From: an uncultured Ignavibacteria bacterium
GTDB lineage: Bacteria > Bacteroidota > Ignavibacteria > Tepidaquicellales > OLB5
Reading direction: 5' to 3'
NCBI GenBank assembly: GCA_937873695.1
Contig: CALMYL010000017.1
Location: forward strand, 1 to 64,000
DNA length: 64,000 bases
Under the pieces are notes generated by a model. It made no database searches. It worked only from the letters and a program-made list of their open reading frames with translations, and was not told where the DNA came from. The position numbers and the translations under genes are program-made. Of this stretch, positions 1-64,000 are shown piece by piece; the stretch's first letter is position 1; each line of letters opens with the position of its first letter.

Positions 1-85
1 TTTCTTTTACGAATATACACCTTAATTTCTTGTCTACAAAATCGAGGTCACTTCAGGTGGAACATATAATTGGAATACAGGTAGA

Positions 86-1483
86 TTGATAAAAACTACA
101 AATGGAGGGCTAACTTGGGATAGCATAAGTTTTAATAACTATAGCAATTTCAGGAAGATTTATAAAAACATTAACAATGAATTAATTTTAGGAGGGTATT
201 TTGGTGCATTTTATAAAAGCAATAATAATGGATTAACATGGAATAGTATTTCTAATTTTATTACTGATAATGATCTTTTTAATACAATATTTAGTGATAA
301 TCAAAAGGGAATATTGCTTGGGGGCGGGGGTTTTTTAGCAAAAACAACCAATAATGGAATTAATTGGAATCAGATTAATGTCAACGTAAACAATAACTTT
401 ATAAACGGTAAATTTATTAACTCAGATAAAGTAATTTTGACTGGTTCTAATGGATTAATTTTGAGGTCTAGTGATAGTGGAAACAATTGGGTAAATGTTA
501 GTGTGTCAAGTAATTATAATTTATCTGGGATAGATTTTCCTAAGCCAAATTTAGGGTTTATTGTTGGGAATTATTTCCAATTTGGCTATCACGGAATTTT
601 GCTAAAAAGTACAAATGAGGGTATGTCATGGGCAACTGCATTACAATCAAATAATAATCTTTTTTGTGACATAGAATTTATTGATAGTGTTTCTGGCTTT
701 ATAACTGACCAGCGGGGTAATTTATTGAGGACAACAAATGGAGGTAATAGTTGGAGTACGATTGCATTTGGTGATGGTAATTATTTAAGTTCAATTTTTT
801 TTCATAATACTCTTACTGGCTATATTGGAAATGCCGATGGTATCCTTAAAACTACTAACGGGGGTAATAGTTGGCAAAGTATTCCAATAAATATAAGTGG
901 CGAACATTTTAGCGTAAGTTCAATAGATTTCACAAATATTAGTACCGGTTATCTGGTTGGTATTACATATCATTCGTATTACCTTAAGTCAGGTGTTATT
1001 TTTAAAACAATTAACGGTGGGATTAATTGGTATCATGTTTCTGATAATAGTACCATACCTTATTTACAACACAGAGGTTTTAATTCTATTGATTTTGTAA
1101 ATGATAGTATAGGATTTATTTGTGGAGATAGAGGAACATTACTAAAAACAAGTAATGGAGGTTTTTTACCAATTGGGCTGCAAAATGTATCTTATGAGAT
1201 TCTGCAGAAATTTTCCCTCTTCCAAAACTACCCCAACCCATTCAATCCGCAAACTAAAATTAAGTTTGCGGTGCCTTCAAGTGTGAAAGGTCAAACGTCA
1301 AATGTGAAATTGATTATTTATGATTTACTTGGAAGGGAAGTAACGACACTCGTAAACAAAGAGCTTAAACCCGGCACATATGAAGCTGACTGGGACGGCT
1401 CGAATTATTCAAGCGGTGTGTATTTTTATAAGATAATTTCAGGTGATTTTGTAGAAACAAAGAAAATGGTATTGATGAAATAA
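86..1483 (+). CDS. T9SS cargo, YCF48/BNR-type propeller protein (5' end missing, probable frameshift)
   Basis: Secreted protein built from repeats of about 45 residues centred on KTTNGG..W, typical of YCF48/BNR-like beta-propellers. A T9SS sorting domain fills about residues 372-465 (QNYPNPFNP, GREVTTLV, SGVYFYK, TKKMVLMK). The listed start is a TTG inside a repeat and there is no signal peptide, so the true N-terminus lies left of the window. The same frame stays open back to base 26 and stops at a TAA at 23-25. Bases 3-29 in another frame read SFTNIHLNF, which matches this protein's own repeat DFTNISTGY. A one-base loss in the T-run at 26-28 would join the two frames, so this is either a frameshifted gene or a sequencing error. 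The substrate bound by the propeller cannot be predicted. Confidence 0.8.
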   Translation: MIKTTNGGLTWDSISFNNYSNFRKIYKNINNELILGGYFGAFYKSNNNGLTWNSISNFITDNDLFNTIFSDNQKGILLGGGGFLAKTTNNGINWNQINVNVNNNFINGKFINSDKVILTGSNGLILRSSDSGNNWVNVSVSSNYNLSGIDFPKPNLGFIVGNYFQFGYHGILLKSTNEGMSWATALQSNNNLFCDIEFIDSVSGFITDQRGNLLRTTNGGNSWSTIAFGDGNYLSSIFFHNTLTGYIGNADGILKTTNGGNSWQSIPINISGEHFSVSSIDFTNISTGYLVGITYHSYYLKSGVIFKTINGGINWYHVSDNSTIPYLQHRGFNSIDFVNDSIGFICGDRGTLLKTSNGGFLPIGLQNVSYEILQKFSLFQNYPNPFNPQTKIKFAVPSSVKGQTSNVKLIIYDLLGREVTTLVNKELKPGTYEADWDGSNYSSGVYFYKIISGDFVETKKMVLMK

Positions 1484-1533
1484 ATCACAGATTCATCAGA
1501 TTAACAGATTGCTCAGCTTAAAATGAAATGAAA

Positions 1534-1566
1534 AAACCTGACAGGTTTTGAAAACCTGTCAGGTTT
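1534..1566. terminator. Perfect palindrome between convergent genes
   Basis: Two 16-base arms (1534-1549 and 1551-1566, built on AACCTGACAGGTT) are exact reverse complements with almost no loop. The element lies between two genes that end towards each other, and T-rich sequence flanks it. It could stop transcription in both directions, or it may be a dispersed palindromic repeat. The following bases (1577-1646) contain a 'CTCTGCGTCTTTGCG' string and a CCCCAAAGGGG inverted repeat, which also look like dispersed repeat material. Confidence 0.5.
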
Positions 1567-1648
1567 GCTGTTTATACTCTGCGTCTTTGCGCCTCTGCGG
1601 TAAAAGATTCCTGCTTTCGCCCCAAAGGGGTAAACAAGGAATGACAAT

Positions 1649-2449
1649 CTATTTAAACCCGGGTTCGAATATTCGTTTTATCCCGACTGTCTTACCCGTA
1701 TTCACATCAATATTCACCACTACTGCGCTTATTTTTACATCATTGGTAGCGACATCGGTTTTGTGGGGAGTCTGGTAGTAAAACCTTGCAATTGATGCAT
1801 CCTTATTGCCGCCAATAACGCCATCAAAGGCACCGGTCATTCCAACATCGGTTATGAATCCCGTGCCGTTAGGCAGAATACGTTCATCTGCTGTCTGTAC
1901 GTGAGTATGTGTGCCGACGACTGCGCTTACCTTGCCATCCATATACCACCCGAAAGCAATTTTCTCTGCGGTGGCTTCACCGTGGAAATCAACAAAGATT
2001 AAATTGGTATCCTTTTTTACTCTTTCAACAATTTTATTTGTGGTTCGGAACGGGCAATTTAAGGTCGATAAGTAAACTCTGCCCATTACATTTATTACAC
2101 ACAGATTAAACAGTCCGCCTTCGATAGATACCGGGTAAAGCTGGTAGCCCCTGCCGTAAACATCTTCGTGGTGATTCGCGGGTCTCAGCATTCTTGCGTC
2201 ATCCTTCAGTATGTTAACCGATTGCAATTTGCTGAAAGTATGGTTGCCGCCTGTCATACAATGAATTCCCGCATCATACGCGCGTTTTACATCTTTATCA
2301 AGGAAGCCTTTGCCTCCGGAGAGGTTCTCGCCGTTAGCAATTACAAAATGTATGTGGTGCTTTTCAACAAGCTTTTTCAGGTTGTCTTCAACATACTTCA
2401 GGCCCGGCTCGCCTATTATATCACCTATGAATAATATATTTAAGTTCAA
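1649..2449 (-). CDS. ymdB: YmdB-family metallophosphoesterase (2',3'-cAMP phosphodiesterase-like)
   Basis: About 266 residues, the normal length for the TIGR00282/YmdB family of dinuclear-metal phosphoesterases. Members hydrolyse 2',3'-cyclic nucleotides and act in RNA turnover and signalling. Visible metal-site motifs are FIGDIIGEPG at the N-terminus, ANGENLSGGKG, GGNHTF, the FVDFHGEAT block and VGTHTHVQTAD near the middle, followed by TDVGMTG. The frame stays open to a TTG at 2470. The seven extra residues there come from an AT-rich tandem repeat, so the TTG at 2449 (reading MNLNILFIGD) is preferred by comparison with the family. It follows panB on the same strand after about 90 bases and may be cotranscribed. 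Confidence 0.88.
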   Translation of the reverse strand: MNLNILFIGDIIGEPGLKYVEDNLKKLVEKHHIHFVIANGENLSGGKGFLDKDVKRAYDAGIHCMTGGNHTFSKLQSVNILKDDARMLRPANHHEDVYGRGYQLYPVSIEGGLFNLCVINVMGRVYLSTLNCPFRTTNKIVERVKKDTNLIFVDFHGEATAEKIAFGWYMDGKVSAVVGTHTHVQTADERILPNGTGFITDVGMTGAFDGVIGGNKDASIARFYYQTPHKTDVATNDVKISAVVVNIDVNTGKTVGIKRIFEPGFK

Positions 2450-2452
2450 TTT

Positions 2453-2545
2453 ACAATTATCAATTAACAATTATCAATTATTTTGTTGGGCTAAACTAAG
2501 CAATAACTATTGTTCATTGACAATTGTTAATTGCTCATTGTTTCA
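2453..2545. repeat. AT-rich short-repeat spacer
   Basis: A 14-base unit (ACAATTATCAATTA) occurs twice in tandem at 2453-2466 and 2467-2480. Degenerate CAATTGTTAATTG-type copies continue to about 2545. It fills the gap between panB and the ymdB-like gene. The reverse strand could form several small hairpins. No gene is seen here. Confidence 0.5.
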
Positions 2546-3376
2546 GTAGCTTTCTTTCCTGTCCGGAAACTTTTTATGTTTTACATCTTTAATATAGTTC
2601 CTGAAAGCATTTTTAGACTGTTCAGCGATGTTGAGGTATTTCCTCACAAAACGGGGGTGGAACATCTCTGTCATACCAAGCATATCATGTGTAACAAGTA
2701 TTTGTCCGTCACAGTTCACACCCGCGCCAATACCTATAGTTGGTATCTTGAGAGAGTTGGTAACTTTTTTCGCAAGTGATGCTGGAATTTTTTCAAGCAC
2801 TACGCCAAAACAGCCGGCATCCTGCAGGATCCTAGCATCCCTTTGTATCATTCGCGCTTCTTTTGGGTCAGTGCCGCGTGTAACATATGTACCGAAAATA
2901 TTTATCGATTGCGGCGTTAACCCCAAATGACCCATTACGGGAATTCCGACCTTTACAAGATGTTTAACAACTTCGGCAATTCTTTCGCCGCCTTCAAGTT
3001 TAACGGCATCAGCGCCTGTTTCCTTCATAACGCGGCCGCAATTGCGGACAGATTCCCGAAGATCAACATGGTAACTCATAAACGGAAGATCAACAACCAG
3101 TAATGCAGTTTTAACAGCTTTCTTAACTATCTTTGCATGGTAAATAATTTCATCAAGTGTAACGGTAAGTGTTGTAGCGTTGCCCTGTATAACATTTCCA
3201 AGGGAATCACCCACCAATATAAAATCAATTCCGGCTTCATCAAGATATCTTGCCATTAAATAATCGTATGCAGTGAGCGCAGTAATTTTCTCTCCGCGCT
3301 GTTTCATGGTAACCAGGGTTTTTGTGGTTATCTTTTTTCTTTCTTTCTGAACTTTAGCTATCCCGCCTTCGGCCAT
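2543..3376 (-). CDS. panB: 3-methyl-2-oxobutanoate hydroxymethyltransferase
   Basis: Ketopantoate hydroxymethyltransferase transfers a hydroxymethyl group from 5,10-methylene-THF to 2-oxoisovalerate, the first committed step of pantothenate and CoA synthesis in the cytoplasm. The 277 residues cover the whole TIM-barrel family: TALTAYDYLMARYLDEAG, the metal-binding VGDSLGNV, DLPFMSY, the KLEGG motif, GHLGLTPQS, the catalytic Glu in VLEKIP, and the IGIGAG.CDGQILV.HDMLG stretch. About 20 residues precede the conserved core, so a slightly later start is possible. It lies 15 bases after the lipoate-ligase-like gene on the same strand. coaD, a later step of the same pathway, sits at 44.3 kb. Confidence 0.95.
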   Translation of the reverse strand: MAEGGIAKVQKERKKITTKTLVTMKQRGEKITALTAYDYLMARYLDEAGIDFILVGDSLGNVIQGNATTLTVTLDEIIYHAKIVKKAVKTALLVVDLPFMSYHVDLRESVRNCGRVMKETGADAVKLEGGERIAEVVKHLVKVGIPVMGHLGLTPQSINIFGTYVTRGTDPKEARMIQRDARILQDAGCFGVVLEKIPASLAKKVTNSLKIPTIGIGAGVNCDGQILVTHDMLGMTEMFHPRFVRKYLNIAEQSKNAFRNYIKDVKHKKFPDRKESY

Positions 3377-3391
3377 ACCGTGTAATATTAA

Positions 3392-4264
3392 TTAATTCAT
3401 TATGAACCGGGTTTTCATGCGCGGTTCAACAAATTCCGCAACCCTGTTTATGCTTTTAAAATCCAGCCCGAAAGTCGTTTTAAATCCGTGAAACACCGCT
3501 TCGGCTGTATCTTTATATTCAATATTCCTGCCAGTTATATTATTCAGGCATTCGGTTTTTTCTTCAATTTCACGCATCATTTTAACGCGCTCTTCGCCCG
3601 TGATATTAAGGTAGTTAACAATATTCTTATGGTGAGAGCCTATTAAAATAGAGCCGTGCTGTAATACAATATCTCCAAACTTGCGCTGCGCACTGCCCAC
3701 AAGTTTTTTGCCTTTGAAATTTATTTCATTTTTTATTGCGCTGTTAAAGCACAGGTTATACATTCCGGTGCGGATAAGTTTCAGGAGGTCAGGGGTATCT
3801 TTGGTAAATGAAAGTTTTTCAAGTTTTGTATCAAGCAGTTTAAGTCCGTTTACTATTGCCACAGAAATATCCCTGTACAGTTCATGGATATGTTTTTGTG
3901 AACGGAAGATCACAGAATAAGTCAGCTCTTCGGAATGCAGAACCGCTCTGCCGCCCGTAGGGCGTGTTACGATATCCATTCCTTCTGCGTGAATTTTGTT
4001 GGTATCAATATATGCTTCTTTGGAAAGCCTTGACTGGTTATAGCCTAAAGAAATTGCGTAGGGTTTCCAGCGGTAGAACCTTAGGAATGCGGTATCTTCT
4101 TTTTTGCAGCGCTCAACTAGCTTCATGTCAAGCTCCATATTAAACACACCTGAGCGTACGCCTGTATCCAGGAATTCCCATTTTTTATTATCAGCAAGCG
4201 GTATTACCGCCGGGTTTCCGCTGGCTGAATTATTTTCTGATGATCCCGCGCTCACTTTGCTCAA
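3392..4264 (-). CDS. Lipoate/octanoate protein ligase family protein (LipM/LplA-like)
   Basis: Member of the biotin/lipoate A/B ligase (BPL_LplA_LplB) fold, which attaches octanoate or lipoate to carrier lysines of 2-oxoacid dehydrogenases and the glycine cleavage H protein. Visible are RFYRWKPYAISLGYNQ, the RPTGGRAVLH loop (about residues 101-110), C172 in the CF.S position where LipM octanoyltransferases keep their catalytic Cys, and GKKLVGSAQRK with the active-site lysine, then LQHGSIL. The Cys favours LipM-type transferase activity over an ATP-dependent ligase; this is inference. The ATG start overlaps the end of the lpxA gene by 35 bases. A shorter start near residue 25 would remove most of that overlap but no good codon is evident. 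Confidence 0.85.
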   Translation of the reverse strand: MSKVSAGSSENNSASGNPAVIPLADNKKWEFLDTGVRSGVFNMELDMKLVERCKKEDTAFLRFYRWKPYAISLGYNQSRLSKEAYIDTNKIHAEGMDIVTRPTGGRAVLHSEELTYSVIFRSQKHIHELYRDISVAIVNGLKLLDTKLEKLSFTKDTPDLLKLIRTGMYNLCFNSAIKNEINFKGKKLVGSAQRKFGDIVLQHGSILIGSHHKNIVNYLNITGEERVKMMREIEEKTECLNNITGRNIEYKDTAEAVFHGFKTTFGLDFKSINRVAEFVEPRMKTRFIMN

Positions 4265-5006
4265 TGAATGAGATTATAGTTTTAACTTCTTCAGTCATTT
4301 CAACAGTATCTTTTACCGCCTTTATCGCATCGCTTATATTGTACTCCGGACCGTAAATAAGGTTGTACGTATTTTTGATATTCTTTATCTGCTCATCCGT
4401 AAAACCGCGGCGTTTCAGCCCAACAACGTTCAGGCCTTTATAGCCAAGCGGCGAGCCGCCCGCCAATATGTATGGCGGTACATCCATAGTTACCCTAGCG
4501 CTGAAGGCTATGAAGCAATGCGCGCCTATATGAACAAACTGGTGAACTCCGACCATTCCGCCGATAATAGCCCAGTCATCTACAACTACATGGCCGCCCA
4601 TATTAATGGCATTTGAGAGTATTACATTATTGCCAATAATAGAATCATGCGGAATGTGCACATAACTCATTACATAACAGTTAGAGCCTATTACTGTTGT
4701 ATTCCTTGCTTTTGTGCCGCGACTTATGGTTGCAAATTCCCTTATGACCGTGTTTTCACCTATTGAGACAGTTGTCTTTTCACCGGTAAATTTCAGGTCC
4801 TGCGGTTCATTGCCAATAATTGCGCTATGGAATACTTTTACACCACTGGCAAGTGAAGTCCCTGAATGTATCAAAACGTTCGAATGAACCTGGGCATTAT
4901 CCGCAATTCTAACATCATCTTCAATAATTGAAAATGGACCGATAGATACATTGCTGCCAATGACTGCATTTGGTGATACAACTGCTTTATCGCTGATATT
5001 GCTCAT
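4230..5006 (-). CDS. lpxA: UDP-N-acetylglucosamine acyltransferase
   Basis: LpxA transfers a 3-hydroxyacyl chain from ACP to UDP-GlcNAc, the first step of lipid A synthesis, and shows the cell makes lipopolysaccharide. The 258 residues match the family length. The N-terminal two thirds are hexapeptide repeats of a left-handed beta-helix. The signature EPQDLKF is present, the catalytic His is in YVHIPHD, and GGHVVVDDWAIIGG and HQFVHIG follow. The C-terminal helical part contains RRGFTDEQI. It is placed between the glycosyltransferase (97-base gap upstream) and the lipoate-family gene (35-base overlap). The other lpx genes are not in the window. Confidence 0.95.
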   Translation of the reverse strand: MSNISDKAVVSPNAVIGSNVSIGPFSIIEDDVRIADNAQVHSNVLIHSGTSLASGVKVFHSAIIGNEPQDLKFTGEKTTVSIGENTVIREFATISRGTKARNTTVIGSNCYVMSYVHIPHDSIIGNNVILSNAINMGGHVVVDDWAIIGGMVGVHQFVHIGAHCFIAFSARVTMDVPPYILAGGSPLGYKGLNVVGLKRRGFTDEQIKNIKNTYNLIYGPEYNISDAIKAVKDTVEMTEEVKTIISFIEQSERGIIRK

Positions 5007-5102
5007 AAAATTAAAACAGGGCTGAAATTAATTTCTGATAAAATAAATATTACTGATTAAAAATGTAATGCTTAAAACGGAATAAATTTGCCGGGGATAA
5101 TT

Positions 5103-6428
5103 TTATGATCCCAGTCCCAGGGTCTTATCAATAATTACATTATCGTTTTCTACTGAAGTTTTTGTGATCATTTCGCCAATTAACCCGATGGAAAAGAACT
5201 GAACACCTACTATGGCCATCAGTATGCCGACAAAGAAAAGCGGCCTGCCGCTGATGGGCGTAGCTTCAAAGAATTTGAGTATTGTTAAATACAACAAAAT
5301 GCCGGTGCCCGCAAAAAAACTAAGAACACCGATAAAGCCGAATAAATGGAGAGGGCGTTTAATGTACTTTGTTGTAAAAAGCACTGTTATAAGATCAAAC
5401 AATCCGTTGAAAAACCTAGACAAACCGTACTTTGTTTTTCCGTATTTGCGCTCATGGTGAGTAACTGCCATTTCAGTTACTTTAAAGCCCGACAAATGCG
5501 CAAGCGCAGGGATGTACCGGTGCATTTCACCGTAAACTTTTACATTTTTAACAACATCACGCACGTAAGCTTTTAAGCCGCAATTGTAATCGTGGAGCTT
5601 TAAACCAACCATCATGCTGGTAACACCATTGAATATTTTTGAAGTGTGCTTTTTTATAAACGGGTCATGGCGAACTTTTTTCCACCCTGATACGAGGTCA
5701 AAACCTTCGTTGAGTTTTGCAATTAACGCTGGAATTTCTTCAGGGTCATCCTGCAGGTCAGCATCCATTGTAATAACATAATCGCCTTTGGCGGCTTTAA
5801 AGCCTTCCTGGAGTGCTGAGGATTTACCGTAATTGCGTTTGAACTTCAGGCATTTGAATTTGCTGTTCACCCTGTGAATTTCCTGCAGCTTTTGGTATGA
5901 TGAATCGGTTGAACCGTCATCAATGAATAATACTTCCCAGCTGCAGCGCATATTATCAAGAACTTTTTTTAAAGCAACCGATAGCTCTACCAGTGAATCT
6001 TCTTCATTGTAAAGCGGTACAACAACAGTTATCATTTTGCCTGAAAGATTCAGCTGCTGTGACTGGTTTAGATTTCTATCACGGTTAAAAAAACGCCTCT
6101 GGTTGGGATTTTTCCTGAAGTACTTTTTATTTTGCGGTTTTTGTTCCTGCGTAGTTTCTTTTGTTTGCTGGTTTACAATTACTTTTTTACCGTTGCCGAT
6201 CTTGCCGTTTGTTTCAGTACCGTTTATTATACTTACCGGCTGATTACTTCCTTCCGGGATCGTGCTGCCTGAGTTTCTGTGATTTTTGTTTTTGCTGTAT
6301 TTTTTACCGTTAGAATTATGCTTATGTGCCGGTTTAAAAGTGCCGTTATTTATCTCATTTGGTGCAGTTACAACTGGATCCTGTAATGGTTTTTCTTCCG
6401 TTTTCACGGTCTGCTGAAGCTCGTCCAC
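5103..6428 (-). CDS. Family 2 glycosyltransferase, polyprenyl-phosphate type, with disordered N-terminal arm
   Basis: Membrane-anchored GT-A glycosyltransferase like GtrB/ArnC/DPM1, which move a sugar onto a polyprenyl phosphate. The core begins at M132: VVVPLYNEEDS, then FIDDGSTDSS, then the DADLQDDP metal/sugar motif. Two C-terminal membrane helices lie at about residues 360-385 and 393-415. The first 131 residues are very unusual, rich in Asn, Lys and Gln with repeated basic patches and no hydrophobic core, so probably disordered and RNA- or membrane-binding. An ATG at 6035 would give a normal-length enzyme of about 310 residues, so the arm may be real or the start may be mis-assigned. It stays open in the same frame and keeps normal codons, which favours translation. 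Confidence 0.85.
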   Translation of the reverse strand: MDELQQTVKTEEKPLQDPVVTAPNEINNGTFKPAHKHNSNGKKYSKNKNHRNSGSTIPEGSNQPVSIINGTETNGKIGNGKKVIVNQQTKETTQEQKPQNKKYFRKNPNQRRFFNRDRNLNQSQQLNLSGKMITVVVPLYNEEDSLVELSVALKKVLDNMRCSWEVLFIDDGSTDSSYQKLQEIHRVNSKFKCLKFKRNYGKSSALQEGFKAAKGDYVITMDADLQDDPEEIPALIAKLNEGFDLVSGWKKVRHDPFIKKHTSKIFNGVTSMMVGLKLHDYNCGLKAYVRDVVKNVKVYGEMHRYIPALAHLSGFKVTEMAVTHHERKYGKTKYGLSRFFNGLFDLITVLFTTKYIKRPLHLFGFIGVLSFFAGTGILLYLTILKFFEATPISGRPLFFVGILMAIVGVQFFSIGLIGEMITKTSVENDNVIIDKTLGLGS

Positions 6429-6696
6429 GAAATCCTTTCAAATTTACAGTATTCATAAAAATATCATACAAAATTAACCATTATTGTTTGTAAAAACAAT
6501 TGTAAAACCAAAAATAAGCTAAAATAGGGGCTTTTCAGACATTTTACGCAAATGAATGCGTTTAAATGAGAAGGTGACACTAATTTCACGAATTTACCCG
6601 AATTGATTCAAAAATTCATTGTTGATCATTATTTTTTAGCGGAGTATAAAATGCTTGTGGAAATTTATGATCATGGTCTTATTCCGGGGTGAATAA
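6429..6696. other. Non-coding gap
   Basis: AT-rich spacer between the glycosyltransferase start and the end of the LTxxQ gene. It presumably holds the glycosyltransferase promoter, but I see no clear -35/-10 pair, no RNA gene and no ORF with coding character. Confidence 0.4.
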
Positions 6697-6735
6697 TAAA
6701 AAAAGCCGCTACGTAATTTGGGTTACTATAGCGGC
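6697..6735 (-). terminator. Rho-independent terminator
   Basis: Inverted repeat GCCGCTA (6705-6711) and TAGCGGC (6729-6735), flanked by an eight-A run at 6697-6704 that becomes the U-tract on the minus strand. It lies about 160 bases beyond the stop of the LTxxQ gene and suits that transcript. Confidence 0.7.
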
Positions 6736-6897
6736 AAAAGAGGATATTGGTGAGATTGAAGAATTGTGTTACACTTATTTTATTTTACAGTTTCAGTGTC
6801 TTATGTATTATACTTTCATGCTGCCGGTTTTGTTCCCGGTATAAAAACTTTTGTTAATTTTCTTTTGCTTTTTATCCTGCCGGTAAATCTTCCCCGA

Positions 6898-7398
6898 TTA
6901 GTTTGGTTCGTTTCCACGGGGTTCCTCTTTAGGAGGTCCTTCTCTCGGCGGACCTTCCATAGGCGGACCGTTCTTTATGAACTCTCTGAATTTTTCTTTC
7001 TGGTCTGTGTTTAATACCTCTTCAATTTTTCCGTCAAGCTCTTTATGGTCAAAATTTTCCCTGGTATGGTTTTGCGCATAAGCAAGAACTATATCATGAA
7101 CACTTGTCGTTTGGTCACCTGTTAAATTCAGTCTTTCAGTCAGCATTTTACTCATGTGATCAGCCATTTCCTGAGGGTGATTGACCTCCGGAGGAGGCCC
7201 GGATCTTTTTTTACCCATTGGGTCATCAGCATTCTGATTGCCATGCTGATTTATGCCGGGCTCTTTGCCCGGGGGCGCATCTTCGTTCTGCGCATACAAA
7301 TTGCTGCCTGCTATCATAGAAGCGATGAACATTACTGCAAAGACCAGTACCTTTGGTACCTTAAAAAAAGGCTGTGTAATGATTGCTGAGATTTTCAA
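6898..7398 (-). CDS. Secreted LTxxQ/Spy-like protein with Pro/Glu-rich tail
   Basis: Small exported protein of about 166 residues. A TTG at 7398 with a GGAG ten bases upstream starts a signal peptide (LKISAIITQPFF..VLVFAVMFIASMIAGSNLYA, cleaved before QNED). A longer frame back to 7536 has no reason to be translated. The mature part has an acidic linker, then a helical segment with LNLTGDQT and LNTDQKEKF, the LTxxQ-type repeat of periplasmic chaperone/metal-stress proteins such as Spy, CpxP and ZraP. A C-terminal tail repeats GPP.EGPPREGPPKEEP. The helical core supports a stress or metal-response role in the periplasm, but the ligand is unknown. The tail is low-complexity and has no family precedent I recognise. 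Confidence 0.65.
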   Translation of the reverse strand: MKISAIITQPFFKVPKVLVFAVMFIASMIAGSNLYAQNEDAPPGKEPGINQHGNQNADDPMGKKRSGPPPEVNHPQEMADHMSKMLTERLNLTGDQTTSVHDIVLAYAQNHTRENFDHKELDGKIEEVLNTDQKEKFREFIKNGPPMEGPPREGPPKEEPRGNEPN

Positions 7399-7522
7399 AT
7401 TATATAATACTCCATTAAATTTTTTACCTGTACAAACATACTGTAATGATTGTAATAGGGTTTGTATGAATTGTAACAAGATGTAAAAGGGTGATCCCGC
7501 TTTCAGCCCCGAAGGGGTAGAC

Positions 7523-7595
7523 AGGGACTTCTCCAAAGGAGTCCCTTCGGGACGAAAATGTCTTTGACATTTTCTTGAACGTCAAATGTCAAAGA
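7523..7595 (-). other. Cluster of mutually exclusive hairpins in the 5' leader of the LTxxQ gene
   Basis: GAAAATGTC (7554-7562) pairs with GACATTTTC (7566-7574). A 12-base arm at 7561-7572 can instead pair with 7584-7595. Next to these, AGGGACT (7523-7529) can pair with AGTCCCT (7540-7546), or GTCCC (7541-7545) with GGGAC (7549-7553). The pairs compete for the same bases, as in attenuators, but a dispersed repeat would look the same. Confidence 0.35.
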
Positions 7596-7651
7596 TTTCT
7601 TCGCTAACATCTTGCAGGGCAAGCATTGAAGAACAAGAAAGTGAACAAAAA

Positions 7652-7674
7652 AACCCCTCTGACTTAGAGGGGTT
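7652..7674 (-). terminator. Rho-independent terminator of the YqaA-like gene
   Basis: Perfect 9-base stem AACCCCTCT / AGAGGGGTT with a five-base loop, 34 bases after the stop of the minus-strand membrane gene. The A-run at 7646-7653 gives the U-tract on that strand. Confidence 0.8.
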
Positions 7675-7707
7675 GCTATTCATTTTAAACAAATAATAAA
7701 TAAATAC

Positions 7708-8322
7708 TTAAATGGCATATTTGACCAAAACGAAGCCGCCTATCAGCAAAGCTGTAAATACAAGAGCCAGAATATTGAAGTATTTATCAATGAAATTCCT
7801 GATCTTTTCGCCAAATTTCCAAATCAGAAAAGCTACTAAAAAGAATCTTGCGCCGCGGCTTACAACGGATGCAATTATGAACATTGGTATATTGATGTTG
7901 AATATTCCCGAAGTGATGGTAAATAATTTATAAGGTATCGGAGTGAATCCCGCCGTAAAGATGATCCAGAAATCCCATTTTTTATACTGGGTTTCAATTT
8001 CAGCAAACGCATGATGAGTAAATCCGGGAATATGATCGAAGAAGAAGTTAGCTATCCAGGTAAACTGGCCCGCTGAATTGTACCATAGGTAATGTCCTAT
8101 GGCGTATCCTCCCAATGCACCCAGGATCGAAGCAATAGTGCAGTACATGGCGAATTTAAATGATAGCTTTCTGCTGCCCAAACATAACGCAATTAACAAC
8201 GCATCAGGCGGTATTGGGAAAAATGATGATTCTATAAACGATAAGATGAACAGCGCGGCTAATCCGTAAGGTGTTTCGGCCCAGTGCAGAACCCAGTCAT
8301 ACAGTTTTCTAAGTGGTTTCAA
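7708..8322 (-). CDS. YqaA/DedA-family (VTT domain) inner-membrane protein
   Basis: Integral membrane protein of 204 residues with about five hydrophobic segments. The family hallmark is the re-entrant motif around FIESSFFPIPPDALLIA (residues 28-45) and the later GFTPIPYKLFTITSG (about 126-140), with a Gly-rich ILGALGGYAIGHYLWY between them. YqaA/DedA proteins act as lipid-handling or proton-coupled transporters at the inner membrane; the family is linked to undecaprenyl phosphate recycling and membrane potential. Here the exact substrate is not predictable. It is transcribed alone and has its own terminator. Confidence 0.85.
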   Translation of the reverse strand: MKPLRKLYDWVLHWAETPYGLAALFILSFIESSFFPIPPDALLIALCLGSRKLSFKFAMYCTIASILGALGGYAIGHYLWYNSAGQFTWIANFFFDHIPGFTHHAFAEIETQYKKWDFWIIFTAGFTPIPYKLFTITSGIFNINIPMFIIASVVSRGARFFLVAFLIWKFGEKIRNFIDKYFNILALVFTALLIGGFVLVKYAI

Positions 8323-8513
8323 TCAGTTTTTGGGGGATAATTTAGAAATAAAGAAACAAAGATATTAATTCTATTAACAATTAGAAATGTTCAAAATGAG
8401 TGTCAGGAGGCAAAATTTCAGGTAAAATGAGCCGATAAAGGAATTAAAATTTATATTGATAAAACCCTTTAAAACTGGTAAATTTACTGAATTATTACAA
8501 AAAATTTCACATT

Positions 8514-10190
8514 ATGCCTAAATTTTTTCTTGACGGAAAAGAACTGGATTTTACACCCGGACAAACTATAATAGAAGCTGCCAAAGCAGCAGGAATTGAA
8601 ATACCGCATTTTTGCTGGCACCCATCATTAAGTGTTGCGGGCAACTGCCGCGTATGTTTGGTTGAAGTTGAAAAAGCGCCTAAAGGAATGATAGCCTGCG
8701 CAACACAGGTAATGGAAGGAATGGTTGTTCATTCTGATTCACCCAAAGCTGTTGGAATGCGCAACGCTGTTATGGAATTCCTTTTGATCAACCATCCGCT
8801 TGATTGCCCAATTTGCGATGAAGCAGGTGAGTGCAAACTTCAGGACTACGCTTACAAGTACAGCATTGGTAAATCAAGGTTTGATGAAGAAAAGAATCAC
8901 AAAGATAAACGTGTAGAACTGGGTCCGCATGTTATGTTTGACCAGGAGCGCTGCATAAGCTGCTCAAGGTGCATAAGGTATTGCGAAGAAGTTGTAGGCG
9001 ACCCGCAGCTAACGTTTGTAAACCGCGGAGAAAAGGTTACCATAGAAACCTTCCCCGGCAAACAGCTTGATAATCCGTACTCAATGAATGTAATTGAACT
9101 TTGCCCGGTAGGCGCATTAACTTCCCGCGATTTCCGCTTCCGCGCAAGGGTATGGGATATGAGCCATACCGATAGCATCTGCACGGGATGCTCTAGAGGC
9201 TGCAATATGGAAATCTGGGTAAGAGATAATATAATAAAAAGATTGACGCCCCGCGAAAATATGGATGTGAACCAGTACTGGATGTGCGATTATGGCAGGC
9301 TGAATACATACAAATTTGTTAATGATGAGACCACAAGAGTGAACTCACCAATGATGCGTGAAGAAGATGTATCGCAGGATGCAGGCGGATTAAAGGATTG
9401 CGACTGGGATGATGCAATTGCCAGGGTAATTTCAGAGGTTAAGAATTACAAAGCCGATGAAATCGCTTTTATCGCCTCAGCATACTCAACGCTTGAGGAT
9501 AATTTTGTGCTTCAGCGCTTCGCAAAAGAAATTGTAGGCACTGATAATATTGTTTATATTCCACATATTGAAGGCGAAGATGACAAACTGCTCTTAAGGG
9601 CAGATAAGACTCCTAATGCAAACGGACTCAAACTGCTGGGCATCGAACCGATTAACGGAAAATTCATTGATAAGATCCTGAACAAACAGTTCAAAATGGT
9701 TTACATTCTCAATGATAGTCTTGGCAGGCTTGAAAGAACAGAAGAAATAGCAAAATCGATAGAAATAGCCGTACTGCATATAAGTAATTTTTATGAGCAA
9801 AGCCACAAAGCTACAGTTGTTCTTCCTTCGGCAACATATGCTGAAATTAACGGTACATTTGTAAATTTCCAAAACAGGCTGCAGCGCATAAAGCCGGCTG
9901 CTGCAACACTTGAGCAGGAAAGACTTCCCGGTGATTTTGCCGTAAGCAGGCTTGATAAGTTCGGCTCTCACAATGACAGGTGGACAAAAGGAACCCGCTT
10001 TAATGCGCGACCGGCATGGAAGGTAATTTCACAGATGGCTAAGGTGCTTGGCACTGAGTTTGGCTATGATAACACCGAAGAAGTCTTTGATGATATGGCA
10101 GCTAAAATTCCCGCTCTGGCAGGTATGAGCTATGAAGTCATTGGCAGCCACGGCGCAGTTATTGGGCAAAGCGAAGAAGTTGCCGTGTGA
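8514..10190 (+). CDS. nuoG: NADH-quinone oxidoreductase subunit G-like protein
   Basis: Iron-sulfur subunit of the electron-input arm of complex I or a related NAD(P)H-dependent enzyme. Ligands read directly: a [2Fe-2S] site C34, C45, C48, C62; a His-Cys3 [4Fe-4S] site H94, C98, C101, C107; a second [4Fe-4S] site C147, C150, C153 and C197 with C157 nearby; and C223, C226, C230, C258, which match the extra N7 cluster found only in some bacteria. Residues from about 270 onward form a shortened molybdopterin-oxidoreductase-like domain. At 558 residues it is short for NuoG. No nuoE, nuoF or other nuo gene is next to it, so it sits outside the usual operon. Partner subunits must lie elsewhere. Confidence 0.88.
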   Translation: MPKFFLDGKELDFTPGQTIIEAAKAAGIEIPHFCWHPSLSVAGNCRVCLVEVEKAPKGMIACATQVMEGMVVHSDSPKAVGMRNAVMEFLLINHPLDCPICDEAGECKLQDYAYKYSIGKSRFDEEKNHKDKRVELGPHVMFDQERCISCSRCIRYCEEVVGDPQLTFVNRGEKVTIETFPGKQLDNPYSMNVIELCPVGALTSRDFRFRARVWDMSHTDSICTGCSRGCNMEIWVRDNIIKRLTPRENMDVNQYWMCDYGRLNTYKFVNDETTRVNSPMMREEDVSQDAGGLKDCDWDDAIARVISEVKNYKADEIAFIASAYSTLEDNFVLQRFAKEIVGTDNIVYIPHIEGEDDKLLLRADKTPNANGLKLLGIEPINGKFIDKILNKQFKMVYILNDSLGRLERTEEIAKSIEIAVLHISNFYEQSHKATVVLPSATYAEINGTFVNFQNRLQRIKPAAATLEQERLPGDFAVSRLDKFGSHNDRWTKGTRFNARPAWKVISQMAKVLGTEFGYDNTEEVFDDMAAKIPALAGMSYEVIGSHGAVIGQSEEVAV

Positions 10191-10235
10191 TTTTTTTGAG
10201 AAGTGCGATTGAATTTTAGTTAACAGAATAATTGT

Positions 10236-10260
10236 AAGGGTTCAGTATTGAACCCTTCTT
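10236..10260 (+). terminator. Probable terminator after nuoG
   Basis: Perfect AAGGGTTCA / TGAACCCTT stem with a four-base loop and a modest T-rich tail (CTTGATTT), about 45 bases after the nuoG stop and about 50 before argS. Confidence 0.6.
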
Positions 10261-10308
10261 GATTTAAGTTAAGAATTGAATTCAGAATCATAATTTAAGG
10301 ACACTCAG

Positions 10309-11961
10309 TTGGATATAAAACAATACGTAACTGATAAAATAAAAAATGCGCTGGGCTCACTAGGTGTTGCGGAGCCATCAGTAATTCTGGAAAGACCGAA
10401 GGACACGGCGCATGGTGATATTTCATGTAATGCGGCCATGATGTACGCCAAGAAGCTCGGGCGAAATCCGAAGGATTTTGCCGAGGCTATAATTGAGCAG
10501 CTTGCACTGCCGGATGAATACATTACCAAAGCAGCAGTTGCGGGACCCGGTTTTATTAATCTTTTTATTTCCGATAAATATTATGCAACAAAGCTTGCTG
10601 AAATAAATGAACTAAAGGGTAACTTTGGCAGACTGAACGAAAATGCCGGCAAGAGTGCGAATCTTGAATGGGTGAGCGCGAACCCGACGGGTGAGCTGCA
10701 TACGGGTCACGGCAGGCAGACTGCGCTTGGCAAAGCCATTGCAAACCTGCTGGAGTGGACAGGCTACAAAGTCACCCGTGAGTACTACTATAATAATGCA
10801 GGTAAGCAGATGGATAACCTTGCTAAATCTGTGTACGCACGCTACCGCCAGATATTTGAACCGGAATATGAATTCCCCGAAGACGGCTACGCAGGTGATT
10901 ATGTAAAAGAAATTGCCGCCATACTTGAAAAGGAGCATGGCGACACGCTAATTGACGCCGATGATAAAATATTCCGTGAAGCTGGTGAGAATTGGTGCTT
11001 TAAATCGATAAGGCAGACACTGCATAATTTTGGCATCACACATGATATATTTTTTAATGAAAGCTCATTGTATGAATCAGGCAAAATAACAGAGACACTT
11101 GAAGAATTCAAAAAACGGGGACTTTCATACGAAAAAGACGGCGCAGTATGGCTTAAGACAAGCGAGCTGCTTAAGAATAAAAAGGATGCTGCCGATAAAG
11201 TAATTGTCAAAGCAACCGGTGAGCCTACTTACAGGCTGCCAGATATGGCTTACCATATTGATAAAGTAAAACGCGGGTATGACCTGATAATTGATATCTT
11301 TGGGGCTGACCATGGTGATACTTACAAAGAAGTTTTGGCGGGAATGGAAGGGCTTGGTTACGATACATCAAAAATTAAGGTGATAATTCACCAGATGGTG
11401 ACCTTTGTGCAGGATGGCAAGCCCGTAAAAATGAGCAAGCGCGCTGATAATGTATATACACTCAATGACCTGATCGAAGATATTGGCGTTGATGTTACAC
11501 AGTTCTTTTTTGTTATGCGAAGCGCTAATACGCATTTGGAATTTGATATAGCGCTTGCGCGCGAGCAGTCAGATAAGAATCCGGTGTTTTACCTGCAGTA
11601 CGCGCATGCCAGGATATGCAGTATACTCCGCAATGCCGCGGAGGTTTTCCCGGAATACACCAATGCGGGAAGCATTAATTACAGTCTGCTTAGCTCACCT
11701 GAAGCCATAAGCTTGATGAAGATACTTACCGTATTTCCTGAAACTGTTGCATCGGCTGCTGCGACATTTGAGCCGCATAAGATAATTACTTACCTGAATG
11801 AAGTAGCAGAAAATTATCACAGGTTCTACCATAACAACCGTGTAATTGATGCCGATGCGAAGGAGCTATCTTACGCAAGATTAAAGCTCTGCGAAGCCGC
11901 ACGTATAGTGCTGAAAAACGGGTTTGATATTATCGGGATTTCCGCACCGGAGAGGATGTAA
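10309..11961 (+). CDS. argS: Arginyl-tRNA synthetase
   Basis: Class I aminoacyl-tRNA synthetase that charges tRNA-Arg. The 550 residues contain the N-terminal Add-1 tRNA-elbow domain (about 1-90), the HIGH-type signature NPTGELHTGHGR at about residues 125-136, the conserved YYYNNAGKQMDNLA, GADH.DTYKEV, the KMSKS-type loop KMSKRA, and the C-terminal DALR anticodon-binding helices. The start is a TTG with AAGGA seven bases upstream. It is preceded by a terminator, so it has its own promoter in the 118-base gap, though none is obvious. Confidence 0.96.
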   Translation: MDIKQYVTDKIKNALGSLGVAEPSVILERPKDTAHGDISCNAAMMYAKKLGRNPKDFAEAIIEQLALPDEYITKAAVAGPGFINLFISDKYYATKLAEINELKGNFGRLNENAGKSANLEWVSANPTGELHTGHGRQTALGKAIANLLEWTGYKVTREYYYNNAGKQMDNLAKSVYARYRQIFEPEYEFPEDGYAGDYVKEIAAILEKEHGDTLIDADDKIFREAGENWCFKSIRQTLHNFGITHDIFFNESSLYESGKITETLEEFKKRGLSYEKDGAVWLKTSELLKNKKDAADKVIVKATGEPTYRLPDMAYHIDKVKRGYDLIIDIFGADHGDTYKEVLAGMEGLGYDTSKIKVIIHQMVTFVQDGKPVKMSKRADNVYTLNDLIEDIGVDVTQFFFVMRSANTHLEFDIALAREQSDKNPVFYLQYAHARICSILRNAAEVFPEYTNAGSINYSLLSSPEAISLMKILTVFPETVASAAATFEPHKIITYLNEVAENYHRFYHNNRVIDADAKELSYARLKLCEAARIVLKNGFDIIGISAPERM

Positions 11962-12009
11962 GGCGGAGGCAGGTTAAAGGTTTACGAATTCGGAATTAGG
12001 GTTAACAAA

Positions 12010-12309
12010 ATGTCAATATCATTTAACGAAATAAAAGAGAAGCTTCATGAAATTCTGAATGAAAAACCCGGCGAGATCAGGGAACATCTGGTTTGGAAAT
12101 TTGATGACATTATATTTTTAAGAGATGATATAGATGTTAGTGATGAAATTGAAGATGTTCTGATAGATCTTGCTCATGTACTAGAGTATTATAATTCAGA
12201 TCCTAAATTGAGAAAAGAAAATCGCATATTTTTTGGTGATGAAGAGCTTGAGTTGAAAATAAACACGGCACTTCAGAAGATTGAAGTGTTGAGAAATAAA
12301 ACAAAATGA
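12010..12309 (+). CDS. Small acidic protein of unknown function
   Basis: A 99-residue protein I do not recognise. It is highly charged and mostly helical, with FNEIKEKLHEIL at the start, an acidic middle (DDIDVSDEIEDVLIDLAHVLEYY) and EELELKINTALQKIEVL at the end. No signal peptide, membrane segment or Cys. It follows argS by 48 bases on the same strand and could be cotranscribed. The size, acidity and helical content resemble immunity-type proteins, but there is no toxin gene beside it, so that remains only a possibility. Confidence 0.65.
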   Translation: MSISFNEIKEKLHEILNEKPGEIREHLVWKFDDIIFLRDDIDVSDEIEDVLIDLAHVLEYYNSDPKLRKENRIFFGDEELELKINTALQKIEVLRNKTK

Positions 12310-12385
12310 CAATTCTTTTGTGAATTGTTTTTGAAAAAGCTCATAGCTAATAAGGTACTAATAATGGAATTAAATTACAAAAAGC

Positions 12386-12590
12386 TTTTGTTCTTTTTGT
12401 CTTGACATCCCGCATCAAGTGCGGGACAGGCGCCAAGAACCAAAAAAGTCAAGGCTGATTAAAATTTGCTAAAATTATCTCGCTGATAGCAAGAAAATAA
12501 CTCGTTCCGATTTCATCGGAACTCAAACAGATTTTCTTGCCGATGTTACTGCTCGATAATTTTTTAACGCAAATTTTAATAGGCCGTTTT
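12386..12590. repeat. Long nested palindromic element
   Basis: Three nested inverted repeats share one centre: outer arms 12458-12482 and 12554-12580 (imperfect), a perfect 10-base pair GCAAGAAAAT (12489-12498) / ATTTTCTTGC (12531-12540), and a central TTCCGA (12505-12510) / TCGGAA (12516-12521). To the left, CCCGCA / TGCGGG (12409-12425) sits inside a CTTGAC / GTCAAG pair (12401-12453). It folds as a long hairpin on either strand and has no coding capacity. I recall similar-looking dispersed elements from Bacteroidota genomes, but cannot verify that here. Confidence 0.6.
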
Positions 12591-12827
12591 AGAAGAACTA
12601 AATATTAGGTGCAATCATTGCCAGTCGCAACTTCCTTTCGTATAGAAGAGTATCATTCATTTAAATAAATCGTTTAGATCCCCGCTTTCGGATGGTTCTC
12701 TTTTGAAAAGATAAAGGGAGCCGGTGGCCCCCTTTTGTTTTGGGGTAATAAATGAAGAGAACGATTGATGCTGTATTCTTTTTTAGTGGAGGTTATGTTG
12801 AAATGTGTGAACCGGGGTTAGTTACTT
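12591..12827. other. Rest of the non-coding gap, with one hairpin
   Basis: No ORF with coding character. A hairpin at 12713-12735 (AAAGGG.GCC GGT GGC.CCCTTT) is followed by TGTTTT and resembles a plus-strand terminator. A 'CCCCGCTTTC' string at 12679-12688 also occurs with small changes near 1612 and 7496, suggesting a dispersed short repeat. Confidence 0.4.
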
Positions 12828-13256
12828 TTATTCTGACTGCTCGCCGTACCATTCAGTATCCATCACTGCTACCGGGTGAATGTTCACGGTCTTTACTTTT
12901 TTATCTGACTTATTACTGAACTCATGCCATTTACCTGCCGGTACAACCATTATATTGCCTTCTTTTACAGTGTAAGTTTTGCCTTCCACAATTGCTTCCA
13001 TTTCGCCTTCAAGCACTATAAAAGTTTCTTCATATGGATGGCGGTGCTTTTTGGGTCCGATTCCCGGGGAAAAATCACAAAGAAAGAACGATACATTTGC
13101 ATTGTTTTCAAATCCGTTGAACACTGCCAGCTGCTGACCGTAAGGCATAATATTTTTTACTTCAACAAAAGTTACATCTGCGTTGTTGATATACGGAAAA
13201 CCTGTTTTTGCTTCTTTGTATGATTCTTTAAATACTTCAGTTAATTGGTTATTCAT
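12828..13256 (-). CDS. Cupin-domain protein
   Basis: Single-domain cupin of about 142 residues. The start at the ATG 13256 (MNNQLTEVFKESY) is preferred over a frame open to 13340, whose first 28 residues look non-coding. The metal-binding cupin motifs are KKHRHPYEETFIVLEGE (His, His, Glu) and the second motif VPAGKWHEFSN with the fourth His ligand. Such small cupins bind a divalent metal and act as isomerases, dioxygenases or ligand sensors. No neighbour narrows the substrate. It sits 93 bases from the outer-membrane protein gene on the same strand. Confidence 0.82.
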   Translation of the reverse strand: MNNQLTEVFKESYKEAKTGFPYINNADVTFVEVKNIMPYGQQLAVFNGFENNANVSFFLCDFSPGIGPKKHRHPYEETFIVLEGEMEAIVEGKTYTVKEGNIMVVPAGKWHEFSNKSDKKVKTVNIHPVAVMDTEWYGEQSE

Positions 13257-13349
13257 TTTTCTATTTTTTATTTTCCAAGTTGTTGGTGTTGCTTGACTTG
13301 TTTCCCTGACTCGTTTTTGAGTTAAGTTCACCAACAACATATTTATACA

Positions 13350-13910
13350 TTAAAAGTTTATTGTCGCACCCGCTTTTATCGGCAGATAGTTTGCTGTTCC
13401 TTCACCGAAGATGATGTTGAAGCTTGTTTCACCGAAGAGTGAAAGTTTTGGTGATACTTTGAATGCAACTCCGCCGCCGAATTTCATGCCGAAATTGGTT
13501 TCGCTCGTTCCGCGGTAATATGTTACACCCTGGTATTTCATATCGCTTACGCTGTTTAAATAAAGACCCATACCAACTAAGCCGTATGGCTTTATGTCAG
13601 CATCCTTATCAAACTTGCCGAGCATTATATCACCCATAATTGAAGTTGATTTAAGGCTGTAACCTGTATAATCACCTGTTTCCTTATAGGGGAAAGTGTT
13701 GTACTGCAGATCAACTCTTGCGGCAATATTTTCGTGGAATACATATCCCGCGTTACCGTGAATATTAAAACCGATGCCCCATGCGTCTGAAATATCACCA
13801 ACCGGAATTGATATAACACCGCCAAGTGATGCAAATGATTTCTGGTAGGTCTGTGAATAAGATGTGATAGAGATAAATAATAATGCTGTTAAAAATAAAA
13901 GCTTTTTCAT
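13350..13910 (-). CDS. Outer-membrane beta-barrel protein
   Basis: A 186-residue secreted protein with a clear signal peptide (MKKLLFLTALLFISITSYSQ, cleaved before TYQK). The mature part is made of alternating hydrophobic and aromatic strands (IGFNIHGNAGYVF, IAARVDLQYNTF, IKPYGLVGMGLYL, NFGMKFGGGVAFKV, LSLFGETSFNIIF) and ends in Phe (GATINF), as expected of a small OmpW/OmpX-like barrel. It probably sits in the outer membrane as a porin-like or structural barrel. No specific subfamily is recognised. Confidence 0.8.
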   Translation of the reverse strand: MKKLLFLTALLFISITSYSQTYQKSFASLGGVISIPVGDISDAWGIGFNIHGNAGYVFHENIAARVDLQYNTFPYKETGDYTGYSLKSTSIMGDIMLGKFDKDADIKPYGLVGMGLYLNSVSDMKYQGVTYYRGTSETNFGMKFGGGVAFKVSPKLSLFGETSFNIIFGEGTANYLPIKAGATINF

Positions 13911-14047
13911 TTTGTTTCCTTTGTTTTAATTGAGTTAGTTAATTGTTCATTTAGTTTCAATGATGCAATTTAGCTTTCAATTACCCAACGGAAAAAACGA
14001 ATTTTGCCATAAATTAACAGCGGAAGGGATTGTTGGACATCAAAAAA

Positions 14048-14073
14048 GCTGAAAATTCAGAGAATTTTCAGCT
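14048..14073 (-). terminator. Rho-independent terminator of the subtilase gene
   Basis: Perfect 11-base stem AGCTGAAAATT / AATTTTCAGCT with a four-base loop and A/T runs on both sides. It is about 60 bases past the subtilase stop on the minus strand and would work in both directions. Confidence 0.75.
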
Positions 14074-14133
14074 TTTAGTCATTTTGTAATCAATATTAAA
14101 TTAAAACCAGATGCCCTGCGGAAAAATAGAAAA

Positions 14134-17100
14134 TTACTTTACCAGGACCAATTTCTTTACTGATGTGAAGCTTATACCGCTGCCGGTTACATTTATGCGG
14201 TATATGTATATACCGCTGGCAATATTCGTGCCGTCAAATATTGCGGTGTAATAGCCCGCATCCATATTTGAGTTAACCAGCGTCTTAACAAGTCTGCCGG
14301 TTAAGTCATACACCGATATATTCACATTCGCGTCTTCGGGCAGCTGGTAATCTATTCTTGAAACAGGGTTTGAGGGATTTGGATAGTTCTGCGAAAGATC
14401 ATAGTTTTGGGGTCTGCCAATATCAACAGCATTTGGTGCGTTGAAATGCTCAAAATTCCCGTTGAGATCAATCTGTTTTAACCTGTAATTAAACTTACCG
14501 TTGCCGGGTTTTACATCAAGGAAAGAATAATTGGTAGTTTCATTGGAATTACCTGCGCCATTTACAAAGCCTGCATTGATCCACTCTGATACATTACCTG
14601 TCTTATCAACTGCCTGCCTCTGAACTTCAAATCCGGCATTGTTTATCTCCTCAGATGTGCTCCACAAAAGTTTAACATCCTTCTTTTGCGCAAAAGCGTC
14701 AAACGAAGCCAGAGTAACCGGCAGGGCATAATCGGTTATGAGTGATACGCTCAGGTTAGACTTTGAAGGATCGTTGGTTGATAACACCATAAAGCCATTT
14801 GTCGCATCAAACTGCGGGGGATTATTGCCATTCTTCATTAACCCAAAAGCGTTGGTAGCCCTTACGGTAAATAACGCGCTGTCATTCGGCGCAATTGCGC
14901 CGGGCAGTGATGTGAGCAGAGTGAAGTTAGCCGAAAATGACCCGGTGAAATTTGCCGCGCTTACGGTTAGGTTAGCTGTCCCGGAATTCTTTAAATAGAA
15001 ATTTCTGTCAACAAACGAGCTTTGCGGTATCACGCCGAAATCTATTGTAGTATCCGCGCTGCTGTTAACACGAGCAGCGGCACTGAGGGTGCCAGTAGTT
15101 CTCACAAAAGTGATCCTTAAGCTATCATATATTGGGGCATCACCTGAAGCAACATCATAATTCACGAATCTCCAGTTACCGCTTGCCTGTGTACCGTTCA
15201 GCCCGCGAAGAGTAATTTCAGGGTAATACGTTCCGCTGGTATAAGGCGGTGTGCCCTGGTACCAGTATTGCGAAGCTGAATCTGAAACATATGCTCCGGT
15301 GATATTATCAAGCGAAGAGCCGTTTTCAGAGAAGAGGCATTTCCTGTTGTTATTGTTATCTGTTATTGGTGACCACAAATACAGAATATTATCACTTACC
15401 CAGGTATGCCTTAAATATATCCTTACTTTGGTGTTAAGTATTTTGAAGCTTGAAAATGTGACGCCTGCAGATATACCCGCGCCTCCGTCAGGAGGGCTCC
15501 ATGCGGAGACCTTGCCGGTAGATTCGGTTAAACTGCCAACAGCGTAATAACAGAGCCAGAAAGTATTAGGCGCGCCTTTGGGGAAGTACGCTATGTTACC
15601 TGAAAAATCCGTGGCCTTTAAGTAATACTGTACTTCAGTTTCCCACCCGAAACACGGAATGTTAAAGTAAAAATCATTGCCTGTGTAAGATACAGCGTAA
15701 GCAGAATCGAATGCGCTCCACCCGGCATTATTTTTATTGGAGCGGTAAATAACCATTGGCATCTGGCTTCCTGAATTAGGAACAGCTGCGCCGTCATGAT
15801 CAGTAATATTTGCCGTCAGAATTGTCTGGTAAGTACTGTTATGGCTTGCCGCATTCCTGTGATTAATTGAAGGGGGAGTAATATCAACTCCGGCGGCCAG
15901 TCTAACTGAATTGTATGCATTTATCCTGCCATACCCAAAATAATCATTCCACTTTCCGTATGTTTTTGTTGAAGAGTACGGCACGTTATCGATCTTATCG
16001 CATCCGTAAAGCAGGTTTTGTGTAACCTGCAGCCTTGTTTGGGAAGTGTTGACTGAAAGTACGAGCGCGGCTACACCTGCTGCATTTGGACAGGAGCATG
16101 AAGTTCCGTTAAATGTTGAATAGTAATCACCGGTTGTTCCTGCAGTTGTGTTATAGCCACCTGTACCCTGTACATCAGTAGAATAACATACAGTAGGCGC
16201 AACACACTCAATATCGCCGGTTGCCACGCTTTCGCCGTAATTGCCGCCCCACCAGAATTGGTTGCCTGAACCGGCCGCTTTTTTCTGGTCATGGGTGGTT
16301 GATGCCCCAACACAAATTACATTTGCAAGATAAGAAGGGTACTCAGGCGGATTTCTGCCTTCATTGCCTGAAGAGAATAGAATAATGCAGCCCAATCCGC
16401 CGCGGCCGCTTGTGGCTGCGCTGTTTATCGCATTTGTTACCGTGGTATTCGCTGAACCTCCGCCCCAGCTATTGCTTAATACATCAATCCCGCGTACCCT
16501 GGCTGTATCAAAAGCCCTGCCAATACCAAGATTAGTAGCACTTCCCGCTGAGTTGAATATTCTTAATGACATTAATTTGCAGTTGGGTGCAATACCTGCA
16601 ATACCTAACGAGTTATTTGTTATTGCACCAATGAGGCCCGCTGTGCAAGTACCGTGGTTGCCTGAGTCACGTGGAACGGTATTTGTATTATAATAACCAT
16701 CATATCCGGCAAGCAGGTGGCCGGCTGACTGAAAATCAGGGTGAGTTGAATCAATTCCGGTATCAAGGACTCCGACTTCAATTGATGATGAGCCGAGAGT
16801 ATAATCCCATGCCTGGCTAACGCGCATATCTGCGCCTGTTATTCCGGTTGCAGTCGAACCGTCGCCTGCGGAAGTATTTCCTCCGGTGGGAACACTTTGT
16901 GAAGTATTATTCAGCGCCCATTGTGATGAATAATAAGTATCATTGGGAGAGTAATTAAGCAGGCAGAATTCGGGAAATAGGAAGTTAGGTTCTGCGTACT
17001 GAAAAATTGAAGTATTATAGTAAATATCAGAAAGCTCAAGGGCATTCTTTGTTTCACCCGGCAATGATTTGATAAGAAAACCCCGATTATCACCGACATT

Positions 17101-17553
17101 GCCAACGATGAAGCATTTGTTCTGTGCATTAAGTATGTTCAGGTTTGTAATGTATCGTTCATCTTTTATCCTGACGATGAATTCATCTGTCGGCACCTGG
17201 TAAACCTTGCGCGCGGTTCCGTAATATGTCTTTGTTATGAATTTAATTCCCGCAATGCCCTGCAGCTGCTGCATAACGGAATTAACCCCTGAAAACATTT
17301 TGCCTGAAGACAGGGTGATGATTATAACATTATTATCAGCAATCTTTACGGTATCGTTATAGCTTAACCTGTTCTTTATCTGTGAGGATATATTCTGTAC
17401 GGAATAGGAATTGTTTTCTGTAACCACCGCAATTTTATCTGAGCGTGTTTCGAGGTAGACGGGCTGGTTATTGTAGAAATAATAATTCACCTCTGCGAAG
17501 AAACTTCCCTGAATAAATATGAACAGCAGAAGTATAATTATCTTAAATTTCAT
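14134..17553 (-). CDS. T9SS-secreted subtilisin-like (S8) protease
   Basis: An 1139-residue surface or secreted serine protease. A signal peptide (to about residue 20) is followed by a propeptide of about 170 residues. The S8 catalytic domain has Asp264 in GVLDTGIDSTHP, His300 in GNHGTCTAGL, oxyanion Asn397 in SSGNEG and Ser485 in GTSCSCP. The Cys residues around Ser485 replace the usual GTSMASP. A convertase-type P-domain-like region (about 680-800), a beta-rich 'choice-of-anchor' segment, an FN3-like part with LLWSTSEEINNAGFEVQR and a T9SS tail (about 1050-1139, YPNPSNP, ending KKLVLVK) follow. It starts only 14 bases after parB, with no terminator between, so cotranscription with parA-parB is possible. 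Confidence 0.9.
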   Translation of the reverse strand: MKFKIIILLLFIFIQGSFFAEVNYYFYNNQPVYLETRSDKIAVVTENNSYSVQNISSQIKNRLSYNDTVKIADNNVIIITLSSGKMFSGVNSVMQQLQGIAGIKFITKTYYGTARKVYQVPTDEFIVRIKDERYITNLNILNAQNKCFIVGNVGDNRGFLIKSLPGETKNALELSDIYYNTSIFQYAEPNFLFPEFCLLNYSPNDTYYSSQWALNNTSQSVPTGGNTSAGDGSTATGITGADMRVSQAWDYTLGSSSIEVGVLDTGIDSTHPDFQSAGHLLAGYDGYYNTNTVPRDSGNHGTCTAGLIGAITNNSLGIAGIAPNCKLMSLRIFNSAGSATNLGIGRAFDTARVRGIDVLSNSWGGGSANTTVTNAINSAATSGRGGLGCIILFSSGNEGRNPPEYPSYLANVICVGASTTHDQKKAAGSGNQFWWGGNYGESVATGDIECVAPTVCYSTDVQGTGGYNTTAGTTGDYYSTFNGTSCSCPNAAGVAALVLSVNTSQTRLQVTQNLLYGCDKIDNVPYSSTKTYGKWNDYFGYGRINAYNSVRLAAGVDITPPSINHRNAASHNSTYQTILTANITDHDGAAVPNSGSQMPMVIYRSNKNNAGWSAFDSAYAVSYTGNDFYFNIPCFGWETEVQYYLKATDFSGNIAYFPKGAPNTFWLCYYAVGSLTESTGKVSAWSPPDGGAGISAGVTFSSFKILNTKVRIYLRHTWVSDNILYLWSPITDNNNNRKCLFSENGSSLDNITGAYVSDSASQYWYQGTPPYTSGTYYPEITLRGLNGTQASGNWRFVNYDVASGDAPIYDSLRITFVRTTGTLSAAARVNSSADTTIDFGVIPQSSFVDRNFYLKNSGTANLTVSAANFTGSFSANFTLLTSLPGAIAPNDSALFTVRATNAFGLMKNGNNPPQFDATNGFMVLSTNDPSKSNLSVSLITDYALPVTLASFDAFAQKKDVKLLWSTSEEINNAGFEVQRQAVDKTGNVSEWINAGFVNGAGNSNETTNYSFLDVKPGNGKFNYRLKQIDLNGNFEHFNAPNAVDIGRPQNYDLSQNYPNPSNPVSRIDYQLPEDANVNISVYDLTGRLVKTLVNSNMDAGYYTAIFDGTNIASGIYIYRINVTGSGISFTSVKKLVLVK

Positions 17554-17567
17554 ACGTTGGAGTAATA

Positions 17568-18500
17568 TTATTTTTTACAAAGATCGATAATGCGTTCGAG
17601 ATCTTCAGCGGTGTAATACTCAATTACAATGCTGCCGGTAGTTGGTGATGACGGGCTTAGCCTTACCCGGGTACCAAAATGCTCCATAAACTTTTCTTCA
17701 AGGAATTTTATAGCCGCTTTGTTCTGATCGGTAATTTCGTAGATCTTCTTTTCGCGCTTTTCCTGTTTGTTCTTTTTCTTTTTGGTAAGCTCTTCGGCCT
17801 TTCTCACGCTTAAGCTTTCTGATGTTATGCGCTTCCACAGCAGAAGTTTATCGACATCGCTATCCATCGCAAGAATTGAACGCGCATGTCCTTCGGAGAT
17901 TTCTCCTTTTTTAATACTTAGCTTAATTTCTTCGGGCAGAGTTAACAGCCTTAGTGTATTTGCAACAGCGCTTCTGGATTTACCGACCTTTGCGGCAATT
18001 TCTTCCTGTTTCAGGCTGCACTCATCAATAAGCCTTTTGTAGCCTTCGGCTACTTCAAGGGAGTTCAGGTTGGCGCGCTGGATGTTCTCTATCAGCGCAA
18101 TTTCCAGCAGGTCTTCTTTTGAGCTAACATCAAGCACAAATGCGGGTATCTTATCAATTCCCGCAAGTTTAGATGCGCGAAGTCTTCTTTCACCCGAGAT
18201 CAATTCATAGCTGCCGTCATCAATTTTCCTTACGGTTATAGCCTGAATAATACCCTTTTGTTTTATAGATTCGGCCAGATCATTCAGTTCGCCGGCGTCA
18301 AATTCTTTCCTGGGCTGGTAAGGATTAGCCTTTATCATATCAAGCTCAATGAACAGGATCTGCTCATCGCTTTTTGGATTAAGCTCGGTTATGTTTTTGT
18401 GGAATTCGGGTATATTGTTGTTATGTTCTGAGGCTTCAGAGCCGCCGAAGAGTACATCAAGTCCTTTACCAAGTCCGCCTTTTGGTTTATCTTTTGACAT
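17568..18500 (-). CDS. parB: Chromosome partitioning protein ParB
   Basis: CTP-dependent DNA clamp that loads at parS sites and drives origin segregation with ParA. The 310 residues show a basic N-terminal tail (GGLGKGLDVLFGG), the ParB core with NPYQPRKEF, the CTP-binding GERRLRASK motif and ENIQRANLN, the helix-turn-helix LKQEEIAAKVGKSRSAVANTLRLL, and a C-terminal dimerisation domain ending DLERIIDLC. Its ATG overlaps the parA stop in a TAATG junction, indicating translational coupling. I found no parS-like palindrome (GTTTCACGTGAAAC) while reading the window. Confidence 0.95.
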   Translation of the reverse strand: MSKDKPKGGLGKGLDVLFGGSEASEHNNNIPEFHKNITELNPKSDEQILFIELDMIKANPYQPRKEFDAGELNDLAESIKQKGIIQAITVRKIDDGSYELISGERRLRASKLAGIDKIPAFVLDVSSKEDLLEIALIENIQRANLNSLEVAEGYKRLIDECSLKQEEIAAKVGKSRSAVANTLRLLTLPEEIKLSIKKGEISEGHARSILAMDSDVDKLLLWKRITSESLSVRKAEELTKKKKNKQEKREKKIYEITDQNKAAIKFLEEKFMEHFGTRVRLSPSSPTTGSIVIEYYTAEDLERIIDLCKK

Positions 18501-19384
18501 TATTGCCTGCCTGTCTGGTTGATATTATTTGATCCTTTTTCAGGGGGAATATCTTTATTTACAACTTCAAATTTCGGAGCATCGTAGGTAAGGATATTAT
18601 CAAATTTCTGCAAATGTTCTTTGCCGTTCCGTCGGAGGAACTCGTTTGCAAGTTCTGTGTAGTTCTTTGCGCCAACAGAAAGCGGGTCATAAACTACTAC
18701 GGGCTTTCCGAATGAAGGTGATTCGCTTATTTTAACATTACGCATTACTTTTACAGGGTAAAGTTTATCCTGAAAATACTTTTCAAGTTCTGTTGCCACC
18801 TGGTTAGAAAGCCTTAACCTTGCATCGAACATTGTGAGCAGGTAGCCCTCAATTTCAATATGCGGGTTCAGCCGTGATTTTATCATCTTGATTGTGTTCA
18901 GAAGCATCGTCAGTCCTTCGAGTGCATAATACTCGCTTTGCACGGGTATTAACACAGAATCAGAAGCGACAAGTGAATTCAGCGTGATAAGACTGAGCGA
19001 TGGGGGGCAATCGATAAAAATAAAATCAAAATATTCCTTAATTTCATCAAGCCTTTTTTTCAGGATAAACTCACGCTCTGGCATTGAGACAATTTCAATT
19101 TCAATTCCAACAAGATTGATATTGGACCTTATCATAAACAGATTCGGTACTTCGGTTTCGGTTATACATGCTTTTGGAGCGGTAACACCCGTCAGGAGTT
19201 CGTATACGGAACCTTCCATCGAATTAGTAGGGAATCCAAGACCTGAAGTTGCGTTTGACTGCGGGTCAATATCCACCAGCAGTACTTTGCATCCGCATGC
19301 CGCTAAAGCGGCACACAGGTTTACCGCGGTTGTAGTTTTGCCTACGCCGCCTTTTTGATTAGCTATTGAAATTATCTTTGACAA
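18500..19384 (-). CDS. parA: Chromosome partitioning ATPase ParA
   Basis: Walker-type ATPase of the ParA/Soj family that binds DNA non-specifically and moves ParB-origin complexes. The deviant Walker A motif KGGVGKTT is at residues 11-18, followed by VLLVDIDPQSNATSGLG (Walker A' region), the FIFIDCPPSLSLITLNSL Walker B region and the DARLRLSNQVATEL helix. At 294 residues it is longer than Soj by a charged C-terminal extension of about 40 residues (FEVVNKDIPPEKG). It is the first of a tightly coupled parA-parB pair. Confidence 0.95.
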   Translation of the reverse strand: MSKIISIANQKGGVGKTTTAVNLCAALAACGCKVLLVDIDPQSNATSGLGFPTNSMEGSVYELLTGVTAPKACITETEVPNLFMIRSNINLVGIEIEIVSMPEREFILKKRLDEIKEYFDFIFIDCPPSLSLITLNSLVASDSVLIPVQSEYYALEGLTMLLNTIKMIKSRLNPHIEIEGYLLTMFDARLRLSNQVATELEKYFQDKLYPVKVMRNVKISESPSFGKPVVVYDPLSVGAKNYTELANEFLRRNGKEHLQKFDNILTYDAPKFEVVNKDIPPEKGSNNINQTGRQ

Positions 19385-19433
19385 ATTTATTTGTTTGCAG
19401 GGAGATTTATCACCCTGTCCGTTTTAGAAAATT

Positions 19434-20114
19434 CTAGATTGTTAGTGCTTCACCATACGGCATTATCACGCATTTTTTCCCGATGGATTCAACCTTGCGT
19501 TTGAATTCTTCAGGGTTTGTATTAATCACATCAAATGTACCGTAGTGAATGGGTGAAACTGTTTTACAGTTCAGGAACTCAACCGCTTTTACAGCGTCAT
19601 CAATTCCCATAGTATAGTTATCGCCTATAGGCAGCAAAGCCAGATCAATATTGAACATTTCCCCGATGAGTTTCATATCAAGGAAAAGTCCGGTATCTCC
19701 GGCATGATATATGGTTTTATCGCCTATACAGAGAATAATTCCGGCGGGTTCACCCATATATAATTTCTCTGATTCAAGTGACGAACTGTGATGAGCAATT
19801 GTAAACTTTACCCTGCCGAAAGGGAATTCCTTTTGGCCGCCAATGCCCATGCCGTGAGATTTAAACCCTTTTGAGATCATATACTCAGAAAGTTCATGGA
19901 CCGCAATTATAGTGGCTTCGTTTTTTTTCGCGATCTCAAAAGTATCACCTATGTGATCTCCATGAGCGTGCGAGAGTATTATGAAATCAGCTTTAATATC
20001 TGCCGGTTTTACCTTTGCGTTCTTATTATTGGTAAAAAACGGGTCTATTAGAATTGAATGATCGCCTGCAATAATTTCAAAGGCAGAATGCCCGTGATAA
20101 GTAATTTTAATCAT
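19434..20114 (-). CDS. UPF0173-family metal-dependent hydrolase
   Basis: Metallo-beta-lactamase-fold hydrolase of 226 residues, the usual length for the YtkL/UPF0173 family. Metal ligands are visible in YHGHSAFEI at the start, in SHAHGDHIGD (HxHxDH) at about residues 48-57, in the YHAGDTG Asp/His site (about 136-142) and in the PIHYGTF His near the end. Physiological substrate unknown for the family. It lies 49 bases upstream of parA on the same strand and could be in the same transcript. Confidence 0.9.
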   Translation of the reverse strand: MIKITYHGHSAFEIIAGDHSILIDPFFTNNKNAKVKPADIKADFIILSHAHGDHIGDTFEIAKKNEATIIAVHELSEYMISKGFKSHGMGIGGQKEFPFGRVKFTIAHHSSSLESEKLYMGEPAGIILCIGDKTIYHAGDTGLFLDMKLIGEMFNIDLALLPIGDNYTMGIDDAVKAVEFLNCKTVSPIHYGTFDVINTNPEEFKRKVESIGKKCVIMPYGEALTI

Positions 20115-20181
20115 TTTTCGGTTTTAATAGGAAATTAAGCAAAGTTAGGGTATTTAATTTTGTAATTCAATTTAATAAAAA

Positions 20182-20213
20182 AGGCAGGTCAAAAATTGCA
20201 ATTTGACCTGCCT
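20182..20213 (-). terminator. Rho-independent terminator, GGCAGG family
   Basis: Perfect 12-base stem (AGGCAGGTCAAA / its complement) with an A-run at 20177-20183 giving the minus-strand U-tract, about 20 bases after the stop of the small secreted gene. Same GGCAGG stem sequence as the terminators near 21.9 and 26.3 kb. Confidence 0.8.
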
Positions 20214-20232
20214 GTGTAACAAAAATCATTGT

Positions 20233-20637
20233 TTATTTGCCGGTTAGGCTCACAACTTCAACTTTTTTGCTGCGATATCCAATTTTCTTGTTTCCGTCAT
20301 AAATAACAATCCTCATCCTAAAGTTACCGGATCTATCCGGTGCTGTGACAGTATATTGAAGTTCTTTGCTTTGACCCGGTTCGAGTTTCCACTCACCGGA
20401 CCATTCTTTCTTTATTTCAAAAACGCTCAATTCGTGGGCATAAACGTTCTCGTTGGTCCAGATATTCTTGCCTGTATTGGTGATTGTTACGGTTACTTTG
20501 GCGCTTTGTCCTGCGGTCATCTGGTCGGGCATATCACTTATGGTAGCTTTAACCTTACCGGGGTTTTGTGCCAAAATAGCGGGTGAAGCGAACAGGAACA
20601 TCAAAAATACTGCAAACAGCGATGAAAATCTTAACAT
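20233..20637 (-). CDS. Small secreted Ig-fold protein
   Basis: A 134-residue exported protein. The signal peptide runs to about residue 23 (FLFASPAILA, then QNPGKV). The rest is one immunoglobulin-like beta-sandwich of the CARDB/NPCBM-associated kind: MTAGQSAKVTVTITNTGKNIW near the start, KLEPGQSKELQYTV in the middle and GNFRMRIVIYDGNKKIGYRSKKVEVV at the end. There is no sorting domain, so it is probably periplasmic. No enzyme motif. Likely a binding or assembly module; partner unknown. Confidence 0.75.
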   Translation of the reverse strand: MLRFSSLFAVFLMFLFASPAILAQNPGKVKATISDMPDQMTAGQSAKVTVTITNTGKNIWTNENVYAHELSVFEIKKEWSGEWKLEPGQSKELQYTVTAPDRSGNFRMRIVIYDGNKKIGYRSKKVEVVSLTGK

Positions 20638-20709
20638 TTTTTAATTTCTCCTTTAGAATTTAAAAGTTATATGAAAATTAGACATTAAGTTCCGGGGAAA
20701 GTTTAACGT

Positions 20710-21048
20710 TTAGTTTATCAGCTTAAAAAACTGATAATTCAGCATTGTGAATGAAAACAACAGTATGCCTGAAGTGGAAACAGCAATGTGGTACAGCCCG
20801 CCTTTTGTACCGGCAGGCAGAACCAGTATAAGCAAAAATGATACCGAATATAACAGAAATTTATTGGAAAGGAAATTAAGATCTATTAGCAGCGCAAGGA
20901 GCACTATTAACAGTAACGCATACATTATTGAATGTAATATTTTTGATATTCTGATGATTTTAAAATAGATAAGCCAGCCTGTCATATAATTTATTATATA
21001 CATAACCAGGCCGGTTACTGTAAGTATACTTGTGATATCGTTATTCAT
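20710..21048 (-). CDS. Small membrane protein of unknown function
   Basis: About 112 residues with four hydrophobic helices and short polar loops (ITSILTVTGLVMYIINYMTGWLIYF; ILHSIMYALLLIVLLALLI; FLLYSVSFLLILVLPAG; ISTSGILLFSFTMLNYQFF). The ATG at 21048 is preferred over the GTG at 21066. It overlaps the nitroreductase stop in an ATGA junction and has GGGGGA nine bases upstream, so the two genes are translationally coupled. I do not recognise the family. Confidence 0.7.
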   Translation of the reverse strand: MNNDITSILTVTGLVMYIINYMTGWLIYFKIIRISKILHSIMYALLLIVLLALLIDLNFLSNKFLLYSVSFLLILVLPAGTKGGLYHIAVSTSGILLFSFTMLNYQFFKLIN

Positions 21049-21824
21049 TTCAGCGGTTTCCCCCACATATCTTTGAATGCAAGTTCATTAATAGGTTTTC
21101 TTTGTGAAGAGCGCCAATCAATAGTGGGACGTTTAATTGCCGGATCAACGTATCCCATTCTGAAAATTGCGCACATTTCATAATCATCAGGTATACTCAG
21201 CATCCCGGAGATACTGTTCCAGTTTTCGGGAATTTCTCCGGGGGTAGAAATGAACTGCATACCCATTCCTATTGCCGTTGTTACAAGCCATAAGGTTTGA
21301 ATGACAGCGCCCATCGAAATGACAGAATAGAAGCCGGAGAGTTCTTCTTTTTTATATTCATCCTTTGTTAAACATATTGCAAACAGGAGGGGAGAGGATG
21401 CCACGAGCTTCTCTTCGTCGTTACCAAGGATCCGCGGCACTTTGAATTTTGCCATTACCTTACCGCCGGTTTCGGAAAAAATTGTTCTTACAAAGGGTTT
21501 CAGAACTGCAGGCAGGTGGTCTATATGTATGCCGTCTTTTGTTTTTTCCATTTCTTCTTCGCTGAAGCGGAAGTACTTTCTGTACTGTTTCCAGAACCTG
21601 CCGTCATCCATAAGCTGAACCATTGAGTCACCCGCAATTTTTGCTATTTTACCTATTATGGTTTCATTAGTAATGGCAATAAAGCGCCATGGCTGGCTGT
21701 TAAAATGGCTTGGGCAGTGTGATGACATTTTGATGAGCAGTTCAATATGCTCATCAGTAACTTTCCTTTCAGCAAATTTTGAATTTGCGGTTTTACGGTT
21801 TACAATTGCTTCAAATAGATCCAT
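21045..21824 (-). CDS. Nitroreductase-family flavoprotein
   Basis: FMN-dependent NAD(P)H oxidoreductase of about 259 residues. The ATG at 21824 (MDLFEAIVNRKTANSKF) is chosen because the family begins this way; the frame is open to 21863. N-terminal FMN contacts (RKTANSKF), HCPSHFNSQPWRFIAI and, near the C-terminus, GAVIQTLWLVTTAIGMGMQFIS fit the nitroreductase fold. Such enzymes reduce nitroaromatics, quinones or similar; the native substrate is not evident. The stop overlaps the start of the small membrane protein gene. Confidence 0.88.
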   Translation of the reverse strand: MDLFEAIVNRKTANSKFAERKVTDEHIELLIKMSSHCPSHFNSQPWRFIAITNETIIGKIAKIAGDSMVQLMDDGRFWKQYRKYFRFSEEEMEKTKDGIHIDHLPAVLKPFVRTIFSETGGKVMAKFKVPRILGNDEEKLVASSPLLFAICLTKDEYKKEELSGFYSVISMGAVIQTLWLVTTAIGMGMQFISTPGEIPENWNSISGMLSIPDDYEMCAIFRMGYVDPAIKRPTIDWRSSQRKPINELAFKDMWGKPLK

Positions 21825-21874
21825 ATTTGCGGTAATTATAAAGCTATAGTAAAGTAATAACAATAAATAAAAAA

Positions 21875-21910
21875 GGCAGGTTTTTAACCCTTTTCAGGGG
21901 TCAACCTGCC
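21875..21910 (-). terminator. Rho-independent terminator, GGCAGG family
   Basis: GGCAGGTT (21875-21882) pairs with AACCTGCC (21903-21910); a second inner pairing (ACCC / GGGG) extends the stem. An A-run at 21869-21874 provides the U-tract for the SBBP gene on the minus strand. Confidence 0.75.
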
Positions 21911-21933
21911 AAAGAGGTTTGTACAGAGATTAT

Positions 21934-23271
21934 CTATTTTGCAAATTTTACCGTGCAGAAATCATACGAGTTATTTGAGTTTATTATATAACCGGTTAAA
22001 TATACATTGCCGTTCAGGTCTGATGCGATACCTGCCGCAACAGGTATTGAGTTTTCTTTGCTATGATAAGCCTCCCATAGCAATATTCCATCTTTGCTGT
22101 AGCAATCGATAACCATTAGAGTGGGATATTTATTATATATAACTTTCCTTGAGCCTGTTACAAGAATATTTCCTTCTATATCGAATGCCATTTTAAGTCC
22201 GGCAATTCCCTGGTCTGTTAGTTTTACTGACTGGTCAGATAAAACATTCCATTTTTCATTACCGGAGATATCGTATTTAAGCAAACACCTGTTCCGGTGG
22301 TTTTTCTTAACTGTCGAGTACCCCAGGATATAGGCGTTCCCGTTTTCATCAATCAGCATACTTTCAGCTTCATCGTTCATGTTCGCGGGTCCGTTGAAGT
22401 TCTTTTTCCAAACTTCATTTCCTTTATTATCATAAATTATAGTTACGAAGTCTCTGTTCAACTCTGAGCTGTACCCTGTAATGTGTACCAGCCCCTGTTT
22501 ATCAACTTTTATGCTAACCGGCTTGTCATCGGAAACTGCGTTCCCGTCATATTTAGCGATCCACTTCTTTTCTCCTGTGGAATCATATTTTATTACAGCA
22601 ATATGATAAGCAGGTGCACCGCACCTGCCGGTGACATAAACATTCCCGTAATCGTCAACAGTCAGTGCGTCAGCTTCATCGGTTGAAATGTTATCATCAT
22701 AACCGACAGCCCAGATTTGTCTGCCATCATTATCGTATTTTATAGTGTACCAGTCCATACCCGAATTATCAGTAACAATATGCCCCGCGCCTCCCGTAAC
22801 GTATATGTTACCAAGACCATCAATGGCAATAGAATTTGCCTGATCATGAATACCGCCGCTGCTTGTGAAGCGGGAAACCCACATTTCATTTCCAAGGTGA
22901 TCGTATTTTACTGTGAAGTAATCGGTTGCTGTTCCTCCATCACCTGTGCTTCCGCCTGTAATGTAAACATTCCCGTAGCTATCAATAACCATACCGCCGG
23001 GCCTGTCGTGATAATTTCCGGTGCCGTTATAGACTGCCGCCCACAGCTGCTTTCCGCGATTATCATATTTGATAGTTGCCAGATCATCATTAATACCGCT
23101 GCTGTTAGTTACACCGGTTACTAACACGTTTCCGTTCTTATCAACTGCTATAAATTGTGATTTATCAATACTTATGTTTCCCGGGGAAGTATACTCAGAT
23201 GTCCATTCAACTTTGTATTGAGCAAAAATTCCGGCAGATAAGATAATTAGAATAAATAGTGTTCTTTTCAT
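21934..23271 (-). CDS. SBBP beta-propeller secreted protein
   Basis: A 445-residue exported protein with a signal peptide (MKRTLFILIILSAGIFA). It has about eight repeats of the SBBP type, in which DGNGNVYVTG alternates with TIKYD..G...W. The repeats probably close into a beta-propeller. Unlike nearly all its repeat-protein neighbours it has no T9SS sorting domain and ends YDFCTVKFAK. It may stay in the periplasm, or be surface-bound through a partner. It follows the YCF48-type gene by only four bases, so the pair is almost surely one operon. Confidence 0.82.
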   Translation of the reverse strand: MKRTLFILIILSAGIFAQYKVEWTSEYTSPGNISIDKSQFIAVDKNGNVLVTGVTNSSGINDDLATIKYDNRGKQLWAAVYNGTGNYHDRPGGMVIDSYGNVYITGGSTGDGGTATDYFTVKYDHLGNEMWVSRFTSSGGIHDQANSIAIDGLGNIYVTGGAGHIVTDNSGMDWYTIKYDNDGRQIWAVGYDDNISTDEADALTVDDYGNVYVTGRCGAPAYHIAVIKYDSTGEKKWIAKYDGNAVSDDKPVSIKVDKQGLVHITGYSSELNRDFVTIIYDNKGNEVWKKNFNGPANMNDEAESMLIDENGNAYILGYSTVKKNHRNRCLLKYDISGNEKWNVLSDQSVKLTDQGIAGLKMAFDIEGNILVTGSRKVIYNKYPTLMVIDCYSKDGILLWEAYHSKENSIPVAAGIASDLNGNVYLTGYIINSNNSYDFCTVKFAK

Positions 23272-23275
23272 TTTT

Positions 23276-24490
23276 TTATTTTATTAGAATCATTTTTCTG
23301 GTATGTGAGATATTTCCCGAAAGATACAGAGAATAGAAATATACACCGCTGGCAAGATGCGCTGCATTCCACTTAATGCTGTAATTTCCCGGGCGCAGGT
23401 TTTCATTTACCAAAGTTTCAATTTCCAGACCGGCAGCATCAAAAATTATAAGTCTGATCTCTTCTGAGTAGGGGACAGAAAATTCAATATTAGTCACCGG
23501 GTTAAACGGGTTTGGATAGTTTTGTTTTAAACTGAATTCCCGTGGAAGCTGGTTATTAACCGGGGAAATGAAAGTTAAGCCGCCGTTAGTGGTTTTAATA
23601 ATTCTGCCTGTTGTGCCTACAGAGTAGCCGGTTAAAGCAGAAGGGAAGTGGAGCCCATACATATTGTCTCCAACTCCGCTTGTTTGCTGAACCCAGTTCA
23701 TACCGGAATTTGTTGTGCGGAGTATTGCGCCTGTTGTTCCCGCTGCGTAACCGGTCAATGAATTTATGAACTGAACGGAATTCAGCCATGAACTTACCGG
23801 GCTGGTTTGTGTTAACCAGTTTAAGCCTCCGTTAGATGTATATTTTATTAGACCCTGGTAGCCAACGGCCCATCCGAAACTTTCATTACTGAAGTTTATG
23901 CTGTAAAAATGTGAAGCAGTATTTGTAACCTGAGCACCCCAGTTAATTCCTGAATTCAGTGTTTTAAGTACGGTGCCGTCTGCACCGGCAATCCATCCTG
24001 TATTTGCTCCCTGGAAATGAATGCAGAACAAAGTGCTTGAGGTATTACCGGTTTGCGGAACCCAGGAAAGTCCTCCGTTTGTGCTTTTCCTTATAACGCC
24101 TCCATCCCCGGCTGCAAATCCCGTTGAAGCGCTAATGAACAGTATCGAGCGCAGAGTTGTTGATACTCCGCTGGATTGCGAAACCCAGTTTGTGCCGCTG
24201 TTAGTTGTTGATGTGATTATTCCCCCCGGACCGGCAGCCCAGCCGGTTAAAGGATTAATAAAATATATACTGTATAAAGCGCTTGGTCCTGCTTGCGGTA
24301 TCCAGTTGGTTCCGCCGTTAGTTGTGTACCTTATTGTACCAAGATCGCCGGCAGCCCACCCTGTGTTTTCGTTCACAAAAAAAACCGCGGATAAGTTGTA
24401 TGGAGTGCCGCTGCTTTGCAGAAACCATTGAGACAGCGCTGATATGGAAATACAGCAAAGTAATGTGACAGAGAAAAGTAGTTTTTTCAT
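23276..24490 (-). CDS. T9SS cargo, YCF48-type propeller protein
   Basis: A 404-residue secreted protein. Signal peptide MKKLLFSVTLLCCISISALS, then about seven repeats of 40-45 residues with the pattern VFFVNENTGWAAG..G.I..TTNGG.NW, as in YCF48/photosystem II assembly-factor-like propellers. The C-terminal 85 residues are the T9SS sorting domain (QNYPNPFNP, GLEIETLVNENLRPG, SGVYFYSLY, TRKMILIK). Exported and sorted to the cell surface; ligand unknown. Confidence 0.9.
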   Translation of the reverse strand: MKKLLFSVTLLCCISISALSQWFLQSSGTPYNLSAVFFVNENTGWAAGDLGTIRYTTNGGTNWIPQAGPSALYSIYFINPLTGWAAGPGGIITSTTNSGTNWVSQSSGVSTTLRSILFISASTGFAAGDGGVIRKSTNGGLSWVPQTGNTSSTLFCIHFQGANTGWIAGADGTVLKTLNSGINWGAQVTNTASHFYSINFSNESFGWAVGYQGLIKYTSNGGLNWLTQTSPVSSWLNSVQFINSLTGYAAGTTGAILRTTNSGMNWVQQTSGVGDNMYGLHFPSALTGYSVGTTGRIIKTTNGGLTFISPVNNQLPREFSLKQNYPNPFNPVTNIEFSVPYSEEIRLIIFDAAGLEIETLVNENLRPGNYSIKWNAAHLASGVYFYSLYLSGNISHTRKMILIK

Positions 24491-24815
24491 TGTAATTCTT
24501 CCTTTAATTATAATTATTAAATTGCCTGCCCTAAGCAGGTAAGTAATACGGGACAGTCCACCCTTGGATGGTTGTATTTTATCCTGCCCCAGGGCGAGGC
24601 AATATCAGTTCTGCTTGTGAATTTACCGGAAGAAAGACGCTGCTCTTTCATAATTGACTGTCCCCTTTTGTTTAGAGCAAAGTTACAGTAAAACTCACTA
24701 TGTGACAAAGAAATTTTCGATAAATTATCGCAAATTTTTTCATTAATGGGGTTGAAATATCATAGAAATCGCTGTATTTTGGTTGATAATAAAGCTTGTG
24801 AAATCGCAAATTTTT
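24491..24815. other. Divergent intergenic region with short inverted repeats
   Basis: Separates the minus-strand YCF48 gene from the plus-strand helical gene, so both promoters should be here. Small hairpins are visible at CCTGCCCTAAGCAGG and GCCCCAGGGC. A 63-codon minus-strand frame at 24517-24708 has no coding character and was not called. Confidence 0.4.
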
Positions 24816-26288
24816 ATGAAAACATCATTACTGGTAAAGGTTATTTCTTCATTTAATGCTCATGAGATCAGGGAGTTTTCCAGGCTAATGAATTCACCTT
24901 ATTTCAACGGCAGGAAAGATACAGCCAGGTTCTGGAGTGTTCTTAAGAAATTCTATCCGGGGTTTTCGGGGAGCCGTTTCAGCGCTGAGAAGGTCTTTTC
25001 AGATCTTTTCCCTGACAGCAAATTTGACATTGCAGAAATAAGAAGGCTGAGTTCCTATACTCTAAAACTTGCTGAGCAGTATATGGCTTATAAGGGTCTT
25101 AAGAATGACCCGTTTTATTTTGATCTTTCACTTTCAGTTCAGTATTCAGAGCGCGGATTTTACGGCAGGTCAATGAAAAAACTTGAAGAATCTGAAAAAA
25201 GACTTAATGCTGAAAGGGGAGATTATGAATTCTATTTCTGGAAAAGATACCTTATTGAACGGCAAAAGAATTCTCTGTACTCATATACAGGCAATGATCA
25301 TCTTGCTTCAGAATCAATAATCGCAAGAACTGATATGTTCTCTTATCATGCAGCAGCAGTTACATGCAAAAGTTTGATAAGCCTTTTTATAAACGAAAAG
25401 AATTTCAATACAGATTATACCAACAGCAATTTCTATCAAATGGTTAAGGGCCTCGATCTGGAAAAGTACATTAATTTTCTATCTGAAAGTAATTCTGAAT
25501 ACTACCCGGTTCTTGCTGCCGAGTATTACGAGGCAATGGCCTTAGTTAAACCGGAAAATGAGAACTACTATGTTAAGTTCAGAGAAGTAATGAACGGCGA
25601 TCTTGGAATGTTCACATATTTGGAAAAACTTAATTTTTACACCATATTTGAGGCAATATGCACTTTGAAAATAGAAAACGGTGAGGATAGAATTGCCGAT
25701 GACCTATTTAATGTTTATAACAGGATGCTGGCAGAAGGGTTATATTCATACTCGCCGGGCGGCGAGTTTATTTTAAAGATCTTCAGAAATATTGTACATA
25801 TGTCAATATTGGTTAAGAAGTACGACTGGCTGGAAAAATTCCTTGATGATTATGCATGGAAATTACCGGATGATTCAGCCGGAAATATGAAGAACCTGGC
25901 TGATTCTTTACTTCATTTTGAAAAGGGCAAATTTGATCTTTCGCTGGATAAACTTAACCGTATAGATTATGAACTGTTTCATTTTAAAATTGACGTGAAG
26001 AATCTTCAGCTCAAACTTTTTTATGAGCTGGATTATCACGAAGAACTCATCTCTGCTGCTGATACTTACAGGCACTTTATTATGAATAATAGATACATTT
26101 CGCAGAGATATAAAATGCTGTGTTCGGGTTTTGTGAATTTTCTGGTAAGACTGAACAGACTGAAAGCTTTTCAATATTCAGAAATTGAATGTGAAATTCT
26201 GAGAAATGAGATAGTTTCATCAAAGGGTTTTTTGTTTAAGCATTGGCTGCTGGAAAAAGCAGATGAAATTATTAAGAACAACAAATAA
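24816..26288 (+). CDS. Large helical protein of unknown function, paralogue A
   Basis: About 490 residues, no signal peptide or membrane segment, mostly amphipathic helices, reminiscent of TPR-like solenoids. The start ATG 24816 (MKTSLLVKVISSFNAHEIREFSRLMNSPYFNGR) is preferred over an upstream TTG because the paralogue at 27056 begins the same way. The shared N-terminal motif EIREFS..MNSPYFN and the following EKVFSDLFP mark a family I recall as uncharacterised in Bacteroidota-type genomes. Residues 300-480 resemble helical-repeat pairs with a C-terminal FKHWLLEKADEI. Function unknown. It is probably cytoplasmic. Distinct from the cargo genes around it. Confidence 0.8.
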   Translation: MKTSLLVKVISSFNAHEIREFSRLMNSPYFNGRKDTARFWSVLKKFYPGFSGSRFSAEKVFSDLFPDSKFDIAEIRRLSSYTLKLAEQYMAYKGLKNDPFYFDLSLSVQYSERGFYGRSMKKLEESEKRLNAERGDYEFYFWKRYLIERQKNSLYSYTGNDHLASESIIARTDMFSYHAAAVTCKSLISLFINEKNFNTDYTNSNFYQMVKGLDLEKYINFLSESNSEYYPVLAAEYYEAMALVKPENENYYVKFREVMNGDLGMFTYLEKLNFYTIFEAICTLKIENGEDRIADDLFNVYNRMLAEGLYSYSPGGEFILKIFRNIVHMSILVKKYDWLEKFLDDYAWKLPDDSAGNMKNLADSLLHFEKGKFDLSLDKLNRIDYELFHFKIDVKNLQLKLFYELDYHEELISAADTYRHFIMNNRYISQRYKMLCSGFVNFLVRLNRLKAFQYSEIECEILRNEIVSSKGFLFKHWLLEKADEIIKNNK

Positions 26289-26291
26289 AAA

Positions 26292-26327
26292 AGGCAGGTC
26301 GTAAGCCTATTACGGGTTAACCTGCCT
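26292..26327 (-). terminator. Rho-independent terminator, GGCAGG family
   Basis: AGGCAGGT (26292-26299) / ACCTGCCT (26320-26327), with an A-run at 26286-26292 that is a U-tract on the minus strand and overlaps the plus-strand stop codon. It suits the minus-strand FN3 gene that converges here. Confidence 0.7.
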
Positions 26328-26430
26328 CATTAATAAAATCAATTGAATCTATTGGAGGTATTTCAGTAACACTGCAAATATCATTTATCCTGAACTGAAT
26401 TGTCCTACCGTGAATCAGGTAAAATGAAAT

Positions 26431-26766
26431 TCAGGGAGCTTTCTTCAATACCGGGCGGCTCCATGGAGTTTTGCCTGTTTCGGTCATTGCCGCCACACGG
26501 AACATATAGTTTTTATGACTTTTAAGATTTGAAACAGTGTAGCTTGAAGAGAAAATTATATCTTCATATTTCCATCGGGCAGGTTTGCATATTGATGAAC
26601 TTTTTTGAACCAGGTAGTATCTTGCATTTTTGCAGGGCTCCCACATAAGATGAATTTCACCCTTCAGATCACCCCCGGCGGCATTTAGAACTATGGGGGA
26701 AGCACTAATGCTTTTTGTTTTTCGATGCCGCACTTTATTGTATGTTGTTTCGGGGGATGACCTCAT
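26431..26766 (-). CDS. Single FN3-domain protein
   Basis: A 111-residue protein that is almost all one fibronectin type III domain (about residues 25-108): GEIHLMWEPCKNARYYLVQKS, then SYTVSNLKSHKNYMFRVAAMTETGKTPWSRPV. The first 20 residues are basic and hydrophilic, so no signal peptide is visible. It could be cytoplasmic, or a later start plus other export could apply. It lies between two paralogous helical genes on the opposite strand. FN3 domains here usually mediate binding; no target is known. Confidence 0.65.
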   Translation of the reverse strand: MRSSPETTYNKVRHRKTKSISASPIVLNAAGGDLKGEIHLMWEPCKNARYYLVQKSSSICKPARWKYEDIIFSSSYTVSNLKSHKNYMFRVAAMTETGKTPWSRPVLKKAP

Positions 26767-27055
26767 TTTCAGCTTTCTTTTTATAACAAAAATAGCTTCT
26801 GCAGAAATGTTTAAACAATGAAACTATTTGCTTTTTGTTGCAGAGATTTTTGTACCGAAATTGCTCTTTTTGTGTATTATTTTACAGTAGTTAAAGGGAA
26901 TCATTCAAATTCTCAGAAACTATAATTCCTTTGTTTTTAAAGAGGATACTATGAATGTTTTTTAGAAAAGTTTTTAGGGTTTTAGTGATCAGTCAGATCA
27001 ATTCCTGAGTTATGCTATTTTTTCTTTAAATGCTGTTTACTAAGGAGTAAGGATC
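26767..27055. other. Intergenic region upstream of paralogue B
   Basis: AT-rich, 289 bases, with no coding character. It should carry the divergent promoters of the FN3 gene and paralogue B. An AAGGAGTAAGGATC just before the ATG at 27056 gives a good ribosome binding site. Nothing else is recognised. Confidence 0.4.
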
Positions 27056-28495
27056 ATGAAGAAAAGTATATTAATTGAGATCCTATCGGGGTTTTCCCAC
27101 AAAGAAGTTAGAGAGTTCAGCGAATATGTAGGCTCGCCATTTTTTAATAAGAACCAAAGTATCATAAAGCTTAATAATTACCTGAGGATACAGCACCCTG
27201 TGTTTGATAAGAACGAAATAGAAAAAAGGAAAGTTTTTCAGGAACTTTTCCCAAAGGTTAAATATAATGATGGGTTTATGCGAACTCTTATATTCGGGTT
27301 ATCAGCACTGGCTGAGAATTTCTTATCTTATACCCGATATAAAAATTCATATTACAAAGATAAAACATTTTTACTGTATGAGCTGAATGACAGGCACCTG
27401 GACCGTCACCTTGAAAAGAATATTAAGTTAATTTCCAGAAAACTTGAATCAGAAAAAGTCAGAGATTCAGAGTATTACCTTGATAAGTACAACCTTGAAA
27501 ATGAAAAATACCTGTATTACTTCAGGAAAAAGCCCGATGTGTTTGAAAAAATAGTAAAGAAGACCAAACTGAGCGAGATGACTGATTATTTATCAACTTT
27601 CTATTACAGCTGCATTGCGGGAGATTATACAAGACTTTGTAACCTGAAGAACATTTACAATTTTGAGTTTGATACCCGCAGGCTTGATAAGTTCCTCAAT
27701 CTTCTTTCTGAAGAGACTTTAAATAAAACTCCTTGTGTACTTATTAGCTATTACGAACTGATGCTTTTTAAAAACAGAGGAGATGTTTCATATTTTTATA
27801 AAATAAAAGAACAGCTGGAAGTTAATGAAAATACACTTGAGGATGATCACGTTTATAATATATACATTAACCTTATAAATTTCTGTAACAGAAAAATAGC
27901 TGAGGGCCATAAAGAACTTGAAACTGAAGTATTTGAATTGTACAGGAAAGGACTTGAAAAAAAAATTTTTCCTTTCCGCGGTATACTGCATTTCAGGTTT
28001 TATACAACTGTGACAGAAACCGCTTTAAAACTGGGTGAGTACGACTGGAGTCTCTATTTCATAAACAGTTATAAAAACCGTCTGCCTGCTGAAATACGGG
28101 AAAATTCATACAATTATGCCAGGGCGCTGTATGATTTTGAAACGGGCAACTTCACTGAGTCCCTGGAAACACTTTCACTGGTTAAGTATAACGATGTTTA
28201 CCACAAGCTGAAGTGTAAATGCCTGACCGCAATGCTGTTTTATGAGCTTGGCTATACTGTACAGCTGCTTTCTCATATTGACGCGTTCAATCATTTTATC
28301 ATGAATGATAAGTTACTGAACAAGGACAGGAAAAAACTGTATTCGGCCTTTATCAAATATTTAAAAAAGATAGATAGTGTAAGACTTTTTTTCAACAGTG
28401 GAAATTTTGAGTCTTTATGGGCTAAAATTGAAACGGATAATTCTGTTTACAACAAAAAATGGCTCCTTAAAAAAATGGAAGAGATGGCACAATAA
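27056..28495 (+). CDS. Large helical protein of unknown function, paralogue B
   Basis: A 479-residue helical protein without signal or membrane segment, homologous to the gene at 24816. The N-termini align closely (EVREFSEYVGSPFFNKN versus EIREFSRLMNSPYFNGR; KVFQELFP versus KVFSDLFP) and so do the C-termini (YNKKWLLKKMEEM versus LFKHWLLEKADEI). Overall similarity is weak, so the duplication is old. The start has a clear AAGGAG. Function unknown; the solenoid-like helix pairs suggest a protein-binding scaffold. Confidence 0.8.
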   Translation: MKKSILIEILSGFSHKEVREFSEYVGSPFFNKNQSIIKLNNYLRIQHPVFDKNEIEKRKVFQELFPKVKYNDGFMRTLIFGLSALAENFLSYTRYKNSYYKDKTFLLYELNDRHLDRHLEKNIKLISRKLESEKVRDSEYYLDKYNLENEKYLYYFRKKPDVFEKIVKKTKLSEMTDYLSTFYYSCIAGDYTRLCNLKNIYNFEFDTRRLDKFLNLLSEETLNKTPCVLISYYELMLFKNRGDVSYFYKIKEQLEVNENTLEDDHVYNIYINLINFCNRKIAEGHKELETEVFELYRKGLEKKIFPFRGILHFRFYTTVTETALKLGEYDWSLYFINSYKNRLPAEIRENSYNYARALYDFETGNFTESLETLSLVKYNDVYHKLKCKCLTAMLFYELGYTVQLLSHIDAFNHFIMNDKLLNKDRKKLYSAFIKYLKKIDSVRLFFNSGNFESLWAKIETDNSVYNKKWLLKKMEEMAQ

Positions 28496-28498
28496 AAA

Positions 28499-28522
28499 AG
28501 CCCGCTTATTTTAAAGCAGGCT
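28499..28522 (-). terminator. Rho-independent terminator with a G-U pair
   Basis: AGCCCGCTT / AAGCAGGCT with a six-A run on the left. The one mismatch on the plus strand becomes a G-U wobble in minus-strand RNA, which identifies it as the terminator of the 28543-30021 gene rather than of the converging plus-strand gene. Confidence 0.7.
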
Positions 28523-28542
28523 TTGTAAAATATAAGATCAAT

Positions 28543-30021
28543 TTATTTAATTAAGATCATTTTTTTAGTTTCAGTGAAGCTGCCGGCAGATAATTTATAA
28601 AAATACACACCGCTTGGGTAGTTTGAAGCGTCCCAGTCAGCTTTGTAAATTCCCGGCTGCAATTCACCATTTTGTAGAATTTCAACAACCCTTCCAATAG
28701 CATCATAAATCGTCAAATTTACAAATCCGGATTCAGCTACCCGGAATTCGAAGCTAGTTAATGGGTTGAACGGATTCGGGTAATTTTGAGATAGAGAATA
28801 TGAAGAAGGGATCTCTGTTGATATGTTTTGGATACCTATATTACCTGTAGGATTACGTTTGTAGTAAATTTCGGCGTCAATATCACGCACATCTCTCCAG
28901 ATCACATGGACCAGAGGGCCTGATACAGCAACGGATGGATACAAAGAGATATCCGCATTTTCGGTCAGGCGGGTATCGGGTGCCCAATTGGTTCCGCCGT
29001 TGTAAGATTGTTTATAATAAATTTCAGTATTGGCATCCCGCCAGTCGTACCAGACGACATGTACAAGATTATCAGAAACAGCAATAGAGGGTAATTGGGA
29101 ACTTTCAGCGAAATTTGTCAGACGGGTATCGACTCCCCATGTGGCGCCGCCATCTGTTGAACGTTTGTAATAGATCTCAGAGTTATCGTTGCGCCTGTCT
29201 TCCCAGACTGTATGAACAAGCGAACCGGCCACTGCTATAGACGCACTTATTGAAAAGGCATTATTTTCCGAAAGCTGCGAAATTGCACCCCAGGTTAATC
29301 CGCCATCAGCTGAGTGTCTGTGATATATGTGATTACGGCTATCCCGCTCATCCCAAACTACATGCACCTGGCTGCCGGATACAGCTATTGAAGGAAGACT
29401 GGAATGAACAGTATCATTGGTCAATCGTACAACAGCGCCCCATGTAGCACCGTCATCTGTAGAACGTCTGTATTCTATTTCTGAACCTGCCGGATATGAG
29501 AGATTTTCATATACAAGATGAACATAAGAACCTGAGGCTGCTATAGATGGGGACCAGCATGAATTAACATTCAGCCGAACAGCGGTTTCCCAACTGATCC
29601 CGCCATTTGTTGAACGCATGTAATATATTCCGGGATTATCCATTTTCCACCATACTATGTGTACGTAAGAACCTGAGACAGCTATTGAAGGAGCCCATGA
29701 ATTAGTGTCAAAAGTCATGCGTATATCAGCATCCCAGGTAATTCCGGCATCGGTGGAACGTTTGTAGTATATCTCCCATTTTCCGGTATTATTGTTATCG
29801 CGGTTATCAAACCAAACTGCATGTACATAATTGCCGTTTGCCGAAATACACCGTGCATTGCTGAATGATGTTTCGGAAAATCCAGTTGAATTCGTCAGGC
29901 GCATATCAGGCTGCCACTGAGCCAGGCAAACCTGTGCAAATGCTGAACAAAGAAAGAAGACCAGGGATACTGTAAAAAAAGTAATTTCACCGTACGAGAT
30001 TTTGAAAACAATTCTTTTCAT
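28543..30021 (-). CDS. T9SS cargo, BNR/Asp-box propeller protein
   Basis: A 492-residue secreted protein. The signal peptide ends near residue 30 (FAQVCLAQ). It carries seven sialidase-like repeats of about 48 residues with the pattern SIAVSG..VHVVW.D.R....IYYKRSTDGGATWG, each holding an Asp-box (S.DGG.TW). No sialidase catalytic triad is recognised, so it looks like a binding propeller. The T9SS domain occupies about 408-492. Its DNA at 28558-28637 matches the sorting domain of the 31701 gene at 79 of 80 positions, a sign of recombination between neighbours. Confidence 0.9.
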   Translation of the reverse strand: MKRIVFKISYGEITFFTVSLVFFLCSAFAQVCLAQWQPDMRLTNSTGFSETSFSNARCISANGNYVHAVWFDNRDNNNTGKWEIYYKRSTDAGITWDADIRMTFDTNSWAPSIAVSGSYVHIVWWKMDNPGIYYMRSTNGGISWETAVRLNVNSCWSPSIAASGSYVHLVYENLSYPAGSEIEYRRSTDDGATWGAVVRLTNDTVHSSLPSIAVSGSQVHVVWDERDSRNHIYHRHSADGGLTWGAISQLSENNAFSISASIAVAGSLVHTVWEDRRNDNSEIYYKRSTDGGATWGVDTRLTNFAESSQLPSIAVSDNLVHVVWYDWRDANTEIYYKQSYNGGTNWAPDTRLTENADISLYPSVAVSGPLVHVIWRDVRDIDAEIYYKRNPTGNIGIQNISTEIPSSYSLSQNYPNPFNPLTSFEFRVAESGFVNLTIYDAIGRVVEILQNGELQPGIYKADWDASNYPSGVYFYKLSAGSFTETKKMILIK

Positions 30022-30302
30022 AAATTATCAATAATTAATTTTAGAAAAATTTTGCCTTAAGAATTTCGGGGATGAAATGCGGTGTTGAGCCTTTGAATTC
30101 ACTTACTTCAGGCCGGAGTCTCCGATAAATGGATTGAAATGGATGAAGTGATACTGAACCGTAATATCACAAATTTAGGAACTAAATGTCTGCAATAAAA
30201 TACTAATAAATCAACAGCAATAAGTTACTAATGCACAAATTTTATACCAAAATATTTCTAATTCGCCAGCGGTAATTCAGCAATATGTATAATGTACAGG
30301 AT
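30022..30302. other. Non-coding gap
   Basis: AT-rich, 281 bases between two minus-strand cargo genes. It should contain the promoter of the 28543 gene. No hairpin terminator for the upstream gene and no RNA gene was recognised. Confidence 0.35.
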
Positions 30303-31562
30303 TTATCTGATTAATACCATTTTCCTCGTTTCATAAAAGGTTTCAGTTGTTAATCTATAAAAATACACACCGCTTGGGTAGTTTGAAGCGTCCCAGTTTA
30401 CTTCATAAGTTCCGGGCTTAAGTTCTTCGTTAACCAGTGTTGCGATTTCACGGCCGAGCATATCGTACACATAAAGGAATGTCTGTGCCACTGATGAACC
30501 GCTTATTGAAAATCTGATCTTTGTTGATGGGTTGAACGGGTTAGGGTAATTCTGCGAGAGTGAAAAATTTCGGGGAACAATGGTTGAAATTTGATTCAGG
30601 GCATCAGGAAAACCACAAATAGTTATTCCTCCATTAGATCGAATAAAAATCAATCCCCCACCTGTTAAAGAATAGTAACATGAATTTTTGTAATTACCAG
30701 AGTTTGCTGTATAAGCCAAAATCCATGAACTGCCATTATCAGTGCTTCTGTATATTTTATTGTCAGACCTGGTTACATAAATCCCCACCGGGCCATAATA
30801 TAAGGATGTGAAATCACTGCTGCCAGGTGGATTTGAAACGGGCACAAACCAGTTACTTCCATAGTTAGTTGTTCGCAACAAGGAATTACCGCCCGTCCAT
30901 CCGAAGGTACCCATGAATGCAATCACATTTGAGTTTTGCTGGCTGGTTTGTTGTACCGACCATATTGAGTAATTCTGCAATCTGTAAATCCTTGAATTAT
31001 TAGTTCCAAACCATAAATCTGCTTCATATGGATTACAATATATTGCATTATCTATTCCTGTTTCATTTCCGAGCTGCGGCAGATAAAGATTCACTGAATC
31101 CCATGAAGCTCCTTTATTGGTAGTTTTCCAAATTGACCATCTGCTGTTTACCGGTTTTCCTATCAATATTCCGTTTGTTGATGAAGTTCTTCCAATTGAA
31201 TAAAAGTATCCGTTATTTTGAGAATGGACTTTGATCCAATTTACTCCGGAATTTGAGGTCATAAATACAAATGAACTATCGACCGAGTTTCCGGTTACCA
31301 GTACATTATTGATATCAAAAGAACAAACACTATTTAAGTTTAAACTTGAAGGGATGGGGCCGCTTCGCATATTCTGCCATGTATTACCATTGTTTGATTT
31401 CAGTACATTACCGCTATCCCCCGCAATCCATGTAGTTGCAACCGGAAAAGCTGATGAGAAACTCACGGAATTCAAACCAACGGTTACACCGGAATTTGCT
31501 TCATAAAATAATTGAGAAAAAGTCATGTTTGAGAACACGAAAAGCAAAATTAAGATTTTCAT
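30303..31562 (-). CDS. T9SS cargo, YCF48-type propeller protein
   Basis: A 419-residue secreted protein. The ATG has AAGGAG upstream and opens a signal peptide (MKILILLFVFSNMTFS). Several diverged YCF48-like repeats (SVSFSSAFPVATTWIAGDSGNVLKS.NG.TWQ; TTNKGASWDS; STDNGSSWILAY) fill residues 20-320, and the repeats are less regular than in neighbours. The T9SS sorting domain (about 330-419) ends TRKMVLIR. Bases 30351-30551 of the tail are an exact copy of 31749-31949 in the next gene. Confidence 0.88.
   Translation of the reverse strand: MKILILLFVFSNMTFSQLFYEANSGVTVGLNSVSFSSAFPVATTWIAGDSGNVLKSNNGNTWQNMRSGPIPSSLNLNSVCSFDINNVLVTGNSVDSSFVFMTSNSGVNWIKVHSQNNGYFYSIGRTSSTNGILIGKPVNSRWSIWKTTNKGASWDSVNLYLPQLGNETGIDNAIYCNPYEADLWFGTNNSRIYRLQNYSIWSVQQTSQQNSNVIAFMGTFGWTGGNSLLRTTNYGSNWFVPVSNPPGSSDFTSLYYGPVGIYVTRSDNKIYRSTDNGSSWILAYTANSGNYKNSCYYSLTGGGLIFIRSNGGITICGFPDALNQISTIVPRNFSLSQNYPNPFNPSTKIRFSISGSSVAQTFLYVYDMLGREIATLVNEELKPGTYEVNWDASNYPSGVYFYRLTTETFYETRKMVLIR
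30351..30551 (-). repeat. 201-bp exact repeat in sorting-domain DNA, copy 1
   Basis: Appears identical, base for base, to 31749-31949 in the neighbouring gene. It encodes most of the T9SS sorting domain from FNPSTKIRF to about YFYRL. The flanking bases differ at once on both sides. Confidence 0.9.
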
Positions 31563-31700
31563 TTATTTCTCCTTTTTGGGGATATGAAAGTATTTCTGAA
31601 GAGATCTGACTTGTGCAGCCGGAAACAGTAAATTTAAATGTTTAAAAAACGACTGCCGAAATATTTGTTATGCCGGATACTAAAACATAATAAAATATTA

Positions 31701-33824
31701 TTATCTTACCAATACCATTTTTTTAGTTTCAGTGAAGCTGCCGGCAGATAATCTATAAAAATACACACCGCTTGGGTAGTTTGAAGCGTCCCAGTTTACT
31801 TCATAAGTTCCGGGCTTAAGTTCTTCGTTAACCAGTGTTGCGATTTCACGGCCGAGCATATCGTACACATAAAGGAATGTCTGTGCCACTGATGAACCGC
31901 TTATTGAAAATCTGATCTTTGTTGATGGGTTGAACGGGTTAGGGTAATTTTGAGACAAAGAAAAATCAGAGGGAAATATAATCGAGCTGTTTTCATTGCC
32001 CAGTAAAATTCCACCCATTGATGTCTTCATCATGATATCGTACCACCCTCCGTAATAGCATGTATTTGGGTCAGGGCAGTGCATTGTGAAGAAATGATAA
32101 TCAGTAACAGCATACAATGGTGACCAAACTAAGCCTGCGTTTGTAGTTTTATAAGCGTTTCCGTTGTTTCCGGAGATCATGCCTGTGTTCATATCAAAGA
32201 ACTGAATTGTATTCAGTGAATACTGATTTGCGAGAAGCTGATATGTCCAGTTTTCACCGAAATCAGTTGTCTTAAAAACTCTCCCGCCGTAACCGGCGTA
32301 ACCGCACGCTACGTAGCCCGTTTGACTGTTTGTAAAGTATACTGAATTCCCTACAGAGCCCCAATTGTAATCATTTGAAATCCAGTTCAATCCGCCGTTG
32401 GTGGTTTTGGCAACAAATGCCTGAAGAATAGGGCCTGAGTGCGAACCCACAACCATAACTGTATTGGCGTCCAAAACAAAAAGACCGTTAAGCCATGTGG
32501 AAGGAACTCCTGTAACATTCCAGCTTAAGCCGCTATCGGTTGTTTTGAAAATTGTGCTTCTTGAACCCAGTGCATACCCGGTGTTTTGGTCAGCAAACAT
32601 TATCGCAATAACAGGTGCAGAAACATTGGCCGCTATCCAGTTAATTCCTGCATTTGTGGTTTTTCTGATAATCCCATTCTCAGATCCTGAGGATTGGCCT
32701 ATGAATCCGGTATTTTCATTCAGGAATCGGATAGAATTTATGAAACTGCCTGAACCTAAAAGAATATTGATCCAGTTCTGACCGCCGTTCGTGGTTTTCC
32801 CCAGGATACCTGAAGTGCCGCCATAATAACCGGTTAATTGATTTACAAAATATAAGGCGTAAATATCTCCGGATTCGAATCTGGAGCTTAAATTGTTCCA
32901 GTTGCTTCCGCCATTGGTTGTTTTTCTTATTATACCGCCGTAGGAATCTGCAGTGCATGAAAATCCCAATTGTTCGTTTACAAAATCCAATCCGTATCCC
33001 TGCCCCGTGCCGATATTGAACCAGTTACTGCCGGCATTGGTAGTTTTCAGGATCATGTTATCGGCATTCGCATAACCTGTGCCTGAATTCAGGAATTTTA
33101 TGCTTCTTACCTGGTAAATGTCTGCCGAAGTTTTGCTCCATGAACTGCCTGAATTTGTAGTGATATATAATGTATTGGCGCCAATAAAACCTGTTGAGCT
33201 ATTAAGAAAATACATGCAGTTTGCATTTGTTATAACTGAACTTGTATCCCACGTAACGCATCCGTTGGTTGTCCTTAGAAGTTTCTGACCTGCTATAAAT
33301 CCTGTATTATCATCAGGGAAAGAAACCGAAGTTTGCTGAAGGTAGAGATTTAACGGAATATTTGTCCAGCTGTTTCCGCCTGTAGTTGTTTTAAGCAAAA
33401 TACCATTGGAGCCAGTCAGATAACCGGTTAATGAATTCCTGAAATACATGCCGTGAATCAATTCAAAACTACCTGTGTTAACGGCTATCCAGTCGGCGCC
33501 GCCATTTGTACTTTTGTAAATGTTGGGTGAATTTCCAATGATTATTAAAGTATCTTTATTGAATAAATGCAGAAGCCGGTAGTCATAAAAACCCGGTTGA
33601 ACCCAAATCTCAAGAAAATTCCAGTTCAAACCGCCATTGGTAGTTTTTAGAATTGTTCCTTCACTTCCAATGCAGTAACCTGTATTGTTATCAGCGAATT
33701 CGATCTCTCTTAAGGAAGAATGGGTAGGTTTGGGATTAAGCCACTCCCATCCTAACTGAGTTGCAGATTGTGCCAAAAGACAAGAGTCTATAATGAATAT
33801 GAAAATTAAAAAGGATTTTTTCAT
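31701..33824 (-). CDS. T9SS cargo, large YCF48-type propeller protein
   Basis: About 707 residues from the ATG at 33824 (MKKSFLIFIFIIDSCLLAQS, a signal peptide); a TTG at 33839 is less likely. About 13 YCF48-like repeats of roughly 45 residues follow (F.N..TGY..G..G.ILKTTNGG.NW), enough for two propellers in tandem. The sorting domain fills the last 90 residues. Its DNA is mosaic: 31716-31795 match the 28543 gene and 31749-31949 match the 30303 gene exactly. Surface-exposed, ligand unknown. Confidence 0.9.
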   Translation of the reverse strand: MKKSFLIFIFIIDSCLLAQSATQLGWEWLNPKPTHSSLREIEFADNNTGYCIGSEGTILKTTNGGLNWNFLEIWVQPGFYDYRLLHLFNKDTLIIIGNSPNIYKSTNGGADWIAVNTGSFELIHGMYFRNSLTGYLTGSNGILLKTTTGGNSWTNIPLNLYLQQTSVSFPDDNTGFIAGQKLLRTTNGCVTWDTSSVITNANCMYFLNSSTGFIGANTLYITTNSGSSWSKTSADIYQVRSIKFLNSGTGYANADNMILKTTNAGSNWFNIGTGQGYGLDFVNEQLGFSCTADSYGGIIRKTTNGGSNWNNLSSRFESGDIYALYFVNQLTGYYGGTSGILGKTTNGGQNWINILLGSGSFINSIRFLNENTGFIGQSSGSENGIIRKTTNAGINWIAANVSAPVIAIMFADQNTGYALGSRSTIFKTTDSGLSWNVTGVPSTWLNGLFVLDANTVMVVGSHSGPILQAFVAKTTNGGLNWISNDYNWGSVGNSVYFTNSQTGYVACGYAGYGGRVFKTTDFGENWTYQLLANQYSLNTIQFFDMNTGMISGNNGNAYKTTNAGLVWSPLYAVTDYHFFTMHCPDPNTCYYGGWYDIMMKTSMGGILLGNENSSIIFPSDFSLSQNYPNPFNPSTKIRFSISGSSVAQTFLYVYDMLGREIATLVNEELKPGTYEVNWDASNYPSGVYFYRLSAGSFTETKKMVLVR
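31749..31949 (-). repeat. 201-bp exact repeat in sorting-domain DNA, copy 2
   Basis: Same 201 bases as 30351-30551. The left 47 bases also fall inside an 80-base block shared with 28558-28637 of a third gene, so the repeat borders overlap. Confidence 0.9.
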
Positions 33825-33878
33825 GTTAATTTTACTCAAAAATTGATTGAAAGAACTACTTCGTTTAATCCAGACGAC

Positions 33879-35093
33879 TTATTTAACTAAAACCATACGT
33901 TTAGTTTCTGTGAAATTGCCAGCGCTAAGCCTGTAAAAATACACACCGCTCGGGAAGTTTGATGCGTTCCAGTCAGTTTTGTATATACCGGACTTCAGCA
34001 CACCGTTATGCAGTATTTCAACAACTCTGCCCATAGCATCGTAGATAGTCAGGTTAACAAATTCCACCTGAGGAATACTGAATTCGAAATTAGTAGTTGG
34101 GTTGAAAGGATTGGGGTAATTTTGAGAAAGTGAAAACCTTTCAGGTACTTCGCTGCTTATAGATTCAATTCCTATTGGGTCGCCGCCTGTTGTTGTATAT
34201 AAAATTTTTCCCGCTCCGCCTACTATTACTCCGTTTAATGCACTTGTCAACTGTACGCCAAACCATGTTGTATTGCTTACGGGTGAGGGCTGCTGATACC
34301 ACTCGGCCCCGCCGTTGGTGGTTCTTAATATCACCGAAGAATATCCGACCGCATTACCTGTATTGGCATTTGCGAACGAAATGGCGTTTAGTGTATTTAC
34401 AACGGGTGTTGTTTGTGGTTCCCAGCTTATGCCGCCATCGGTGGTTTTTATGATTGTCCCGTTTGAGCCTGATACAAATCCTGTGTTAGCATCCACAAAT
34501 GAAATTCCGTAAAGGTCAGAGGTTGTACCGCTTGAGAGATTATTAAAAGTAGCGCCAGCATCTTCGGTATAAAGCATCAACCCGTAAAATCCCAATACAA
34601 TAGCCTTATCAACGCCAATGAATTTTACAGTGTTAAGACTTACCTGTGGCGCGCCTGCGACCTGTACCCACGTCTGACCGCCGTTAGTTGTACGAAGCAG
34701 AGTGCCAACATAACCTGAAATGAGTCCTGTGTTTGCATCCTTAAAACTTACGGAATAGTAGGGGATAAAGTTAGTTCCGCCCTGTTGCTGCCATGTGCCG
34801 CCCGTGTTTGTTGTGCGCAAGATCTTTTGAGGATAACCGACAGCGCTTGCCGTGGTGTTGTTTATCATGTGAATGCCGCCCAGCCAGTAGGTGTTATTCT
34901 GATTTACCTGGCTCCATGTCATACCGCCGTTTACAGTTTTCAATATCCTGCCGGCTTCGCCGCATGCCATACCTGTATTCATATCTGAAAATGAAACTCC
35001 GTAGATTATATCGGTGTGCCCGGAAGGTCTTACTATCCATTGAGAAAAAATTAATGCCGGAAAAAGTAAAAAGATAACAAGTAGTGTTTTCAT
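33879..35093 (-). CDS. T9SS cargo, YCF48-type propeller protein
   Basis: A 404-residue secreted protein with signal peptide MKTLLVIFLLFPALIFS and seven regular repeats (VSFSDMNTGMACGEAGRILKTVNGG.TW and similar), each about 43 residues: one likely seven-bladed propeller. The T9SS tail (about 320-404) is close to that of the 28543 gene (LTIYDAMGRVVEIL.NG.L.SGIYK..WNASNFPSGVYFYRL). It starts 191 bases after the stop of the large beta-helix gene. Confidence 0.9.
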   Translation of the reverse strand: MKTLLVIFLLFPALIFSQWIVRPSGHTDIIYGVSFSDMNTGMACGEAGRILKTVNGGMTWSQVNQNNTYWLGGIHMINNTTASAVGYPQKILRTTNTGGTWQQQGGTNFIPYYSVSFKDANTGLISGYVGTLLRTTNGGQTWVQVAGAPQVSLNTVKFIGVDKAIVLGFYGLMLYTEDAGATFNNLSSGTTSDLYGISFVDANTGFVSGSNGTIIKTTDGGISWEPQTTPVVNTLNAISFANANTGNAVGYSSVILRTTNGGAEWYQQPSPVSNTTWFGVQLTSALNGVIVGGAGKILYTTTGGDPIGIESISSEVPERFSLSQNYPNPFNPTTNFEFSIPQVEFVNLTIYDAMGRVVEILHNGVLKSGIYKTDWNASNFPSGVYFYRLSAGNFTETKRMVLVK

Positions 35094-35200
35094 AACCAGT
35101 ATGATTGAAATTCATTTTTTCAAAATAATACAAAAATTGTAATATTGTAAGTGAAATTTAATCAGCAGGTTAAAAATAGCGAAAATGACTAACAATAAAT

Positions 35201-35230
35201 GCAAAAGGCAGGGATTTTCCTGCCTTTTGC
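35201..35230. terminator. Perfect hairpin, terminator-like
   Basis: GCAAAAGGCAGG (35201-35212) / CCTGCCTTTTGC (35219-35230), a perfect 12-base stem, 54 bases after the stop of the beta-helix gene on the minus strand. It contains the GGCAGG core of the other terminators. The U-tract on the minus strand is weak. Confidence 0.6.
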
Positions 35231-35283
35231 GGGGGATATGTAACTGTATTTCCTCTAATGGAGAAATAACAATCTTTATAAGC

Positions 35284-38200
35284 CTATTTTACCAATATTA
35301 GTTTCATTGTCTTGCTGAATGAATTTCCGTCATTGGAATTTGCAGCAAGCCTGTAGAAGTAAACACCGCTTGATAAATTAGCACCGTTGAAATCAACGGT
35401 ATAAAAGCCGCTCTCAAGTTCTTTATCAACCAATGATGCAACTTCTTTACCTGTTATATCGTAAACTTTGAGTGATACTTTTGCAGAGAACGGGATCTGG
35501 AAATCGACCTTTGAAGTCGGGTTTGAAGGATTCGGATAATTCTGGAAAAGATCAGCCACATTTGGTGTGCCAATTACCACATCGTTTGGAGCAGTCAAGT
35601 TGTGATACTCAAAGTTACCGTTAAAATCAACCTGTTTTAAGCGATACTGGTATTTACCGGCGTTGAGTTTCGGATCGGAATACTTATAATTATGCTGCTG
35701 GTTTGTAGTTCCGTTACCCTGAACAAAACCTATTTTTACCCATGAACCGTAAGCAGCATTCACCGGATTGAAATCTCTTCTTTCAACTTCAAAACCGCTG
35801 TTGTTTATTTCTGAGCATGTTGACCAAAGCAGGTCAGCCTGTCTTTTGAGTACAACAGCATTGAATGAACAGAGCTCAACCGGCAGGGGATTACCCTGGT
35901 CAGTTAAAGCGTAATCAGAGAAACTGTTCATGCCCCTGGTGGTTATCATCTCAGAACCCCAATTCAGTTCAGACTGCCATGTGCCGTTGCCCGGTGTTGA
36001 AAATACTTCCCAGGTGCCGTTATATTTAGCCAGCCTTGTATTTGAGGAGGGAGTTGAAATTGTATATGTTTCGTGAGTCCCGAAATTAATTGAAATATTA
36101 TATGTGGCGCCGGTCAATGAACCCGTTGGGTTAATAGACCAGTATGAGTTAGAGTATCCGCCTCCAAGCACACCCGAGTGATTTACACCTGAGTAATACT
36201 TAACATCAACTGCAGAAGGATAAGCTGAACCCCCTGTACCCCAGTTTATTGACATAAGTGTTCTGCCCCAGAGCGTATAATTTGAATTTACACCGCTGCC
36301 AGGCGCGTTATCAAAAGATGCTGATGGATTTCCGGGAGGTGTTGCCGTAAACTCATAACTTCCAATATCAGTGGTTCCGCCTGTAACAGTGGTTGAGCGT
36401 GAGTTACCGCTGTAGTCATCACTGCTGCCGGCAATTGCTATACCTTTTCCTGAAACGATCCAGGCTTCCCAATTACCTGATTTGATCGAAAGATCGCCAG
36501 TTGAAACATTGGTGAATAGATTGGAAGCTGATACATCACTTGTAATTGTGCTCCATGTGTGTTTATCACCAAGAGATGAATCTCTCCACTGGTATATGTT
36601 CTGATTTGTTGAACCCCAGATAGCTATTCTATCTGAATTTGCTGCAATATATACATTGTAATCTGCTGAAGTTCCTGTCCAGTTATCATAGCCAACTTCA
36701 TTACCCATTGCATAGTGGCTTCCTGTACCTCCGGTACGTGCATTAAAGAAGAGATTATTTCTTAATGATGCAGATGTTGCCCATGCAAGAAGAGGCCTGT
36801 CATAAGCCCATGAATTGGCCGAACCGCCAGATGCCGATCCGCCTATATATATAGTGTTGTAGTAGTATAGACTCGGGAATTCAGCTTCATCATGAATTCC
36901 TTTAATCTCTACTCCGTTTGTAGAAAGATCGGTCTGGGGAATATTGAGTTTATCAACCGATGTTTTTGTCATCGGCACTTCCCTGAGATAATTTCCGGAA
37001 ACTTCTTCTGATACAACTGAATTTGATCCGGGGATGTAATTATCGCTGCTGATCTCATTGCCTGTATTGCCGTTGCTGTTATCTAATGGTTCACCGTTTG
37101 TTATGGAGATCTGGTTGTTATAAATATTCCAGCTTCCCCAGAATGCGTTAATGCCCCAAATTTTGGCTGCGCCGGTAGTGGAAGAATGATTCAGATTGCA
37201 GATCCTGTTCTTTTCGAAGGTACCCTTGGCTACATTGTTGTAGAACCCGAATCCCATAACATATGAATCGGAATTGTTTGTGCCGTACAGACCGCTGATA
37301 GTGTTTCCGGAAATGAGCTGAGATACTGAACTTGATCCGGTGAATAATCCTATCAGCGAAGTATTATCCGGATATCTGTCTGTGCTGCTGCTTGCGCAGT
37401 ACAGATCTGAAATTATGTTGTTGGTGATCGAAACTGAAGCGCTGGTGCTTCTTGACTGGTAGATACCCCGAATCCTTGACGAAGCAGATGTATTGGTAAC
37501 AGAAAGGTTTGAAACAGTATTACCGCTTATAGTAGCCAGTATTGTGTTTACCTGGCTGTGAATTCCCGTAAGCTGGAACTCAAAAGTAGTCGAAGTCTGC
37601 CGGATACTGTTTGAAGTTGTGAGACTTCCTATTGTATTATTGTTTATATTAATATTCGCAGAAGGTGTGCCTGAATAAAATATGCTTTCAAGCCTCAACG
37701 TTTTGTTATTGTTGCCCGCGAAACTTATCGAACCGATCGTGTTATTTTCAATGTTTCCTGTGCCGGTATGGATTATACCTCTGTTGATAATATTATCAAC
37801 TGTTCCGTTGTAGGTAAGCGAGATATTACCGGTAGATGTTGTATTGCCAATTGTATTGCCTGAAGTTGTACCAATATTCACCAACCCTGATTCAACAACA
37901 ATACCTGCAAAGTATGTTACTCCGTTAGATGAAGGTGTTGATGTGAATGTTATGTTGCCTATTGTGTTACCGCTAATGTTTGAAGCGGTTGTTGTTCCGG
38001 CAGTCTGAATCCTTATAAAGTAAATGAAGTTCGACTGAGTGCCGGTAACGTTCCATGGCGACCCGCCGCAATTTGCTGCTGTGCCGCCAAGGTAGTTGTT
38101 GCTTATTGTAATATCATTTGCAGCCGAAGTATTTACATATATAACATTCCAGCCGGTTGCTGATGTAGGTGTTCTGGTGGATGTCTGGTAGAAACTGTTT

Positions 38201-38952
38201 CCTGTAATTGTGAAACCGGTGCTGCCGTTTAAAAGCATAATTGCAGTACAAGTCTGCGCGTTTCTGTAAAAGTTTGAAATCTCATTGTTTGATATTGTAA
38301 TGTTGCTGTTATTTCTAGCGGTTGTTGTTGTTGTTCCGTTTGAAACTATTGCATTCTGGAGAGTACCTCCCGATGCGTCTTTTATTATGCAATATGAGAT
38401 CGTGTTGTCATCATTTCCTGTAGAGCCTGTTGTTGTGCTGAAATCTATCATACCGCTTGTTGAAGAAACTCTCATTCCTTCAATAGTACAATATGTGATA
38501 GTATTGTTTGTAGCGTCATTAATAAACCTGAAGGTCTGGCCTCCTGTATTTGAATTCATAAATCTCAGGTACCTTCCTGAGCCGCCGACTCTTCCGTCAA
38601 TGGTCAGATTATCCGCGCCGTTGAGATCAAACAGCGGAGCTGAAACATTTCCTGAGAGAGTTTTCACAGAGGTAGTAGCTGTACGAATGGTTATTGTGTA
38701 ACCGCCAGACCACTGCTGAAGAGCTACAGTACCGGATTCTGTTATGTTTGATGTTACTGTTAATGTAACATTGCCGCTTAATCCTCTGGTATTAACAGCA
38801 TTAAAAAAGCCTGCGGCTCCGGAGCCGGTTAAAGTTGTAAATGTTTGCCCTGAACCTACATTATAGTTTCCGTTAAGTGGCTGAGAGAATGATGAGTTGA
38901 CAAGTATCATAAGTAAAATGATACTTAACCCTAACTTGGTATAGTTCAACAT
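35284..38952 (-). CDS. T9SS cargo, giant beta-helix-like surface protein
   Basis: About 1222 residues. The ATG at 38952 is preferred because GGAGGA precedes it and a signal peptide follows (MLNYTKLGLSIILLMILVNSSFS); the frame is open to 38991. Residues 30-760 are Ser/Thr/Asn/Gly-rich short strands such as NISGNTIGNI and NNTIGSLT at regular spacing, the texture of a right-handed parallel beta-helix (pectate-lyase/PbH1-like). No catalytic site is recognised. An FN3-like segment with LLWSTCSEINNSGFEVERR and a T9SS tail (YPNPSNP, ends TMKLILVK) follow, the same tail subtype as in the subtilase. Likely an adhesin or polysaccharide-binding protein. Confidence 0.87.
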   Translation of the reverse strand: MLNYTKLGLSIILLMILVNSSFSQPLNGNYNVGSGQTFTTLTGSGAAGFFNAVNTRGLSGNVTLTVTSNITESGTVALQQWSGGYTITIRTATTSVKTLSGNVSAPLFDLNGADNLTIDGRVGGSGRYLRFMNSNTGGQTFRFINDATNNTITYCTIEGMRVSSTSGMIDFSTTTGSTGNDDNTISYCIIKDASGGTLQNAIVSNGTTTTTARNNSNITISNNEISNFYRNAQTCTAIMLLNGSTGFTITGNSFYQTSTRTPTSATGWNVIYVNTSAANDITISNNYLGGTAANCGGSPWNVTGTQSNFIYFIRIQTAGTTTASNISGNTIGNITFTSTPSSNGVTYFAGIVVESGLVNIGTTSGNTIGNTTSTGNISLTYNGTVDNIINRGIIHTGTGNIENNTIGSISFAGNNNKTLRLESIFYSGTPSANININNNTIGSLTTSNSIRQTSTTFEFQLTGIHSQVNTILATISGNTVSNLSVTNTSASSRIRGIYQSRSTSASVSITNNIISDLYCASSSTDRYPDNTSLIGLFTGSSSVSQLISGNTISGLYGTNNSDSYVMGFGFYNNVAKGTFEKNRICNLNHSSTTGAAKIWGINAFWGSWNIYNNQISITNGEPLDNSNGNTGNEISSDNYIPGSNSVVSEEVSGNYLREVPMTKTSVDKLNIPQTDLSTNGVEIKGIHDEAEFPSLYYYNTIYIGGSASGGSANSWAYDRPLLAWATSASLRNNLFFNARTGGTGSHYAMGNEVGYDNWTGTSADYNVYIAANSDRIAIWGSTNQNIYQWRDSSLGDKHTWSTITSDVSASNLFTNVSTGDLSIKSGNWEAWIVSGKGIAIAGSSDDYSGNSRSTTVTGGTTDIGSYEFTATPPGNPSASFDNAPGSGVNSNYTLWGRTLMSINWGTGGSAYPSAVDVKYYSGVNHSGVLGGGYSNSYWSINPTGSLTGATYNISINFGTHETYTISTPSSNTRLAKYNGTWEVFSTPGNGTWQSELNWGSEMITTRGMNSFSDYALTDQGNPLPVELCSFNAVVLKRQADLLWSTCSEINNSGFEVERRDFNPVNAAYGSWVKIGFVQGNGTTNQQHNYKYSDPKLNAGKYQYRLKQVDFNGNFEYHNLTAPNDVVIGTPNVADLFQNYPNPSNPTSKVDFQIPFSAKVSLKVYDITGKEVASLVDKELESGFYTVDFNGANLSSGVYFYRLAANSNDGNSFSKTMKLILVK

Positions 38953-39223
38953 GATTCCTCCAAATTTTATTAATATATCCCCGTGATTCATTATAATAAT
39001 TTTAGTTAATTAGATAAGCAAATTTAACTAATGTAAACAAGTTACGTAATACCGTGTTTAGGTTAGGTCGCTAGATTTTTTAAGAATACTAATATTACGT
39101 GATGTTAAAATAGATAGTTAATACGAAAAATACGAAAATCTGAAAATGTAACGTGAATAAGTGTAAATATTCAATATTACATTGAAGAATTACCATTTTA
39201 TGTCTAATTTTGCAAAAAGGAAC
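38953..39223. other. Divergent intergenic region before hrcA
   Basis: AT-rich region between the beta-helix gene and hrcA. No ORF and no hairpin of note before the promoter and operator at 39224-39262. Confidence 0.4.
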
Positions 39224-39231
39224 TATATTTG
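39224..39231 (+). promoter_or_regulatory. Bacteroidota-like -7 promoter element of hrcA
   Basis: TATATTTG fits the Bacteroidota -7 consensus TAnnTTTG and would start transcription inside the CIRCE operator just downstream. No good -33 TTTG is seen at the normal distance (a TTTG at 39209-39212 is too close), so this is tentative. Confidence 0.4.
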
Positions 39232-39235
39232 ATTG

Positions 39236-39262
39236 TTAGCAATTAATCTATATTAGTGCTAA
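39236..39262 (+). promoter_or_regulatory. Degenerate CIRCE operator (HrcA binding site)
   Basis: TTAGCAATT, nine bases, then TAGTGCTAA. The 9-9-9 layout equals CIRCE (TTAGCACTC-N9-GAGTGCTAA). The left arm matches at six of nine positions and the right at eight. It ends four bases before the hrcA ATG, the expected place for autoregulation by HrcA. Confidence 0.75.
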
Positions 39263-39266
39263 AACT

Positions 39267-40292
39267 ATGAGCGACCTATCATATAGAGAAAAAGTAATCT
39301 TGAGGTGTATAATTGAGGAATTTATCCATACAGCCAATCCGATTGGCTCAAGGTATATTTCAAAAACATCTGATATCAAGCTGTCGCCGGCCACGATCAG
39401 AAACGTTATGAGTGATCTTGAGGATCTGAATTACCTCACTCACAATCATACATCAGGAGGAAGGGTGCCCACAGATAAGGGATACAGGTATTTTGTGAAC
39501 GAACTTATGGATTCCGAGCCGCTTATACAGAATGAGAAGGATATATTAACCGCGCAGCTTAATGAGCTTGAGCCTGTTCAGGATGATATATATAAAGAAG
39601 TATCAAGAATTCTTGGAAGACTATCAAAAGAGATAAGCATTGTCTCTCAGCCGTATCTTTCACAGGGTGTTTTTGAAAAACTGGAGCTGGTGAATCTTTC
39701 ATCAACAAAACTTCTTGTGGTTGTTTCCATCAAATCGGGATTAATGCGCACTATCTTATTTGATGTAGAGTCGGGTATATCCCGCGATAAAATTGAAAGG
39801 GTTACAGGAATTCTGAACGAGAAGTTAAGCGGACTTACCTTAACAGAGATCAGGAACACATTTTTGGAACGAATAAAGGATATACAAAGCGATTCAAAAG
39901 GGATACTGAAGGTGTTCATTGATTCAATAGACAAGATATTCCAGGATGAAAAGGAAGGGATGACGCTATATTTTGGCGGCACCACTGAAATACTGGCGCA
40001 GCCGGAGTTTGGCGATACACAGAATTACCGCAATATAATTGAACTTACCGACGAGAAAAACATTGTTGTGCATGTGCTTAATAATATGCCTGCAGATCAA
40101 AACGGAATTTCAATATCTATTGGCGCAGAAAATAAGGATGACAAGCTTAAAGATTACAGTATTGTTTCATCGGAGTATAATGTAGGTGATATAAAAGGCA
40201 GAATAGCATTGATAGGACCCAAAAGGATGAATTATTCTAAAATGATATCAATGCTTGATTTTACTTCCAAGATAATTACCGAAAGGATCTGA
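39267..40292 (+). CDS. hrcA: Heat-inducible transcription repressor HrcA
   Basis: Repressor of heat-shock operons that binds CIRCE sites and needs GroEL/GroES for folding. The 341 residues match the family: an N-terminal winged helix (SYREKVILRCIIEEFIHTANPIGSRYI, then SPATIRNVMSDLEDLNYLTHNHTSGGRVPTDKGYRYFV), a central GAF-like dimer domain (KLELVNLSSTKLLVVVSIKSG) and the C-terminal part with IGAENKDDKLKDYSIVSSEY and GRIALIGPKRMNYSKMI. A CIRCE-like operator overlaps its leader. First gene of an hrcA-grpE-dnaJ operon; dnaK must be elsewhere. Confidence 0.96.
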   Translation: MSDLSYREKVILRCIIEEFIHTANPIGSRYISKTSDIKLSPATIRNVMSDLEDLNYLTHNHTSGGRVPTDKGYRYFVNELMDSEPLIQNEKDILTAQLNELEPVQDDIYKEVSRILGRLSKEISIVSQPYLSQGVFEKLELVNLSSTKLLVVVSIKSGLMRTILFDVESGISRDKIERVTGILNEKLSGLTLTEIRNTFLERIKDIQSDSKGILKVFIDSIDKIFQDEKEGMTLYFGGTTEILAQPEFGDTQNYRNIIELTDEKNIVVHVLNNMPADQNGISISIGAENKDDKLKDYSIVSSEYNVGDIKGRIALIGPKRMNYSKMISMLDFTSKIITERI

Positions 40293-40342
40293 GAGGATCC
40301 GGAAAAATATACCGCAGAAAAGATAAACAAAACACAGTAAGT

Positions 40343-40924
40343 ATGACAAAGATAAAAAAAGAAAAAACGGAAAAAGAGATAAAAGAAAAAGAGATAAAGA
40401 TAACCGGTACAGATGAAAATGCGCCGGAAAAAACCGGTGAAAGATCTTCAGATCAGGGTGCGGAGAAAAGCAGAATTGAAGAGCTGGAAAAACAGGCGGC
40501 ACAGTACAAAGATCAGTATTTAAGAACCGCCGCGGAATTTGAAAATTACAAACGCAGAACGGATGCTGAGCGCGCGGAATTTTTCGCATATGCCGGAGAA
40601 AGAGTCCTTGGCGATATGCTGCCCGTACTGGATGATTTTGACAGAACCATGGAATCATTTGAGAAAAGCCATGATAAAGACGCATTGAAAAAAGGAATAG
40701 ACCTTGTTTACGCTAAGTTCACAAGCGTGCTTGAAAAGCAGGGACTCAAAGCGATGCAATCAGACGGTACAAAGTTTGATGTTAACCTGCACGAGGCTAT
40801 ATTGCAGCAGCCTGATGAGAGCAAAGAACCCGAAACAGTACTTAACACTGTTGAAAAAGGTTACTTTCTGAAAGATAAAGTACTAAGACACGCAAAAGTT
40901 GTAGTTTCATCAAAACCGGAATAA
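40343..40924 (+). CDS. grpE: Nucleotide exchange factor GrpE
   Basis: Co-chaperone that releases ADP from DnaK. The 193 residues start with a highly charged Lys/Glu-rich disordered arm (about 1-45), a long coiled-coil (IEELEKQAAQYKDQYLRTAAEFENYKRRTDAERAEF), the hinge DMLPVLDDFDR and the C-terminal beta-domain (KFDVNLHEAILQQP, then VEKGYFLKDKVLRHAKVVVS). 50 bases after hrcA and seven before dnaJ, so one heat-shock transcript is very likely. Confidence 0.96.
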   Translation: MTKIKKEKTEKEIKEKEIKITGTDENAPEKTGERSSDQGAEKSRIEELEKQAAQYKDQYLRTAAEFENYKRRTDAERAEFFAYAGERVLGDMLPVLDDFDRTMESFEKSHDKDALKKGIDLVYAKFTSVLEKQGLKAMQSDGTKFDVNLHEAILQQPDESKEPETVLNTVEKGYFLKDKVLRHAKVVVSSKPE

Positions 40925-40931
40925 ACAAAAT

Positions 40932-42104
40932 ATGTCAGCCAAAAGAGATTATTACGAAATATTGGGTGTAAGCAAACAATCAACAGAAATTGATATAAAA
41001 ACCGCTTACCGCAAAATGGCAATGAAGTATCACCCGGACCGGAACCCGGGAGATACCGAAGCCGAAGAGAAGTTCAAAGAAGCAGCCGAAGCGTACGAGG
41101 TTTTGAGTGACCCTAATAAGAAAGCAAGATATGACCAGTTTGGGCATGCAGGTATGCGCGGAAGCGGTTTTGACCAGGGATTCGGCAATGTGAATGACAT
41201 ATTTTCGCACTTCAGTGATATCTTTGGCGGCGGCAGCATATTCGATGAAATATTCGGTTCCGGCGGTCAAAGGCGGCATAGCGGAAGGCATAAACAGCCC
41301 GGCATTCAGGGCAACGACCTGAAAATTAAATTGAAGCTTACACTGGAAGAAATTGCCACTGGAATTGAAAAGACCCTGAAGTTAAAAAGATATGAAAAGT
41401 GCGGGCATTGCCACGGAAGCGGTGCTAAAGCTTCATCGGGTACTTCAGAATGTACTACCTGCCGCGGCAGCGGCGAAGTAAGAACTGTTTCCCGTTCTAT
41501 GTTCGGGCAATTTGTGAATATACAGGTATGCCCGACCTGCAATGGTGAAGGCAGGGTAATTAAAGAAAAATGCCATCATTGCCACGGTGAAGGCAGAGAG
41601 CGCAATGAAGCTACAATTAAAGTAAATATACCAGCAGGAGTATCAACCGGTAATTATATTCCGCTCAGGGGAGAAGGCGACTCAGGTGCAAGAGGCGGTT
41701 CACCGGGAGATCTGATTGTATTGATAGAAGAAGCTGAACATAAGTACTTCATCCGTGAACAGGATGATATCCACTATGAACTTACAATCAGCATTACAGA
41801 CGCGGTTCTTGGCACTGAAACAGAAATTCCGGTTCTTGGCGGAAATGTTATGCTTAAAATAGACCCGGGTACGCAGCCCGGAAAGATACTGCGGCTGCGT
41901 GATAAAGGAATAAAACATCTGAACCATTCCGGCAAAGGGGACCAATTGGTGCATGTAAATATCTATATCCCGACAAAACTCACTAATAAAGAAAAAGAAT
42001 CATTTAAAGAACTTTCTTCTTCGGAGCATTTAAAACCAAAAGGAAAACAATCAGATGCTAAATCGAAAGGATTCTTCAGCAAAGTCAAAGATTCATTTTC
42101 CTGA
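40932..42104 (+). CDS. dnaJ: Chaperone DnaJ
   Basis: Hsp40 co-chaperone that delivers unfolded clients to DnaK and stimulates its ATPase. The 390 residues show a J-domain (RDYYEILGV, HPD in YHPDRNPGD), a Gly/Phe-rich linker (about 75-125), four CxxCxGxG zinc modules (CGHCHGSG, CTTCRGSG, CPTCNGEG, CHHCHGEG) and C-terminal client-binding barrels. All eight zinc Cys are present, so this is a full class I DnaJ. Third gene of the hrcA operon. Confidence 0.97.
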   Translation: MSAKRDYYEILGVSKQSTEIDIKTAYRKMAMKYHPDRNPGDTEAEEKFKEAAEAYEVLSDPNKKARYDQFGHAGMRGSGFDQGFGNVNDIFSHFSDIFGGGSIFDEIFGSGGQRRHSGRHKQPGIQGNDLKIKLKLTLEEIATGIEKTLKLKRYEKCGHCHGSGAKASSGTSECTTCRGSGEVRTVSRSMFGQFVNIQVCPTCNGEGRVIKEKCHHCHGEGRERNEATIKVNIPAGVSTGNYIPLRGEGDSGARGGSPGDLIVLIEEAEHKYFIREQDDIHYELTISITDAVLGTETEIPVLGGNVMLKIDPGTQPGKILRLRDKGIKHLNHSGKGDQLVHVNIYIPTKLTNKEKESFKELSSSEHLKPKGKQSDAKSKGFFSKVKDSFS

Positions 42105-42121
42105 TAATAAATCTGCCCCTT

Positions 42122-42622
42122 ATGAGTAATTTTTTGAAACGAACAGGATTAACCGCAAAAGAACTGGGAATCATAGTTTTTTTGCTGTTCACATTTTGCG
42201 CCGGACTGATAGTAAAATATTCAGGTTGGAAAAGACCCAATGAGTATGATTACAGTCAGACTGATCTGAATTTTGAAAACCGGCTTAAGAGCTCTTTTGA
42301 TGAACTGAAAACCGAAAAGGCAGATAGTCTTGGCTTAGTGCGTTCAAGGGAACTGGAAACACTTGCAGACAGCCTTGGGATAACCATTGAAAACAAAAGC
42401 CCGGAAAAAAAATCAATTGCGCCGGGTACGAAGATAAATATTAATACTGCACTGTCTGCTGATCTGCGTGTACTGCCCGGAATTGGCGAAGTAATGGCGG
42501 AGAGGATCATTGAATACCGGGAGACCCACGGCAGGTTTATGAGATCTGAAGATATAAAAAATGTTAAGGGGATCGGGGATAAGAAGTACGAAGAAATTCA
42601 GCAATTTCTTACAACTGAGTGA
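42122..42622 (+). CDS. Membrane-anchored ComEA-like helix-hairpin-helix protein
   Basis: A 166-residue protein with one N-terminal membrane helix (LGIIVFLLFTFCAGLIVKY), a charged linker and a C-terminal tandem helix-hairpin-helix: NINTALSADLRVLPGIGEVMAERIIEYRETHGRF, then IKNVKGIGDKKYEEIQQFL, the pattern of ComEA, which binds incoming DNA in natural transformation. DNA binding outside the inner membrane is likely; a competence role is inference. It begins 17 bases after dnaJ and may be in the same transcript. Confidence 0.85.
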   Translation: MSNFLKRTGLTAKELGIIVFLLFTFCAGLIVKYSGWKRPNEYDYSQTDLNFENRLKSSFDELKTEKADSLGLVRSRELETLADSLGITIENKSPEKKSIAPGTKININTALSADLRVLPGIGEVMAERIIEYRETHGRFMRSEDIKNVKGIGDKKYEEIQQFLTTE

Positions 42623-42810
42623 ATCTTAAAGCAGCAAAGCTTAATATGATGTAAGTTCAATGCTCAAAAATCATAATTCAATACTGCCCAATGAATTACA
42701 GCTTAATCTTCTTACAGCTTAATGTGTACTTCTGATATTAAAAAGGATTTCAATTTTGATTGATTGCGGAATTAATAACCCTTAATTTTGTAAAATTTAT
42801 ACTGCAGATA

Positions 42811-43752
42811 TTGAAAAGATCATTAGGAATAGGTTTTTCAGGAAACAGGATATACTTTACCGAACTTACGGGTACGGAAAGTAATCCGAAGGTAGACCAC
42901 ATTGAGTCGGTTATTGTGGATTTTGACTTTGAAGATGAACTGGGAAAATACAAAAGCAGCCAGAAAGACCTTACTAACATTTCAAGTGAAATAAGCACAT
43001 ACATTACCAAACGTAACCTGAATATCAGCAAAGCGGCATTAACAATAAGCTCGGCTCAGGCGTTTACTTTAATACTGCCGGTTGATTATTCAGAAGGCAA
43101 GCAGTCTATAAATTCCAAGATCTATTGGGAACTTTCTAACTACTTTCCGGATAATTACAACGACTTTCTGGTGAATACTTACAGGCTGAATAATGTGCTG
43201 CCCTGCAAGAACAGCGATGATCTGCTGGTAATTGCAGTCCAAAAAAATACGGTTGAGTTTATTAAAAGGATATTCAAGATATGTTCACTTGAGCTAAGCT
43301 TGATAGATATTGATCATTTTTCAGCTGAAAACGCTGTGAGGATAAATTATGATGAAAGTATTAGCGGCAAAAATATTCTGCTTGTTGGGCTGAAGCACGG
43401 GAGGATAGATTACGGTTATATCGAAAACAGAAAGTACAAATTCTTTACGCATTCAAAATACTACAGCGAAAATGAATTTAATCTCAGCCTTACCCGAAAA
43501 CTCAGTTCAGTGATAAGTTCAGAGCCCATACTTGGCAGAGTTGATGAAATATACCTTTATGGCGATGAGATAAAAGATGACACCCTGGAATCATTAGAAA
43601 AGCAGGGGCTGGCGGCGTTAAAAGTCATAAATCCTTTTGAAAATATCAGCGCCTCTGATGTATTTCTGAAGAATGATAAGCTGAGAAAAATATCATACAA
43701 GTATTCCGCAAGCTGCGGCATAGCATTAAGGAACCTTACGGCTCAGCAATGA
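42811..43752 (+). CDS. PilM-like actin-fold protein
   Basis: About 313 residues from the TTG at 42811 (KRSLGIGFSGNRIYFTEL); a TTG at 42760 is less likely because its first 17 residues look non-coding. The N-terminus and the C-terminal ASCGIALRNL resemble PilM, the actin/FtsA-like ATPase that anchors type IV pilus assembly on the inner face of the membrane. Middle parts are weakly conserved (LPVDYSEGKQSINSKIYWELSNYFPDNYNDF fits the PilM subdomain 1C). No pilus genes are adjacent, so the assignment is tentative. Its stop overlaps the rsmD ATG by four bases. Confidence 0.65.
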   Translation: MKRSLGIGFSGNRIYFTELTGTESNPKVDHIESVIVDFDFEDELGKYKSSQKDLTNISSEISTYITKRNLNISKAALTISSAQAFTLILPVDYSEGKQSINSKIYWELSNYFPDNYNDFLVNTYRLNNVLPCKNSDDLLVIAVQKNTVEFIKRIFKICSLELSLIDIDHFSAENAVRINYDESISGKNILLVGLKHGRIDYGYIENRKYKFFTHSKYYSENEFNLSLTRKLSSVISSEPILGRVDEIYLYGDEIKDDTLESLEKQGLAALKVINPFENISASDVFLKNDKLRKISYKYSASCGIALRNLTAQQ

Positions 43753-44315
43753 GAATTATAGGCGGTAAATTCAGGTCAAGAAAAGTACACTCATATATTG
43801 AGCCTAAAAACTGCGCCAGGGGAGCGGTTTCGGGTTACAGGCCTACAACTGACAGGGCACGGGAAACACTTTTTAATGTGCTGAATAATATAATTGACTT
43901 TGAAGCTGCTGAGTGTCTTGATCTGTTCGCGGGCTCAGGAGCTATTGGTTTTGAGTTATTAAGCAGGGGTGCCGGCAGCAGCGATTTTGTGGAAAACTCA
44001 TCAAAGCAAATAGCGGGTATCAGAAAAACCGCTGATGAACTTGGCTGCACTGAAAATATCCGCATCTTCGATGAGAATGTCCTGGAATTTCTTAAAAGAC
44101 CGGGCAAAAAGTTTTATGATATTATTTTCGCCGACCCGCCTTATGGTTACGAGTTTTATAATGATCTGATGAAAGAAATTCTGAATACAGGTTTCACTAT
44201 ATTTGTACTGGAGCATGCCGGTGAAAGCGCGGGTATGTTCAGCTTAAACGATTTTGATGTTATCCGCAAAAATGTGGGATTAACAAACTTCACAATACTG
44301 ATAAAAAAGGACTGA
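43749..44315 (+). CDS. rsmD: 16S rRNA (guanine966-N2)-methyltransferase RsmD
   Basis: SAM-dependent methyltransferase that modifies G966 of 16S rRNA in the 30S subunit. The 188 residues have the family N-terminus (MRIIGGKFRSRKV), the SAM-binding motif LDLFAGSGAIGFELLSRGA (about residues 56-74) and the catalytic DPPYG. The start overlaps the preceding gene in an ATGA, and the stop overlaps the coaD start in TGATG, so three genes are translationally coupled. Confidence 0.95.
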   Translation: MRIIGGKFRSRKVHSYIEPKNCARGAVSGYRPTTDRARETLFNVLNNIIDFEAAECLDLFAGSGAIGFELLSRGAGSSDFVENSSKQIAGIRKTADELGCTENIRIFDENVLEFLKRPGKKFYDIIFADPPYGYEFYNDLMKEILNTGFTIFVLEHAGESAGMFSLNDFDVIRKNVGLTNFTILIKKD

Positions 44316-44818
44316 TGGCATTGATAACTGCAATATACCCGGGAACATTTGATCCTCTGACATTTGGGCATCTTGATGTAATTGAGAGGGCATCATTGTT
44401 GTTTGATAAAGTTATAATTGCGGCTGCTATCAGTACTTCAAAAAATACCTTACTTAATATAGATGAACGCGCTAAAGTTATATCTGCATCAGTAAGCCAC
44501 ATAAGTAATTGTTCTGTTGAAAGATTTGACGGACTGCTTGTTGACTTTGCAAAGCAGAAAAACGCCGGCGTAATCATCCGCGGGCTCAGGGCTATTTCCG
44601 ATTTTGAATATGAATTCCAGATGGCTTTAACCAACCGGAAAATTGCAGGTAATATCGAAACAGTCTTTTTGATGCCATCGGAAAAATATTCTTATATAAG
44701 CTCTACGCTTGTGCGTGAAATAGCAAAGTACGGCGGCAATATTTCTGAGTTTGTGCCCCCCGAAGCGCTTAATGCAATAAACGCCAGGCTGAGATCCGCC
44801 GGACAGAACAGACCGTAA
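44315..44818 (+). CDS. coaD: Pantetheine-phosphate adenylyltransferase
   Basis: PPAT transfers AMP from ATP to 4'-phosphopantetheine, making dephospho-CoA. The 167 residues are full length for the family, with the nucleotidyltransferase signature IYPGTFDPLTFGHLDVIERA (the FGH equivalent of HxGH), the RGLRAISDFEYEFQMA motif and the C-terminal ISSTLVREIAKYGG. Linked to rsmD, as in many bacteria. It uses the product line that panB starts at 2.5-3.4 kb. Confidence 0.97.
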   Translation: MALITAIYPGTFDPLTFGHLDVIERASLLFDKVIIAAAISTSKNTLLNIDERAKVISASVSHISNCSVERFDGLLVDFAKQKNAGVIIRGLRAISDFEYEFQMALTNRKIAGNIETVFLMPSEKYSYISSTLVREIAKYGGNISEFVPPEALNAINARLRSAGQNRP

Positions 44819-44846
44819 ACTTAACATTGCCCTGCAGCTTATTAGC

Positions 44847-45713
44847 TTATTTCTTAATCAAATGCTTCCTGAAAAAACCTGAAGTCTTTTCTATAGCCTC
44901 TTCATAAGCCTTGTTGGTTCCTTTAAACGGGTGCTCGGTACCAAAAGTATGTCCGGTATTTTCTATTATAAGCAGTTCGGTAAGTGATTTATTTGAGGAA
45001 TCATAAATTCTTTCAGCATCGGTGTATTTTACAGCAAGATCCTCACGTCCGTGAATTATCAAAAACGGGATTTCAATTGCAGACGCTGCTTTTGTAATGC
45101 TAAGGCGTTCATGATTTGTTTCTATATCAACAAGTAAGGTCATGTTCATTTTCATAAGCTGGTTTGTCCTTGTATTCGGCATCTCTATAAATCCCTTTTC
45201 GCGCCATCTTTTTTTCTGTTCGGCAGTATACCTGTCAAAATCAGCAACAGATGCCAGGGTTACAAACGCCTTAACGGTTTGCCTGTTTTCAGAAGCCGTA
45301 ATTACAGATAAACCGCCGCCGCGCGAATGTCCAAGCAGGCCTATTTGTTCAGCATCAACAGGAAACTTTTCTTGCAGCGATTGCGCGAACATAAGGACGT
45401 TTTTATAATCTTCCAGTTCAATAGTATGTGTATTTTCCGCGAATAGTTCCAATTCTGTAAAATCCATCGGATGGAGTGCATTTACTCCGTTATGCGAGAA
45501 ATTGAAACTTAAAACCGCGAACCCATTGGCAGTGAGTTTATTACATAGATAAGGAAATCCGCCCCAATCTTTGAAGCCTTTAAAACCATGTGCGAAAATT
45601 ATTAACGGAAATTTAATGCTGCTGTTTTCTGCATCTTGAGGCAAAAATATGGAAGAATCGATATTTTTTGAGCCTGATGCCGGAATTTGAATATTCAGAG
45701 GATATTTCGTCAT
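44847..45713 (-). CDS. Alpha/beta hydrolase (dienelactone-hydrolase-like)
   Basis: About 288 residues; the ATG at 45713 is preferred over a TTG at 45758. Catalytic triad visible: the nucleophile elbow GLLGHSRGGGL (GxSxG), the acid in IHGREDLAV and the His in ENTGHTFG. The HGFKGFKDWGGFPYL block after IIFAHG supplies the oxyanion hole. No signal peptide, so likely a cytoplasmic esterase or carboxylester hydrolase; substrate unknown. It converges with coaD and is alone on its strand. Confidence 0.85.
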   Translation of the reverse strand: MTKYPLNIQIPASGSKNIDSSIFLPQDAENSSIKFPLIIFAHGFKGFKDWGGFPYLCNKLTANGFAVLSFNFSHNGVNALHPMDFTELELFAENTHTIELEDYKNVLMFAQSLQEKFPVDAEQIGLLGHSRGGGLSVITASENRQTVKAFVTLASVADFDRYTAEQKKRWREKGFIEMPNTRTNQLMKMNMTLLVDIETNHERLSITKAASAIEIPFLIIHGREDLAVKYTDAERIYDSSNKSLTELLIIENTGHTFGTEHPFKGTNKAYEEAIEKTSGFFRKHLIKK

Positions 45714-45819
45714 GTGGATCGTTTTATTGGGGGAAATTGTTTGGGAACGAGTCCGCAAAAATGCACATAATTTATCAAAAACGCAATAACCTTAATATAT
45801 TAATTAATAAAATTTTCAC

Positions 45820-45848
45820 TTGACATACTGATTAAAAAATGATATTAT
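45820..45848 (+). promoter_or_regulatory. Near-consensus sigma-70 promoter of the 45894 gene
   Basis: A perfect -35 TTGACA (45820-45825), a spacer of exactly 17 bases and a -10 TATTAT (45843-45848, five of six to TATAAT), giving a leader of about 40 bases before the ATG. It fits with the gene's strongly biased codon use and predicts high expression. Confidence 0.7.
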
Positions 45849-45893
45849 GCGTCATTCAATTAACTATTTTTTAACTAAACGAAAACAAAAACT

Positions 45894-47468
45894 ATGAGAA
45901 AATTATTTTCGCTTTTGTTTGCTGTTATCGCTCTTGTAGCTGTAACAAATGCACAGGATGCGCCTCACTCAGTAGGACCGGCTCCGGTTCAGAATCTGGT
46001 GCAGGCTCCGGTTGCCGGTGATTTTGATGCATCGATCGGAAAACGTTATTTTTCACAGATCTCATCATCCCCGACCTTCCAGTTCGGTAAAGCTTTCACA
46101 GAATCATGTACCATCACAAACGTTGGTGCACCTTTCACAATTACATTCCCGGGCGGTTTAATGTACAGGAATGGCGTTGTTTACACATACAACCAGTCAT
46201 CACCGTTCCAGTTATGGTCAATTGATACCACAACAGGTACACATACATTAGTATTCAACATGACAGGCGTTCCCCAGGCTAACTTCACAGGTATGGTTTG
46301 GGATGGAACAAACGTATATGGTATGTCAACAAGCATCACACAGTCACAGATCTTCACAATCAACATGACAACAGGTGTTTGTACCCCGATCGGATCTGCA
46401 TCAGCAGTTTGCGCAGGCGGTATTACATTACTTGGCCGTACAGGCGCACAGTACAGCTTGTTCGCACTTGATATCGTTGCAGACAACTTATACAAAGTTA
46501 ACAAAACAACAGGTGTATTCACACTCGTTGGACCGCTTGGTGCAAACCTGAACTTCGGTCAGGACGGAAGTGTTGATAACAGTGATTTCGCATTCTATGC
46601 AATGGACTATTCAACAGGTCCTGAATTAAGAAAAGTAGATACAGCAACAGGTACATTAGGACCGGTTCTTTGCACATACACAGCTCAGGCTACAGGTATG
46701 GCAATATTACCTCCTGGTGCTCCTCCTCCGCCGGCAGGTGTAGTTCTTAACCGCTGCAAAACAGGTATTAATGTTCCTATTAATGACCATTCAACAGCAA
46801 CAGATACTATCCAGGTTGCTTTAGGAAGCGGCTGCACAGTATTAGACGTTAATGTACAGATCACAAACGTTACACATACATGGGATTCAGATCTTTCATT
46901 CTATTTACGTAAAGGTACCACCGGCGTTAAAATCATCAACAAAGTTGGCGGTTCAGGCGATAACTTCGTAAATACAGTATTAAACGATTCAGCTACAACA
47001 CCAATAGCTTCAGGCACAGCTCCTTTCACAGGCAGCTTCCAGCCTTCATCACCGCTTGCTCCGTTCAACACACTCAACACAGACGGAACATGGTCACTTG
47101 TTATCACAGATACAGCTACAGGTGATACAGGCGTATTAACCGGCTGGTGCTTAATTATCACATACCAGTGCCCGGTTGGCGGAATTCAGACTGTTGAAAT
47201 TCCTAACTACTATAGCTTAAGCCAGAACTATCCTAATCCGTTTAACCCGTCAACATCAATTAAATTCACCATGCCTAAAGGCGATAACGTGAGATTAGTT
47301 GTATTTGATGTATTAGGAAGAGAAGTTATGACTTTAGTTAATGAATTCAAATCATCAGGTTCATATGAAGTTAACTTTGATGCATCAACATTGTCATCAG
47401 GCGTTTACTTCTACAGACTCGAAGCAGGCGAATTCACTGATACAAAGAGAATGTTACTTGTAAAATAA
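45894..47468 (+). CDS. T9SS cargo with N-terminal propeller-like domain and P-domain
   Basis: A 524-residue secreted surface protein. The signal peptide ends at ...VTNAQ, then DAPHSVGPAP. Residues 40-275 form a propeller-like domain with repeated TTGTHTLVFNMTG, FTINMTTGVCTPIG, NKTTGVFTLVGPLG. Residues about 283-425 form a proprotein-convertase-type P-domain (INDHSTATDTIQVALG, NVTHTWDSDLSFYLRKG). The T9SS tail is 432-524 (LSQNYPNPFNP, GREVMTLVNEF). Codon use is strikingly biased (ACA, TCA, GTT, AAC, TTC). Bases 45963-46715 appear identical to 54217-54969. Its strong promoter and biased codons suggest a very abundant surface protein; role unknown. Four relatives follow. Confidence 0.92.
   Translation: MRKLFSLLFAVIALVAVTNAQDAPHSVGPAPVQNLVQAPVAGDFDASIGKRYFSQISSSPTFQFGKAFTESCTITNVGAPFTITFPGGLMYRNGVVYTYNQSSPFQLWSIDTTTGTHTLVFNMTGVPQANFTGMVWDGTNVYGMSTSITQSQIFTINMTTGVCTPIGSASAVCAGGITLLGRTGAQYSLFALDIVADNLYKVNKTTGVFTLVGPLGANLNFGQDGSVDNSDFAFYAMDYSTGPELRKVDTATGTLGPVLCTYTAQATGMAILPPGAPPPPAGVVLNRCKTGINVPINDHSTATDTIQVALGSGCTVLDVNVQITNVTHTWDSDLSFYLRKGTTGVKIINKVGGSGDNFVNTVLNDSATTPIASGTAPFTGSFQPSSPLAPFNTLNTDGTWSLVITDTATGDTGVLTGWCLIITYQCPVGGIQTVEIPNYYSLSQNYPNPFNPSTSIKFTMPKGDNVRLVVFDVLGREVMTLVNEFKSSGSYEVNFDASTLSSGVYFYRLEAGEFTDTKRMLLVK
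45963..46715 (+). repeat. 753-bp identical repeat, copy 1
   Basis: Appears identical, by eye, to 54217-54969, 8254 bases downstream. It covers the whole N-terminal propeller-like domain but not the signal peptide, and ends at CTCCT exactly where the two proteins switch to different C-terminal domains. Confidence 0.92.
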
Positions 47469-47533
47469 AATTACTTGTAAAATTATTTTATAAGAACAAA
47501 GTTCTGTTGTATTAAAACTTGTTTAAAATTCAC

Positions 47534-47563
47534 AAGCCCGTCCATAGAAATATGAACGGGCTT
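47534..47563 (+). terminator. Rho-independent terminator
   Basis: AAGCCCGT (47534-47541) / ACGGGCTT (47556-47563), with an inner CATA / TATG pair and a T-rich tail, 66 bases after the stop of the preceding cargo gene. Confidence 0.85.
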
Positions 47564-47728
47564 TTTATTTTTACATTTTTTTGCAGGTTCAGTTTGAGAT
47601 ACCCTGAAAAATGCAGTGAAACGGTGTTTTTTTGCTGTAATGCCTCTTATTCTTTAATTGTATTTTAGTTATATATTTATTAAGTTACACATAACAACAC
47701 AGTGCTTCACACTATAATACTACTTATC

Positions 47729-49315
47729 ATGAAAACACTTTTTCTTATCATTTGTTTTCTGTTTCTTTCATTTCTTTCTTTAACTTTCAATCTAAGATCT
47801 CAGAACATACCGCATTCATTCGGCCCGGCGCCGTTGGGAAACACCGTCCAGGTTCCGCCGCAAATTTCGTTTGACGCTGCTATAGGCACGCGCGCTTTCA
47901 CACAAATATCATCATCGCCAACATTTCAGTTCGGCAAAGTATTTATGGAAAGCTGCACAATAACGAATATTGGCGCGCCGTTCACAATTACATTCCCGGG
48001 CGGATTGATGTACAGGAACGGGATTGTGTACACATGGAACCAGTCATCGCCGTTCCAGTTATGGTCAATTGATACCGTTACCGGAACGCACACACTTGTT
48101 TTTAATATGACGGGCGTACCGCAGGCAAACTTCACGGGTATTTGCTGGGATGGGGCAACTGTTTACGGAATGTCATCTTCACTCACACAGTCACAGATAT
48201 TTACTATAAATATGACAACAGGCGTTTGCACGCCGGTTGGCACAGCTTCGGCAGTCTGCGCCGGGGGAATTACACTGCTTGGAAGACCGGGCGCGCAGTA
48301 CAGCCTTTTTGCAATAGATATTGTTGCTGACAACCTGTATAAGGTCAACAAAACAACAGGTGTTTTTACGCTTGTTGGACCCCTTGGGCAGAACCTGAAC
48401 TTTGGTCAGGATGGAACTGTTGACCCGAGGGATAATACATTTTACGCAATGTGTTATTCAACAGGTCCTGAGCTAAGAAAAGTTGATACTGCTGCAGGCA
48501 CATTGGGTCCGGTGCTTTGTACATACACGGCACAGGCTACAGGCATCGCAATTAATACTGTGGTTTATACTCCGCCTATGGGTCCGCAGGCTACAGTTTG
48601 CAGAACGATTAATATTCCAATTAATGATCATACCACTATTCTTGATTCTATTTATGGAGTTTTGGGTGACGATTGTATTGTAAATGATGTGAATGTAAGA
48701 ATTGATTCTGTTCTTCATACATGGGATTCAGATCTTAGCTTTTACCTGCTGCGCGGGAATATTGGCGCTAAGATAATAAATAAAGTAGGCGGCTCAGGTG
48801 ATAATTTTATTGGGACGATACTGAACGATTCCGCTTCCAATACCATTGAATCAGGTACGGCGCCATTCACCGGGTCATACAAGCCGTCAAATCCGCTTAC
48901 AGTTTTCAACGGTAATCCGGGCATAACCGGACGCACATGGAAATTGTTAATTTCTGATACTGCTACGGGAGATACGGGTATCCTGAAAAGATGGTGCATT
49001 GTGATAACCTATCAATGTCCTGTTGGCGGAATTCAAACAATAGAAATACCCAATTATTATTTCCTCGATCAGAATTATCCAAATCCGTTCAATCCGGTAA
49101 CAAATATTAAATTTGGTATTCCCGAAACGGGGAATGTGCGGCTGGTTGTTTATGATATACTCGGGAGGGAAGTAAGTGTGTTAATGAATGAGCAAAAGAA
49201 TCCCGGCACATATGAAGTTAAGTTTGATGCCTCACAGTTTGCTTCAGGGATATATTTTTATTCACTTTACACTGTAAAGGGAGTTGATACAAAAAGAATG
49301 TTATTAGTAAAATAA
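47729..49315 (+). CDS. T9SS cargo, propeller-like + P-domain (family member 2)
   Basis: About 528 residues from the ATG at 47729 (MKTLFLIICFLFLSFLSL, a signal peptide); a GTG at 47702 is less likely. Same architecture as 45894: N-terminal domain with NIPHSFGPAPLGNTV and AVCAGGITLLGRPGAQYSLFAIDIVADNLYKVNKTTG, P-domain (VLHTWDSDLSFYLLRGN) and T9SS tail (LDQNYPNPFNP). Protein similarity to the 45894 gene is high but codons are mixed and ordinary, so the sequences have diverged silently. 26 bases before the next paralogue, as in one operon. Confidence 0.92.
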   Translation: MKTLFLIICFLFLSFLSLTFNLRSQNIPHSFGPAPLGNTVQVPPQISFDAAIGTRAFTQISSSPTFQFGKVFMESCTITNIGAPFTITFPGGLMYRNGIVYTWNQSSPFQLWSIDTVTGTHTLVFNMTGVPQANFTGICWDGATVYGMSSSLTQSQIFTINMTTGVCTPVGTASAVCAGGITLLGRPGAQYSLFAIDIVADNLYKVNKTTGVFTLVGPLGQNLNFGQDGTVDPRDNTFYAMCYSTGPELRKVDTAAGTLGPVLCTYTAQATGIAINTVVYTPPMGPQATVCRTINIPINDHTTILDSIYGVLGDDCIVNDVNVRIDSVLHTWDSDLSFYLLRGNIGAKIINKVGGSGDNFIGTILNDSASNTIESGTAPFTGSYKPSNPLTVFNGNPGITGRTWKLLISDTATGDTGILKRWCIVITYQCPVGGIQTIEIPNYYFLDQNYPNPFNPVTNIKFGIPETGNVRLVVYDILGREVSVLMNEQKNPGTYEVKFDASQFASGIYFYSLYTVKGVDTKRMLLVK

Positions 49316-49341
49316 TTCCTTGATAGTTTATGGAGACTAAA

Positions 49342-50913
49342 ATGAAAACTGAAATTACTTTATTCACAGCAATTTTTATCCTTGCAATTTCGGCAGCAGG
49401 GCTGAGTTCTCAGGAAGTGCCGCATTCAGTTGGTCCGGCACCAATTGTTAATGATAATACGCCATTTATTCACCAGAATGACGCTGCAATTGGCACTCGT
49501 TACTTTGTACAGGTATCATCTTCGCCAACATTTACGCTGGGTAAAGCTTTCATGGAAAGCTGTACTATCACAAACATAGGGTCACCTGTGCCCATTACTT
49601 TCCCGGGAGGATTGATGTACAGGAACGGTATTGTTTATACTTATAACCAATCCGCGCCCTACCAGCTATGGTCTGTTGATACATCTTCCGGTGTTAACAC
49701 ACTTTTGTTCAATATGACGGGGGTACCTCAAACCAACTTAACAGGCATGATGTGGGACGGAACAACTGTATATGGACTTTCAACAAGCATAACCGCATCA
49801 CAGATATTCACAATTAATATGACAACCGGTGTGTGCACACCTATTGGTACGGCATCGGCAACATGCGCAGGCGGAATAATGTTACTTGGAAGAATGGGAG
49901 CAGCATCACCAATGTATGCAATTGATATTGTTGCGGATAATTCATACAGAGTGAATAAGACAACAGGTGCGTTTACATTGCTTGGACCGCTTGGAGTAAA
50001 TATTAATTTCGGGCAGGATGGCTCGCTTGATCCAAATGATAACACTATATATGTTGCTTGTTACTCAACAGGTCCGGAATTAAGAAAATTTGATGAAGGT
50101 ACAGGCGGGTTTGGGCCGGTGCTCTGTACATATACAGCCCAGATAACCGGTTTGGCTTGTGTTGCCATGGGTACCGCGCAGGGAACGCAGTTAACCAGGT
50201 GCAGGAACGGCCTGAATATTCCTATCATTGATAATGGCTGGGGCCGTGATTCTGTTCAGGTTATATTGGGCAATGGATGCAGCATAACAGATGTTAATTT
50301 AAGAATTGATACGGTAGTACATACATGGGATTCTGATCTGAAATTTTATTTACAGAAAAATACAACAGGGGCGCAGGTAATTAACAGCGTAGGCGGGTCA
50401 GGCGATAACTTCATCGGGACGGTACTGAATGATTCGGCAACTGTTCCGATAGCTTCGGGAACTGCGCCTTTCACGGGTTCATTTATCCCTTCCAGTCCGC
50501 TAAACGTATTTAACGGACCGTTTACCAGCGGATACTGGAAACTTTCAATTTCAGATACCGCCGGAGGCGATACAGGTTTCTTGAGAGCATGGTGTCTTGT
50601 TATTACATATCAGTGTCCGGTTGGCGGCATTCAAACCATAGAAATACCTAATTATTATTTCCTGAACCAGAATTATCCAAATCCGTTCAATCCGGTTACA
50701 AATATTAAGTTCGGTATTCCCGAAAGCGGGAATGTACGGCTTGTTGTGTATGATATATTGGGAAGGGAAGTAACAACATTATTGAATGAACACAAAAATC
50801 CGGGCACGTATGAAGTGAAGTTTGACGCATCACAGCTTGCATCGGGGATATATTTTTATTCACTTCAAACAGAACGGGTAACAGAAACAAAACGAATGCT
50901 GCTTGTGAAATAG
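49342..50913 (+). CDS. T9SS cargo, propeller-like + P-domain (family member 3)
   Basis: About 523 residues. The ATG at 49342 is chosen because GGAG lies seven bases upstream and a signal peptide follows (MKTEITLFTAIFILAISAAGLSS); an in-frame ATG at 49330 precedes it. The propeller-like domain (VPHSVGPAPIVNDN, ATCAGGIMLLGRMGAA) and P-domain (VVHTWDSDLKFYLQKNT) are followed by a T9SS tail nearly identical to that of the 50936 gene (IEIPNYYFLNQNYPNPFNP, ends ETKRMLLVK). Between paralogues on both sides (gaps 26 and 22 bases). Confidence 0.92.
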   Translation: MKTEITLFTAIFILAISAAGLSSQEVPHSVGPAPIVNDNTPFIHQNDAAIGTRYFVQVSSSPTFTLGKAFMESCTITNIGSPVPITFPGGLMYRNGIVYTYNQSAPYQLWSVDTSSGVNTLLFNMTGVPQTNLTGMMWDGTTVYGLSTSITASQIFTINMTTGVCTPIGTASATCAGGIMLLGRMGAASPMYAIDIVADNSYRVNKTTGAFTLLGPLGVNINFGQDGSLDPNDNTIYVACYSTGPELRKFDEGTGGFGPVLCTYTAQITGLACVAMGTAQGTQLTRCRNGLNIPIIDNGWGRDSVQVILGNGCSITDVNLRIDTVVHTWDSDLKFYLQKNTTGAQVINSVGGSGDNFIGTVLNDSATVPIASGTAPFTGSFIPSSPLNVFNGPFTSGYWKLSISDTAGGDTGFLRAWCLVITYQCPVGGIQTIEIPNYYFLNQNYPNPFNPVTNIKFGIPESGNVRLVVYDILGREVTTLLNEHKNPGTYEVKFDASQLASGIYFYSLQTERVTETKRMLLVK

Positions 50914-50935
50914 TACCTTTAATTTAAAATAAGTT

Positions 50936-52516
50936 ATGAATATAAAAATATCCTGGTTTAAAATATTGACCGCGTTAGTTTTCCTTTCGGTAAATTTGCA
51001 TTCGCAGGATCTTCCGCATTCAGTTGGATTGGCGCCTGTACAGGACTTTACAATTAGTCCTATTGCAACCGGTTTTGATGCATCGATTGGCAATAGATAT
51101 TTTGCGCAAATATCTTCATCGCCAACATTCCAGTTTGGTAAAGCTTTTACGGAATCATGTACTATCACAAATGTTGGCGCACCTTTTGCAATGACATTCC
51201 CCGGTGGACTGTTGACAAGAAACGGAGTAGTTTATACTTGGAATCAGAATTCACCGTACCAGTTGTGGACAATAGATACTGTAACCGGAGCATACACTCT
51301 TTTATTCAATATGTATGGAGGACAGCTGACAAATCTTACCGGCATGTGCTGGGATGGAAATGAGTTGTTTGGTATATCAACAAACTTAGCGCAAACTGCA
51401 GTTTACAGGATTAACATGACCACCGGTACCTGGTCCTCATTTGGTTCTTCAATGGAATGTGCGGGAGGAATCACTCTTTTGGGAAGAAAGGGTTCACAGT
51501 ACAGTCTGTTTGTTCCTGATATTGTTACAGATAATCTCTTTAAGATCGATAAAACGACAGGAGTATTCACTTTGGTGGGGCCGCTTGGTCAGAATATTAA
51601 TTTTGGTCAGGATGGATGTGTTGACCCAATTGATAATACTTTCTATGCTATGACGTATACAACAGGTCCGGAATTACGGAAGCTGGATACTGTAAGCGGA
51701 AATTTAGGACCGGTATTGTGCACATATGCTTCCCAGGCAACGGGAATGACCTTTAGGGAGCTCTCACTACCGCCCAATGGTGCACTCACAACTGTATGCA
51801 GAACAGGTATAAATGTATCTATACCTGATCATGGTACTGCTTTGGATTCAGTAAATCTGGTTTTGGGTCCGGCTACCAACATTCTGGATGTGAATGTAAG
51901 GATTACAAATGTAACACATACTTGGGATTCTGATCTTACATTCTATTTGAGAAAAGGCAATGTTGGTGCATTGATAATTAACAAGGCAGGCGGCTCTGGT
52001 GATAATTTTGTAAATACTGTATTAAACGATTCGGCAGTGATACCGATAGCTTCCGGTACCGCCCCTTTTACAGGAAGTTTTATCCCGTCTTCTCCCTTGA
52101 CTCCATTTAATTTTATGGGGGGAACCGGAGATGGTTACTGGAAACTTGCAATTACTGATACAGCCGGCGGTGATACAGGTGTTTTAACCGGTTGGTGTTT
52201 GATAATTAAATATGAAGTTTATCTTGGAGGCATCCAAACCATAGAAATACCTAATTATTATTTCCTGAACCAGAATTATCCTAACCCTTTCAATCCGGTT
52301 ACAAATATTAAGTTCGGAATTCCCGAAAGCGGAAATGTAAGGCTTGTTGTTTATGATATATTGGGAAGGGAAGTAACAACATTATTGAATGAACACAAAA
52401 ATCCGGGTACGTATGAAGTGAAGTTTGATGCATCGTATCTTGCATCGGGGATCTATTTTTATTCACTGCAAACTGAACGGGTAACAGAAACAAAACGAAT
52501 GCTTTTGGTTAAGTAG
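50936..52516 (+). CDS. T9SS cargo, propeller-like + P-domain (family member 4)
   Basis: A 526-residue protein of the same design. Signal peptide MNIKISWFKILTALVFLSVNLHS, then DLPHSVGLAPVQDF. The propeller-like domain lacks the Cys in the usual MTTGVCTP position (here MTTGTWSS), P-domain NVTHTWDSDLTFYLRKGN, tail LNQNYPNPFNP. The third of a three-gene run with gaps of 26 and 22 bases, likely cotranscribed from a promoter before 47729. Confidence 0.92.
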   Translation: MNIKISWFKILTALVFLSVNLHSQDLPHSVGLAPVQDFTISPIATGFDASIGNRYFAQISSSPTFQFGKAFTESCTITNVGAPFAMTFPGGLLTRNGVVYTWNQNSPYQLWTIDTVTGAYTLLFNMYGGQLTNLTGMCWDGNELFGISTNLAQTAVYRINMTTGTWSSFGSSMECAGGITLLGRKGSQYSLFVPDIVTDNLFKIDKTTGVFTLVGPLGQNINFGQDGCVDPIDNTFYAMTYTTGPELRKLDTVSGNLGPVLCTYASQATGMTFRELSLPPNGALTTVCRTGINVSIPDHGTALDSVNLVLGPATNILDVNVRITNVTHTWDSDLTFYLRKGNVGALIINKAGGSGDNFVNTVLNDSAVIPIASGTAPFTGSFIPSSPLTPFNFMGGTGDGYWKLAITDTAGGDTGVLTGWCLIIKYEVYLGGIQTIEIPNYYFLNQNYPNPFNPVTNIKFGIPESGNVRLVVYDILGREVTTLLNEHKNPGTYEVKFDASYLASGIYFYSLQTERVTETKRMLLVK

Positions 52517-52597
52517 TACCATTGATGTTTGATGTACAAACATTTCTTTCATAATTTTTAAATTGAAAGTCAGCTAAAATATCCATAACCTTGTAAT

Positions 52598-54016
52598 ATG
52601 TTTAACAAATTAATCGCTGTACTGATCTTGATCACTGCATGTTACAGGGTAACATCGCAGGATAATCCATTCTATATAGAAGATAAATCCGGGAACAAAG
52701 GTGAGATAATTTCCTCTCCCTTTCTTGGAGATACAACCATAAGCGTTCAGGGTATGTGGAGTTCGCTGAACGCCCTTCCGATATCTTTAATGGGTACCAA
52801 TACTTAAATGGGTACCAATACTTATTACGATTCACTTTCCGGCAGGATATTCATCTGCGGCGGAGCTAACCAAAGCGCTGTACCAAATGATACATGCTGG
52901 TGGTATAACATTTCTACAGGTGTATACCAGCAGGCAGCATTGCTGCCCGAAGGAAGATGGTCAGGGAAGCTTGTAAGGGTTAAAAGTAATCTTTACCTGG
53001 TTGGTTCAATTAATTCAACATTCAGCTCGCCCGATGGCAAAATATTCAGGTATTCCCTTCAGCAGAACAGCTGGTCTGTGGCTGATACAATGCCGGTTCC
53101 TTTAGTACATGAAGCGGCCGTTACCGTTATTAACGATAGCCTGATTGCAATAGTGGGCGGTTCAACAAACGGCTTCCAGGGAGCAATAAACCGTGTTCGT
53201 TTGTATGAACCTGTGCTTGGTGTATGGAAGAACTCTGATCCGTTTCCTGTTAACAATTCAACCGCGCATGCAGAGCTTAATATTAACGGCAATGACACTT
53301 CAATTTTTGTATTCGGCGGATATAATGCGGGGTACTTAAACACCGTTTATAAAGGTATAATAAGTACTGTTAACCAGGATACTACTAGTATTACATGGCA
53401 GTTGTTCTGCAATGTCCCGTTCAGCAGTCCGGTTTACAGGGTTGCGGGAACTAAATGGAGAGATTATATGCTGATGGGCCCCGCGATGAACGGAGGTACA
53501 TCTTTAAATAATATCTGGGGTTTGGCTTTTGACGGATCATTTGGTTACTGGACAAATTTCCTTCCGTCATCAGGAGATTCAGCAGCAATCATTTCTACTT
53601 TTTCCACGGTAAGCGGAACGGATTCAAATTATTTTTATCTGTTTGGCGGATTCAAAAATCCGAATGTACTTAATGCCGCGCAGAAGTACTCATTCATTAC
53701 ACCGCCGCCTATCGGAATTGTAAATATTTCTAATAGTATTCCTTCCGGTTTTAAACTGCATCAGAATTTTCCTAATCCTTTCAATCCCTTAACAAAAATA
53801 AGATTTGATTTTGAAAGAACCCCGGGGGCGGGAGATGTGTTGTTAAAAGTATTTGATATAAGCGGCAGATCAGTAAGTGAGTACAGATTTCAGGACCTTC
53901 AAAGCGGTTTATATGAAATCACTTTTGATGGCAGTCAGCTTGCAAGCGGTGTATATTTTTACACAATTTCGGATTTTCATAATTCACAAACAAAAAAAAT
54001 GATTTTAATAAAGTAG
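52598..54016 (+). pseudogene. Kelch-type T9SS cargo gene interrupted by an in-frame stop
   Basis: One reading frame spans 52598-54016 but has a TAA at 52805-52807. The part before it (69 codons) has a signal peptide-like start (MFNKLIAVLILITACYRVTS) and the beginning of a Kelch blade (MWSSLNALPISL). The part after it begins MGTNTYYDSLSGRIFICGG and continues the same blade, then Kelch repeats (VVNDS/IAIVGGSTNGFQ, FVFGGYNAGYLN) and a T9SS tail (LHQNFPNPFNP, TKKMILIK). The stop is created by an exact 18-bp tandem duplication at 52789-52824; removing one copy gives an open frame of 466 codons. A second, in-frame ATG (52808) could start an N-terminally cut protein without a signal peptide, so the allele is probably inactive unless the copy number changes. 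Confidence 0.85.
52789..52824 (+). repeat. Exact 18-bp tandem duplication
   Basis: Two identical copies (AATGGGTACCAATACTTA) at 52789-52806 and 52807-52824. They cross the codon after MGTNT: with one copy the codon is TAT (Tyr), with two it is TAA (stop). The duplication length is a multiple of three, so the frame is kept and only the stop is gained. Confidence 0.95.
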
Positions 54017-54147
54017 TAAATCGCTTTTTTGAGCTATTTTTGAAGTTTTTTATGCTATAAACAAATTTTAGGCTTGATATAGTTGCAATAAGTGTTAATT
54101 TTTATACTCAATCAATTAACTAATTTAATAACAAACTAGTCAAAACA

Positions 54148-55905
54148 ATGAAAAAAATCTTTTCGCTTTTGTTTGCTGTTTTGGTTTTAACTTTTGTTAC
54201 AAGTGCACAGGATGCTCCTCACTCAGTAGGACCGGCTCCGGTTCAGAATCTGGTGCAGGCTCCGGTTGCCGGTGATTTTGATGCATCGATCGGAAAACGT
54301 TATTTTTCACAGATCTCATCATCCCCGACCTTCCAGTTCGGTAAAGCTTTCACAGAATCATGTACCATCACAAACGTTGGTGCACCTTTCACAATTACAT
54401 TCCCGGGCGGTTTAATGTACAGGAATGGCGTTGTTTACACATACAACCAGTCATCACCGTTCCAGTTATGGTCAATTGATACCACAACAGGTACACATAC
54501 ATTAGTATTCAACATGACAGGCGTTCCCCAGGCTAACTTCACAGGTATGGTTTGGGATGGAACAAACGTATATGGTATGTCAACAAGCATCACACAGTCA
54601 CAGATCTTCACAATCAACATGACAACAGGTGTTTGTACCCCGATCGGATCTGCATCAGCAGTTTGCGCAGGCGGTATTACATTACTTGGCCGTACAGGCG
54701 CACAGTACAGCTTGTTCGCACTTGATATCGTTGCAGACAACTTATACAAAGTTAACAAAACAACAGGTGTATTCACACTCGTTGGACCGCTTGGTGCAAA
54801 CCTGAACTTCGGTCAGGACGGAAGTGTTGATAACAGTGATTTCGCATTCTATGCAATGGACTATTCAACAGGTCCTGAATTAAGAAAAGTAGATACAGCA
54901 ACAGGTACATTAGGACCGGTTCTTTGCACATACACAGCTCAGGCTACAGGTATGGCAATATTACCTCCTTCAGCACCGCCGGTAACAACATTCCCGGATG
55001 TACTGTACTACAAATTTGAGCAGAATGCTTCACCAACAACAACACCAAACTGCGCATTACCGCCGGCAGGAACAAACCCGGCAACATTAACCGGCTTAAC
55101 ATTAACATCAGGCGGCCAGTTTGATTCATGTTTGACGGGTACAGGCGGAACAGGCTTCAGGGTTGCAACCGGATGGAACTGCGATCTCGCTTCAGGCAAC
55201 TGGACAATCAGTTTCTGGGTAAACAACCTGGTAGATATGAACCCGACATACTTATTTGGTGATGCAGGTTCAACATCATTCAGATGTTTCTATGGCGGCG
55301 CAGCTGGCGTAGATAACATGCTTTTAAGAGGACCAATGACAGATATTACGATTCCCTGCCCGGCAGGACCCCAGGTATTCCATATGGTGTATGACGGAAC
55401 CAACGTTATCATCTACAGAAACGGCGCATTGATAAGCACAAACCCAAGAACAATTACCATGCCTACAGGTACCGGATTCTTTGTTGGCGGTTATACAAGC
55501 GGCTTTGGTCTTTCAGGCAAGATGGACGAATTCAGATTAATTCGCCGCGCATTAACACCTGCAGAAGTAACAGCTTCATGGAACTCTGACTTAGGCGGAT
55601 GCGGACTTGTTACAGTATCAGAAAACAACAACGAAATACCGGCTAACTTCAGCCTTTCACAGAATTATCCTAATCCGTTCAACCCGGTAACAAATATCAA
55701 ATTCAGCCTTCCTTCATCAGGAATGGTTAAAATAGTGGTATTTGATCTGTTGGGCAGAGAAGTAGCAACACTTGTTAATGATGAAATGTCAGCAGGCAAC
55801 TATACTGTTGATTTTGACGCATCATCACTTTCATCAGGTGTATATTTCTACAGATTAGACGCAGGTAATTTCACACAAACAAAGAAGATGTTACTTGTAA
55901 AATAA
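54148..55905 (+). CDS. T9SS cargo with the same N-terminal domain but a LamG-like C-terminal domain
   Basis: A 585-residue protein. The signal peptide and propeller-like domain (to about residue 275) match the 45894 gene, with 753 bases apparently identical (54217-54969). After LPPSAPPVTTF the P-domain is replaced by a LamG/concanavalin-A-like lectin domain (about 283-490: FPDVLYYKFEQNA, WTISFWVNN, FHMVYDGTNVIIYRNGALI, GKMDEFRLIRRALTPAEV). T9SS tail 500-585. Codon use is as biased as in 45894. LamG domains often bind sugars, so this could be an adhesin variant of the same scaffold. Confidence 0.92.
   Translation: MKKIFSLLFAVLVLTFVTSAQDAPHSVGPAPVQNLVQAPVAGDFDASIGKRYFSQISSSPTFQFGKAFTESCTITNVGAPFTITFPGGLMYRNGVVYTYNQSSPFQLWSIDTTTGTHTLVFNMTGVPQANFTGMVWDGTNVYGMSTSITQSQIFTINMTTGVCTPIGSASAVCAGGITLLGRTGAQYSLFALDIVADNLYKVNKTTGVFTLVGPLGANLNFGQDGSVDNSDFAFYAMDYSTGPELRKVDTATGTLGPVLCTYTAQATGMAILPPSAPPVTTFPDVLYYKFEQNASPTTTPNCALPPAGTNPATLTGLTLTSGGQFDSCLTGTGGTGFRVATGWNCDLASGNWTISFWVNNLVDMNPTYLFGDAGSTSFRCFYGGAAGVDNMLLRGPMTDITIPCPAGPQVFHMVYDGTNVIIYRNGALISTNPRTITMPTGTGFFVGGYTSGFGLSGKMDEFRLIRRALTPAEVTASWNSDLGGCGLVTVSENNNEIPANFSLSQNYPNPFNPVTNIKFSLPSSGMVKIVVFDLLGREVATLVNDEMSAGNYTVDFDASSLSSGVYFYRLDAGNFTQTKKMLLVK
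54217..54969 (+). repeat. 753-bp identical repeat, copy 2
   Basis: Same block as 45963-46715. The repeat ends where the LamG-like domain begins, and the upstream signal-peptide DNA differs, so it looks like the product of recent gene conversion or domain shuffling. Confidence 0.92.
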
Positions 55906-55947
55906 TTCATATGAATTTGATCTGATCTTTTTCAGGTCATTTATCAG

Positions 55948-55979
55948 AGCCTGCTTAGTAATAAGCAGGCTTTTTTATT
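55948..55979 (+). terminator. Rho-independent terminator
   Basis: AGCCTGCTTA / TAAGCAGGCT, perfect ten-base stem with a short loop and a T-run at 55971-55976, 43 bases after the LamG-like gene. Confidence 0.9.
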
Positions 55980-56107
55980 TTGATTTTTACATTAAATCGG
56001 TATTTATAGCGATTATGGTTAGCTAATTATCTTATTGATTTAACTCCTTTTATTACCTATTTTAAGGTAGAAGAAATGTAATTAACAAACTTCCAGGGGG
56101 TGGAATC

Positions 56108-57403
56108 ATGAAAAGATACTTTTCTGTTTTATTATTACTTTTTACTTTTACTGCATTCTCTCAGATCTTTCAGCCGAACCAATGGTGCGGCAATTTTCCG
56201 GTGATGCCGGGTACAGGCACAATTTGGGGCCATGCTTCTGTGGTGCTGGGTGATACAATATACGTGGCCGGAGGCTCATCTTCAGGGGCTCCTTCAACAA
56301 TATTTTATAAGTATTCAATAAGCGGAAATAACTGGAACACCGGTGCAGGTACACCGGTTGCAAAATCAGGGGGTGACCTGGTTGCATGCAGGAATAAAAT
56401 ATATTACATCGGCGGGGGCAACACCGCTGTTGCTACCGGCACATCTGAAACATTTGTGTACGATGTAACAACAGGTGTGTGGAGCGCGGTCGCAGATATT
56501 CCTACACCTGTGACAGGCAATGTGGCTGAGTGTTACGCTGATAGTTTGATATACTGTATGCTTGGCGGCTGGAATACATATGAAACACTTATACAGGTTT
56601 ATAATGTGAATACCAACACATGGGCGCAGGCAACACAGATATCATCAGGTAACGGCAGAAGAAGCTTTGCCGGGGGAATACTTGGCAACAAACTTTTTGT
56701 TTGCGCGGGATTTTCGGGAAGCTTCAGGAATGATTTCTGGGTAGGTACAATAAATCCTGCAAATCCATTGCAGATAACATGGCAGCAGAGGACGAATATA
56801 TCAGTGCCCACCAGCAGACCCGGAGGTACGGCTATTATGGGTAAATTTTATGTTATCATGGGCGAAATATCGGGCGGTGCCGGAAATGACTCGGTTGCGA
56901 TATGGGATACAACCACATCAGCATGGACTTACAGAGACGGTAAACCTGTGAGAACAAATAATCTTTACAGCGCTATTTCGGCAAGCATTACATACTGCAA
57001 CAACCGTCCGGGTGTAAAAATATGGTGCGCAGGGGGCTCTATACAGGGGCAGACAACAAGACCGCTTGATGTTTTTGCTGATACATGTTTGCTTAACTGC
57101 ACAGGTCCGTTGACCGGGATAGAGAATAACAGTATCCCTGCAGAGTACAGGCTTATGCAGAACTACCCAAATCCCTTCAACCCGCAGACAAAAATAGCGT
57201 TTCAAATACCGCGGGGCGGGAATGTAAGGATATCTGTAAGCGATCTGCTTGGCAGGGAAGTGAGCGAGCTGAAAAATGAACATATGAATGCAGGTTATCA
57301 CCAGGTTGTGTTTGATGGCAGCGGTTTTTCGAGCGGCGTATATTTCTATAAAATTGAAACGGGTGCATTTACGGACACAAAAAAAATGGTAATAATTAAG
57401 TAA
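56108..57403 (+). CDS. T9SS cargo, Kelch-type propeller protein
   Basis: A 431-residue secreted protein. Signal peptide MKRYFSVLLLLFTFTAFS, six Kelch-like blades (SVVLGDTIYVAGGSSSG, ACRNKIYYIGGGNTAVATG, ECYADSLIYCMLGGWN, GGILGNKLFVCAGFSGS, TAIMGKFYVIMGEISGG), with paired Cys in the last blade and before the tail. T9SS tail 345-431 (MQNYPNPFNPQ, GREVSELKNEHMNAG, TDTKKMVIIK). A GGGGGTGG just upstream of the start is a plausible ribosome binding site. Surface-exposed; substrate unknown. Confidence 0.92.
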   Translation: MKRYFSVLLLLFTFTAFSQIFQPNQWCGNFPVMPGTGTIWGHASVVLGDTIYVAGGSSSGAPSTIFYKYSISGNNWNTGAGTPVAKSGGDLVACRNKIYYIGGGNTAVATGTSETFVYDVTTGVWSAVADIPTPVTGNVAECYADSLIYCMLGGWNTYETLIQVYNVNTNTWAQATQISSGNGRRSFAGGILGNKLFVCAGFSGSFRNDFWVGTINPANPLQITWQQRTNISVPTSRPGGTAIMGKFYVIMGEISGGAGNDSVAIWDTTTSAWTYRDGKPVRTNNLYSAISASITYCNNRPGVKIWCAGGSIQGQTTRPLDVFADTCLLNCTGPLTGIENNSIPAEYRLMQNYPNPFNPQTKIAFQIPRGGNVRISVSDLLGREVSELKNEHMNAGYHQVVFDGSGFSSGVYFYKIETGAFTDTKKMVIIK

Positions 57404-57433
57404 AATCGAAACTTTTTCAAAAAACAATAAAAC

Positions 57434-57480
57434 CTACACTGAATACGTGATTGTATCACTTATTCAGTGTAGTTATTTTT
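57434..57480 (+). terminator. Rho-independent terminator
   Basis: A perfect twelve-base stem CTACACTGAATA / TATTCAGTGTAG with an inner GTGA / TCAC pair, followed by a T-rich tail, starting 31 bases after the Kelch gene. Confidence 0.9.
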
Positions 57481-57532
57481 ACTACAATAAGGGGGGACAA
57501 TAATTAATAATTTCAATTAAAGGAGAAATTAT

Positions 57533-58906
57533 ATGAAATTCATTAGTATTCTGATAATCATTTTATTGAGCTTTTCATCCATCCAGGCTCAAAACCAGGA
57601 CTATGATGAAAATTTCACCTACGGAAGTTATTTTACCCCGGAGCCAACTCCATTTCACTTATCCGGTAACTGGTCATTGCTTGCAAATTCACCAAATTCA
57701 GTATCAAGAAGCTGCTGCGCGTTTGTTGAAATAAACGGCGTTCCGTATTTATACCAGTTCGGCGGCGGCAATTCAACTACTGAGCTCAAAAGGGTTGCCA
57801 GGCTGAACCTGTCTAATAATACGTGGCAGAACAATTATTCTGTAATGCCTTATGCCATATCATCAGGTACAGCAATTTCCGTTAACGGCGGCAATGAGAT
57901 CTATGTATTCGGCGGAAACTCACCCAATGGTCTAGGAAAAACACTGAAATATAATGTGTATTCAAATACCTGGGAAACCAAGGCGGATATGCTTACGAAG
58001 ATCACCGATGCACTTGTGGTTAAGCACAGCGAAACAAATATCATAATTATTGGCGGAGGTGACGGCTATTTTGGCCAGAACGCTCTAAAAACAAATAAAG
58101 TGCAGATATACAACACTGCTTCAAATACTTATTCATACTCAACTGACTACCCTATACAGTGCGCTATGCTTGGCGGCGGATTGTACAGGGATACGGTAAT
58201 TACCGGTGGCGGTTATACTACAGGCGGTGTATCGGTATCAAATTGTTACAAAGGAGTAATAAACCCGCTGAACATGAGCATTACGTGGAGTCCTATAACA
58301 AATTATCCCGCAGGACCTATTACCAGGATGGCATCATATGTTGCGGTTAAGGGAACGGGTGTTGGAGTAATGTTCACAGGCGGAGCGGTTGGAGGCTCAA
58401 TACCTACTTCTGCGACCCACTTCTGGAATTTCTGCACGCAGTCGTGGCAGCCGGGTTTACCTGATAATACGCAGGCGCGTTCTAATTACAAGGCCACAGG
58501 CAGGGGATATGATATGGTATATACAACAGGCGGGTATACAACCAATACCAACTCAAACAGAACAGAATATTTAACTTTCACTCACATAGAAGGGCCATGT
58601 ATGAACATGGTTGGAATAAACGGTAATAATAATACAATACCCGAGAAATTTGAATTAAAGCAGAACTACCCGAATCCGTTCAATCCGCAGACATTAATTG
58701 GGTTTTCTTTGCCAAAGGGCACAAATGTGAGGATAATTGTTACAGATGTAAGCGGAAAGCAGGTAAGTGAGCTGGTAAATTCATATTATGTTTCCGGAAA
58801 CCACTCAGTTGCTTACAATGCAGCAAATCTTGCATCAGGAATCTACTTTTATACTATAACTACAAACGAATTTTCACAAACAAGGAAAATGCTGCTAGTA
58901 AAGTAA
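57533..58906 (+). CDS. T9SS cargo, Kelch-type propeller protein
   Basis: A 457-residue secreted protein with AAAGGAG before the ATG and a signal peptide (MKFISILIIILLSFSSIQA). Kelch blades: FVEINGVPYLYQFGGGNS, ISVNGGNEIYVFGGNSPN, SETNIIIIGGGDGYFG, GLYRDTVITGGGYTTGG, GVGVMFTGGAVGGS, GYDMVYTTGGYTTNT. T9SS tail 370-457 (KQNYPNPFNPQ, VSGKQVSELV, TRKMLLVK). Close in design to the gene before it (tail and blade order), so probably an old tandem duplication. Its own terminator follows. Confidence 0.92.
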   Translation: MKFISILIIILLSFSSIQAQNQDYDENFTYGSYFTPEPTPFHLSGNWSLLANSPNSVSRSCCAFVEINGVPYLYQFGGGNSTTELKRVARLNLSNNTWQNNYSVMPYAISSGTAISVNGGNEIYVFGGNSPNGLGKTLKYNVYSNTWETKADMLTKITDALVVKHSETNIIIIGGGDGYFGQNALKTNKVQIYNTASNTYSYSTDYPIQCAMLGGGLYRDTVITGGGYTTGGVSVSNCYKGVINPLNMSITWSPITNYPAGPITRMASYVAVKGTGVGVMFTGGAVGGSIPTSATHFWNFCTQSWQPGLPDNTQARSNYKATGRGYDMVYTTGGYTTNTNSNRTEYLTFTHIEGPCMNMVGINGNNNTIPEKFELKQNYPNPFNPQTLIGFSLPKGTNVRIIVTDVSGKQVSELVNSYYVSGNHSVAYNAANLASGIYFYTITTNEFSQTRKMLLVK

Positions 58907-58929
58907 AAAATTAAAGAAAATGCTCATTA

Positions 58930-58964
58930 AAGCCTCAAAATATTCATATTTTGAGGCTTTTTTA
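58930..58964 (+). terminator. Rho-independent terminator
   Basis: AAGCCTCAAAATA / TATTTTGAGGCTT, a perfect thirteen-base stem with a T-run, directly after the Kelch gene. It lies inside the long upstream frame of the next gene, supporting the later start at 59040. Confidence 0.9.
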
Positions 58965-59039
58965 ATTAATTATTTGAATTGCAAAAAGATATTAAAAATA
59001 TTATTATTCTGTAATTATAAAAAACAAAATGGAGCAGAC

Positions 59040-60809
59040 ATGAAAGTAAATACTTTACTTTTGGGCATTTTTTTAGTTTTTTTAAGCGGCGGATTGATTT
59101 CGCAAACCTTTACAAACGTAGCTCAGCAAATAGGAATTACTTCGACTTATTTTGATGACTATTATATTCCCGGAGGTGGTGCTGGATTTGCTGACTATGA
59201 TAACGATGGAGATATTGATCTTTTAATTGCAGGCAGAACTCTTTTTGTTTTTTATAAAAATAACAATGGGATGTATTCGGATATCACTTCACAAACAGGA
59301 ATCAATTTCAGCGGTGACTGCTTGAAATCAGTGGTATGGGGCGATTATAATAATGATGGCTGGAGAGATGTTTTCCTGACAAGCTGGTACTCCGGAAGCA
59401 GATTGTATAAAAATAATGGAAACGGGACCTTTAGCGATGTTACAACAAGTGCCGGAATAAGTATCCCATTTATGTATCAAACAACAACTGCTGCATGGGG
59501 AGATATAAACCGCGACGGATTCATTGATCTGTATATAGGCAATTATGGAAATATAGAAGGAGCTGGTGAGCAGCCGAATTACTTTTATAAAAACAACGGA
59601 AACGGAACATTTACCGATATCACGAATTCCTCCGGAGCAAAGGACAGTTTATACAAGAAGCCTCTTGCAATAGTTATATTTGATTTCGATATGGATGGAT
59701 GGCAGGATATTTACCTGGCCATGGATAAACAGCAGCGCTCTACACTTTTCAAAAATCTCGGTAACGGTACATTTCAGGATATAACATACTCTTCAAATAC
59801 AATGTGTTATTTTGATGCTATGGGAATTGCTGTGGGAGATTACAACCACGACGGTTTACTTGATATGCATGTAAGCAACGGACCGCCTGGTAATGCAACT
59901 TTCAGAAATAACGGAAATGGTACTTTTACTGATGTTGCAGTAGCCACAAACACAACAATAAATAAAGAGTGCTGGGGAAACAGTTTTATAGATTATGATA
60001 ATGATGGCTGGGTTGATCTTTACGCTTCTGCTTCAGCCGGAATTGACATGTGCGATGTATTATACAGGAATAACCGAAACAACACATTTTCAAATATTGG
60101 GTTCAGCATTGGTATAAGAGACAGTACATTTACATACGGGATTGCCAAGGGTGATTATAATAATGATGGTTATCCTGATATTTGTGCAACTATGTCAAGA
60201 GACTCTGTGGCACATTTTTATAAAAACAGCGGCGGCAGCAATAACTGGATAAAACTGAAATGCATTGGAATGCAAACAAATAAGGATGCAATTGGTACTG
60301 TAGTAACTTCATATGCAGGGGGCTCTATAAATCGCCAGGTTATCCTGGGCGGAAGCAGTTACCTTAGCAGTGATGATGTGGAACTTATAATAGGCCTGGG
60401 CACTTCTGATAAAGCTGATTCAATAGTTATTAACTGGACAAACGGCAATGTTGATAGATCTTATAATGTTCTTAAAAATGGCAGATATACCGCAGTAGAG
60501 GGAAGCGGAGTTATTGGGATACAGCCAATCAATAACGAAGTACCGTTTGCATTTGGATTGTTCCAGAATTATCCAAATCCGTTTAATCCATCAACCAGGA
60601 TACGGTTTTCTTTGCCGGAAGCAGGAAATGTGCTCCTGAAGGTTTATGATATTAACGGCAGGGAAGTGGCTACACTTGTAAATCACAAAATGCAGGCAGG
60701 CACTTATGAAACTGATTTTAACGCGGCCGGTATTTCCAGCGGTGTTTATTTTTACAAAATGATATCAGACAGTTTTACAAGCACAAAGAAAATGATTATA
60801 ACAAAATAA
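59040..60809 (+). CDS. T9SS cargo, FG-GAP/VCBS repeat and ASPIC/UnbV-domain protein
   Basis: About 589 residues. The ATG at 59040 has GGAG and begins a signal peptide (MKVNTLLLGIFLVFLSGGLIS); the frame is open to 58920, but a terminator lies in that stretch. Seven repeats carry calcium-binding DxDxDGxxD loops (DYDNDGDIDLLIAG, DYNNDGWRDVF, DINRDGFIDLYIGN, DFDMDGWQDIYL, DYNHDGLLDM, DYDNDGWVDLY, DYNNDGYPDI), forming a propeller. An ASPIC/UnbV domain (about 405-490, GLGTSDKADSIVINWTNG) and a T9SS tail (505-589) follow. Surface-exposed, calcium-dependent adhesin-like. Directly precedes the haloperoxidase-like lipoprotein gene (3 bases apart). Confidence 0.92.
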   Translation: MKVNTLLLGIFLVFLSGGLISQTFTNVAQQIGITSTYFDDYYIPGGGAGFADYDNDGDIDLLIAGRTLFVFYKNNNGMYSDITSQTGINFSGDCLKSVVWGDYNNDGWRDVFLTSWYSGSRLYKNNGNGTFSDVTTSAGISIPFMYQTTTAAWGDINRDGFIDLYIGNYGNIEGAGEQPNYFYKNNGNGTFTDITNSSGAKDSLYKKPLAIVIFDFDMDGWQDIYLAMDKQQRSTLFKNLGNGTFQDITYSSNTMCYFDAMGIAVGDYNHDGLLDMHVSNGPPGNATFRNNGNGTFTDVAVATNTTINKECWGNSFIDYDNDGWVDLYASASAGIDMCDVLYRNNRNNTFSNIGFSIGIRDSTFTYGIAKGDYNNDGYPDICATMSRDSVAHFYKNSGGSNNWIKLKCIGMQTNKDAIGTVVTSYAGGSINRQVILGGSSYLSSDDVELIIGLGTSDKADSIVINWTNGNVDRSYNVLKNGRYTAVEGSGVIGIQPINNEVPFAFGLFQNYPNPFNPSTRIRFSLPEAGNVLLKVYDINGREVATLVNHKMQAGTYETDFNAAGISSGVYFYKMISDSFTSTKKMIITK

Positions 60810-60812
60810 TAT

Positions 60813-62177
60813 ATGAAAATGAAGAAAAATATTTACAAAATTTCAGTAGTTTTCAGAAATCTGCTGTTCACTGTGTTTGTTCTTTTTGCTTTCAGCTGCA
60901 ACAATGAAACAAACCTCAATACTACTGTAACATCACCATCTGTGCCTGCATCACAAATAGACGCTAAGTACGCGCTTGACTGGATGGATATAGAGTATAA
61001 AATAATAGCTGATCAGCATAATGACAGCCCTCCTCCACCATCAAGGCTGTATTCTTACACCTGCATTACAATATACGAATGCGTTGCACCGGGTATTCCG
61101 TACTCAAGATCTTTGAGTGGTCAGTTGAATGAAATGCCTCAAATGCCGCAGATCAATTCAACTTTGGAATATGACTGGCCAACAGTAATTGCCGCGGCTA
61201 TTAGGCCTGTTATGAATGTTGCATACGACACAATATATCCATCAGCAGTTACTTTAGTTGATAACAAATATGATGAGATTATTGCCGAAAGAAGTGGAGT
61301 TGTTAACAATGAAGTTATTACCAGGTCTATAGAACATGGTCTTGCAATATCAAATAAGATTATCGGATGGATAATGACAGATGGTTATACAGAAACCAGA
61401 AGCATGACTTACCTTCCACCACCAAGGTCACAGAATCCGGCGTATTGGGAACCGATCAATCCCGGTGACATGGCAAATGAACCATATTGGGGAATTTTAA
61501 GGCCGTTTGTTGTAACTAATCCTGAACAGTTTTATATTGATCCTCCGGGTTTCAGTACGGATACAAATTCACAAATTTATAGAGAGTCGGTTAAACTTGT
61601 CGAAGTGTCACAAAATCTGACCCTTGAACAAAAACGTATTGCAAATTTCTGGAATGATAAAATTCGTACAGGGACACCTTCAGGACACTGGGTTTCCATT
61701 ATGAGCCAGGTTGCAAGACAGCTTAGTTTAAAACTTGACAGGGTTGCTCAGATGTATGCATTTATGGGCCCGGCTATGGCAGATGGCTTTATTGTTTGCT
61801 GGAGAGCGAAATATCACTATAATTATTTAAGACCTCAGTCTTATATAAGGGATTATATTGATCCTAATTGGTTTCCTTTTTTAATTACTCCGCCATTTCC
61901 AGCATATCCTTCTGGTCATTCAAGTTTATCGGGAGTTTGTGCTGAGGTAATGAAGGATATATTTGGAGATATGCCTATCACCGATTATACTCACCGGGAT
62001 ATAGGTTATCCTCCTAGATCATTCAATACATTTGCTGAAGTTGCTGAAGAAGCTGCCTTTTCAAGGCTGTACGGTGGTATTCATTATGAGTTTGATTCTA
62101 TCAACGGACTTCAGGCAGGTCATATGCTCGGAAGATATATTCTGAATAAGATTCAGCTTACCACAATTCCTAACTAA
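60813..62177 (+). CDS. Vanadium-dependent haloperoxidase/PAP2-family lipoprotein
   Basis: A 454-residue protein with a lipoprotein signal (LFVLFAFSCNN, lipobox FSC), so probably anchored in the outer or inner membrane outside the cytoplasm. The vanadate/phosphate-binding motifs are all present in order: KYHYNYLRP (Kx6RP), PSGHSSLSG and SRLYGGIHYEFD (SRx5H). This is the acid-phosphatase/V-haloperoxidase (PAP2) fold. The N-terminal half (from about 45, ALDWMDIEYK) is the helical region typical of VCPO/VBPO-like enzymes. Could oxidise halides with H2O2 or act as a phosphatase; motifs alone do not decide. It follows the UnbV-domain gene by 3 bases, so the two are cotranscribed. Confidence 0.85.
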   Translation: MKMKKNIYKISVVFRNLLFTVFVLFAFSCNNETNLNTTVTSPSVPASQIDAKYALDWMDIEYKIIADQHNDSPPPPSRLYSYTCITIYECVAPGIPYSRSLSGQLNEMPQMPQINSTLEYDWPTVIAAAIRPVMNVAYDTIYPSAVTLVDNKYDEIIAERSGVVNNEVITRSIEHGLAISNKIIGWIMTDGYTETRSMTYLPPPRSQNPAYWEPINPGDMANEPYWGILRPFVVTNPEQFYIDPPGFSTDTNSQIYRESVKLVEVSQNLTLEQKRIANFWNDKIRTGTPSGHWVSIMSQVARQLSLKLDRVAQMYAFMGPAMADGFIVCWRAKYHYNYLRPQSYIRDYIDPNWFPFLITPPFPAYPSGHSSLSGVCAEVMKDIFGDMPITDYTHRDIGYPPRSFNTFAEVAEEAAFSRLYGGIHYEFDSINGLQAGHMLGRYILNKIQLTTIPN

Positions 62178-62211
62178 AGAGCATATTAAAGTCATCATTT
62201 TTAATTTCATG

Positions 62212-62238
62212 GAACCCTGTCTTTCAAAGGCAGGGTTC
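62212..62238. terminator. Bidirectional terminator
   Basis: GAACCCTG (62212-62219) / CAGGGTTC (62231-62238), with T-runs on one side and A/T-rich sequence on the other, between the convergent haloperoxidase-like and DoxX-like genes. Confidence 0.85.
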
Positions 62239-63102
62239 TTATTTTTCAATTTTTGATAACGATGAAGTTGATATACTGAAAAGAGAAAAGAGATTACTCA
62301 ATTGAATTTTCGAGGATATGAACCACAACCCCAGGATTGCAGCATAGCTTCCGCCGCGTTCAATCCATTCCCAATAACCAAAAGCAGGATAGAACAGTTC
62401 GCTGAACATTTTCCAGACCAGAATAGGTATCAATAATTGTCTTATTGGTTTTATGAGGATTGCAAATGCCGCAATGATTTCAAATATTCCTATAAATTGT
62501 GCTGCTGAAGCCGGGTTTGAAATTCCTATTGATGCGTATTGATTCAATAGTCCTTGTTTTTGAATCACATTCAGCCATCCATGTCCGGCCAGCAAAAGAA
62601 AAACAGTTAATCTTAAGCAAATTGCAGCGCGGTTTATTGTTTTTTCGTCAGTTGTTATATCAGGTTTCATCTTGGTGAACCATCCTTTCAGATCATTACT
62701 GACTCCATATAAAAATAACATAGCCAGCGGTACACCATAATTCCCCGCACGCTCAATGAATTCGGCAAATGGTTCATGTGATAGCGGCCGCAGCAGCGCG
62801 GTAAAGACTCCCCAAAAAACCAGCCAGGCAGGTACAATCCTCATCGGATAAACCAGCATAGTGGTCCCCATAATAATATCGAAAGTGCCAACAACAGGCA
62901 TTAGTTTATATGCCATTTCCTGACCAATTCCAAAGACGCCAAAATAATTACACCATATTTGTTTGGTGATAATTCCAAAAGCGCCATGGCCTATGAAGCA
63001 CATAGCTATTGCAATCCTGAAAGTGAAGTGCAGTTTCTTTTCGGTAGAAAGATGGTCTGTCAAATTGATAAGATCAATTATTAGTAAGCCACTTCCACGC
63101 AA
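62239..63102 (-). CDS. DoxX-like membrane protein with an internal duplication
   Basis: A 287-residue integral membrane protein with about eight hydrophobic segments in two similar halves. Half 1 (about 25-135): RIAIAMCFIGHGAFG, GTFDIIMGTTML, FIERAGNYGVPLAML. Half 2 (about 160-270): RLTVFLLLAGHGWLN, GIFEIIAAFAIL, WIERGGSYAAILGL. Each half resembles a DoxX/SURF4-like four-helix unit. Function unknown; DoxX-like proteins act in redox or membrane homeostasis. The start overlaps the amidohydrolase stop by 29 bases. It is the 3' gene of that pair. Confidence 0.82.
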   Translation of the reverse strand: MRGSGLLIIDLINLTDHLSTEKKLHFTFRIAIAMCFIGHGAFGIITKQIWCNYFGVFGIGQEMAYKLMPVVGTFDIIMGTTMLVYPMRIVPAWLVFWGVFTALLRPLSHEPFAEFIERAGNYGVPLAMLFLYGVSNDLKGWFTKMKPDITTDEKTINRAAICLRLTVFLLLAGHGWLNVIQKQGLLNQYASIGISNPASAAQFIGIFEIIAAFAILIKPIRQLLIPILVWKMFSELFYPAFGYWEWIERGGSYAAILGLWFISSKIQLSNLFSLFSISTSSLSKIEK

Positions 63103-64000
63103 GGTATGCCATAAACGCTGCGCCTTGGGGAATTAATTTTTCATCAAGGTTTAATGTAGAAGTATGAAGTCCGGAAGTATTTCCGGCCCCGATCCAGTAA
63201 AAGGAGCCGGGGCACTTTTTTAAATAGTATGCAAAATCTTCGGCGAACATAAATCGCTCACCTTTAAAGATATTCTCTTTTCCTAAAAACTCACGGGCTG
63301 CATTTTGCGCAAAAGCAGTTTCCGCTATGGAATTATCAAGCTCAGGATATCCGGGTGATACTCTGAATTCGTAACCTGCTCCCGCAGCCTGAGTAATACC
63401 TTTAATTGTACGCTCTATCAGTATTAAAGTCTTTTTTCTAAGCTTTTCGTTCAGTGTTCTTACTGTACCTGAAAGTTCTGCGGTATCGGGAATTACATTA
63501 TTAATTGTACCTCCCGCAAACCTCCCGATTGTGATCACAATAGGTTCATATGGATCGGTATTTCTTGATACAATGGTCTGCAGCGCCAACACAACCTGTG
63601 AAGCGATAACAATAGGATCTATTGCCGATTGCGGTTTAGCGCCATGTCCGGCTTTGCCCTTAATTGTAATATATATTTCATCCTGAGATGCCATCATAAC
63701 ACCGGGGTAGAATCCAGCTTTGCCGGCCGGTTTGCCGGGCAGTATGTGCTGCCCGAAAATAGCGTCAACTTTAGGGTTTCTGAGAATTCCGTTCTTTATA
63801 AACACTGATGCTCCGCCCGGATTCTTCTCTTCAGCGGGCTGGAAAATAAACTTTACTGAACCATTGAGTTCCTTTTTCAGATCTTTCAGTATCAATGCGG
63901 CTCCATAAACCATAGCGGAGTGTGCATCATGTCCGCAGGCGTGCATAACTCCCGGATTTTTTGAGGCGAATTTCAATCCTGTATTTTCTGTGATAGGGAG
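63074..64000 (-). CDS. M20-family N-acyl-amino-acid amidohydrolase (5' end beyond the window)
   Basis: Zinc carboxypeptidase-like hydrolase, 309 residues seen. The same frame stays open to the right edge (LPITENTGLKFASKNPG), so the N-terminal 60-80 residues lie outside. Metal ligands are visible: MHACGHDAHSAM, the QPAEEKNPGG Glu pair and GQHILPG, with a final AEDFAYYLKK. The dimerisation domain lies in the middle (QDEIYITIKGKAGHGAKP). Closest to hippurate hydrolase/IAA-amino acid hydrolase/N-acyl-L-amino acid deacetylases, which remove acyl groups from amino acids; substrate not decidable. No signal peptide can be judged. Confidence 0.92.
   Translation of the reverse strand, partial: LPITENTGLKFASKNPGVMHACGHDAHSAMVYGAALILKDLKKELNGSVKFIFQPAEEKNPGGASVFIKNGILRNPKVDAIFGQHILPGKPAGKAGFYPGVMMASQDEIYITIKGKAGHGAKPQSAIDPIVIASQVVLALQTIVSRNTDPYEPIVITIGRFAGGTINNVIPDTAELSGTVRTLNEKLRKKTLILIERTIKGITQAAGAGYEFRVSPGYPELDNSIAETAFAQNAAREFLGKENIFKGERFMFAEDFAYYLKKCPGSFYWIGAGNTSGLHTSTLNLDEKLIPQGAAFMAYLAWKWLTNN

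Follow-up and report, generated by a model that had tools for sequence, protein, structure and literature searches.

In pneumococci, the capsule can be switched reversibly by tandem duplications in cap3A, cap8E/wchA and tts (Waite et al. 2001, 2003, cited in PMC4243769 and PMC2995930), and where the insertion is no longer than 9 bp the expected reversion is quoted as at most ~1e-5 (PMC4022640). No papers on phase variation in Ignavibacteria were found in a search of the literature. Here we describe a gene, kelch1, in a 64,000-nucleotide stretch of DNA (the window) from an environmental Ignavibacteria genome, which is interrupted by an exact 18-bp tandem duplication with a stop codon at its junction. 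We consider it likely that this is a fresh and potentially revertible loss-of-function allele of a dispensable surface-protein gene, which is very recent and confined to the source genome.

By direct reading of the sequence, the unit AATGGGTACCAATACTTA is present twice, exact and head to tail (Table 1), so that exact periodicity extends over 36 bp (2 x 18), and the frame at the site runs CCG ATA TCT TTA ATG GGT ACC AAT ACT TAA ATG GGT ACC AAT ACT TAT TAC. The TAA takes TA from copy 1 and A from copy 2 and is in frame with the ATG at 52598, while past it the frame remains open until a stop at 54014-54016, and with one copy kelch1 has 466 codons. The sequence-only reading had claimed a gene split by this tandem pair and its in-frame TAA, with an uninterrupted 466-codon gene regained on removal of one copy, and all of this was confirmed. 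By chance, an exact tandem unit of 18 bp would be expected 4.6e-6 times per 64 kb, and 40 simulated 64-kb sequences contained no tandem unit of at least 12 bp. Examination of the site for a DNA hairpin showed folding no better than in shuffles (z 0.03), and likewise matches to promoter or terminator consensus sequences were not above those in shuffles.

Table 1. Features of the kelch1 locus, in window coordinates.
Feature	Position	Strand	Remarks
Copy 1 of the 18-bp unit AATGGGTACCAATACTTA	52789..52806	+	codes for M-G-T-N-T
Copy 2 of the 18-bp unit, exact	52807..52824	+	11/11 orthologs have one copy only
TAA stop, codon 70, formed where the copies join	52805..52807	+	from the reading frame
kelch1 5' fragment, 69 codons: predicted signal peptide MFNKLIAVLILITACYRVTSQ and linker to early Kelch strand	52598..52807	+	aligns with the N-termini of 11 orthologs
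kelch1 3' fragment, 402-codon open frame from the ATG right after the TAA	52808..54016	+	Kelch propeller and T9SS type A sorting domain, without signal peptide
T9SS C-terminal sorting domain (Por_Secre_tail), residues 321-399 of the 402-aa fragment	53768..54013	+	profile match
kelch2, intact paralog, 431 aa, same cluster	56108..57403	+	
kelch3, intact paralog, 457 aa, same cluster	57533..58906	+	

Judging by its domains, kelch1 would encode a secreted Kelch beta-propeller carrying a T9SS type A sorting domain, with a probable surface location and function. The Kelch_6 match scored 62.7 bits (cut-off 25.3; E 2.4e-17) and the TIGR04183 match 32.5 bits (cut-off 23); Kelch motifs and Por_Secre_tail were judged by Pfam cut-offs and TIGR04183 by the NCBIfam cut-off, and all were exceeded. 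The source genome also encodes SprA, a protein of the T9SS translocon, above its cut-off. The closest ortholog was modelled with AlphaFold2 (mean pLDDT 69, with the propeller region mostly at 70-90), and Foldseek matched the model to the Kelch-domain propellers of Keap1, KLHL17 and NS1-BP; in this model the duplicated segment forms residues 65-70, within strand E65-72 early in the propeller. The domain scores and the model agree with the Kelch repeats and sorting domain of the earlier description, and a signal peptide is predicted as well. Although the added 18 bp preserve the frame, their junction forms a TAA, so translation should end after 69 codons with no surface protein made, and the resulting product would be an exported stub of 69 residues.

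We read the site in 11 orthologs (47–77% identical), from 10 of the 12 congeners and from a single genome belonging to a neighbouring genus of the same family (L020, a fragment truncated by a contig end), and in every one there is a single G-x-N-x-x-Y segment and no internal stop. In the closest ortholog (G005, 77% identical) the site reads GCT TTA ATG GGT ACA AAT ACA TAT TAC, and the gene order matches that of the window, with kelch1 followed by a laminin-G-domain gene, kelch2, kelch3 and then the gene at 58920. Relatives found by name were metagenome-assembled genomes of Ignavibacteria, among which WB-IL-15 (77% identity) came closest. Since all 11 orthologs have a single copy and an open frame, the duplication is derived and confined to the source genome, and this comparison, proposed beforehand from the sequence-only reading, thus identifies the stop as new there; the frame is interrupted here and intact in relatives, as in a loss-of-function allele. 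The two other congeners (G006 and G011) carry distant paralogs only and have no close kelch1 ortholog, which argues that kelch1 is accessory and its loss tolerated. The unit core, GGGTACCAATACTTA, has no second occurrence in the source genome and none in its congeners. A conserved switch element was also considered and is ruled out, with one copy in every ortholog.

The remainder of the gene shows no decay. Against G005, dN/dS was 0.12 for the whole of kelch1 and 0.116 for the 396 codons past the site, which points to continued purifying selection there; the intact neighbours kelch2 and kelch3 gave 0.04 and 0.065, respectively. As dS exceeds 1 in this comparison, these values reflect a long common history and not the time since the break. 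A more telling measure is the polarised count of amino-acid changes, taken from columns that are alike in 4 or more of 5 outgroups: 4 on the window lineage versus 5 on that of G005. No second lesion or relaxed constraint was found in kelch1 past the stop, and this, together with the lack of excess changes relative to the sister lineage, indicates that the break is very recent; the absence of further decay fits an event too young to decay. An old pseudogene was ruled out on the same grounds, and the pattern that the earlier reading had named as speaking against a switch, with the stop in all related strains and further decay in the rest of the gene, was not seen.

The source genome (3.78 Mb, 30 contigs, 99.9% complete; the window is part of contig C17) was surveyed for comparable events in sampled stretches totalling 464 kb, about 12% of the genome. 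The kelch1 pair is the only exact tandem unit of at least 12 bp within a gene in this sample, with the remaining exact tandems being intergenic or at contig starts. Contigs C21 and C18 start within tandem arrays (L121:1-331 and L126:1-101; units of 138 bp and 14 bp), which indicates that the assembly breaks at repeats. Among 267 genes matched by relatives' proteins at 50% identity or more, kelch1 is the only one with a true internal stop, since the other flagged stops fall ahead of the actual start codon or within shadow frames. The event is therefore isolated in the sample and the assembly clean, and on the 464-kb scan we rejected a noisy assembly as well as a mutator or duplication signature across the genome.

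Replication slippage would have duplicated 18 bp inside an early propeller strand. As the periodicity is exact over only 36 bp, the junction lacks perfect microhomology, but to the left of the run, beyond one mismatch, CTT (52785-52787) matches CTT (52803-52805), so that CTT(T) at 52785-52788 faces CTT(A) at 52803-52806, one mismatch off, and may have offered a 3-bp CTT microhomology. The nascent end ...ACTTA probably re-paired at TCTTT with a terminal mismatch and was extended, which would yield the CTTA/AATGGG junction that is observed. Six Thr-bearing relatives, G005 included, have ACA where the source genome has ACT, making the right-hand CTT peculiar to the source lineage. Since the two copies adjoin and match exactly, slippage could in principle undo the duplication, as in pneumococcal cap3A, and this precedent together with the quoted reversion rate suggests that the kelch1 allele can plausibly revert. 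We infer, then, a slippage origin, a loss of function and a revertible allele.

Two other accounts were considered. An assembly artefact or strain-mixture consensus, in which a single copy is the true state or a two-copy minority exists beside the one-copy allele, is in keeping with a draft genome of 30 contigs and with relatives found by name that are all metagenome-assembled genomes, but we consider it improbable, as 18 bp is much below read or assembly k-mer length and an internal stop occurs in only 1 of the 267 matched genes, so that the assembly is otherwise clean. Precise 18-bp duplications are, moreover, not typically produced by assemblers. Alternatively, both halves might be functional genes, the first giving an exported peptide of 69 aa and the second, through termination-reinitiation at TAAATG, a cytoplasmic Kelch protein of 402 aa, given that an ATG directly follows the stop and the downstream frame is fully open. 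This we regard as extremely doubtful: the sorting domain would be useless without a signal peptide, no relative has the split, and the ATG is simply one of the gene's internal Met codons (LMGTNT), found in G004 and G005 too. A product restarted there would also lack the first strand of the fold (model residues 48-56) along with the signal peptide, and so should not be exported.

The sequence-only reading had raised a phase-variation switch as a possibility, beside a recent pseudogene and an assembly error. In such a switch the population would keep moving between an ON state with one copy and an OFF state with two, and selection would favour this reversibility in a surface protein. Of this proposal, loss of the 18-bp pair by slippage stands as possible, and a surface-type gene, exact and adjacent copies, the lack of decay past the stop and the potential analogy with the capsule switching by duplication in pneumococcal cap3A, cap8E and tts are all in its favour, although the lack of decay is equally expected from a recent event and from a frequently flipping allele. 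None-the-less, we judge selected switching quite improbable, since 11 of 11 orthologs have a single copy and no repeat at the site, and the pair has no companion or sister locus among in-gene exact tandem duplications of at least 12 bp in the 464 kb sampled. Evolved contingency genes usually occur in sets. Nothing was found at kelch1 that marks an evolved phase-variation system, and with all 11 orthologs uninterrupted the locus is better described as an ordinary fresh knock-out, possibly reversible, than as an evolved switch. It is very unlikely, too, that kelch1 was caught in the OFF state of a recurring natural switch, working by de novo 18-bp duplication of the pneumococcal type on a T9SS surface protein in an uncultured Ignavibacterium. 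A fresh null allele of kelch1, polymorphic or fixed, is the parsimonious reading.

The surrounding region is rich in related genes and repeats. Just upstream of kelch1 (45894-52516) are four adjacent paralogous T9SS genes with weak DUF6923 and P-domain matches and a sorting domain, which form a young-looking local expansion. Two T9SS-sorted genes (45894-47468 and 54148-55905) have 822 bp in common at 98% identity, 753 bp of them exact, and these stretches are direct repeats 8.25 kb apart, on either side of kelch1. Their similarity may come from a recent duplication or gene conversion, or be produced by the assembly, and recombination between them could remove kelch1 entirely. Elsewhere, a REP-like intergenic motif (CCTTCGACAAGCTCAG / CCTTCGCTCCGCTCAGG) is recurrent in the source genome and in a congener (G009), with sites at L131:11213-11281 and, in intergenic DNA, at about 75680 in C17 and about 51930 in C21, and in one place it forms a 25-bp tandem array.

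As a null allele, kelch1 offers a clean case of a short in-frame tandem duplication silencing a surface protein with an easy way back, and its lesson is mainly cautionary: a single interrupted gene with intact relatives is no proof of a switch. If both states were to coexist in reads, duplication-based switching would extend from known pathogens to an environmental phylum. Among the T9SS type A-sorted Kelch proteins of Ignavibacteria, kelch1 has the usual architecture, gene cluster and sorting domain, and differs in that this copy alone is interrupted. With simple-sequence-repeat contingency loci, where slipped-strand mispairing acts on homopolymer or short-unit tracts, it shares slippage at repeats that alters translation of a surface protein; however, it has no many-copy short-unit tract, its repeat was absent before the event, and the sampled genome holds no family of such loci. 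In the pneumococcal capsule genes, as these are described in the citing papers, a spontaneous short tandem duplication within an ORF for a surface trait likewise abolishes the product and exact adjacent copies permit reversal. There, switching is reported both ways, whereas kelch1 presents one event in one genome with its direction taken from relatives; unlike those duplications, that in kelch1 is a multiple of three and acts through a junction stop codon. With recent nonsense pseudogenes, finally, kelch1 has in common a new stop in one lineage and intact relatives, but here the lesion is an exact duplication and not a point change, which would make precise reversal mechanistically easy.
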